From the NCBI GenBank assembly GCA_019459525.1, contig JAIBEY010000116.1:1-34618 (forward strand): a stretch of DNA of 34,618 bases, read 5' to 3'. The stretch's first letter is position 1. Every line of letters begins with the position of its first letter. A program made the position numbers and the translations under genes. This stretch comes from Prolixibacteraceae bacterium. GTDB lineage: Bacteria; Bacteroidota; Bacteroidia; Bacteroidales; Prolixibacteraceae. Positions 1-34,618 of the stretch are shown one piece after another. The notes under the pieces are model-generated. The model saw only the letters and a list, made by a program, of their open reading frames with translations, made no database searches and had not been told where the DNA came from.

Positions 1-449
1 AGGTTGTAGAAGGTACTGATCCCGCGAACTCCGACATTTTGATCGGATTTCATTATTACGACAATGGCATTCGCGACCAGCAGGCATTTGGAATCCTGCA
101 TAACTTCGGCGACTGGCGTGCATGGAAAGATGAAGTAGCGAATTTCAACATTCAGGAAATGGGATATAAAGGCAATATTGGAGCCAGAAACGGATTTTTG
201 CATGCGGGAAAATATGTACTTCAGGAAGCTCAAATTACTTCGGGCGATTGGAGTAGCTGGCGTTTGTTGTTGGGAAACGGAGCCTTTTATTACACTCTGC
301 AACCGGAAACTCCCGGGGGCTCAATTTCATTTGCGAATCCGGGTATTACTATGATTGAGCCCGACAAATTTGCGGTCACAAGTTTTATGCCTTCCCAGGG
401 AAATAATAACAGTGAAAAGGGAGAGCTTTTATATACGGTTCATTTTTAA
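1..449 (+). CDS. C-terminal part of an unrecognised, probably secreted protein (5' end outside window)
   Basis: The reading frame is open from the left edge (codons in phase with base 3) to a TAA at 447-449, so the start lies outside the window. A TTG at 39 is internal and is not evidence for a start. About 148 residues are visible. They are rich in Trp, Tyr, Phe and Gly (GDWRAWKDE, SGDWSSWRLLLGNGAFYYT), a composition typical of secreted beta-rich domains such as carbohydrate-active beta-propellers or sandwiches. I do not recognise the family. The stop is 25 bp upstream of the GH172-like gene on the same strand, so the two are probably co-transcribed, and a role in glycan handling is a contextual inference only. 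Confidence 0.6.
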   Translation, partial: VVEGTDPANSDILIGFHYYDNGIRDQQAFGILHNFGDWRAWKDEVANFNIQEMGYKGNIGARNGFLHAGKYVLQEAQITSGDWSSWRLLLGNGAFYYTLQPETPGGSISFANPGITMIEPDKFAVTSFMPSQGNNNSEKGELLYTVHF

Positions 450-474
450 ATTTATTATGAATTATTAGCAACGT

Positions 475-2436
475 ATGAACATGAAAAAATTAGCACACCG
501 GTTTGTATTTCTTTTTTCTTTTTTATCAATCGGCCTAAATGGTATAGCCGTAACTCCGAATAATCCCAAATATAAATGGGCCGACGAACTTGAGCTGTTG
601 AAACGGGTTGATTTGCTGCCTGCTTACCGCACTGGCCAGTTGGTAGAGCAATTATCCAGCTACGACCGGACAGGAGGGAATGACGACGGATTCTCGGGGA
701 AGTATTCTTTTCTCCGGAAAGAGGATGAGCAACTGGTTTTGGCCGATTTAAAAGGCCCCGGTGTCATTCAACGGATTTGGACACCAACTCCCACCAATGA
801 TACGTTATCATTTTTCTTCGACGGAGAAAAAACTCCCCGGATCGTTATTCCCTTTTTGGATCTGTTTTCAGGAAAAGTATTTCCTTTTGTAAAACCGGTA
901 TGCGGCAACGAGGTTGGAGGCTACTATTGTTATATTCCGATTCCATACAGCCAATCATGTAAAGTGGTTTTTAGTGGAAAAAAAATCATGTTTCATCAAA
1001 TCCAGTATCGGAATTTGCCCGGTGTTGATGTAGAATCGTATTCGGGTCATTTTAATCAAGACGACAAGAAACTGTTGACTGAGGTATGCGGTTTATGGTC
1101 GGGTATCTCCCCTGTAATAGCTGATTTTAAATGTGGACGATCATCAGAGATATTGACTTCAAAGAAATCATATACCATCAATCCTGGTGAAGAAATCACG
1201 TTCTTCGATTCGCAATTGCCCGGACGTATTGTAGGTTTCGAGGTGGATGGAGGTAATTCATTCGAAGGTTTATATAAAGATGTTATTCTGTCTGCTAAAT
1301 GGGATGGAGAAGCGGTTGAAGCGATTTATGCCCCGTTGGCCGATTTTTTCGGTTATGCTTACGGGAAAGGGGCCATGCGAAGTATGCTGATTGGCAAAAA
1401 TGGCGATAAAAACTATTGTTACCTGCCCATGCCTTACGATCGTTCAGCGATCATGAAACTCATCTACAAAAAAAGAGATGGGGTAAAACAAAACCAGCTT
1501 GCCGTAACCATTACCGTTTATTGCAATCAAAATCAGCGAATAGCTCAGTCCGAAGGTAAATTTTACGCGACATGGCGTAGGCAAATAAATGCACCCAACG
1601 GTGAATTTTATACTTTCCTGAAGACAGAAGGGAAAGGGCATTACATCGGCACGGTGCATCTGGCTCAAGGCTTAAGACCGGGCATGACTTTGTTTTTTGA
1701 GGGAGATGATTCAACGGCTGTGGATGGCAGTATGAAACTGCACGGAACGGGATCGGAAGATTACTACAATGGCGGTTGGTACGCTTTATTGGATCGTTGG
1801 GACCGGGGAGTCAGCCTTCCGCTTCATGGTTCTCTGGATTATTCACTTCCGATGAACCGGACCGGTGCTTATCGATTTTACCTGACCGATAAATTGTCGT
1901 TTGAAAAGGAAATTTTTCATGGAATAGAACATGGACCGGAACGAAATGAATTTCCGGTTGATTATACTTCGGTAGCGTATTTTTACAGCGACAGACCGCT
2001 GAAAGTAAGAATGGATCCAACTCCCGAATTGCGAACCGTTTATCTGCCTAAGGAGCACATTTATTTTCCGCAATTAATGGATGTAACTCTTGGCGGGAAT
2101 GTGCAGGTTAATCAGAATCGTGGATTGCGTATTTACACCGAAAATGAAGGAATGATACGCATCATGCTCAACGATATTCCTGAAGGAAAATATCAGGTGC
2201 TCTTGTCTTATTTTGATAAACCTGAAGGAGCTGATTTTCGAATTTGGCAGCGCCAGAAACAGTTAACAGACTGGAAATCGACAAAAAGCAGTATTGAGAA
2301 TTTGAAAGAACGGGTCGCTATTGGCGAAATTGAACTGACCAAACAAACCAATTCTATTTCGGTGCATGTGCGAAAAAGCGACAAGGGCAACCAATTCGAA
2401 TTGGATCGAATCATTTTAATTAGGGTGGAAGAATAG
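475..2436 (+). CDS. DUF2961 / GH172-like secreted glycoside hydrolase
   Basis: A 653-residue protein with an N-terminal signal peptide (basic MNMKK, then a hydrophobic stretch to about residue 26). It carries DUF2961 hallmarks: GPGVIQRIWTP near residue 95 and HGTGSEDYYNGGWY at about 423-436. DUF2961 corresponds to CAZy family GH172, whose characterised members act on fructofuranose or D-arabinofuranose linkages using two glutamates. From memory of the family, these lie in a GEGDE-like segment and in the G-T-G-x-E-D-Y motif. Here E409 (FFEGDD) and E428 (GTGSEDYY) fit those positions. The C-terminal ~130 residues form a beta-rich extension. The substrate cannot be told from sequence. The upstream partial gene is 25 bp away. 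ATGs at 475 and 481 are both possible starts; the difference is two residues. Confidence 0.85.
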   Translation: MNMKKLAHRFVFLFSFLSIGLNGIAVTPNNPKYKWADELELLKRVDLLPAYRTGQLVEQLSSYDRTGGNDDGFSGKYSFLRKEDEQLVLADLKGPGVIQRIWTPTPTNDTLSFFFDGEKTPRIVIPFLDLFSGKVFPFVKPVCGNEVGGYYCYIPIPYSQSCKVVFSGKKIMFHQIQYRNLPGVDVESYSGHFNQDDKKLLTEVCGLWSGISPVIADFKCGRSSEILTSKKSYTINPGEEITFFDSQLPGRIVGFEVDGGNSFEGLYKDVILSAKWDGEAVEAIYAPLADFFGYAYGKGAMRSMLIGKNGDKNYCYLPMPYDRSAIMKLIYKKRDGVKQNQLAVTITVYCNQNQRIAQSEGKFYATWRRQINAPNGEFYTFLKTEGKGHYIGTVHLAQGLRPGMTLFFEGDDSTAVDGSMKLHGTGSEDYYNGGWYALLDRWDRGVSLPLHGSLDYSLPMNRTGAYRFYLTDKLSFEKEIFHGIEHGPERNEFPVDYTSVAYFYSDRPLKVRMDPTPELRTVYLPKEHIYFPQLMDVTLGGNVQVNQNRGLRIYTENEGMIRIMLNDIPEGKYQVLLSYFDKPEGADFRIWQRQKQLTDWKSTKSSIENLKERVAIGEIELTKQTNSISVHVRKSDKGNQFELDRIILIRVEE

Positions 2437-2463
2437 TGCTGCTTTTTGCTATAAAAATAAACT

Positions 2464-2569
2464 GGCTGTTCCCAAAGTTGAAATATTCTAGAATCTGGCT
2501 ATCCTGAATTTGTTTATTCTTCTGGAGTTCATTGTGATGTGATTAGGTTTTACGACTTTTGAGATAGCC
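2464..2569. repeat. Imperfect terminal-inverted-repeat pair, possible IS/MITE remnant
   Basis: The segment between the GH172-like gene and the yfcC stop begins with GGCTGTTCCCAAAGTTG (2464-2480). It ends with the reverse complement of GGCTATCTCAAAAGTCG (2553-2569), and 12 of 17 positions match. Ends of the style GGCTGTCTCAAAA are common in Bacteroidota insertion sequences. The interior (~70 bp) codes for nothing. This may be a relic of an excised or decayed insertion element, or a small non-autonomous element. No target-site duplication was identified. Confidence 0.3.
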
Positions 2570-2622
2570 TCATTTTTGACGAATGATCATCATGCCGGGT
2601 TCCCTCAGGCAATCAATCAACG

Positions 2623-4218
2623 TTAAAATCCATTCAGTTGCAGAAGCACTGTCGGAATCAACAATAAAGCTCCCAGTGTAATCAGTATTAGCATAAGTGG
2701 GCCAATCCATTTGAACCATTTCTCGTAGGGGATGCGGGCAATTCCCAATACGCCGATTAATACTCCTGAAGTGGGGGTGAGCATGTTGGTAAACCCATCG
2801 CCGAACTGAAAAGCCATTACCGTTGCCTGACGTGAAACTCCAACCAAATCGGAAAACTGTGACATGATAGGCATCGTTAAGGCTGCTTTGGCCGATCCTG
2901 ATGGAATAATCAGGTTGATGCCATTCTGAATTAAATACATGATTTCTACCGATGCGATTTTTCCGAACCCTTGCATCGATTGCGCCATGTAGTATAAAAT
3001 GGTGTCTATAATCTGTCCGTTTCTCAGTATAACGATAATTCCGCCAGCCAATCCAACTACCATTGCCGCTGATAAAATATCTTTTGAACCTTCAATAAAT
3101 AATTTGGTTAGTTCGTTGGCTGTTTTTCCCATGCTAAGTCCGGCCAGCAATCCCATAGCAAAGAATAATGCGGCGATTTCCATCACATACCATTCGTATC
3201 CCATTACTCCTATAATCAGGAAAACAATTGTAAAAGCCAATAAATTCAGGATGAAATAATGAACCGTTTTCCGTAGCGATAAAAAGCCTGAGATCAGAAA
3301 CAGGGCTGTACTGATTGGGACAACCGGTAATTCGATGCTGCTGTTTCCGACTTTGAGTTCTGAAACCGGAAAAAGGATGGAATAAGCGATGAGGGCAGTC
3401 GAAGTGAGCAGAAATACAACCCATGCGCGGAGCGGCGTATGAAAAATCACCTCTTCCGTTTTTATGGCATTCCGGTTTCTCCAGTAAGCATCATCTTCGT
3501 AAACGAGCGATTTCTCCGGATTTTTCTTTATTCTTCTTGCATACCAAAGTACGTAACTGAAGCCGGCCAGGTTAATGATTAACCAGCTGAACAACCGGTA
3601 CTCAATTCCGGAGAAAAGCGGAAGGTTCGACAAACCTTGTGCAATTCCGATGGTAAACGGATTTAACACCGCCCCGGCAAAACCCAGCGCAGCAGCCACA
3701 AAGCACAAACTAACGCCAACGATAGAATCGTAACCCATCGAAATGGCCAGAGGTACAAATATGATGGTGAAGGCGATGGTTTCTTCGCTCATGCCGAAAA
3801 CTGCGCCAAACACACTAAACAAGAGCATGATGAGGGTGATGATGATATTTTCGACACCCAGTTTGCGGATTAAAGTCCAGTGTTCCAGCTTTTTTGTGAA
3901 TTTCAGGAACGAAAAAATGCCCACATCAATGGCTTTGCTGTCGTTCATAATCCAGAATGCACCTCCAATCATCAGGATGAAAACAATGATCTCGGAAGTG
4001 TTGCAGAACCCATCAAAAAAAGCTGAAAAAATCTGCCAGGTTTGTGGTTGCTGCTCTGTAAAATGAAACGAATCGGCTTTAATGATCTCGCGGTTAACGC
4101 CATTTACAGTAACGGTTTCGCGTTCGAAACTTCCGCCGGGAACAAACCACGTTAATACGGCTGAGAACAGGATGATGGAAAAAACTATCACAAATGTATG
4201 GGGAACTCGTTTGATCAT
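2623..4218 (-). CDS. YfcC-family (DcuC-like) membrane carrier
   Basis: A 531-residue polytopic inner-membrane protein with about a dozen hydrophobic segments. It begins with the family-typical MIKRVPHTFVIVFSIILFSA followed by TWFVPGGSFE. The layout (N-terminal helix, short periplasmic PGG segment, GAFWIMNDSKAIDVGI region, and a C-terminal half with SGSAKAALTMPIMSQFSDL and FTNMLTPTSGVLIGVLGIA) matches the YfcC/DcuC-related carriers (C4-dicarboxylate anaerobic carrier superfamily). Members are usually annotated as basic amino acid or dicarboxylate carriers, and the true substrate is often unknown. The gene is divergent from hutI with 230 bp between the starts. Transport of histidine, or of a product of its breakdown, is therefore a reasonable contextual guess, but unproven. 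Nothing appears truncated. Confidence 0.85.
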   Translation of the reverse strand: MIKRVPHTFVIVFSIILFSAVLTWFVPGGSFERETVTVNGVNREIIKADSFHFTEQQPQTWQIFSAFFDGFCNTSEIIVFILMIGGAFWIMNDSKAIDVGIFSFLKFTKKLEHWTLIRKLGVENIIITLIMLLFSVFGAVFGMSEETIAFTIIFVPLAISMGYDSIVGVSLCFVAAALGFAGAVLNPFTIGIAQGLSNLPLFSGIEYRLFSWLIINLAGFSYVLWYARRIKKNPEKSLVYEDDAYWRNRNAIKTEEVIFHTPLRAWVVFLLTSTALIAYSILFPVSELKVGNSSIELPVVPISTALFLISGFLSLRKTVHYFILNLLAFTIVFLIIGVMGYEWYVMEIAALFFAMGLLAGLSMGKTANELTKLFIEGSKDILSAAMVVGLAGGIIVILRNGQIIDTILYYMAQSMQGFGKIASVEIMYLIQNGINLIIPSGSAKAALTMPIMSQFSDLVGVSRQATVMAFQFGDGFTNMLTPTSGVLIGVLGIARIPYEKWFKWIGPLMLILITLGALLLIPTVLLQLNGF

Positions 4219-4448
4219 CGTAACTTGGTATTAAAATCTGCCCGAAAATAGGAACAAATTTGGCTGTATCCATGACCAAAGACATAAAAAACTTAGATCG
4301 ACTTTGCCTATTTTGGAAGCGGAAAGCAGCGTGAAACTTAAGAAGGCAACCGAACAACGGAATCCGGGAAAAGGATTTAGAAAACAACAGCGGGAAAACT
4401 GTCCGTACAGGCTTTCGGTAATTCAATCTATCGTTCCTTAAAATTTAA

Positions 4449-5708
4449 ATGTACCAAAATATGAGACTCATTCTTCAGAATATCAAAGAATTGGTTCAGG
4501 TCGATCCCCAAAACCGATTGTGGGTTGCGGGAAAATCGATGGCCGAAGTTCCGACCATCAAAAATGCTTTTTTGGTTGTTCAGGACGAGCTGATTGAAAA
4601 CTTTGGCCCCATGGAAAAGCTCGGGGAGACTGATTTTGAATCGGATGACATGATTATGGAAATTGATTGTTCGGGAAAAATGGTTTTTCCGAGTTACTGC
4701 GATTCACATACGCATCTGGTTTTTGCGGCAACGCGCGAACTGGAGTTTGTCGATCGCATCAAAGGCCTGACCTATGAGGAAATCGCCCAGCGCGGAGGTG
4801 GAATCCTGAATTCGGCCAACCGCTTACACGACATGCCGGAAGACGATTTATATGAACAAGCCATGGTGAGGCTCGAAGAAATTGCAGCCATGGGAACTGG
4901 AGCTGTTGAAATTAAAAGCGGCTACGGGTTGACCACCGAATCGGAACTGAAGATGTTACGAGTTATCCGCCGCATGAAACAGCACTCGCCGCTACTGATC
5001 AAATCAACGTTTCTGGCTCATGCTTTCCCAATGGAATTTCGCAACAAACGCGAAGAATACCTGAGTTTACTGATCAATGAAATGATACCGCAAATTGCAT
5101 CGGAAGAACTGGCTGACTATGTGGATGTATTTTGCGACCGTGGTTTTTTTACTATAGAAGAAACCGACCGAATCCTCATGGCCGGCATGAAACATGAAAT
5201 GAAAGGGAAAGTACATGCTAACGAACTGGCTAATTCAGGCGGTGTGCAGGTGGGTGTAAAATACAATGCGTTGTCGGCCGACCATTTGGAATTTGTTGAG
5301 GAAGAAGAAATTTCGGCCTTACTCGGAAGCGAAACCATGCCAACTGTTTTACCCGGAGCTGCCTTTTTCCTGAACCTGAAGCTGGCGCCAGTCCGCAAAA
5401 TGATTGATGCCGGATTACCGGTTGCCATGGCTTCCGATTACAATCCGGGTTCGTCACCTTCCGGAAATATGAATTTTATACAATCGTTGGGCTGCCTGAA
5501 ATACGGTATGTCGCCTGAAGAAACCATTCACGCTACCACTATCAATTCGGCATATGCTATGGGAATCAGCGAAAGTTACGGCAGCATTGCCAAAGGAAAA
5601 GTGGCCAATTTGTTTATTACCAAAGAAATTTCGAGCTATGCCGTTATTCCGTATTCATTTGGTTCCAATCTGATTGAAACAGTGATCCTGAACGGTGAAA
5701 TACAGTGA
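4449..5708 (+). CDS. hutI: Imidazolonepropionase
   Basis: A cytoplasmic amidohydrolase-superfamily enzyme that hydrolyses 4-imidazolone-5-propanoate to N-formimino-L-glutamate, the third step of histidine degradation. At 419 residues it is full length. Metal and active-site motifs are visible: DSHTH at 85-89 (H87, H89), LAHAF with H191, HANEL with H256, SADHLE with H279, and ASDYNPGSSPSGN with D330. An internal Met at residue 5 (4461) would give MRLILQNIKELVQV, which looks more like family N-termini, so the true start may be there. It is followed after 107 bp by ftcD, which uses its product. Histidase (hutH) and urocanase (hutU) are not in the window. Confidence 0.95.
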   Translation: MYQNMRLILQNIKELVQVDPQNRLWVAGKSMAEVPTIKNAFLVVQDELIENFGPMEKLGETDFESDDMIMEIDCSGKMVFPSYCDSHTHLVFAATRELEFVDRIKGLTYEEIAQRGGGILNSANRLHDMPEDDLYEQAMVRLEEIAAMGTGAVEIKSGYGLTTESELKMLRVIRRMKQHSPLLIKSTFLAHAFPMEFRNKREEYLSLLINEMIPQIASEELADYVDVFCDRGFFTIEETDRILMAGMKHEMKGKVHANELANSGGVQVGVKYNALSADHLEFVEEEEISALLGSETMPTVLPGAAFFLNLKLAPVRKMIDAGLPVAMASDYNPGSSPSGNMNFIQSLGCLKYGMSPEETIHATTINSAYAMGISESYGSIAKGKVANLFITKEISSYAVIPYSFGSNLIETVILNGEIQ

Positions 5709-5717
5709 AATTCTAAG

Positions 5718-5760
5718 TTTCAGGTTTCAAGTTCCAGGTGTCTCCACCTGGAACCTGAAA
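5718..5760. repeat. Intergenic hairpin between hutI and ftcD
   Basis: A perfect 10-bp inverted repeat, GTTCCAGGTG (5731-5740) and CACCTGGAAC (5745-5754), with a 4-nt loop. An outer TTTCAG/CTGAAA pairing (5718-5723 with 5755-5760) leaves a 7-nt bulge on the left side. A further GGAACCTGG follows at 5764-5772. There is no T-tract, so it does not look like a normal intrinsic terminator. The recurring TTTCAGGTTTCAAGTTCC wording suggests a dispersed intergenic repeat. It could also stabilise the upstream hutI message or modulate read-through into ftcD. Confidence 0.6.
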
Positions 5761-5815
5761 TTTGGAACCTGGAGCTAATCTTTTGTCTAATATCTAACAT
5801 CTTTATTCTACTTGA

Positions 5816-7495
5816 ATGAAACAACTGATTGAATGTGTTCCGAATTTTTCGGAAGGAAGGGATGAAAAAATAATCCGTCAGATAACCGATGCCATCCAAT
5901 CGGTTGACGGAATCAAATTACTGAATGTTGATCCGGGAAAAGACACCAACCGTACGGTGGTCACTTTTGTGGGCGAACCTGAACAGGTGATTGAAGCTGC
6001 TTTTCAAGGTGCGAAAATGGCAGCGCAGCTTATTGACATGAGCAAACACAAAGGTGAACATCCACGCTTTGGAGCCACCGATGTTTGTCCGCTGGTGCCC
6101 ATTGCCAACATTACCATGGAAGAAACCGTTGTTTATGCACGGCGTTTGGCGCAGCGAATGGGCGAGGAACTGGGTATTTCGGTATATTGTTACGAATTCG
6201 CAGCAGCAACCGAAGAACGACGCAGTCTGGCCAATTGTCGTGCCGGCGAATACGAAGGTCTGAAAGAAAAACTTCAGAAACCCGAATGGAAACCCGATTT
6301 TGGTCCGGTTGTGCTGAACGAACGGTCGGGTGCAACTGCTGTTGGTGCCCGCAATTTCCTGATAGCCTACAATGTAAACCTGAATACCACTTCGGTGCGC
6401 AGGGCAAATGCTATCGCGTTCGATGTGCGTGAAGCCGGACGTGTGGTTCGCGAAGGCGATCCGATAACCGGTAAAATTGTGAATGACACGAATGGCGAAC
6501 CGCTTCGTATTCCCGGAACACTGAAAAAAGTCCGTGCCATTGGCTGGTTTATCAAAGAATACGGAGTGGCGCAAATTTCCATGAACCTTACCGATATTTC
6601 GGTAACCTCGATGCATCAGGCTTTTGATGAGGTGGTTGAACGTGCCCGTGAACGCGGAATCCGGGTGACCGGCTCCGAATTAATCGGTGTTATTCCTTTA
6701 CAGGCCATGCTCGATGCCGGAAAATATTTTCTCCGGAAACAGGAACGATCGCTTGGGATTCCGGATGAGGAAATCATTAAAATTGCTGTTAAATCGCTGG
6801 GTCTCGACGAACTGTCGCCATTCGATCCGAAAAAGCGTATCATCGAATACCTGATCGACGATCAGCCAAATAAATTGGTTGATCTGAGTTTATCCGGATT
6901 TTCAAACGAAACGCTATCAGAGTCGCCAGCTCCCGGAGGAGGTTCTGTAGCGGCTTATGTTGGTTCTTTGGGTGCGGCGTTGGGGTCGATGGTGGCCAAC
7001 CTTTCGGCGCACAAACGTGGTTGGGACGATCGCTGGGAAGAATTCTCCGAATGGGCTGAAAAAGGTAAACAGGCACACGATCGCTTGCTGAAACTGGTTG
7101 ATGAAGACACAGCCGCTTTCAACGCGATTATGGATGCTTTCGGCTTACCAAAAAATACAGATCAGGAGAAAAAACAACGTTCAGCGGCTATTCAGGCAGC
7201 AACCAGGCATGCCATTGAAGTGCCGTTTGAGGTGATGCAAACCGCTTACAGTTCGCTCGAAGTCATTCAGGCAATGGCCGAATCGGGAAATCCGAATTCG
7301 CTGTCGGATGCCGGGGTGGGGGCGCTGTGCGCGAGAACTGCTGTTTATGGAGCCTACCTCAATGTCCGCATCAATGCTGGTGGGCTTTCGGATAAAACTT
7401 TTGTTGAAGAAATATTGCTACGCGCAACCGAAATATTGCAGAAAGCAAAACAAAAAGAAGCTGAAATATTGGGTCGTGTTGAAGCAAGGATTTGA
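5816..7495 (+). CDS. ftcD: Bifunctional glutamate formimidoyltransferase / formimidoyltetrahydrofolate cyclodeaminase
   Basis: A 559-residue fusion. Residues 1 to about 330 are the formiminotransferase, opening with MKQLIECVPNFSEGRD. H82 in KGEHPRFGATDVCP sits at the same number as the catalytic His82 described for mammalian FTCD. Residues from about 355 on are the cyclodeaminase, with SPAPGGGSVAAYVGSLGAALGSMVANL near 362-388 and LVDEDTAAFNAIMDAF near 427-442. The protein transfers the formimino group of N-formimino-L-glutamate to tetrahydrofolate, giving glutamate, then deaminates the product to 5,10-methenyl-THF. It directly follows hutI, so the pair completes histidine to glutamate and feeds one-carbon metabolism. 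The ATG gives the canonical N-terminus, and both halves look intact. Confidence 0.95.
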   Translation: MKQLIECVPNFSEGRDEKIIRQITDAIQSVDGIKLLNVDPGKDTNRTVVTFVGEPEQVIEAAFQGAKMAAQLIDMSKHKGEHPRFGATDVCPLVPIANITMEETVVYARRLAQRMGEELGISVYCYEFAAATEERRSLANCRAGEYEGLKEKLQKPEWKPDFGPVVLNERSGATAVGARNFLIAYNVNLNTTSVRRANAIAFDVREAGRVVREGDPITGKIVNDTNGEPLRIPGTLKKVRAIGWFIKEYGVAQISMNLTDISVTSMHQAFDEVVERARERGIRVTGSELIGVIPLQAMLDAGKYFLRKQERSLGIPDEEIIKIAVKSLGLDELSPFDPKKRIIEYLIDDQPNKLVDLSLSGFSNETLSESPAPGGGSVAAYVGSLGAALGSMVANLSAHKRGWDDRWEEFSEWAEKGKQAHDRLLKLVDEDTAAFNAIMDAFGLPKNTDQEKKQRSAAIQAATRHAIEVPFEVMQTAYSSLEVIQAMAESGNPNSLSDAGVGALCARTAVYGAYLNVRINAGGLSDKTFVEEILLRATEILQKAKQKEAEILGRVEARI

Positions 7496-7561
7496 AAAGG
7501 AGATAGTTTAAAAATCAATTTCCTTTTTGGAGTTTGATTTGGCTGATGATTTTCTTACGCA

Positions 7562-7580
7562 CATTCCGGAACGTGGAATG
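7562..7580 (+). terminator. Possible weak intrinsic terminator downstream of ftcD
   Basis: CATTCC (7562-7567) pairs with GGAATG (7575-7580) across a 7-nt loop and is followed by CTTTTGTTGTTT. The stem is only 6 bp and lies about 65 bp beyond the ftcD stop, so this is a candidate only. A longer but A/T-rich pairing (AAAAGGA at 7495-7501 with TCCTTTT at 7521-7527) overlaps the ftcD stop and is an alternative. Confidence 0.3.
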
Positions 7581-7723
7581 CTTTTGTTGTTTAATAAAGA
7601 TGGTTATTACAAATAAATTCATATTATTGCCATTTTTCAGGCTTCAATTTCATGATTCTATAAATTGCTTCATTAATGAATCATACCGGTACTGTTGGTT
7701 TTCATGACCTATAAAATTAATTT

Positions 7724-7731
7724 TACTTTCA
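7724..7731 (+). promoter_or_regulatory. Putative -7 box for the DUF3078 gene
   Basis: TACTTTCA matches the Bacteroidota primary-sigma -7 consensus TAnnTTTG at 7 of 8 positions. It lies 55 bp upstream of the DUF3078 start in otherwise A/T-rich sequence, with a TTTTC about 20 bp further upstream where the -33 element would be. Confidence 0.35.
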
Positions 7732-7785
7732 GAAGTTATCATATAGCGCTCAAAAAAAATGAAAACAAATTAAAAACACATAGCT

Positions 7786-8688
7786 ATGAACTGTTTATCG
7801 ATACTGTTTTTGTCGTTTTTTATTTTTAATGTGGCTGTAGCACAAGAAGCCGCGGATACGCTTAAACACTGGAAAAAGGGTGGTGATTTGTCGATTAGTT
7901 TTAGTCAGGTCTCCTTCTCAAACTGGGCAGCTGGGGGAAAAAATTCGGTTTCCGGAGTTGGTATGTTCAACTATTCTGCCAACTATTCCAAAGATAGGAT
8001 TAGCTGGGATAACTCTCTAAATATAGGTTACGGTTTGCAAAAAGAGGAACAACGCCGCCTGATCAAATCGGAAGATAAACTGGAATTAAGCTCAAAGGTT
8101 GGGTACAAAATGACCGAAGAGGGAAAATGGTTCTTTTCAGGATTGACCAACTTCAGAACTCAGTTTGCTGATGGGTTTAATTATACCGATGTTAATAATC
8201 CAGTGCGTATTTCCAGCCTTTTAGCTCCGGCTTACCTGACTTTTGCGGCAGGGTTCGATTATAAGCCCACCGATAAATTCACTTTATTCCTGTCGCCGTT
8301 AAGCAGTAAATTTACGTTTGTTGCTGATAATGATTTATCTGCTATCGGAGCATTTGGGGTCGATCCGGGGAAAAAGTTCAGGGCTGAAATGGGGGGAACT
8401 TTGAAATCGGAACTGAAATTTGCTGTGGCCAAAAATGTTGATGCAGTAACCAACCTGAACTTGTTCTCGAATTACCTGAAAAACCCACAAAATATTGATG
8501 TGAATTGGGATTTCAGGCTGAACATGAAAGTGAATAAATTTCTTTCGGCTAACCTTACAACCAACCTGATTTATGACGACGATATTTTAGTACCGGTTGA
8601 CCTGAATGACGATGGTGTTGTGGATAGCAAAGGGCGCCGGGTTCAGTTGAAACAGTTGTTTGGTGCCGGATTGAGCTTTAAATTTTAA
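7786..8688 (+). CDS. DUF3078 family outer-membrane beta-barrel-like protein
   Basis: A 300-residue protein with a signal peptide (hydrophobic core at 4-18, likely cleavage after VAVAQ). The family signature follows: a Trp/Gly-rich segment SFSQVSFSNWAAGGKNSVSGVG at about 37-58, then alternating amphipathic strands (YSANYSKDRISWDNSLNIGYGL) typical of an outer-membrane barrel. The C-terminus ends in Phe (GAGLSFKF), as expected for BAM-dependent barrels. DUF3078 is confined to Bacteroidota and its molecular role is not established. It is followed after only 9 bp by the DUF3667 gene, so the two are almost certainly one transcript. Confidence 0.85.
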   Translation: MNCLSILFLSFFIFNVAVAQEAADTLKHWKKGGDLSISFSQVSFSNWAAGGKNSVSGVGMFNYSANYSKDRISWDNSLNIGYGLQKEEQRRLIKSEDKLELSSKVGYKMTEEGKWFFSGLTNFRTQFADGFNYTDVNNPVRISSLLAPAYLTFAAGFDYKPTDKFTLFLSPLSSKFTFVADNDLSAIGAFGVDPGKKFRAEMGGTLKSELKFAVAKNVDAVTNLNLFSNYLKNPQNIDVNWDFRLNMKVNKFLSANLTTNLIYDDDILVPVDLNDDGVVDSKGRRVQLKQLFGAGLSFKF

Positions 8689-8697
8689 TTTTTCGGA

Positions 8698-9789
8698 ATG
8701 AAGCGTGAATCAAAATACAATTTAAAAAAGTTATTCAGACAACGGATAAACATTCCCATAGAAGAGCTTGAGCCTATCAAATGCGAAAATTGTGGCTATG
8801 AATTTAAAGGCCATTTTTGTCCGAATTGCGGGCAGGAAGTGGCCGAATTTAACCGTCCGTTCGGATTTGTACTTTACGATTTTGTGGGTAATTTTTTTGC
8901 TTTCGATACCCGGTTTTTCCAGTCGTTTAAATATTTGTTGTTTCGTCCGGGGTTTTTAACCACCGAGTTTTTTCAGGGGAAGCGTGTGCGCCATTCCCCA
9001 CCTTTCCGGATTTTTGTTTTTTTGAGTTTTATCCTCTTTATCCTGCTGCAATCGCTCACCGAACGCGGGTTGGATGCTTCAACCGATTCCATTAGTACCG
9101 ATTCCTCAGAACCGGCCGAAACAAGTTCAAATCTGGTTTTCAGATCCAATATTTCTACACAAACCGATTCAACCAATATCCTTAATCCGGATTCGCTGGC
9201 GATGTTCCCGATTGTAGCCCAGGATTCTATCCAGACCGATGACGACGGTTTAAATCTTGATCTGGGCATGTTTGGTTCCGGAAACGTTCGGGATAATCTT
9301 GCTGAGCTGGCCAATCAGTTTCAGGATAAACTCGAACGGACAACCGATCCTGAAAAACGGAAAAAATACAGTTCGTACATTGCCATGTGCCGTGCACCCG
9401 AAATGGTTATTTCCAACATTATGAAATACATGTCGTGGGCTTTCTTCATCCTGTTGCCGCTATTTGCGCTTGTTCTCAAACTATTTTATATTCGTCGTAA
9501 CCAATTGTATATTAAGCATCTGTTGTTTTCTATTCATCTGCATTCGTTCCTGTTTTTTGTCCTGATTTTGGTAACCACTCTCAAACTTTTGTTTGATGAG
9601 GGAACCGGGACGATTATTTCAGTGCTTGTGTTTTCAGTTCCAGTCTATTTTATTTTGGCTTTGCACAAGTTCTACGGACAAAGCTGGGGCAAAGTCGTCC
9701 TGAAATTTTTGGGCGTTTCGTTCATTTATAATGTGATGTTGTGGACGGCAGTGATCGTTGTTTTTATTAAATCAATCGGGTTGACATAA
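8698..9789 (+). CDS. DUF3667 domain membrane protein with N-terminal zinc ribbon
   Basis: A 363-residue protein. The N-terminus holds a CxxCG-x8-CxxCG zinc ribbon (C29, C32, C41, C44). Next is the DUF3667 segment, FGFVLYDFVGNFFAFDTRF, then a short LLFRPGFLTTEFFQGKRVRHSPPFRIF region leading into the first membrane helix at about 102-120. A Ser/Thr/Asp-rich loop of about 120 residues follows, with four more membrane segments between about 243 and 360. It sits 9 bp after the DUF3078 gene. The family is widespread in Bacteroidota with unknown function. The short spacing suggests joint expression with the barrel protein, but no mechanism can be read from the sequence. Confidence 0.85.
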   Translation: MKRESKYNLKKLFRQRINIPIEELEPIKCENCGYEFKGHFCPNCGQEVAEFNRPFGFVLYDFVGNFFAFDTRFFQSFKYLLFRPGFLTTEFFQGKRVRHSPPFRIFVFLSFILFILLQSLTERGLDASTDSISTDSSEPAETSSNLVFRSNISTQTDSTNILNPDSLAMFPIVAQDSIQTDDDGLNLDLGMFGSGNVRDNLAELANQFQDKLERTTDPEKRKKYSSYIAMCRAPEMVISNIMKYMSWAFFILLPLFALVLKLFYIRRNQLYIKHLLFSIHLHSFLFFVLILVTTLKLLFDEGTGTIISVLVFSVPVYFILALHKFYGQSWGKVVLKFLGVSFIYNVMLWTAVIVVFIKSIGLT

Positions 9790-9916
9790 ATATCGAACTG
9801 TATTTTTGGTCCAGTTTAAAGAGTAACCAACTACATTCGGCTTATCATGTCATGTCTTATTCACCGGCTTTGGTTTATCGATTCAGTTATTTTCTTCATT
9901 TTTTCTTTTTAAAACT

Positions 9917-9924
9917 TAGCTTTG
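9917..9924 (+). promoter_or_regulatory. -7 box (TAGCTTTG) for the PhnA-like gene
   Basis: An exact match to TAnnTTTG, ending 24 bp before the ATG at 9949. A TTG at 9922 would be an in-frame start but lies inside this box, which argues for the downstream ATG. No consensus TTTG is seen at the ideal -33 spacing; TTTC at 9891 is 22 bp upstream. Confidence 0.6.
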
Positions 9925-9948
9925 CGGTCAAATTTAGATTTACAAATC

Positions 9949-10530
9949 ATGAGTGTAGAAAAGGAAATTCAGGCACGGAGCGGTTCGAAATGCGAATTCT
10001 GTGGAGCAACCGACGATCTGAAAGTTTACGAGGTTCCGCCAACCTATAATGCAAAGGCTGATCAATGTGTGTTGGTTTGCGCTACTTGTCTGGAGCAGAT
10101 TGAAAATCCGGAGAAGATGGATGCCAACCACTGGCGTTGTTTAAACGATAGTATGTGGAGCCCGGTACCAGCCGTTCAGGTGATGGCCTGGCGCTTGTTG
10201 CACAGGCTAAACGCTGAGGGCTGGTCGCACGATTTGCTCGATATGCTTTACCTCGACGAAGAAACCCTGGCATGGGCACAGGCTACCGGTGAGGGAATTT
10301 CGCCAGACGATGTAGTCAGGCACATCGATAGCAACGGAGTTGTTCTCCAAAGCGGCGATACCGTGGTGCTGATTAAAGATTTGGATGTTAAGGGAGGTGG
10401 TTTCACGGCCAAACGCGGAACCGCAGTTCGCGGAATTTCGCTGGTGGCCGATAATCCCGACCAAATTGAAGGTAAGGTTAATGGCCAGCAACTGGTACTT
10501 TTAACCAAGTTCGTGAAAAAATCAACTTAA
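9949..10530 (+). CDS. PhnA/YjdM-like zinc-ribbon protein
   Basis: 193 residues from the chosen ATG. The N-terminal zinc ribbon has CEFCG (C15, C18) and CATC (C44, C47). A central segment contains HWRCLNDSMWSPVPAVQVMAWRLL. The C-terminal PhnA/YjdM domain has DSNGVVLQSGDTVVLIKDLDVKGGGFTAKRGTAVRGI and ends KVNGQQLVLLTKFVKKS. Proteins of this family were named after the E. coli phn region, but YjdM is not needed for phosphonate use and its role is unclear. No phosphonate genes are nearby. The gene stands alone, with its own -7 box and a strong terminator just downstream. Confidence 0.88.
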   Translation: MSVEKEIQARSGSKCEFCGATDDLKVYEVPPTYNAKADQCVLVCATCLEQIENPEKMDANHWRCLNDSMWSPVPAVQVMAWRLLHRLNAEGWSHDLLDMLYLDEETLAWAQATGEGISPDDVVRHIDSNGVVLQSGDTVVLIKDLDVKGGGFTAKRGTAVRGISLVADNPDQIEGKVNGQQLVLLTKFVKKST

Positions 10531-10549
10531 AATACGCGTGATTGAATTT

Positions 10550-10582
10550 AGTCAGGGTTTCACTTTAAGTGAAGCCCTGACT
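10550..10582. terminator. Strong bidirectional intrinsic terminator between convergent genes
   Basis: AGTCAGGGTTTCAC (10550-10563) pairs with GTGAAGCCCTGACT (10569-10582) as a 14-bp stem with one G-T pair and a TTTAA loop. It separates the PhnA-like gene (plus) from the HAD gene (minus), whose TAG stop overlaps the right arm at 10581-10583. A/T-rich flanks on both sides fit termination in both directions. Confidence 0.8.
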
Positions 10583-11213
10583 ATAAGTCAGAAATTTTCA
10601 AATCAGCAAGGATGTTTTGCGGTTTTTCAATCTGAATGAAGGGCTTCATTCCCTCCGAATTTTTTGCTCCCCATTGTGCCAGTGCAAATTTTACATTGGC
10701 GGACGTAGCGGCCTGGTAATCGTAAATGGTATCGCCAATGTAAATGGCTTGTTCCGCCAGAATACCTGATTTTTCAAGGAATTTCAGGATTGGATCGGGA
10801 TTGGGTTTGTGTTTGGCTGTATCGTCGGCGCAAACGTAAAAGTCGAGGTATTTCATTAGTCCAAACGGTATGAAATCATCGCGCAGTTCGATGCTGGTTT
10901 TCGATGTCACAATGCCTGTTGTAATACGCTTTTCTTTTAGTTCTTGCAGGGTTTCTTCAATTCCGGCAAATACAGTCACCTGATCTTTGTAGTCGATCAT
11001 GTATTTGTTCCAACGGCGACTGGTTTCCTGAATGTTCCGGATACCAAACTTTTGGAGGGTGACATGCCCCGGAATGCCCAGGATAAAATCCAGATCGGGA
11101 AACGAGTATTCTTTTTGAGTTTCTTCGAGCAAAATTCGCTGTAGCGATTTTTTCACCATGACCTCGGTGTCGATCAGAGTCCCATCAACATCGAATATGA
11201 CACATGTAAGCAT
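10581..11213 (-). CDS. HAD-superfamily hydrolase, phosphoglycolate-phosphatase-like
   Basis: A 210-residue cytoplasmic phosphatase with the full HAD motif set. Motif I is FDVDGTLID (nucleophile D8, acid/base D10). Motif II is TGIVTSKTS near residue 98. The conserved lysine lies in AKHKPNPDP near 136-140. Motif III is YIGDTIYDYQAA near 159. The alpha-helical cap between motif I and II (about 17-85) makes it a subfamily I (Gph/PGMB-like) enzyme. The substrate, a small phosphate ester, cannot be assigned. It starts 27 bp after the HTCS stop on the same strand, so it may be read through from that gene, and it ends in the shared bidirectional terminator. Confidence 0.88.
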   Translation of the reverse strand: MLTCVIFDVDGTLIDTEVMVKKSLQRILLEETQKEYSFPDLDFILGIPGHVTLQKFGIRNIQETSRRWNKYMIDYKDQVTVFAGIEETLQELKEKRITTGIVTSKTSIELRDDFIPFGLMKYLDFYVCADDTAKHKPNPDPILKFLEKSGILAEQAIYIGDTIYDYQAATSANVKFALAQWGAKNSEGMKPFIQIEKPQNILADLKISDL

Positions 11214-11240
11214 AATTGAATTTTTTAAGTAAAGGCTTCT

Positions 11241-14200
11241 CTAGCTTATATCGCCCGCATGTTTATCTACATAATCGCTGGCGCTCATCCCAAATTCCTG
11301 TTTAAAGCATTTGCGGAAATGCGACAGGTCTTTAAATCCAACCGCATACGCCACTTCCGAAATATTTAACCGTCTCTGAACCAGCAATTGTGCCGCCCTT
11401 TTTAAACGGATATTCCGGACGAACTCTTTGACAGTCATCTCGGTCAGGGCATCGAGTTTTCGGTACAACTGCATCCGGCTTACGCCAATTTCGGCTGCAA
11501 ATCGTTCGATGTCCAGATCCGGATCGGAAATGTTTTTCTCAATCACTTCAATGGCTTTTTGCAGGAATCGTTCGTCGGGCGAACTTAGGATTATATTTTT
11601 AGGCTGAAGCAGCATTTCGCTGGTGTATTTCTGCCGGAGCGACTGACGTACCGACAAAATATTCTCGACCTTGGTTTGCAGGATTACCAAGTCGAAAGGT
11701 TTGGTAATGTAATCGTCGGCACCGTGGCTCAGGCCTTCAATTTCGTGTTCGCGCGATCCGAGTGCGGTCACCAAAATAATCGGAATATGCGAAGTCCGCT
11801 CATCTTTCCGCACTTTCCGGCAGAATTCAAAGCCATCCATATCGGGCATCATCACATCGCTGATAATGATATCCGGAATGGTTTTCAGGGCAATATTCCA
11901 GCCTTCCAAGCCATTTTCTGCCTCTAAAACCTGGTAATTGGCTATAAAATGTGACTTGATAAAATACCTGACGTCCGAATTGTCATCAACCAAAAGCATA
12001 ATTTTCCGACCAGTCATTATGGGTTCTGCCGGTTGCTCTTCCAAAAGCTTTGCTCCGGGTATTTCGCAGGGTATTTCAGCTTTTTCGGTTACAGCAATAG
12101 CCTGATTGGAAATATCTTCGTAGGGCAGGTGAATGGTAAATTTGGAACCTTTCCCGGGTTTGCTTTGTACCGAAATGCTTCCGTTGTGTAATTTAACCAG
12201 TTCTTTGGTCAAGGCCAGCCCGATGCCCGTTCCGGTTTGTTTGGCTTTATCGTCAACCTGGAAAAAGCGGGTAAAAATCTTTTCCATATTCGAATCGGCA
12301 ATGCCTATCCCGGTATCTTTTACAGTAATTTCAATGGTTCTTTTATCAGCCGATTCGCCAATCGGATCGTTATCGTCCGAATCAAACACCAAGGCCAGAT
12401 TAACTGATATTTTCCCGCCTTTACCTGTAAATTTAAACGCGTTCGACAGCAGGTTATTCATGATTTTACCCAGCTTATCGGAATCAAAATTGGTAATGAT
12501 TTCTTTTTTCAGCGAGTTAAATTTCAGTTCAATCTCCTTTTCTTCGGCATATTTATCGAACGACCCGACAATTCCGGCCAGAAACGAAACCAGGTCGCCA
12601 CAGGTTAATGTCAGCTTCAGGTTACCGGTTTCCATTTTCCGGAAATCGAGCAACTGATTAATGAGTTGATGCAGTTGACTGGCATTGCGGTGCATAACTT
12701 CTACATGGCCTTTGATTTCGGATGCCGGAATGGCATTGCTCCGCATTTTTTCGAGTGGCCCCAGAATTAGGGTAAGTGGGGTGCGGATTTCGTGCGAAAT
12801 ATTGGTGTAAAACCGCAGCTTCATCATGTCGAGCTCATGCAGTTTTTTTGCTTTTAGCCGTTCAAGCACCAAATCGTTCTTTAGTTTTTCTTTATTCAGC
12901 AAAAACGATATCATAAAATAGAACAAGGCCACAATCGCCAAAAATAAGAGACTGCGGAACCACCAGGTTTCCCAATAGGGTGGAAGCACAATTATTTTAA
13001 GCATAGGTCCCGGATTGCTTTCTTTCCGGTCAATCGATACGGTTTTTACCTGAAAGAAATAATCACCCGGATCGAGGTTGGTATAAGTGGCCGAGCGGTT
13101 TACTGAGGGTTCGTTCCAGTCTTTGTCGAACCCTTCCAGAAAATAGGAATATTGAATTCCCAAACTGTTGGCATAATCGAATGAAGCGAAATCGAGTGTA
13201 ATTGAATTCTGGTCGTATTTCAGGGTTATTTTTTCGGTTTCAGAAATACTTTTAGTTAATACGTTTCTTTTGTGGTCACCAATCTTTACCGGCTTGTTGA
13301 AAATTCTTAGGTCGGTCAGCACAATGGGAGCAAAATAGTCGCCCGATTTAATCTTTGTCGGATTAAAAATATTGAATCCAGATATGCCACCAAAAAGTAA
13401 TTCCCCATCGGCAGTTTTAGCGGCAGCCCCGTAGGTAAACTGGTTGTTCTGAAACCCGTTTTTGAGTGAGAAATTATGAAAACGTTCGGTTTCAGGGTCA
13501 AATTTCGACAGCCCGTTGGTGGTGCTGATCCACAAAAAATGTTCGTTATCTTCGAGTATGGCAAGTGTTTGATTGTTGGCCAGGCCATTTTTTTCGGTGT
13601 AGTATTTAACGATGCCTTTGTCTTTCGTAAATAGTGCAAGCCCACGGTTGAGTGTCGCCAGCCAGAACCTGTTTTTCGAATCCTGAAGCATGTAACGGGT
13701 TGATTCCTGAATTCTTGTGTTTTTTTTGTCAACCGGATTATACAGAACCAGTTCATCGGCGCCAATCCACAAGCAGCCGTCACTGTCTTCAACCAGCCAA
13801 TTTACCTGCTGTCCGTCAATCAGGTTCCGAAAATGCGTAAACGATTGGGTATTCGGATCAAATTTATCAAGCCCGTTGCTGGTTCCTACCCAAATGTCTT
13901 TGTTGCTATCCTGAAGTAGCGCCCAAACACGGTTGTCAGATAGGCTAGCCGGATTATCCGGATCATTCCGGTAGTGCCTGAAGGTATTGTTTTGCAGGTT
14001 CATCACATCAATCCCGCCCAGGAAAGTGCCGATCCAGAGGTTGTTTTTACCGTCGTCGAGCAAGGCTTTAATACAATTGCGTGATAAGGAATTCGGATTT
14101 CCTTTTTGTGGTAAAAGATATCTGAAACGCCCGGTTTCCCTGTTCAGGATGTTTATTCCGCCGCTTTCTGTCCCGGCCCACACATCTCCTTTGGGGTCAA

Positions 14201-15356
14201 TCCAGAAGGTATATATTTCGCTGCTGTTTAGATAACGGTCGTCGCCCGGCATAGACTTAAAACCGTGAATACTTTGTCTTTCTTCTATCAGGAAATTAAT
14301 GCCGTTTCGGGTGCCAATCCAAACATCGCCTTTCCTGTCGTGTACAATGCATTGTATCGAATTATTTACCAGGCTTTTGGGTTCTCGCTCGTCGCGGTAA
14401 TAAAAGGCCGTAACTCCTTTGTTTTTTTCATAAATGTATAGTCCGCCGCGGGTCCCAATCCAGTATTTCCCATTTCTGTCTTTAGCAACAGAACGTACCG
14501 TATTGCTTCGGTCGTTATTTGGGTCGAGAATCAAATGTGTGGCTTCCAGCGAAATAGGATTAACTGTAAACATCCCGTTGGCGTAGCTGCCAACCCAAAC
14601 AGTGCCATCAGTATCAAACGCGATTTCCCATATCTCTTCGTTCGACGATGCCGTTTGTGGAAGCCTGATTTTTTCAACCAGGTTATTGTCCGGATTATAA
14701 ACAAAAAGTCCATTGTTCGCGCCAATCCAGATTTTTCCCGACTGGTCTGACTTCAGTACCCTGAAATAGTCGGAAAAGGCAGTTCGGTTGGCCGGTTTTA
14801 TTTCGGTTAGCTTATTCTCATTGTCAATCCGGTATAAGTTGGTTTCTGTACCCACCCAAAGAATTCCGGCAGCATCTTCGTGAATCGAAGTTACTGAGGC
14901 ATCTTTCAATACCGCATTGGTGCCATTATAAAAATAGTGCCGGAAATTTTCTTTTTCGCGGTTAAATTTATTGAGGCCTCCGTTCTCGGTTCCAACCCAT
15001 AGTTGTCCTTTGCTGTCTTCGAGAATAGCTCTTACCAGATTTCCTTTTAAGCTGGCAGTATCTTCGGGTTCGTTTTTAAACACGGTAAACCGGTAGCCAT
15101 CGAAGCGGCAAATACCTTGCGATGTTCCGAACCACATCCATCCTTTTTTATCCTGAACGATGCAATGAATCTGATTGTTTGACAGTCCGTTTTCCTGCGA
15201 GTAAAAATCAAAATTCAGGTTGTTTACGGCATCAATTCCGTTTGGTCTGGATGAAATGGAAATGAATAGCAGAGCGGAAAGAATAAATAAAGTCTTTCTG
15301 ATCCGGCGAAGGTTTGAATGAGCTTTATTTTGGAATATGGTTCTTTCAGCAATCAT
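11241..15356 (-). CDS. Hybrid two-component system regulator (propeller sensor, histidine kinase, receiver, AraC)
   Basis: A 1371-residue one-protein signalling system. A signal/anchor helix lies at about 20-40. About a dozen or more two-component-regulator propeller repeats (GxxWIGT, DGxxWVGS patterns) run from about 45 to 690. A Y_Y_Y domain is at about 715-785 and a membrane helix at about 800-820. The HisKA domain has SHEIRTP with phospho-acceptor H855, and the HATPase domain has DTGIGIAD and GTGIGLALTKE. The receiver is at about 1110-1225 with phospho-acceptor D1167 (SDVMMPDMDG) and KPF. A C-terminal AraC helix-turn-helix pair runs from about 1265 to 1370. Such proteins sense periplasmic glycan fragments and activate nearby polysaccharide-utilisation genes. 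Here no susC/susD pair or glycosidase is adjacent, so the target is unclear; the GH172-like gene is almost 9 kb away. It lies 91 bp downstream of the LysM gene. Confidence 0.95.
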   Translation of the reverse strand: MIAERTIFQNKAHSNLRRIRKTLFILSALLFISISSRPNGIDAVNNLNFDFYSQENGLSNNQIHCIVQDKKGWMWFGTSQGICRFDGYRFTVFKNEPEDTASLKGNLVRAILEDSKGQLWVGTENGGLNKFNREKENFRHYFYNGTNAVLKDASVTSIHEDAAGILWVGTETNLYRIDNENKLTEIKPANRTAFSDYFRVLKSDQSGKIWIGANNGLFVYNPDNNLVEKIRLPQTASSNEEIWEIAFDTDGTVWVGSYANGMFTVNPISLEATHLILDPNNDRSNTVRSVAKDRNGKYWIGTRGGLYIYEKNKGVTAFYYRDEREPKSLVNNSIQCIVHDRKGDVWIGTRNGINFLIEERQSIHGFKSMPGDDRYLNSSEIYTFWIDPKGDVWAGTESGGINILNRETGRFRYLLPQKGNPNSLSRNCIKALLDDGKNNLWIGTFLGGIDVMNLQNNTFRHYRNDPDNPASLSDNRVWALLQDSNKDIWVGTSNGLDKFDPNTQSFTHFRNLIDGQQVNWLVEDSDGCLWIGADELVLYNPVDKKNTRIQESTRYMLQDSKNRFWLATLNRGLALFTKDKGIVKYYTEKNGLANNQTLAILEDNEHFLWISTTNGLSKFDPETERFHNFSLKNGFQNNQFTYGAAAKTADGELLFGGISGFNIFNPTKIKSGDYFAPIVLTDLRIFNKPVKIGDHKRNVLTKSISETEKITLKYDQNSITLDFASFDYANSLGIQYSYFLEGFDKDWNEPSVNRSATYTNLDPGDYFFQVKTVSIDRKESNPGPMLKIIVLPPYWETWWFRSLLFLAIVALFYFMISFLLNKEKLKNDLVLERLKAKKLHELDMMKLRFYTNISHEIRTPLTLILGPLEKMRSNAIPASEIKGHVEVMHRNASQLHQLINQLLDFRKMETGNLKLTLTCGDLVSFLAGIVGSFDKYAEEKEIELKFNSLKKEIITNFDSDKLGKIMNNLLSNAFKFTGKGGKISVNLALVFDSDDNDPIGESADKRTIEITVKDTGIGIADSNMEKIFTRFFQVDDKAKQTGTGIGLALTKELVKLHNGSISVQSKPGKGSKFTIHLPYEDISNQAIAVTEKAEIPCEIPGAKLLEEQPAEPIMTGRKIMLLVDDNSDVRYFIKSHFIANYQVLEAENGLEGWNIALKTIPDIIISDVMMPDMDGFEFCRKVRKDERTSHIPIILVTALGSREHEIEGLSHGADDYITKPFDLVILQTKVENILSVRQSLRQKYTSEMLLQPKNIILSSPDERFLQKAIEVIEKNISDPDLDIERFAAEIGVSRMQLYRKLDALTEMTVKEFVRNIRLKRAAQLLVQRRLNISEVAYAVGFKDLSHFRKCFKQEFGMSASDYVDKHAGDIS

Positions 15357-15447
15357 ATCGGTCAGTTATTCGGTAGGCTACTAAATTACAATGTTTTTGC
15401 TGATTGTCGGAAAAATGATCAGGTCAGCAACAAAAACTTATTGCGCA

Positions 15448-17601
15448 TTACTTGTTTTGATCCGGTTGACTTTCACCAACAATACCGAAATTCAGGACAT
15501 CAAAATTACGCTCATAAGAAGTGATAAATAAACCCTGATTTTCAAGCCCCCCCATTGGAGCCACTTTCTTTAAATTAAACGACATTTGGGTCAATTGCAT
15601 GGGGTATTCCGGAAGGCAATTCCTGAAATCCCTTCCGTAAACGTATAAGGCGCTCAGGAAATAGTAGGAAACATCAAATCCCTGGAAACTAAATTGAGAC
15701 GGTTCTGCCGCAAAGGTTTCGCGATACTGACCAACAAACCGGCGAACCAACGGGTTATTATAATCGACGAAATACGGTGATAAATAGCGCAACCGGATAC
15801 GATGAAAATTTTCGGTCGGAATACTTTTTAACTTAGGCAGGGCAGGGGTTCCCATTAAAACAATATTGTAGTGTTCTGCCAAAGCATTCAGATTCGTGAC
15901 AGCAACACTCACCTGGGCCTCATTATCGGTCGGGATAATAAAAATGTTTTCACCTGTTTCGTCAAGCATCGGTTTAACTCCGCTTACCCCCTGTTTCTGG
16001 AAGTTATACTGGTGAAACAAATTCTTTTTTGCTCTTCCGGCCAGTTTTTCTTTTGTCAAAGCAGCCAGTTTTGCTTCTGCTGAACTTGAATTTCCGCTAA
16101 GCTCCAGTAAAACAATATTTTTGTCGGCAAGTTCTTCGGCAATGTAACTGGCCGTTCTTTCAATTTGATATTCTTTATGCGGATTAACTTTAAAATAATA
16201 CGAATTGTTATGTTCGAAATTTCCGGACTGGGACAGCGGAGACACCATCGGGATGCGGTTTTTGGCAGCAAAAGAAGCTACTGTTTCCTGAAGTTCGGGA
16301 TATACCGGGCCTATAATCAGGTTCAGGTTCCGAAATTCTTCCAGTTGCAATAAGGCATTGATCATTTGTTGGTTACTTACATCAAAAACATACAATTCAA
16401 TGGTCATTCCTTTGCGCTGGAGGCTATCGATAGCCAACAAAGCTCCTTCGTAGAATTCAAGGAACCCGACTGCCTTCTGGTCGATATTGGTTCCGTTCAC
16501 AACTGATGTTGTATCGGCACTGATCAGTGGTTGGCTGCTCAGCCTGATTTTGCTGAGTAAAAGCGCTTTATCCAGTGTTGCCGGATTAACCTGATCGTTT
16601 CCGGAAAGATGCAGTGGCAATAAAAGGCCTGCCCTGAATTTTTGTGTATTTCGTCCGGCAACTGGAGTACAATTCCCTGTTCCCGAAACTTCTTCAATGT
16701 GCGTGGATGTAATTTTTTCTTCACCGGCAACTTTGGCCACCGGGGCTGTATTTTGCGGAATCACTATCGTTTCACCGGCTTCCAGGCTTCTGGAAAGCAG
16801 TGATGGATTAGCCTTTTTCAGTTCATTCACTTCAACACCAAATCGTGTAGCTAACGAAAACAGGGTTTCACCTTTTTCTACCTGATATCGGGTCAATGAC
16901 GGCTTACCCGAAACCGATACTGGGGCTGACGTCGCTTTTTTTACCGGTATTTTTAATTTCATACCAGTCTTTAATCCGTTCTGAAGAGCCGGATTATACT
17001 TCAGCATTTCTTCGTGCGAAATTTCATACCGCTGTTCCAGGCTATACAACGTTTCCCCAGCAACCACCGGATGTACCGAATAATCACTTTCATTTTCAAG
17101 CTTATTTTCTGCTTGTAATGATGGGGCAACTGTATCATCTTTTACATTGGCGATACTAACCGGAACTTTTACAATCTGCCCGATAACCAATCCGTTCGAT
17201 AGTTCCGGATTGTTGCGAATCAGGTCATTGGCCGTAATTCCGTATTGCCTGGCTATCGAAAAAATAGTTTGCTTTTTATTGACTTTATGGTAGTAAAATT
17301 CTTCTTCAACTACGGCAGGTTTGGTAACTTCAACTTTTTGTGGGGCTGCGGCTACTGTCTTGGCAACCGGAATTTTTACGGTCGTTCCGGTTTGCAAAAT
17401 GGCCGATAATCCCGGATTGGCCTGAAGTATTTCTTTCTGGGTAACTTGGTATCTTTTACAAAGACTAAAAACCGTTTCGCTCTTGGTTACGGTATGCATA
17501 ATGTACTTTACGCCCGATATCTCAATCTCTTTCTGGGCATAACCAGTTATACAGTTGAACCCGAGCAAAGCAAAAAGGCAAATTGAAAAGAATAACTTCA
17601 T
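15448..17601 (-). CDS. LysM-repeat protein with C-terminal periplasmic-binding-protein-like domain
   Basis: A 717-residue secreted protein with a signal peptide (hydrophobic 3-18, GYAQ near 20-23). Four LysM repeats lie at about 33-78, 103-147, 173-217 and 237-283, each with the ETLFSLAxRFGV...NPxL...GxxxxIP pattern that binds peptidoglycan. From about residue 325 to the end there is a type 1 periplasmic-binding-protein (Leu/Ile/Val-receptor-like) fold, with FRAGLLLPLHLSG, GFLEFYEGALLAIDSL and LIIGPVYPEL. The combination suggests a cell-wall-anchored protein whose binding fold has been adapted to another purpose. The ligand is unknown. Its own promoter with an operator-like palindrome precedes it. 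It lies between the DHOD-like gene and the HTCS, all on the minus strand. Confidence 0.9.
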   Translation of the reverse strand: MKLFFSICLFALLGFNCITGYAQKEIEISGVKYIMHTVTKSETVFSLCKRYQVTQKEILQANPGLSAILQTGTTVKIPVAKTVAAAPQKVEVTKPAVVEEEFYYHKVNKKQTIFSIARQYGITANDLIRNNPELSNGLVIGQIVKVPVSIANVKDDTVAPSLQAENKLENESDYSVHPVVAGETLYSLEQRYEISHEEMLKYNPALQNGLKTGMKLKIPVKKATSAPVSVSGKPSLTRYQVEKGETLFSLATRFGVEVNELKKANPSLLSRSLEAGETIVIPQNTAPVAKVAGEEKITSTHIEEVSGTGNCTPVAGRNTQKFRAGLLLPLHLSGNDQVNPATLDKALLLSKIRLSSQPLISADTTSVVNGTNIDQKAVGFLEFYEGALLAIDSLQRKGMTIELYVFDVSNQQMINALLQLEEFRNLNLIIGPVYPELQETVASFAAKNRIPMVSPLSQSGNFEHNNSYYFKVNPHKEYQIERTASYIAEELADKNIVLLELSGNSSSAEAKLAALTKEKLAGRAKKNLFHQYNFQKQGVSGVKPMLDETGENIFIIPTDNEAQVSVAVTNLNALAEHYNIVLMGTPALPKLKSIPTENFHRIRLRYLSPYFVDYNNPLVRRFVGQYRETFAAEPSQFSFQGFDVSYYFLSALYVYGRDFRNCLPEYPMQLTQMSFNLKKVAPMGGLENQGLFITSYERNFDVLNFGIVGESQPDQNK

Positions 17602-17627
17602 GGTTAAAAGTAAAATTAAACACCGGT

Positions 17628-17658
17628 CAAAAGTAGAACAAATGTTTGTTCTTTAAAA
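17628..17658 (-). promoter_or_regulatory. Promoter of the LysM gene with an embedded palindromic operator candidate
   Basis: On the minus strand an exact -7 box TACTTTTG (plus 17628-17635) lies 26 bp before the ATG. A T-run sits 19 bp upstream of it at the expected -33 position (plus 17655-17658). Between the two lies GAACAAATGTTTGTTC (17636-17651), an inverted repeat of 7-bp arms with a 2-nt centre. A palindrome abutting the -7 box is well placed for repressor binding. Confidence 0.6.
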
Positions 17659-17765
17659 ACCATTGTTTTTCCGATTTATTTTAGCGTGTGTTGTAAAAAA
17701 CAAATAGTTGCTTCTTTATGGTCAGTTGAAAAACGGCAAGGACTGGTATGGAAAAGTGTATGAAT

Positions 17766-18752
17766 TTAAAACGCTTTTTCACCAAAATACTTCATAAACT
17801 GAACCCGCTGCCAAGCTTGAGTTGACGAGGACGAATGACTTAACGATCCTTTAAAATCAGATAGTGTGCCGTATCCTTTCCTGTCCATATAATCAGCAAT
17901 TCCCTGATTGAGTCTTGAGATTGCCGATGGCCCATCTTTATAAAGTACCGAAGCCACCTGAACGGCAGAGGCCCCTGACAGTAGGAATTTTATAGCTGTT
18001 TCGGAAGTATGTATTCCGGTGGTAGCCGCCAGATCGCACGATAGGATGCCTGACAAAAGGCCGGTCCACCTCAGCGGCATTACATAATCGTGCGGGGAAC
18101 TTAAAACATCGGCAACACCAACTGATTGCGATTCAATATCGATATCCGGGCTGTAAAAGCGGTTAAAAATGGTTATCCCCGAAATCCCGGTTTGAGATAA
18201 CTGCTGGATCATTCCGGCCAGATTGGAGAAATAGTGGCTGATTTTTATGGAAACCGGAATTTTTACAACCGATAGCACGCGGCTGATGGTTTCGAAATAA
18301 AACTGCTCATTGGTTTCGGCCGATTTTAAAACATCTGCCGGGCAAGCATACATATTTAATTCCAAAGCATCAGCTCCGGCCTCCTCAATTTTATGGGCAA
18401 ACAAAACCCAGTCGCTCGAACTGATGCAGTTAATGCTGGCCACAATGGGCACATCAGTTCTGGCTTTTACATCCGAAATTAGTTTTAGGTATTTGCGAAT
18501 GCTTTCATCTTTAATTACATAGTCGAAATAATCGAGGTATTCCGGATCAGAATGCAGATTGTCGCGTAAGCTTAGTTCTTCCTGCAATTCATGATAAATT
18601 TCTTCTTCAAAAATTGATTTTAGTACAATGGCTCCAGCACCGGCTTCAGCCAGTTTGAGCACTTGTTCTGCATGTCCGGTCATGCTGCTGCTTGCTGCAA
18701 TTACCGGGCTTTTTAATTCGAGTCCGAAAAATCGGGTTGATATATTTGCCAT
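17766..18752 (-). CDS. Dihydroorotate-dehydrogenase-like flavoprotein
   Basis: A 328-residue TIM-barrel protein of the dihydroorotate/dihydropyrimidine dehydrogenase superfamily. It begins MANISTRFFGLELKSPVIAASS. FMN-site features include S21-S23, K45 in AIVLKS, N108 in SINC, the active-site-like ELNMYACP (N133, C137) and K170 in VSIKIS. It lacks the C-terminal ferredoxin domain of PreA. In Bacteroidota such proteins are labelled DHOD-like and are distinct from the true pyrimidine PyrD. It lies 100 bp downstream of nfnB on the same strand, next to two NAD(P)/FAD/Fe-S electron-transfer genes that could serve as its redox partners. Its substrate is not determined by sequence. Confidence 0.85.
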   Translation of the reverse strand: MANISTRFFGLELKSPVIAASSSMTGHAEQVLKLAEAGAGAIVLKSIFEEEIYHELQEELSLRDNLHSDPEYLDYFDYVIKDESIRKYLKLISDVKARTDVPIVASINCISSSDWVLFAHKIEEAGADALELNMYACPADVLKSAETNEQFYFETISRVLSVVKIPVSIKISHYFSNLAGMIQQLSQTGISGITIFNRFYSPDIDIESQSVGVADVLSSPHDYVMPLRWTGLLSGILSCDLAATTGIHTSETAIKFLLSGASAVQVASVLYKDGPSAISRLNQGIADYMDRKGYGTLSDFKGSLSHSSSSTQAWQRVQFMKYFGEKAF

Positions 18753-18787
18753 AAAAATTAGATTTAAAAGTAAAGTTATTTAAGATC

Positions 18788-18836
18788 AACGATTAACGAA
18801 GCAGGAGCGTACACCTTTTGTTGTTCGTTAATCGTT
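18788..18836. repeat. Perfect 13-bp inverted repeat in the nfnB/DHOD-like gap
   Basis: AACGATTAACGAA (18788-18800) and TTCGTTAATCGTT (18824-18836) are exact reverse complements separated by 23 bp. They fill about half of the 100-bp gap between nfnB and the DHOD-like gene. There is no T-tract on the minus strand. The element could be an RNA hairpin adjusting the relative level of the two genes, or a protein-binding site. Confidence 0.6.
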
Positions 18837-18852
18837 ATTCGGCAATCTAAAA

Positions 18853-20340
18853 TCATTCTTTAGGTTTTCCCTGAAGGTATTGGTCCATATTTGCAGCGGC
18901 TTTGCGCCCGTCGCCCATTGCCAGGATTACGGTTGCACCTCCCCGCACAATATCGCCACCGGCAAACAATTCAGGAATCGAACTTTGCATGGTTTCTTCG
19001 TTAACCTCGATGGTTCCCCATTTACTAACTTTCAACTCTTTAACTTCTGAAGGAATCAACGGATTTGGAGACACACCAACAGCCACTACAACCAGGTCAA
19101 CCGGGATATCGTATTCGGAACCTTCCAGAACGATGGGCCTGCGACGACCCGAAGCATCAGGTTCTCCCAAGGTCATACGTTGAATGCGCATCCGGTTTAC
19201 TTTGCCTTTTTCATCAGCAAAATATTCAATCGGATTAGCCAGGTTCATAAATTCGATGCCTTCTTCTTCGGCATGATGAACTTCTTCTACACGGGCAGGC
19301 ATTTCTTCGCGCGAACGACGGTAAATGATCATTGCCCGTTCGGCACCCAAACGTTTGGCCGTGCGCACCGAGTCCATGGCTGTATTTCCGCCACCAATTA
19401 CGGCCACATTTTTCCCTTTTATTACGGGAGTATCAAATTCATCGCTGGCAGCATTCATCAGGTTAACGCGCGTCAGATATTCGTTCGACGAGAGAATCCC
19501 ATTGTAGTTTTCGCCCGGAATATTCATAAAACGTGGAAGCCCTGCGCCGCTGGCCACAAAGAAAGCTTTAAATCCTTCTTCCTTCAAATCGTCGAAACTG
19601 GCTGTTTTCCCTACAATAAAGTTCCTGACGAACTTAACGCCCATTTTTTCGAGATTGGTCAGTTCAACATCCACAATTTTGTTGGGCAACCTGAATTCAG
19701 GAATACCATATTTTAATACGCCGCCAATTTCGTGAAGCGCTTCAAAAACGGTCACATCGTAACCTAGTTTAATCATATCGCCGGCGAACGAAAGCGAGGC
19801 CGGGCCTGAGCCAATGGCGGCTACTTTAATTCCGTTAGCCGGGGCAACTTCAGGAACAGACATGAATCCGCTTTCGCGCTCGTAATCGGCAGCAAAACGT
19901 TCCAGGTATCCGATAGCTACAGGGTCTTTCTTCATTTTCTGAGTATAAAAACAACTGGCTTCGCATTGTTTTTCCTGAGGGCAAACACGCCCGCAAACTG
20001 CCGGAAGGGCTGATGTTTCTTTCAGCGTTTTTGCCGCTTCCAGAAAACTTCCCTGCTCAATGTATTTGACAAATTTTGGGATATTGATACTTACCGGGCA
20101 ACCGTCGATACAAGTTGGGTTCGGGCAATCGAGACATCTCGAAGCTTCAGCCTGCGCCTGAGTTTCGGTCAAACCGGTATTTACTTCCCGATCCTGATAA
20201 CGGATGCGTACAAACGGATCCAGTTCAGGCATCCGGGTTCTGATCATGGCAGTACGGTCTTTATTTGCTATTTTCTTTCGCAGTTCGGCACGCCATTCTT
20301 TTTCGCGCTCTGCCTGAAGATATTCTTTGTTCGTTGACAT
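18853..20340 (-). CDS. nfnB: NfnB / GltD-like Fe-S flavoprotein (NADH-dependent ferredoxin:NADP oxidoreductase large subunit)
   Basis: 495 residues from the ATG at 20340. The frame is open further upstream, but a start there would overlap the nfnA stop, and MSTNKEYLQAEREKEW is the more natural N-terminus. An N-terminal double [4Fe-4S] module has C69, C72, C77, C81 and C116, C120, C126, C130. An FAD-binding GSGPAS (178-183) and an NADP-binding GGGNTAMDS (316-324) follow, with FAGGDIVRGG near the C-terminus. The GltD-like architecture paired with the small subunit 19 bp upstream marks it as NfnB. The NfnAB complex couples reduced ferredoxin and NADH to reduce two NADP+ by flavin-based electron bifurcation (reversible). 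Annotation pipelines often call it glutamate synthase small subunit, but no gltB is present. Confidence 0.88.
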   Translation of the reverse strand: MSTNKEYLQAEREKEWRAELRKKIANKDRTAMIRTRMPELDPFVRIRYQDREVNTGLTETQAQAEASRCLDCPNPTCIDGCPVSINIPKFVKYIEQGSFLEAAKTLKETSALPAVCGRVCPQEKQCEASCFYTQKMKKDPVAIGYLERFAADYERESGFMSVPEVAPANGIKVAAIGSGPASLSFAGDMIKLGYDVTVFEALHEIGGVLKYGIPEFRLPNKIVDVELTNLEKMGVKFVRNFIVGKTASFDDLKEEGFKAFFVASGAGLPRFMNIPGENYNGILSSNEYLTRVNLMNAASDEFDTPVIKGKNVAVIGGGNTAMDSVRTAKRLGAERAMIIYRRSREEMPARVEEVHHAEEEGIEFMNLANPIEYFADEKGKVNRMRIQRMTLGEPDASGRRRPIVLEGSEYDIPVDLVVVAVGVSPNPLIPSEVKELKVSKWGTIEVNEETMQSSIPELFAGGDIVRGGATVILAMGDGRKAAANMDQYLQGKPKE

Positions 20341-20359
20341 TTCTTTGGGTTTATTGGGA

Positions 20360-21175
20360 TTACAAATACCGTTCGTTGGCCATTTTTTCTTCATCAGCAT
20401 ATCCGCCCAGTCGCATAATCAATTCGTCGAAATCAATCTGATGGGCGTCAAATTCCGGTCCGTCAATACAGGTAAACAAGGTGCGTCCGCCCACACTAAC
20501 GCGGCAGGCACCGCACATACCGGTTCCGTCAACCATAATGGCATTCAAACTGGCCTGAGTTGGTATCTGATATTTTTTGGTTAAAAGGGAGGTGAATTTC
20601 ATCATTACCGCAGGCCCAATGGCAATACATTCGTCCACTTTTTCGCGCTGAATAACAGCTTCAGCGCCGGCAGTAACCAATCCTTTGGTCCCGTATGATC
20701 CGTCGTCGGTCATCACGATCACTTCGTCCGACCATTTGCGGATTTCGTCTTCCAGAATAATCAAGTCTTTGTTTCGGGCAGCCAAAATGGAAATGACACG
20801 GTTCCCGGCTTTTTTGAACGCTTCTACAATGGGCAGCATTGGGGCAACGCCAACACCACCACCACAAGCCAATACTGTTCCGGGCTGGTGAATATGCGTG
20901 GCTTTACCGAGCGGACCAACCAAATCGAGAATATGATCGCCAACATTAAGCTCAAAAAGTTTGGAAGAACTTACTCCCATTTTCTGAACCACCAAGTCAA
21001 TGGTTCCTTTAACGGGGTCGGAGCCGGCAATGGTTAGCGGAATTCGTTCCCCTTTTTGATCGACCCGTAAAATTACGAAATGGCCTGGCTTGCGCGATTT
21101 GGCTATACGTGGTGCATCAACAACAAATTTGGCTACTTTTTCAGAAAAAAGAACCTTTTCAATAATTTGGTTCAT
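20360..21175 (-). CDS. nfnA: NfnA-like FAD/NAD-binding small subunit (sulfide/dihydroorotate dehydrogenase-like)
   Basis: A 271-residue ferredoxin-reductase-fold protein. It has an FAD domain at about 1-95 (PLTIAGSDP), an NAD domain with ACGGGVGVAPMLPI at about 103-115, and a C-terminal [2Fe-2S] segment DGTGMCGACR...FTC with D216, C221, C224 and C236. That matches the Asp plus three Cys ligand set I recall for the Nfn small subunit. It is also homologous to PyrK and to sulfide dehydrogenase subunit B, but the immediate partner is the GltD-like gene, not pyrD, which favours NfnA. It is the first gene of a likely nfnA-nfnB-DHOD-like transcription unit on the minus strand. Confidence 0.88.
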   Translation of the reverse strand: MNQIIEKVLFSEKVAKFVVDAPRIAKSRKPGHFVILRVDQKGERIPLTIAGSDPVKGTIDLVVQKMGVSSSKLFELNVGDHILDLVGPLGKATHIHQPGTVLACGGGVGVAPMLPIVEAFKKAGNRVISILAARNKDLIILEDEIRKWSDEVIVMTDDGSYGTKGLVTAGAEAVIQREKVDECIAIGPAVMMKFTSLLTKKYQIPTQASLNAIMVDGTGMCGACRVSVGGRTLFTCIDGPEFDAHQIDFDELIMRLGGYADEEKMANERYL

Positions 21176-21213
21176 CGAGACAATATTTAGTTAGCGATTT
21201 TTCGAATAGATGC

Positions 21214-21221
21214 CAAAAATA
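21214..21221 (-). promoter_or_regulatory. -7 box (TATTTTTG) for nfnA
   Basis: An exact TAnnTTTG on the minus strand, 38 bp upstream of the nfnA ATG. No consensus -33 element is seen at 19-20 bp spacing. It is the best candidate for driving the nfnA-nfnB-DHOD-like unit. Confidence 0.45.
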
Positions 21222-21392
21222 GCAATGTGCAAAGAATATACATCTAAAAAACTTTTCTTTTTTAGAGGGTAAATTAATTTGGAAGAAATCTTAATTGAGT
21301 GCTAAAAATAGAATGGAATTGGCAGAAAGAAAAGCAGTGAAAAGTTTAATCGTGCGTATTCTTCAGAAGTTTAATTTTAACAAGCAGTTCTT

Positions 21393-21701
21393 CTAATTAC
21401 TAATTGATTCCAGAAGTTTTTTTGGATCTTGACGATTATCCCAAAACGCTGTGATGATTAACTTATCCTTGGTCAGTTTGTAGTAGATACTAAAATGCCC
21501 CATCGCAGACACCCTCGTTCCCTCGTAAGTTGTTGATTTAAATGATTCCGGATGGTTAAGTATGATTTGTATCTGGCTGGCCGTTATACTAATTAGTTTC
21601 TTCGCATAACGCGTTTAACCATTATGCTTTGTCCAATGTATTAAAATTTCCCTTCGTTGCCTGGCCACTGTTGCTGTCCAAACTACTGTTCGCTTAGCCA
21701 T
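21393..21701 (-). pseudogene. ParE/RelE-family toxin interrupted by one in-frame stop codon
   Basis: Reading the minus strand from ATG 21701 gives MAKRTVVWTATVARQRREIL...HWTKHNG, then TAA at codon 29 (plus 21615-21617). The same frame then continues as TRYAKKLISITASQIQIILN... to FWDNRQDPKKLLESISN and a TAG at 21393-21395. In total it spans 102 codons before the terminal stop. The N-terminal VVWT...ILIHW and C-terminal FWDNRQDPKKL are typical of the ParE/RelE toxin fold, and both halves are in one frame with no indel. Family members usually carry a residue such as Ser after the HNG/RNG turn, so TCA to TAA is the likely change. The toxin start overlaps the antitoxin end by 19 bp, the usual antitoxin-first operon layout. 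No ATG restart exists near the stop, so the product should be a 28-residue fragment. Confidence 0.85.
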
Positions 21702-21925
21702 TGTAAATCATCTTTGTCGAGTTGGTAATGGGCGATTAATTTCCCATTTACTATGTCCTCATCACTTAATTGGAGCATGGTGACTTGCTCCTCAGATAAT
21801 TGTACCGTATCCTGACCTACTGTGCTATTATTGACTAATTGATAAAGCGCTAAAAGATAATCCTCATTGGAAATTGTCAAGAGTTTATCGATGATATTAT
21901 TCCTGATCAAATCTGTTGTGCTCAT
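21683..21925 (-). CDS. Antitoxin partner of the ParE/RelE-like toxin
   Basis: An 80-residue acidic protein, MSTTDLIRNNIIDKLLTISNEDYLLALYQL..., with a C-terminal toxin-binding-like tail EQVTMLQLSDEDIVNGKLIAHYQLDKDDLQWLSEQ. Small Bacteroidota antitoxins with an N-terminal helical part, a NGK/GKxI turn and a DLQxWL ending are common partners of ParE-like toxins. The gene is intact and has a well-formed promoter just upstream. Its stop lies within the start of the toxin frame. With the toxin broken, it may persist by chance, autoregulate, or neutralise a related toxin elsewhere. Confidence 0.75.
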   Translation of the reverse strand: MSTTDLIRNNIIDKLLTISNEDYLLALYQLVNNSTVGQDTVQLSEEQVTMLQLSDEDIVNGKLIAHYQLDKDDLQWLSEQ

Positions 21926-21941
21926 CTGTTTAAAGTTTCTT

Positions 21942-21972
21942 CAAATATGGAAAATTCCTGTCTGAATACAAA
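21942..21972 (-). promoter_or_regulatory. Promoter of the toxin-antitoxin operon
   Basis: On the minus strand TTTG (plus 21969-21972), a 19-bp spacer, then CATATTTG (plus 21942-21949). This combines an exact -33 motif with a 7-of-8 match to the TAnnTTTG -7 motif at the expected spacing. The antitoxin ATG follows 17 bp later. Confidence 0.65.
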
Positions 21973-22283
21973 ATAGTTGGTTTTGAATACTTCGAAAATT
22001 CCAAATACTTCAAGTTTTGCGATCAGGTAAAAGGTGCGTTAAAACGCAAAAACAGCTACCTCTTGTTGTAAACGGAGCGGATCTGGTTCTTTTAGCAGAA
22101 TAATGTACATGCAGGCCACATACAATATCTGCAAGTTTCACCGTTTTTTTAATCTGCTCTTTTTTCAAAAAAAAGCTTCAAACAGAAAGCAGAATGACCT
22201 ATCTTTAAAATTTTGTTTGCGCTCCAAAAAGGTGCGCGAAAAAATGGTCAGAAGGAAACAACAACTTAATAAAAATCAGAAAA
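21973..22283. other. Gap between the toxin-antitoxin locus and the SNF2 gene
   Basis: No convincing gene. An open frame reading through ATG 22244 overlaps the helicase in a different frame and shows no family resemblance. A short inverted repeat TGCGTT-AA-AACGCA lies near 22035-22048. A near-consensus -7 box, TATCTTTA (22200-22207), could serve the helicase gene with a leader of about 75 nt. Confidence 0.45.
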
Positions 22284-25220
22284 TTGGTTCAGGAGTTTAT
22301 CATTGGGTTTACAGAGCACCGGGCTGTGGGAAATATTTTTGTCCCGCTGCTGATAGAAAAAGAACGCTCGTACTACACCGTTAAAAAGGTGGTAAAATTA
22401 CGCGATTACAAAAGCGGGGAAGTACAATTGAACGAATCGGAACTGGAATTGCTTAAACTGATAGAGAATTACAGTGATGAAGCCATCATGAAAAAGTTCT
22501 CGAAAAAGGCAGCCAACCCGAATTTCTTTCAGCAAATGGATCCCGACCTGTTTCAAAACCATATCAGTCCGTATATCGATAAGTATATGTATAAGTGTGT
22601 GTTACTCCTGATGAAGGGAAACACCCGACTTTTTCTGAAGCAGGCAAAATATTCGAATCTTTATGATGAAGATCTGGTTAAAATAAACCCTACTTTTTCT
22701 GAAAGCGTATTTTATTTTAACCGCGACGAAGCCGGAACGAAATACCGACTGAAAATTAGTCACGAGGGGCAGCCAATCGATTTGTTGAAGAAAAACATCA
22801 AAATGGTGTGTACTCAACCTTGCTGTTTTGTTTATCTCAACAAACTTTTTGTTTTTAAGGGTCTTTCGGGGAAAAAACTGATTCCGTTCCTGACCAAAGA
22901 TTCGGTTTCGATTCCACGACAAGCTGAAGATAAATACTACCAATCGTTTATCCTGAATACGATTAAAGAGTCGGAAGTAAAAGCTACCGGGTTTGATATC
23001 ATTGAAAGCCGTCCGCCGCGTAAAACAATCCTTTCGCTGGAACAGGATTTGACGCTCCGGCCTGTAATAATCGTAAAATTCAAATACGAAAATAACCTTT
23101 ATCTGGCCGATTCGGTGTCGAATGTATTTGTCAGTCTTGAAAAAAATCAGGGGAACTACGCTTTCAAGAAGTTTGTCCGCGATCGTGTTTGGGAAGATGA
23201 ACAGCTCGGTTCGCTAAAAAAACTCGGTCTGAAATACAAAAACGGAGTTTGGAATCCGGAAGAAAACAAACAAAAGCCCGAAACAGAGAATTATTACCGG
23301 GCTATTGAATGGCTTTCTGAAAATCATACCGAACTGGAAAATAGAGGATATCACATTTTACAGAATAAACTCAATAAAAAATATTTTACCGGAACGCAGA
23401 CGCTCGATATTCAGATTAAAAACAACGAAGATTGGTTTGATATCTATGCCATGGTCAAATTTGGCGATTACCAGGTTCCATTTATCAGGCTCCGGAAACT
23501 TATCCTGAATCAAATCCGTGAATTTGAGCTGCCATCCGGCGAGATTGCCGTTTTGCCGCTCGAATGGTTTTCGTCGTACCGCGATCTTTTTCCGTTTGCC
23601 AAACTTGATGGCAATATCCTGAAACTCAAAAGGCATCATTTTCAGCTCCTTCAGGACAAAGTAAAAGGCATCGACCGCAATTATTTCAGGAAACTGGAAC
23701 AAATAAATTCGATTACCGACCAGGCTATTGATGTGCCCGTCGAGCTAAAAGCCGAACTGAGAAGTTACCAGAAAGATGGATTTTCGTGGATGTACCAATT
23801 GCGCGAAAACCAGTTGGGCGGTTGTTTGGCCGACGACATGGGGCTTGGTAAAACGATACAAACGCTGACTCTTTTGCTGAAAATCAGGAAAAAAGATACC
23901 CTGTCGTTTTTGCCGGACCCGGAATCTGATTCCAAGGTACAATTGTCTCTTTTTGATCCGCTTCCGGCGCCTTCCGAAATTCAGCCAGCTTCCATGATTG
24001 TGATGCCCACTTCGCTGATTCATAACTGGAGCAATGAGATTCAGAAGTTTGCTCCATCGTTAAAAGTTTACAAACACGTGGGGGCCCTTCGCAACAAATC
24101 GAGTATGGCTTCGGTCATCAGAAATTATGATGTGATTTTGACGACCTACGGAACCATGCGGAACGACTCCGAAATGTTACGTCCTTTCGAATTCCATTAC
24201 TTGATTCTCGATGAAAGTCAGAATATTAAGAATTCATCTTCAAAAACGTACAAAAGTATCATCGAAATAAAGTCGAAACACAAACTGGTGATTACCGGTA
24301 CGCCAATTGAAAATTCGCTGTCGGATTTATGGTCTCAGTTCAATTTCCTGAATCAAGGTTTGCTGGGTAGTTTGCCGTTTTTTAAACGCGAATTTATTAC
24401 CCCGATTGAAAAAAATAACGACGAGGAACAGCAAAAGAAATTGCAAAAACTGATTCGTCCATTTGTGCTCAGGAGAACCAAAGAAGAAGTAGCCAGCGAT
24501 TTGCCTGCCCTGACCGAACAAATCAGGTATTGCGAAATGACCGACGAGCAGCGGGAAATTTATGAGACCGAAAAATCGGCTATCCGGAATACGATCCTGA
24601 AAAATATTGAGTCGAACGGCATCAAAAAATCGGCGCTTGTTGTTTTGCAGGGATTAACCAAACTCCGTCAACTTTCCAATCATCCATCGCTGGTAACCAA
24701 AGAAAACGAAACGGAGTCGGGGAAATTTAACGAGATTTACCGCTGTCTCGAAAACCTGTTGGCGGAAAAGCATAAGGTCCTTATTTTTTCGTCGTTTGTA
24801 AAGCACCTTGAATTGCTGCAAACAAAAATTGAGGCCGAAAATTGGAAGTATTCCCGACTTACCGGAAAAACAACCAATAGGCAGGAAGTGATTCAGCAAT
24901 TTCAGAATGACCCGGATAATCATATTTTCCTGATTTCGCTGAAAGCCGGTGGGGTAGGCTTGAATCTGACTTCGGCTGATTACGTTTTTATCATCGACCC
25001 GTGGTGGAATCCGGCAGCCGAAAATCAGGCGATTAACCGCGCTCACCGCATTGGTCAGGATAAAAAAGTTTTCGTTTACCGATTTATTACCGAAGATTCG
25101 ATCGAAGAAAAAATTCAAACCCTGAAATCAAAAAAATCAGCATTAGCCGAAAAATTCATCAGTTCTAACAATCCGATAAACGCCATTACCCAAGAGGAAA
25201 TCATGAGTTTATTCAGCTAA
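22284..25220 (+). CDS. SNF2-family DEAD-like helicase / ATPase
   Basis: A 978-residue protein. The C-terminal half is a complete SNF2 motor: motif I DDMGLGKT (517-524, K523), motif Ia MPTSLIHNW, motif II DESQ (643-646), motif III ITGTPIENSLSDLW, motif IV VLIFSSFVKHLELL, motif V SLKAGGVGLNLTSADYV, and motif VI NQAINRAHRIGQ. The ~490-residue N-terminal half is the Bacteroidota-type extension (TEHRAVGNIFVPLLIEKE...). The start codon is probably TTG at 22284. The frame is open back to 22209 without any ATG, GTG or clear homology, and the family's N-terminus falls right at EFIIGFTEHR. It is expected to remodel protein-DNA complexes in the cytoplasm. Its specific role is unknown, and no defence partners are adjacent. 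Confidence 0.92.
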   Translation: MVQEFIIGFTEHRAVGNIFVPLLIEKERSYYTVKKVVKLRDYKSGEVQLNESELELLKLIENYSDEAIMKKFSKKAANPNFFQQMDPDLFQNHISPYIDKYMYKCVLLLMKGNTRLFLKQAKYSNLYDEDLVKINPTFSESVFYFNRDEAGTKYRLKISHEGQPIDLLKKNIKMVCTQPCCFVYLNKLFVFKGLSGKKLIPFLTKDSVSIPRQAEDKYYQSFILNTIKESEVKATGFDIIESRPPRKTILSLEQDLTLRPVIIVKFKYENNLYLADSVSNVFVSLEKNQGNYAFKKFVRDRVWEDEQLGSLKKLGLKYKNGVWNPEENKQKPETENYYRAIEWLSENHTELENRGYHILQNKLNKKYFTGTQTLDIQIKNNEDWFDIYAMVKFGDYQVPFIRLRKLILNQIREFELPSGEIAVLPLEWFSSYRDLFPFAKLDGNILKLKRHHFQLLQDKVKGIDRNYFRKLEQINSITDQAIDVPVELKAELRSYQKDGFSWMYQLRENQLGGCLADDMGLGKTIQTLTLLLKIRKKDTLSFLPDPESDSKVQLSLFDPLPAPSEIQPASMIVMPTSLIHNWSNEIQKFAPSLKVYKHVGALRNKSSMASVIRNYDVILTTYGTMRNDSEMLRPFEFHYLILDESQNIKNSSSKTYKSIIEIKSKHKLVITGTPIENSLSDLWSQFNFLNQGLLGSLPFFKREFITPIEKNNDEEQQKKLQKLIRPFVLRRTKEEVASDLPALTEQIRYCEMTDEQREIYETEKSAIRNTILKNIESNGIKKSALVVLQGLTKLRQLSNHPSLVTKENETESGKFNEIYRCLENLLAEKHKVLIFSSFVKHLELLQTKIEAENWKYSRLTGKTTNRQEVIQQFQNDPDNHIFLISLKAGGVGLNLTSADYVFIIDPWWNPAAENQAINRAHRIGQDKKVFVYRFITEDSIEEKIQTLKSKKSALAEKFISSNNPINAITQEEIMSLFS

Positions 25221-25249
25221 TTACAGGTTTTACCGATTGATTTTCAGTT

Positions 25250-25257
25250 TAAATTTG
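25250..25257 (+). promoter_or_regulatory. -7 box (TAAATTTG) for the S9 peptidase gene
   Basis: An exact TAnnTTTG, 34 bp upstream of the ATG at 25292, with a T-run (25228-25231) about 18 bp upstream near the -33 position. It is the only good promoter match in the 71-bp gap after the helicase gene. Confidence 0.6.
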
Positions 25258-25291
25258 CCTGCAATTTTAAAATAACAATAACCAAAATCAC

Positions 25292-27415
25292 ATGAAGCAT
25301 ATTTTTATTTTGCTGTCGTTTTTTCTGTTCCTAATAAATGCCAGCGCCCAGCAAACCATGAGCTTAAAAGATGCTACCCTTGGAGCAGGTAGTTACCTGA
25401 GACCCGAAATGCCTTCGCAACTAAAGTGGAAAGATAACGAGCATTATGTGATGGTGAAAAATAATAGCCTGGTTGAAGTTGATATTAAAAATGAGCAGCA
25501 AATGGAACTGCTTTCGCTGGCTGAACTTAACACCATTTTGGCTGAAAAAGAATTGAAAGCGTTTCCTGCTTTTACATTCATCAACGAAAATCAAATCTGG
25601 TTTTATGCTTCCAATCGGTTGTTTATCCTGAATCTGAAAGAAAAGTCGGTAGTGAAAAGTATTGATATTCCGGCCGAAGCCGGGAATCGTGATTTTAATA
25701 CTGAAACTCAGACTTTGGCTTTCACCCTGAAGAATAATTTGTATATCACCGGAACTTCGGGCAACAATCCGATTACGAACGATTCGAATCCGCATATTAT
25801 TAATGGAGCCTCTGTTCACCGTAATGAGTTTGGCATCGATAAAGGAACTTTCTGGTCTCCATCGGGCAATCGTCTGGCATTTTACCGCATGGATGAAACA
25901 ATGGTTGGCGATTATCCTTTGGTTGATTTTATGGCACGCGAAGCCGAGCTTGACAACGTAAAATATCCGATGGCCGGAATGACGAGCCATGAGGTGAAAC
26001 TTGGAGTTTACAACCGGGAAACCCAAACGGTAGTTTATATGAAAACCGGCGGCCCAAAAGATCATTACCTGACCAATATCAGTTGGAGTCCCGATGAGAA
26101 AACCATTTTCATTGCCGAGTTAAACCGGGAACAAAATCACATGAAGCTGAATCAATATGATGTTGCGACTGGCGATTTGATCAAAACTGTTTTGGAAGAA
26201 AAGGATGAAAAATATGTGGAACCACTGCATCCGGTTGTGTTTTCGAAAACCGATCCGCAGAAGTTTTACTATCAAAGCACCCGAGATGGCTTTAACCATG
26301 TTTACCTGTGTTCAGTAAATGGAGGCGTATTGAGCCAGATTACGAAAGGAGAATGGGAAGTGACCGAGATGCTTGGATTTGATAACGATGAAAAGAACCT
26401 GTTTTTTGAAGCGACCAAAGAAAGCCCTACAGAACGGCATGTTTATCAAATTAATGTGAAGTCCGGAAAAATAAGTAAGTTGACCGAAAAGGCAGGCACG
26501 CACTCCGGAATGTTGTCGCCCGGTCATAATAAACTCATTGATCGCTGGACGAGTACCGATGTGCCCGGCCGTGTTGATCTGGTTTTCGTTAAAGATGGTC
26601 GGGTTAAAACTATTCACGAAGCGCCAAACACGCTGAAAGATTATGAGTTGGGTGAGAACACTGTTTTTACAATTAAAGCTGCCGATGAAACCACGGATTT
26701 GTATTGCCGGATGATTAAACCCCGGAATTTTGATCCAACAAAAAAATATCCGGTTATTGTATATGTTTACGGAGGACCACATGCCCAGCTTGTAAATAAA
26801 ACCTGGCACAACGATGCCCGCTGGTGGCAGTATTACATGGCCGAAAAAGGTTACATCGCCTTTACAGTCGATAGCCGGGGATCGGCCAACCGCGGCAAAG
26901 CATTCGAAAATGTCATCCACCGGCAATTGGGCGTAGTTGAAACTGCTGACCAAATGAAGGGGATTGAGTACCTGAAATCGTTACCGTTTGTTGATGCAGG
27001 ACGGATTGGTGTACATGGTTGGAGTTACGGCGGATTTATGACTTTAAATTTGATGCTGAAGCACCCTGAAACATTTAAAGTAGGCGTAGCTGGCGGACCT
27101 GTTGTTGACTGGAGCATGTACGAAGTTATGTACGGCGAGCGCTACATGGATATGCCTGACGAAAATGCGAAAGGTTACGAAAACTCGAATATGCTCAATT
27201 ACGCCGATCAGCTTCAGGGTAAATTATTGCTTATTCATGGCGTTCAGGATCAAACCGTGGTGATGCAGCATAGTATACAGTTCCTGAAAAAATGTATTGA
27301 TTTAAATAAGCAGCCCGACTTTTTTGTATATCCAACTCACGAACACAATGTACGCGGGAACGACCGGCTTCATTTGATGGAGAAAATAAGTAACTACTTT
27401 CTGGAAAATCTGTAG
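25292..27415 (+). CDS. S9 family prolyl oligopeptidase, dipeptidyl-peptidase IV type
   Basis: A 707-residue periplasmic serine peptidase with a signal peptide (hydrophobic 4-17, cleavage near NASAQ). Residues to about 470 form the DPP-IV beta-propeller (WSPSGNRLAFYRMDE, ISWSPDEKTIFI). The rest is the alpha/beta-hydrolase domain: VYGGPHAQLV (oxyanion region), nucleophile S578 in GWSYGG, D653 in HGVQDQTV, and H685 (or the nearby H683) in THEHNVRG. DPP-IV enzymes remove X-Pro or X-Ala dipeptides from peptide N-termini, usually for peptide feeding. The catalytic set is complete and the length normal. It has its own -7 box and is convergent with the Omp85-like gene, with 7 bp between the stops. 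Confidence 0.93.
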   Translation: MKHIFILLSFFLFLINASAQQTMSLKDATLGAGSYLRPEMPSQLKWKDNEHYVMVKNNSLVEVDIKNEQQMELLSLAELNTILAEKELKAFPAFTFINENQIWFYASNRLFILNLKEKSVVKSIDIPAEAGNRDFNTETQTLAFTLKNNLYITGTSGNNPITNDSNPHIINGASVHRNEFGIDKGTFWSPSGNRLAFYRMDETMVGDYPLVDFMAREAELDNVKYPMAGMTSHEVKLGVYNRETQTVVYMKTGGPKDHYLTNISWSPDEKTIFIAELNREQNHMKLNQYDVATGDLIKTVLEEKDEKYVEPLHPVVFSKTDPQKFYYQSTRDGFNHVYLCSVNGGVLSQITKGEWEVTEMLGFDNDEKNLFFEATKESPTERHVYQINVKSGKISKLTEKAGTHSGMLSPGHNKLIDRWTSTDVPGRVDLVFVKDGRVKTIHEAPNTLKDYELGENTVFTIKAADETTDLYCRMIKPRNFDPTKKYPVIVYVYGGPHAQLVNKTWHNDARWWQYYMAEKGYIAFTVDSRGSANRGKAFENVIHRQLGVVETADQMKGIEYLKSLPFVDAGRIGVHGWSYGGFMTLNLMLKHPETFKVGVAGGPVVDWSMYEVMYGERYMDMPDENAKGYENSNMLNYADQLQGKLLLIHGVQDQTVVMQHSIQFLKKCIDLNKQPDFFVYPTHEHNVRGNDRLHLMEKISNYFLENL

Positions 27416-27422
27416 CGAGAAA

Positions 27423-29300
27423 TTACTCGAAACTTAACGGTTCTGGCCCTCGGGGCTGAAACGAATAGAACCGGTTTTTCGAAACTTCGTCGAGAATAAA
27501 TCCGATGGAACTCACATCGCTCGGGTGATTGGGATAATAAGCCAGCCTGATCTGGATGGTTTTAAAAATGAGGTTTTCATTTCGGATACGAAGTCCCAAA
27601 CCCAATCCGGCGTAGTAACTTTGTTTGAAAATGGATTCGTTAGCGGGTCCAACAATTCCAGCATCAAAAAAAGAGAAAAATGCGGTCTGGAAATTCAGGA
27701 TGGATCGTTTCTGAAAAAAAACATTTTCCACATTCAGCGTTAAACGCTGTTTGCCTTTGCCAATGCGGCTTCCAAATCCACGGATGCCATCACTGTTTCT
27801 CAGCAAAAGATCTTCAATTTCGAAACGGTTTATTCCCAGGGTGTAATTTAATTTGATAAACTGACGGGATTGATTTCTCCAAACCTGAAATAATGGCGAT
27901 ATGTAATTGATTTTTAAATCTGCCATGCCCTGTTCTGCTCCATCCGGTTTCCAAAAGGTCCCCAATCCAAAAGAGGTGAAAAAATAAAAAGGTTTGTTTT
28001 TAAAAAGGTTTCCTGTTGACAGATACAAATGCGAGTACCACCGGTCTCCAAACTCATTGTGGTCATATCCGAAAACCAATTCGTGCAGGTAACCTTTAGG
28101 GATGTCTTCGGTAATTCCATAGCTGTAAATCAGGTAATCACGAACGTACGACCTTCTGGAAAAACTTAGGCTGCCCAAATAGAATGTACTGTTTGCAAAG
28201 AATTGATTGCCGTCGTTATCTGGCTGTGGGCGGTCGTAAAAAGAAGTATATCTGACTCTTCCTGAAATATTTATCTGGAAACGGCTGTCGTTTGGATTTG
28301 TCGCACGTTTTAAACGCCTACCATACCAGGTATCCAGAAAAAGGTAATCCAGCGGATAGTCAATCAGCACATGATCACTCAGATTAATGCGGTCCGATCT
28401 AAAACTTCTCAAAAAAGTCAATCCCCCGGCATAAACCGATTGGGGTCGAAGAAAATCGCGCTCAAAGGAAAAGAACATTCCTTCGCGGAGGTAAGTATTG
28501 GTATATCCAGCCGAAAAATCGAAGAATCCTCCCTTTACGTTATTGATTGCATAGTAGGCTTCAAATCCGATATGAGGTGTCAAATCGGTATGTGCTATTA
28601 ATTTTGTGCCAATTTCATGACCTACACCTAGTATATTTTTGTCATAAATGCCGATTTCGCCTTTATTGATACTCCCAATATTTCCTGAAATGCCTAAAGA
28701 AAAAACATCTTTGGTGAGAATAAGAATGTCAACCATGTTGTCGTTAAATGGATGCGGCTTAATAATTATTCTGACATCCTTTAAATAAGGTAAACTTCTC
28801 AGCAGACGTTCATTGTCCATGATAAGGTCCGGGTCAAGCTCTTGCCCTTCTTTTATCCATAGATTTTTTCGTATAACATAAAGGTTCGATTTTGAGTGTA
28901 GTTTGTTGGCCCATTTTTCAAGCCAGATATTGGTAATCTTAGCTGTATCAGTAAAATCAGGACCAAAAACGTCAAGAGATTTTATACTGATTGAGCCTAT
29001 GGTTTTATTCTCGAAAGTTTTATAATATTCATAAGAAGATAAATCACCGTTTACGGTTTGGTTTTCGGTGCAAATAACCCAATTGTATAACCATTTGGTT
29101 ACTTTGTGGCGCGAGGCTTTCATTGCAAGGCTGTCATAGAACAACTCCGGACTATTTTTCACGATTACTACTCCTAATGAGTCATTTTTTAACATAGGAA
29201 TATCCTTACCCTTCAGGGATAACGCAGAAAGAATCAGGAAAGTAATCCACATTAATCTCATCATATACCAACGACCTTTTCGAATTTTAAAATTATTCAA
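27423..29300 (-). CDS. Omp85/BamA-like outer-membrane protein (POTRA plus beta-barrel)
   Basis: A 625-residue protein with an N-terminal signal sequence; the start is either 29300 or the internal Met at about residue 13, giving MMRLMWITFLILSAL. A POTRA-like segment at about 135-205 contains LWIKEGQELDPDLIMDNERLLRSLPYLKDVRI followed by VDILILTKDVFSLG, the usual link from a POTRA to an Omp85 barrel. The remaining ~420 residues are alternating aromatic strands (GFFDFSAGYTNTYLREGMFFSFERDFL; IRGFGSRIGKGKQRLTLNVENVFF). It resembles single-POTRA Omp85 relatives of Bacteroidota rather than the essential five-POTRA BamA. Its client is unknown. It is divergent from the TonB-like gene (122 bp between starts). 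Confidence 0.75.
   Translation of the reverse strand: MNNFKIRKGRWYMMRLMWITFLILSALSLKGKDIPMLKNDSLGVVIVKNSPELFYDSLAMKASRHKVTKWLYNWVICTENQTVNGDLSSYEYYKTFENKTIGSISIKSLDVFGPDFTDTAKITNIWLEKWANKLHSKSNLYVIRKNLWIKEGQELDPDLIMDNERLLRSLPYLKDVRIIIKPHPFNDNMVDILILTKDVFSLGISGNIGSINKGEIGIYDKNILGVGHEIGTKLIAHTDLTPHIGFEAYYAINNVKGGFFDFSAGYTNTYLREGMFFSFERDFLRPQSVYAGGLTFLRSFRSDRINLSDHVLIDYPLDYLFLDTWYGRRLKRATNPNDSRFQINISGRVRYTSFYDRPQPDNDGNQFFANSTFYLGSLSFSRRSYVRDYLIYSYGITEDIPKGYLHELVFGYDHNEFGDRWYSHLYLSTGNLFKNKPFYFFTSFGLGTFWKPDGAEQGMADLKINYISPLFQVWRNQSRQFIKLNYTLGINRFEIEDLLLRNSDGIRGFGSRIGKGKQRLTLNVENVFFQKRSILNFQTAFFSFFDAGIVGPANESIFKQSYYAGLGLGLRIRNENLIFKTIQIRLAYYPNHPSDVSSIGFILDEVSKNRFYSFQPRGPEPLSFE
27438..27479 (+). terminator. 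Possible terminator for the S9 peptidase gene, inside the Omp85-like coding end
   Basis: CGGTTCT (27438-27444) pairs with AGAACCG (27467-27473), an inner GCCC/GGGC pairing lies at 27446-27456, and TTTTT follows at 27475-27479. The structure starts 22 bp past the peptidase stop. It must also encode the last residues of the convergent gene. The loop is rather large, so confidence is moderate. Confidence 0.4.
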
Positions 29301-29407
29301 TTAATTTAAAGATAAGTGTTAAAAAAGCATAAGTCAGATTAGGCGATTGGGAAAAGAATTTATTTCATAGTAACGATTGATTTTTACTTACCGATAACCG
29401 TTTTTAC

Positions 29408-29415
29408 TAAATTTG
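29408..29415 (+). promoter_or_regulatory. -7 box (TAAATTTG) very close to the TonB-like start
   Basis: An exact TAnnTTTG ending only 7 bp before the ATG at 29423. If used, the transcript would start within a few bases of the start codon, i.e. a leaderless or near-leaderless mRNA. No consensus TTTG is seen at 19-20 bp upstream. Confidence 0.45.
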
Positions 29416-29422
29416 CGCCTCC

Positions 29423-30157
29423 ATGTCTAGTATCAAAGAACTATATCGCAGAAATGTATATGGGGTAATGGGCACCCTTATCTTCCATATTTTATTGGTC
29501 GCCGGATTTCTGGTGGCCGAGTTAAACCTGAATGTTAAAATTGAAAAAGAGGAAGCCATCTTGCTCGATTTTACTGCTGCTCCTGAAAAAGAAGAAAAAA
29601 TTCAGGAACCGGAAAAATCCCCGGAAAAAAGAGAGGCCTCGGAAAATAGCACCTCAAATGACCGGAGTTCCGGGAGCAACAGGGCCGTAAATGAAGCATC
29701 GAAAAAGGACAAGTTTTTTGATGCTAATTACAATCGGGATGTTGAGGAAGCAAAGAAACTGGTTGCCGATGTGAATAAACAATTGTCGAAGAAAGTGGCT
29801 CCGGCAAAGAAATTTGAAATGCCGGAAGAAACTACTGAAGGACAGGACCCCGACTCGATAAAAAATGTTGTTTATTCAGGAAAAAGCAATATTCATTATT
29901 TCCTCGAAAACCGATATCATACCCGATTACCTATTCCTGTTTATTTGGCCAGGGGTGGTGGTACTATAACAGTTGACATACAAGTTGACCGATCAGGGAG
30001 AGTGATCAAAGCAGAAGCGAGAGCTGCAAAAAATCTTAATGATCCGATGTTACCGGTTTATGCCGTTCAGGCAGCAGAACGTACCGTATTTAACTCAGAA
30101 TCAAAAGCTCCTGCTGTTCAGCGAGGAACAATTACTTACCAATTTGTTGCGCAGTAA
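29423..30157 (+). CDS. TonB-like energy transducer protein
   Basis: A 244-residue protein with a short cytoplasmic N-terminus, one membrane helix (about 14-34, VMGTLIFHILLVAGFLVAELNL) and a long charged Lys/Glu/Pro-rich periplasmic linker (50-150). The C-terminal TonB-like domain has GGGTITVDIQVDRSGRVIKAEARAA and ends RGTITYQFVAQ. The TonB-box-binding fold is recognisable, although the linker is acidic/basic rather than the classic Pro-rich run. It probably couples ExbBD energy to an outer-membrane receptor, or is one of the many TonB paralogues of Bacteroidota. No exbBD or receptor gene is in the window. Confidence 0.8.
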   Translation: MSSIKELYRRNVYGVMGTLIFHILLVAGFLVAELNLNVKIEKEEAILLDFTAAPEKEEKIQEPEKSPEKREASENSTSNDRSSGSNRAVNEASKKDKFFDANYNRDVEEAKKLVADVNKQLSKKVAPAKKFEMPEETTEGQDPDSIKNVVYSGKSNIHYFLENRYHTRLPIPVYLARGGGTITVDIQVDRSGRVIKAEARAAKNLNDPMLPVYAVQAAERTVFNSESKAPAVQRGTITYQFVAQ

Positions 30158-30192
30158 CATTTAATTGATGTTTAGGTCACAATAATTTCAAT

Positions 30193-30327
30193 ATCATTTT
30201 ACAATTATTTTCGAATTGTTTCGACTCAATGGCGTAAATTTGTAATACATTTTTTTTCATAAGTTTAGGTTTAGTTAGGTTAGTTAGTTTAAGAGAGAAA
30301 AGGTAGGACAGAGGTTCTACCTTTTTG
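30193..30327. repeat. Copy 1 of a duplicated leader/sRNA-like element
   Basis: The core (30238-30327) shares 48 consecutive identical bases with copy 2, then differs by a 4-nt insertion and one base. Homology fades upstream to about 30193. Plus-strand reading: an exact -7 box TAAATTTG (30235-30242), about 80 nt without an ATG or GTG, then an intrinsic terminator (30298-30325 plus T-run). Minus-strand reading: a hairpin, a G-free leader, then ATG at 30260 opening a 27-codon frame MKKNVLQIYAIESKQFENN... that ends at 30177. That N-terminus resembles the start of SusC-like receptors as I remember them in related genomes, but the frame stops before any signal peptide. Confidence 0.75.
30298..30325 (+). 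terminator. Terminator hairpin of copy 1
   Basis: AAAAGGTAGGAC (30298-30309), loop AGAG, GTTCTACCTTTT (30314-30325), with the T-tract continuing to TTTTTG. The stem is 12 bp with one G-U pair when read as plus-strand RNA; on the minus strand the same position would be an A-C mismatch. It is also the first terminator-like structure downstream of the TonB-like gene. Confidence 0.6.
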
Positions 30328-30405
30328 TTTTTTACGACCTTATTCTCTGCATCGAAAACGTAGTCTTGACCAATCATCAGTTCTTAATAATCAGATAAGT
30401 TTAAC

Positions 30406-30536
30406 ATCATTTAACGATTGTTTTGATATTTTTTGAATTCCATAAAGTAGATTTGTAATACATTTTTTTTCATAAGTTTAGGTTTAGTTAGGTTAGTTTA
30501 AGAGAGAAAAGGTAGGACAGAGGTCCTACCTTTTTA
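30406..30536. repeat. Copy 2 of the duplicated leader/sRNA-like element
   Basis: The offset from copy 1 is exactly 213 bp up to the 4-nt deletion and 209 bp after it. Plus strand: -7 box TAGATTTG (30448-30455), TTTTG 22 bp upstream, and a perfect terminator at 30507-30535. Minus strand: ATG at 30473 opens MKKNVLQIYFMEFKKYQNNR and stops at 30411-30413. The residues beyond that stop (MMLNL) still align with copy 1 (MILKL). The transcribed or leader part is far better conserved than the flank, so the core appears to be under constraint or recently copied. Confidence 0.75.
30507..30535 (+). terminator. Terminator hairpin of copy 2
   Basis: AAAAGGTAGGAC (30507-30518), loop AGAG, GTCCTACCTTTT (30523-30534), a perfect 12-bp stem followed by TTTTTATTTT. 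It is a textbook intrinsic terminator on the plus strand. Read on the minus strand it becomes a 5'-leader hairpin. Confidence 0.65.
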
Positions 30537-30847
30537 TTTTTGCTCCAATTCTGAATCTTTCCGCAAACCTAAGTTGGAAATCTGCAAATATACTTCGGAA
30601 CAATATTACTTCATTACCGCTTTCTTTTTTAGTTATAAGTAAATTCGCAGAGCCTATGGGTTCAATGTAAGTTCTTTACCGAATTGGTTATGGAAAAATG
30701 CTGCTAGCGTTTGTGTAGTGCTTATGATACGTTTATTTTCGGAATAAAATATATTTGAATTATTTGTTTTTTCAACATTTTATACTGATTTTTAAAAATC
30801 GAAAAAACTTCAGATTCAACTAAGTTTTTACGCCGGGAAACGAAATC
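30537..30847. other. Gap upstream of the sigma-factor gene
   Basis: No gene seen. It contains minus-strand -7 boxes TAGGTTTG (plus 30564-30571) and TATATTTG (plus 30585-30592), which could drive minus-strand transcription into copy 2. A plus-strand TATATTTG (30750-30757) could give the sigma gene a leader of about 100 nt. Confidence 0.4.
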
Positions 30848-30855
30848 TACTTTTG
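30848..30855 (+). promoter_or_regulatory. -7 box (TACTTTTG) abutting the sigma-factor start
   Basis: An exact TAnnTTTG ending 2 bp before the ATG at 30858, with TTTT (30825-30828) 19 bp upstream at the -33 position. Use of this promoter would give an essentially leaderless mRNA. Confidence 0.5.
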
Positions 30856-30857
30856 CG

Positions 30858-31442
30858 ATGATTGATTACTCAAACCAGGAACTTTTAAATGGGATTCTTC
30901 GAAATGATACGATTGTTTTACAATCCATTTATAAGAATTTCTATTCGAAGATTAATTTTTTCATCAAAAAAAACAATGGAGATGATGATGATGCAAATGA
31001 TATTTTTCAGGAAGCAATCATTATTATCTACCGTAAACTAAAGGCTAATGACTTGGTCTTAGATTGTACCTTTGAGACATATCTATACTCTGTTTGTCGT
31101 TTTTTATGGCTCAAACAACTGGAACGACGAAAACTGGAAAAGGAAAAGATCAAGGATAATCACGAATATAACGAAGACATCTACGATGATAATTTAGAAA
31201 AAGTAGTTGATTTAAACGATCGCTATAGATTGTTTCAGAAACATTTTGCCAATCTGGGCAAAGATTGTCAGAAAGTCTTGCAATTGTATTTTGACAAGGT
31301 CCCACTGAAGAGCATTGCTCAGATTATGGGTTTTAAGAGTGAAAAGTATGCTAAAAAACGTAAGTTTAAATGTAAGGAATACCTTATCAAGAGCATAAAG
31401 CAGGATTTAGAGTATAAAAAGATTTTAAGTGGAGAACATTAG
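30858..31442 (+). CDS. ECF-type sigma-70 family RNA polymerase sigma factor
   Basis: A 194-residue protein. Region 2 lies at about 20-95: VLQSIYKNFYSKINFFIKKN, then DDANDIFQEAIIIIYRKL. Region 4 lies at about 130-185, with LGKDCQKVLQLYFDKVPLKSIAQIMGFKSEKYAKKRKFKCKEYL (helix-turn-helix). There is no anti-sigma (FecR-like) gene beside it. Instead the convergent neighbour is a TPR-CHAT protein, with one base between the two stop codons. Sigma factors of this small group are often found beside CHAT/TPR genes in Bacteroidota, as far as I recall, so the pairing is probably functional. The start is fixed by family similarity (NQELLNGILRND), although it leaves almost no leader after the best promoter. 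Confidence 0.88.
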   Translation: MIDYSNQELLNGILRNDTIVLQSIYKNFYSKINFFIKKNNGDDDDANDIFQEAIIIIYRKLKANDLVLDCTFETYLYSVCRFLWLKQLERRKLEKEKIKDNHEYNEDIYDDNLEKVVDLNDRYRLFQKHFANLGKDCQKVLQLYFDKVPLKSIAQIMGFKSEKYAKKRKFKCKEYLIKSIKQDLEYKKILSGEH

Positions 31443-31443
31443 A

Positions 31444-34320
31444 TTAATTTGCAGACCTCGATTTTCGGGGTCTTTTTCGTATATACCAATCGGCAAAAAG
31501 TAATAACCCGGCAACTATTATAAAAATAACGAAATACACGCGTTTGCTTGTATAAAGTGGTTCTGAATTTCCGATATTCACGTATCCTAACCAATAGTGT
31601 GGATGAGAAGTGAGTGGGTCAGAAGCACTGAGGTGTTTCAGTTTTGCCATTCTTAGGGCAACATCTTTTCGCTTTCCTTTGGATAAAAATGAGTAAAAGT
31701 CCTCCATGATTTTTACACCTGACTTATCTTCGACTTGCCAAAGAGTCATCACAATAGACGGGCACCCGGCAAAGATAAAACCCCGAGCCATGCTCATCAC
31801 ACCTTCCCCTTTTTGCAATTTACCGGTACCAGTCTCACAAGCACTCAGCACTGCCAAACGGGCATTAAGCTTCATGTTATAAATCTCATAGGTATTCAAA
31901 TAACCATCTTCACTAAAATCAGGCTCAGGTTTAGTAAAGACAAGTTTAGAAAACATGGGTAGGCTATCGTTTATAATGGTGTGCATAGCTAAATGCAAAA
32001 CATCATAATTGGCGGCCTTGTCTTTAAATGTTTGCTCCTGAGCGAACTGGTTTGTGAAGGTGTCGGCATTTATAAATCTGGAAATACTTTTGACTTCTTC
32101 GTTTGCGCCAGGTAACGGAGCCAGATGTCGTGTGATCATTGTTTCCGGATCAGTATAAGATGTATTAGGGTCATAGAGCGGCGAGAATACAAGCAAGCTT
32201 TTTTTGCTTCGTTTATTTTTATAAGCATAGTCGTATAAGAAAGTTGCGGAATAACTGTAGTTTATGGCAAAATCGCGAATCAAATATTTTAAGTCTCTGA
32301 AATTCATTTGACTTGTGTCGGGCAATTCAGTCAACAATGCATCAAAAGGGATATACGAAAGCTTATCTTGGGGAATGATAGTCAGGTCCTTCCCGTTTAT
32401 TCTGCTTTTCAGTGGTTCTAGCAGTTTGGCATATAAGCCATAGCCAGATGTCGCATATTTAATGAAATCCTTCTTCTTTGTAAATAAATAGTTGGGGTTT
32501 GTAAGGAAGTCGAAGACTATTTGGATGTTATTTCCAAAAGAGGAGTCGATTTGCTCCATAGATAAATTCACCGAGTCTTTCGTAATCAGAAATCGGTAAA
32601 GTTCCCCATGAGATGTTCCAACTTCCGGTTCGTTTACAAAGAATTCAATCAATGCCTGACGAGTGCTTAAATTAGCCTGAATTTCATTTACACCAACAAT
32701 TTTGTTCTCATACTTCAAAGCATAGTAACTGGGATAAAGTTTTTCAAAAGAATTTATAAGCTTATTGTAATCTTCGGTGTATCTGAAAATTTTAGAAGAG
32801 TATAAATTCACTTTTTGCGAATCAGGTTTCTCAGCATGATTTTCCTGGATCAACATGGATGTGTAGTTTGTAATGTTGTTCTTAAAATAGCTTTCCCGTT
32901 TTAACAGTGAATCCGGTATCCCACCAAACTCTTTTGCTTTTACATCTTTAATTGATGCCAGTAAATTAGACGATCTGCTTCGTTCCGAGAATTCAAATGC
33001 GTGATTAATATATTCCTGATTCTTGGTTTGATTATATAGCTTATATGAAATTCTTATGGCATCGTAATAAATGGATCCGAAATTCTGAGTAAGAAAATAT
33101 TTGCTATCCTCACTCTCAAATCCAATCTGGAGACGATGAATTACTTGTGTTGCTTTGTTCAAAGAACTTAAACCAGCGTCAAAGAACTTTTTTGAGTTTC
33201 TTTTGTCAAACTCCGACAAATAGATGTCAGCCAATTTGTCCATTGCAATCGCCTTTTTTCTGAAGACCTCAATCAGTTGATACTCTGAAATTACATTTTC
33301 CAATTTTGGATTGACAAACGGATCCTTTATATCGAAAGAATCAACTAATGCCACTATCGCATTTTGATAATATTGAATGGCTTCATTGAGGTATTTTTTT
33401 CGTTGAGCTCGAAAATCATCAATCTGGCTGGCTTCCAGGTTCTTCATGAAATAGTAATCCCCAAAGATTTTTTGAACTTGAGCAAAAGAGGAGCTTTTTT
33501 TTCCATAAAACTTTAAAACTATAGCTTTTGCCTTGGAAGAAAACAAGAATGCGTTATTGTAATCTTTTATGGAAACTAAGAACGAAGCGTAAGATAAGTA
33601 TTGGTCACCCAATTCAACATTATTTTCTCCATATAAATCGATCCAAGCTTTTATGGCATACAAATAATTTTGAGTTGCTAATTCATATTCTCCTTGTTTG
33701 AAGTAAGCTAAAGCAATTAAATCATAAAACCGAGGCCTAAGCTGAGTTGTAGTATATTTTAGATTTGATTTGGCAAATCGAATTGCTTCCTTGTTCTGTC
33801 CGAGATTTAATTGTGTTTCAACCAAGTTGTATTTTAGGGATTGATATGCCGTCGCATATTTAATGGAATCTTTGCTAAGTATCAGAAATCCAAATTTTTG
33901 ATATTCTAAAGCTTTGTTGTAGTCACCCTTTAATTGGTGTATGTTCCCTAAATTTGAATATACCTTACCGAGCTCAGGAGAATCTTTCCCAAATTCATTT
34001 ATATATAAAGATTCTGCTCTTTTATAAGCCTCAATAGCTTTTTCTATATTCCCGAGATTTTTATATTGTATTCCGATATTGTTTATAATTGTAGCTAATC
34101 TATAACTATTTGCTCCAAATATTTTTTCACGAAGCTTATATAGCTGTTCAAAATTATTAATAGCCTCATCAAAGTCCCCAATTCTTCCTGCTTTTGTACC
34201 TTTCTCGATAAGCTTAATAGACAATAAACTGTCCTGAACAGATAATCTATATTCTTGGGCATATGCTAACGAAGAAAAGAATAGCACGATTACAATAAAA
34301 ACAACTCTTCTCTTCATCAT
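31444..34320 (-). CDS. Membrane-anchored TPR-CHAT domain protein (putative caspase-like protease)
   Basis: A 958-residue protein with a signal peptide (hydrophobic 6-20, AYAQ). Tetratricopeptide repeats run from about 28 to 430 (NNIGIQYKNLGNIEKAIEAYKRAESLY; SNLGNIHQLKGDYNKALEY), followed by a helical spacer. The C-terminal CHAT domain runs from about 640 to 915, with catalytic H780 in LHLAMHT and C828 in LSACETGTG, then GEGVMSMARGFIFAGCPSIVMTLW. A membrane helix at about 928-946 precedes a basic tail, so TPR and CHAT should face the periplasm. CHAT is a caspase/separase-like cysteine protease fold that often takes peptide or protein partners through TPRs. The gene is convergent with the sigma gene and divergent from a 42-codon GG-leader peptide gene (158 bp between starts). 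Confidence 0.92.
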   Translation of the reverse strand: MMKRRVVFIVIVLFFSSLAYAQEYRLSVQDSLLSIKLIEKGTKAGRIGDFDEAINNFEQLYKLREKIFGANSYRLATIINNIGIQYKNLGNIEKAIEAYKRAESLYINEFGKDSPELGKVYSNLGNIHQLKGDYNKALEYQKFGFLILSKDSIKYATAYQSLKYNLVETQLNLGQNKEAIRFAKSNLKYTTTQLRPRFYDLIALAYFKQGEYELATQNYLYAIKAWIDLYGENNVELGDQYLSYASFLVSIKDYNNAFLFSSKAKAIVLKFYGKKSSSFAQVQKIFGDYYFMKNLEASQIDDFRAQRKKYLNEAIQYYQNAIVALVDSFDIKDPFVNPKLENVISEYQLIEVFRKKAIAMDKLADIYLSEFDKRNSKKFFDAGLSSLNKATQVIHRLQIGFESEDSKYFLTQNFGSIYYDAIRISYKLYNQTKNQEYINHAFEFSERSRSSNLLASIKDVKAKEFGGIPDSLLKRESYFKNNITNYTSMLIQENHAEKPDSQKVNLYSSKIFRYTEDYNKLINSFEKLYPSYYALKYENKIVGVNEIQANLSTRQALIEFFVNEPEVGTSHGELYRFLITKDSVNLSMEQIDSSFGNNIQIVFDFLTNPNYLFTKKKDFIKYATSGYGLYAKLLEPLKSRINGKDLTIIPQDKLSYIPFDALLTELPDTSQMNFRDLKYLIRDFAINYSYSATFLYDYAYKNKRSKKSLLVFSPLYDPNTSYTDPETMITRHLAPLPGANEEVKSISRFINADTFTNQFAQEQTFKDKAANYDVLHLAMHTIINDSLPMFSKLVFTKPEPDFSEDGYLNTYEIYNMKLNARLAVLSACETGTGKLQKGEGVMSMARGFIFAGCPSIVMTLWQVEDKSGVKIMEDFYSFLSKGKRKDVALRMAKLKHLSASDPLTSHPHYWLGYVNIGNSEPLYTSKRVYFVIFIIVAGLLLFADWYIRKRPRKSRSAN
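31453..31477 (+). terminator. Intrinsic terminator of the sigma gene, inside the CHAT coding end
   Basis: AGACCTCG (31453-31460), loop ATTTT, CGGGGTCT (31466-31473), then T-rich to 31477. The 8-bp stem has one G-U pair and starts 11 bp past the sigma-factor stop. The same bases encode the basic C-terminal tail of the CHAT protein (RPRKSRSAN). Confidence 0.7.
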
Positions 34321-34478
34321 TTTAATTCTAAGTGAGTATGTAAAATAAGGTTGCAGATAACAGTAAAAACTAATTCTGAAATTTTTCTAAATATGGGGTT
34401 ACCTTTTCTAGTTTTTGGGAATAAACCATCGAACAAGAATAATTAAGGAACCAGTATTAATCATTAAATTCAAAAGTA

Positions 34479-34607
34479 ATGAAAACTTTATTTGCGAACA
34501 ACGAAACAAAAAATTTTGATTCTTTCTCTTTCGACGTTTTAACTTCAGAAGAATTGTCTTTGGTAAAAGGCGGCAAATCGGAAGACGTATATGGTGATTT
34601 GGACTAA
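34479..34607 (+). CDS. 42-residue peptide with a double-glycine (GG) leader motif
   Basis: ATG 34479 to TAA 34605-34607. The translation ends FDVLTSEELSLVKGG followed by a 10-residue acidic tail KSEDVYGDLD. The pattern LSxEELxxVKGG is the leader of GG-type secreted peptides and RiPP-like precursors, known in Bacteroidota as natural-product-precursor families and normally cut after GG by a C39-type peptidase transporter. The tail lacks Cys and has a single Ser and Tyr, so a lanthipeptide is unlikely. No transporter or modification enzyme is visible before the window ends 11 bp later. It is divergent from the TPR-CHAT gene and may be its substrate or regulator. Further copies or export genes may follow outside the window. 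Confidence 0.7.
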   Translation: MKTLFANNETKNFDSFSFDVLTSEELSLVKGGKSEDVYGDLD

Positions 34608-34618
34608 TTCTGTTCAGA

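Follow-up and report, generated by a model that had tools for sequence, protein, structure and literature searches.

Twin predicted small RNA genes in a Prolixibacteraceae genome carry a 5′ seed complementary to SusC translation starts

SusC importers are a main polysaccharide uptake route of Bacteroidota. Small RNAs (sRNAs) with 5′ seeds that pair near the starts of outer-membrane protein mRNAs are well known from enterobacteria (MicA, RybB, OmrA/OmrB); they work like the RNA described here but are Hfq-dependent, unrelated in sequence and from another phylum. The closest described system is FopS of Bacteroides thetaiotaomicron, with 14 paralogues, a single-stranded 5′ seed, a terminator and a canonical promoter; one of the 14 is derived from a 3′ UTR (PMC11697453). 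FopS-10 pairs at the start of the susC gene BT_3983 and stops BT_3983 translation in vitro, and the protein RbpB binds FopS directly and antagonises it (PMC11697453). Conservation of FopS is described in that account within Bacteroidaceae (PMC11697453). GibS of the same species has a seed element (called R1 there) in common with FopS and pairs at translation initiation regions, but has other targets, a second seed (R2) and a different promoter motif; this published description sets it apart from the sRNA reported here (PMC11697453). FopS control of SusC has been worked out in one species; here we describe what appears to be a divergent branch in Prolixibacteraceae.

The window (the whole stretch of 34,618 nt that was analysed) corresponds to contig C64 of a genome of 5.54 Mb, which is assembled in 116 contigs. 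It contains a repeat pair at 30182-30332 and 30395-30541, with a start-to-start offset of 213, in the following surroundings.

27423-29300, minus strand: 625-aa protein with a weak resemblance to BamA, an outer-membrane assembly factor (25.6 bits, cut-off 297)
29423-30157, plus strand: TonB-like gene, 244 aa, directly upstream of copy 1 (TIGR01352, below cut-off)
30186-30203, plus strand: degenerate direct repeat of copy 1, TTTCAATATCATTTTACA (by inspection; position fixed in other copies)
30235-30242, plus strand: -7 box of copy 1, TAAATTTG (exact TAnnTTTG in the sequence)
30246-30333, plus strand: sRNA copy 1, predicted transcript with approximate ends (anatomy, model R1)
30250-30274, plus strand: 5′ seed of copy 1, U8-CAU-AAGUUUAGGUUUAG (complementarity to SusC translation starts)
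30298-30325, plus strand: terminator hairpin of copy 1 and, behind it, a T run to 30333 (sequence, stem covariation)
30400-30415, plus strand: direct repeat TTTAACATCATTTAAC, 48 nt before the -7 box of copy 2 (pattern across copies)
30448-30455, plus strand: -7 box of copy 2, TAGATTTG (exact TAnnTTTG in the sequence)
30459-30541, plus strand: sRNA copy 2, predicted transcript with approximate ends (model R1; RF04319 below cut-off)
30463-30487, plus strand: 5′ seed of copy 2, likewise U8-CAU-AAGUUUAGGUUUAG
30507-30534, plus strand: terminator hairpin of copy 2 and, behind it, a T run to 30541 (sequence, stem covariation)
30858-31442, plus strand: downstream gene for an ECF-type sigma factor (TIGR02937, Sigma70_r2)
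31444-34320, minus strand: 958-aa protein with TPR repeats and a C-terminal CHAT domain (domain search)

A preliminary description of this DNA had reported two near-identical copies 213 apart, each with an exact -7 box and an intrinsic terminator, and the alignment and the features above bear this out. Segment D1 (30182-30285 and 30395-30498) has 83% ungapped identity and segment D2 (30275-30332 and 30484-30541) 91%. The alignment of the copies has a single 4-nt gap in the linker and a single T/C change in the stem, which, as had been stated, keeps pairing in plus-strand RNA (G-U in copy 1, G-C in copy 2). Model R1, which has both copies in its training set, matches copy 1 at 30248-30335 with 114.2 bits and copy 2 at 30461-30544 with 104.6 bits. 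The predicted mean unpaired probability of the first 45 nt is 0.67 for copy 1 and 0.51 for copy 2; the 5′ part of copy 2 is predicted to be partly paired, which counts against a free seed.

The RNA is almost certainly encoded on the plus strand, as an sRNA gene. The strand was judged on 106 distinct copies with the exact 24-nt core, taken from the collected loci with L035-L056 left out and largely from Prolixibacteraceae. Copies with an altered core or too near the end of a locus are excluded from this set by construction, and because altered cores are excluded we make no claim of seed invariance from it. TAnnTTTG lies 15-17 nt before the core in 101/106 copies, and a -33 TTTG-like element is present in only 50/101. 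A terminator stem of at least 7 bp is found in 105/106 copies, in about 40 arm and loop versions. On 32 mixed copies RNAalifold returned 0 pairs, since their hairpins differ in length and fall out of register in that alignment; covariation was therefore scored on 14 sequences of one architecture, chosen by the analyst. In this set 168/168 cells pair and both sides change in 4/12 pairs. The covariation score is 0.337, against 0.168 (sd 0.020) when shuffled and at most 0.137 when slid; further pair types, one of five covariation measures, are not above shuffles (9 versus 9.8).

The minus strand can be read as a cis-acting leader with a 5′ hairpin, a G-free leader and the coding start, or its remnant, of a receptor gene (MKKNVLQ...). 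Hairpin, leader and ATG AAA AAA AAT are indeed readable, and the start resembles the SusC starts of the genome. The MKKN frames noted in the preliminary description thus exist, but they end after 27 and 20 aa in the window and span 4-27 aa, most often 8 aa, in the 106 copies. Copies before long in-frame receptor genes, which had been proposed as the mark of a leader, did not turn up: no minus-strand frame exceeds 27 aa, and on this ground the leader or coding reading falls. The T runs after the hairpin and TAnnTTTG before the element (101/106) indicate the plus strand, and 173 of the 1403 pairs across 105 stems are plus-strand G-U pairs, which are impossible in minus-strand RNA. Boxes, T runs, G-U pairs, covariation and the short minus-strand frame together place the RNA on the plus strand, and a minus-strand leader is scarcely credible. 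The minus strand is non-coding; it resembles a SusC start because the seed is complementary to SusC translation starts. The two readings that had been said to predict opposite strands do not compete, the RNA being on the plus strand and the minus-strand 'gene start' mirroring its likely targets. Annotators should be aware that the strand opposite an sRNA can look like the start of a gene. The other reading, twin sRNA genes of about 80 nt on the plus strand, is well supported by copies in unrelated genomic places, a fixed -7 box, a terminator and compensatory stem changes.

A third close copy lies at C93:28683 and a divergent fourth at C40:5695, so that the genome has several paralogues (three close copies and one divergent). 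With 136 nt of copy 2 as the query and a threshold of E <= 0.001, matches were found in 64/101 genomes. These include 56 of the 61 Prolixibacteraceae genomes (own genome included) and 8 weak matches beyond the family (E 2e-5 to 1e-3). Chance local duplication, the outcome that would have emptied the preliminary description of interest, is contradicted because the core recurs elsewhere in the genome and in these other genomes. An exact 33-nt pattern occurs in 102 stretches of the named genome collection. Among the matches listed (80 of 102), those titled by family or genus are mostly Prolixibacteraceae, the genera listed being Mangrovibacterium, Sunxiuqinia, Prolixibacter, Mariniphaga, Puteibacter and Gaoshiqia, with the cultured relatives Mangrovibacterium marinum DSM 28823, Sunxiuqinia elliptica and Prolixibacter denitrificans DSM 27267 among them. 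Many titles give no more than Bacteroidia or Bacteroidota, and a few MAGs, whose labels may be wrong, carry the name Chitinophaga, Odoribacter or Chlorobiota. Viral contigs gave 0 matches to the exact 28-nt seed pattern. Tandem copies recur in L145 and L177. Tandem sRNA duplication behind a TonB-like gene is seen in at least three genomes, with spacings of 213 (window), 185 and 352 nt.

Upstream of the promoter lies a direct repeat, a TTTA-like half with TTTAAC 10 nt on. It is found 48/49 nt before the -7 box in 77/101 copies against 0.3 expected in mononucleotide shuffles, for a pattern chosen after seeing the sequences (the first regular expression gave 49/106, the second 77/101). Genome-wide, the strict form of the pattern has a single site, at the C93 copy. 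The repeat is likely to be a site for an activator or other regulator, although putative. The TonB-like protein upstream scores 22.8 bits with NCBIfam TIGR01352 (E 8.5e-5, cut-off 27.1) and matches nothing in Pfam at E 0.001. In 37/106 copies a same-strand homologue ends at most 600 nt upstream, and a homologue of the ECF sigma factor (TIGR02937 54.5 bits, cut-off 42.9; Sigma70_r2 27.5 bits) lies downstream on the same strand in 26/106, many loci being too short to judge the rest. The link to a dedicated regulator and a functional tie to TonB are suggestive only. The BamA-like 625-aa gene is placed upstream of the TonB-like gene, a place kept in many relatives.

This neighbourhood bears on whether the RNA has a gene of its own or is released by processing from the 3′ UTR of the TonB-like transcript. 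The core begins 90-97 nt after the end of the TonB-like match in 31/37 linked copies, and the one 3′ UTR-derived FopS sRNA offers a precedent. Against this stand the element's own -7 box in 101/106 copies, the upstream repeat at a fixed distance in 77/101, the C93 copy with other neighbours and the 69/106 copies that have no TonB-like gene within 600 nt, some of these loci being too short. We regard processing from the TonB-like mRNA as very improbable and treat each copy as a gene of its own.

Rfam at the gathering threshold finds nothing in the window. RF04319, the FopS entry, matches copy 2 over its full length (30463-30542) with 26.2 bits and copy 1 has no listed match; the cut-off is 56, and for this reason we do not file the window copies as FopS members. 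At E 0.001 RF04319 has no match in the own genome, and among 37 Prolixibacteraceae genomes it has one, in G014, at 38.6 bits and below cut-off. Model R1, which holds the window branch only, matches 19/22 of the loci found with RF04319 at the FopS place and strand with 18-47 bits, only 6/19 of them at E <= 0.01; L045, L049 and L054 were missed. L039, L040 and L043 score fairly with both models, L039 reaching 56.3 bits with RF04319 (over cut-off) and 32.1 bits with R1. Run genome-wide at E 0.001, R1 has no match in 12 genomes from other families, and neither model finds the other's main members. Some permissive Rfam matches (MicC, STnc320, SpF25 and others), a few with E values below that of FopS, were judged to reflect a terminator plus U run and come from unrelated phyla; some of them are on the minus strand. 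The flavobacterial sRNA Rfp18, as far as its published description goes, is unrelated (PMC9723704).

The likeness to FopS extends to the single-stranded 5′ seed and Rho-independent terminator, the canonical -7 promoter, several copies per genome, the seed UUUUUCAU...UUAG.UUUA..GGUUA with complementarity across susC start codons, and an RRM_1 protein in the genome, here a single one with a Gly-rich tail (L090). The branches differ in the bases right after CAU (AAGUUUAGG in the window, GGUAUUAGA in FopS), which fit the SusC starts of each lineage. In the window branch, unlike FopS, the linker is longer, the genome has 3 + 1 divergent copies rather than 14, a TTTAAC direct repeat lies upstream, and there is a recurrent place behind a TonB-like gene. 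Homology with FopS is probable, and the intermediate sequences suggest a divergent sister branch that would work alike. FopS loci of other families (L035-L038, L044, L046, L047, L052) carry, immediately upstream of the -7 box, a palindrome-like ATGTTG..AACATA. By eye it is present in 8/12 inspected Bacteroidaceae-type FopS loci, which do not have the TTTAAC repeat; it is possibly the site of a bile-responsive regulator. In a literature search, weak in that part of it was too broad, none of the papers listed describes an sRNA of this kind in Prolixibacteraceae.

The seed was compared with the SusC starts of the own genome, which has 56 SusC genes by TIGR04056 (58 rows). Leaving out two second pieces and two genes cut by contig ends (C79, C75), 54 starts were used, each taken as the 5′-most in-frame ATG and chosen blind to the seed; some of these assignments are bound to be wrong. 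For comparison, 201 other genes were taken as ORFs of at least 150 aa from the window and 14 arbitrarily picked stretches of the own genome, two of which were chosen for holding sRNA copies. Many SusC genes begin CAAATTTATGAAAAAAA or close to it. The 15-nt seed complement AAAYTTATGAAAAAA, with one G-U allowed, occurs 20 times genome-wide (reversed control 0): at the three sRNA copies, at 14 SusC starts by coordinate and at three other places. One of these three, C3:166134, is at an in-frame ATG read as a lipoprotein start; the remaining two are at no listed ORF start of at least 60 aa. Unbroken pairing of at least 15 nt is found at 14/54 SusC starts and 0/201 other gene starts (p 8e-11). The exact site is absent from the other 40/54, and when the complement is extended to 22 nt, with up to 3 mismatches allowed, the three sRNA copies are its sole matches in the genome. 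Outside the site, whose own identity among the 14 genes is fixed by the choice of pattern, the 14 genes compare with other genes at 35% versus 29% identity (-40..-13), 42% versus 32% (-12..-7) and 27% versus 30% (+12..+24). As the flanks are hardly more alike than those of other genes, the site is not merely a recent duplication of the start region.

We propose that the copies are genes for trans-acting sRNAs of about 83-88 nt. Each would be transcribed on the plus strand from a TAnnTTTG promoter of its own, probably with the help of an activator on the TTTAAC direct repeat. In the RNA, a 5′ seed with little structure (UUUUUUUUCAUAAGUUUAGG...) would be combined with a Rho-independent terminator. 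The seed is predicted to pair across the start codons of a subset of SusC mRNAs (AAAUUU-AUG-AAAAAAA) and so block ribosome loading, which would prevent the production of these importers when they are not wanted. This action may be modulated by an RRM protein resembling RbpB. The complementarity suggests that the sRNAs act as brakes on the making of SusC importers. This explanation as a whole is, in our judgement, very probable, and it is to the same degree probable that the SusC starts are real targets under repression.

The sRNA could be real and its complementarity to SusC incidental, with AAATTTATGAAAAAAA simply making a good start and the RNA acting on other targets or by titrating a protein (RRM). 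A-rich starts are common in SusC genes (34/54 begin ATGAAAAAA), and AAATTTATGAAAAAAA could be kept at them as a translation signal of its own; the direct binding of FopS by RbpB and the many sRNA-bearing relatives with few exact sites fit this too. However, AAAYTT precedes ATGAAA at 15/40 SusC starts and 0/51 other starts, and precedes ATGAAAAAA at 14/34 SusC starts and 0/5 others. The duplex energy separates SusC from other genes with an AUC of 0.816, and 100 shuffled seeds fall short of this (mean 0.43, maximum 0.66). The crossed test described below, in which each lineage's seed suits its own SusC starts, speaks against it as well, and we consider incidental complementarity unlikely. Pairing at SusC starts is the reading that we retain.

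The crossed test used duplex energies only and set the window genome against G062, which belongs to another family and whose RF04319 genes exceed the cut-off (20 SusC starts, 72 other starts). The window seed gives an AUC of 0.816 in its own genome and 0.514 in G062; the FopS seed of G062 gives 0.730 in G062 (p 9e-4) and 0.534 in the window genome. In these two genomes, then, SusC is told apart from other genes by the resident sRNA and not by the foreign one. The raw duplex energies of both seeds on the SusC starts of the window genome show no difference (p 0.11), and the separation emerges only on comparison with each genome's other genes. Unbroken runs of at least 12 nt are not enriched for FopS in G062 (2/20 SusC, 7/72 others). 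The test suggests, from two genomes only, that an sRNA with many targets co-evolves with them.

Exact sites, with sRNA copies included in all of these counts, number 557 in 61 Prolixibacteraceae genomes (reversed control 37) and 67 in 40 other genomes (reversed control 20), with medians of 6 and 1 per genome. The five Prolixibacteraceae genomes without an sRNA match have 0-2 each. As 23/56 sRNA-bearing Prolixibacteraceae genomes have at most 3, perfect sites are not universal, and the targets there would have to differ or be imperfect, which counts against the proposed action.

A wider reading is put forward tentatively, and we lean slightly against it in its full form. It would have a superfamily of SusC-braking sRNAs reaching beyond Bacteroidaceae, with the seed re-tuned in each lineage to the SusC start context, and in Prolixibacteraceae the TTTAAC regulator and the tie to the gene of a TonB-like energy transducer would make it a general device of outer-membrane importer homeostasis, not specific to a PUL. 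The analysis names 14 genes as predicted targets and one predicted site for a regulator, and it offers a natural experiment on seed and target change.

A divergent second sRNA class is seen in the genus at L130:5640-5765 (G000:C40) and L313:290-420 (G001:C227). It has a -7 box, a UUCAUAAGUU seed without a long U run, a longer UUAGUUAG linker and a terminator, and may have other targets. An R1 match at L117:8303-8378 (25.7 bits) was set aside; in its position where a gene ends and in its appearance it resembles an ordinary terminator. L043 (G014:C409) has three tandem sRNA-like copies at 1325-1395, 1499-1571 and 1691-1762. The two copies shown carry CAUAGAAAUAGG, not CAUAAGUUUAGG, after the U run and are seed-diversified paralogues.
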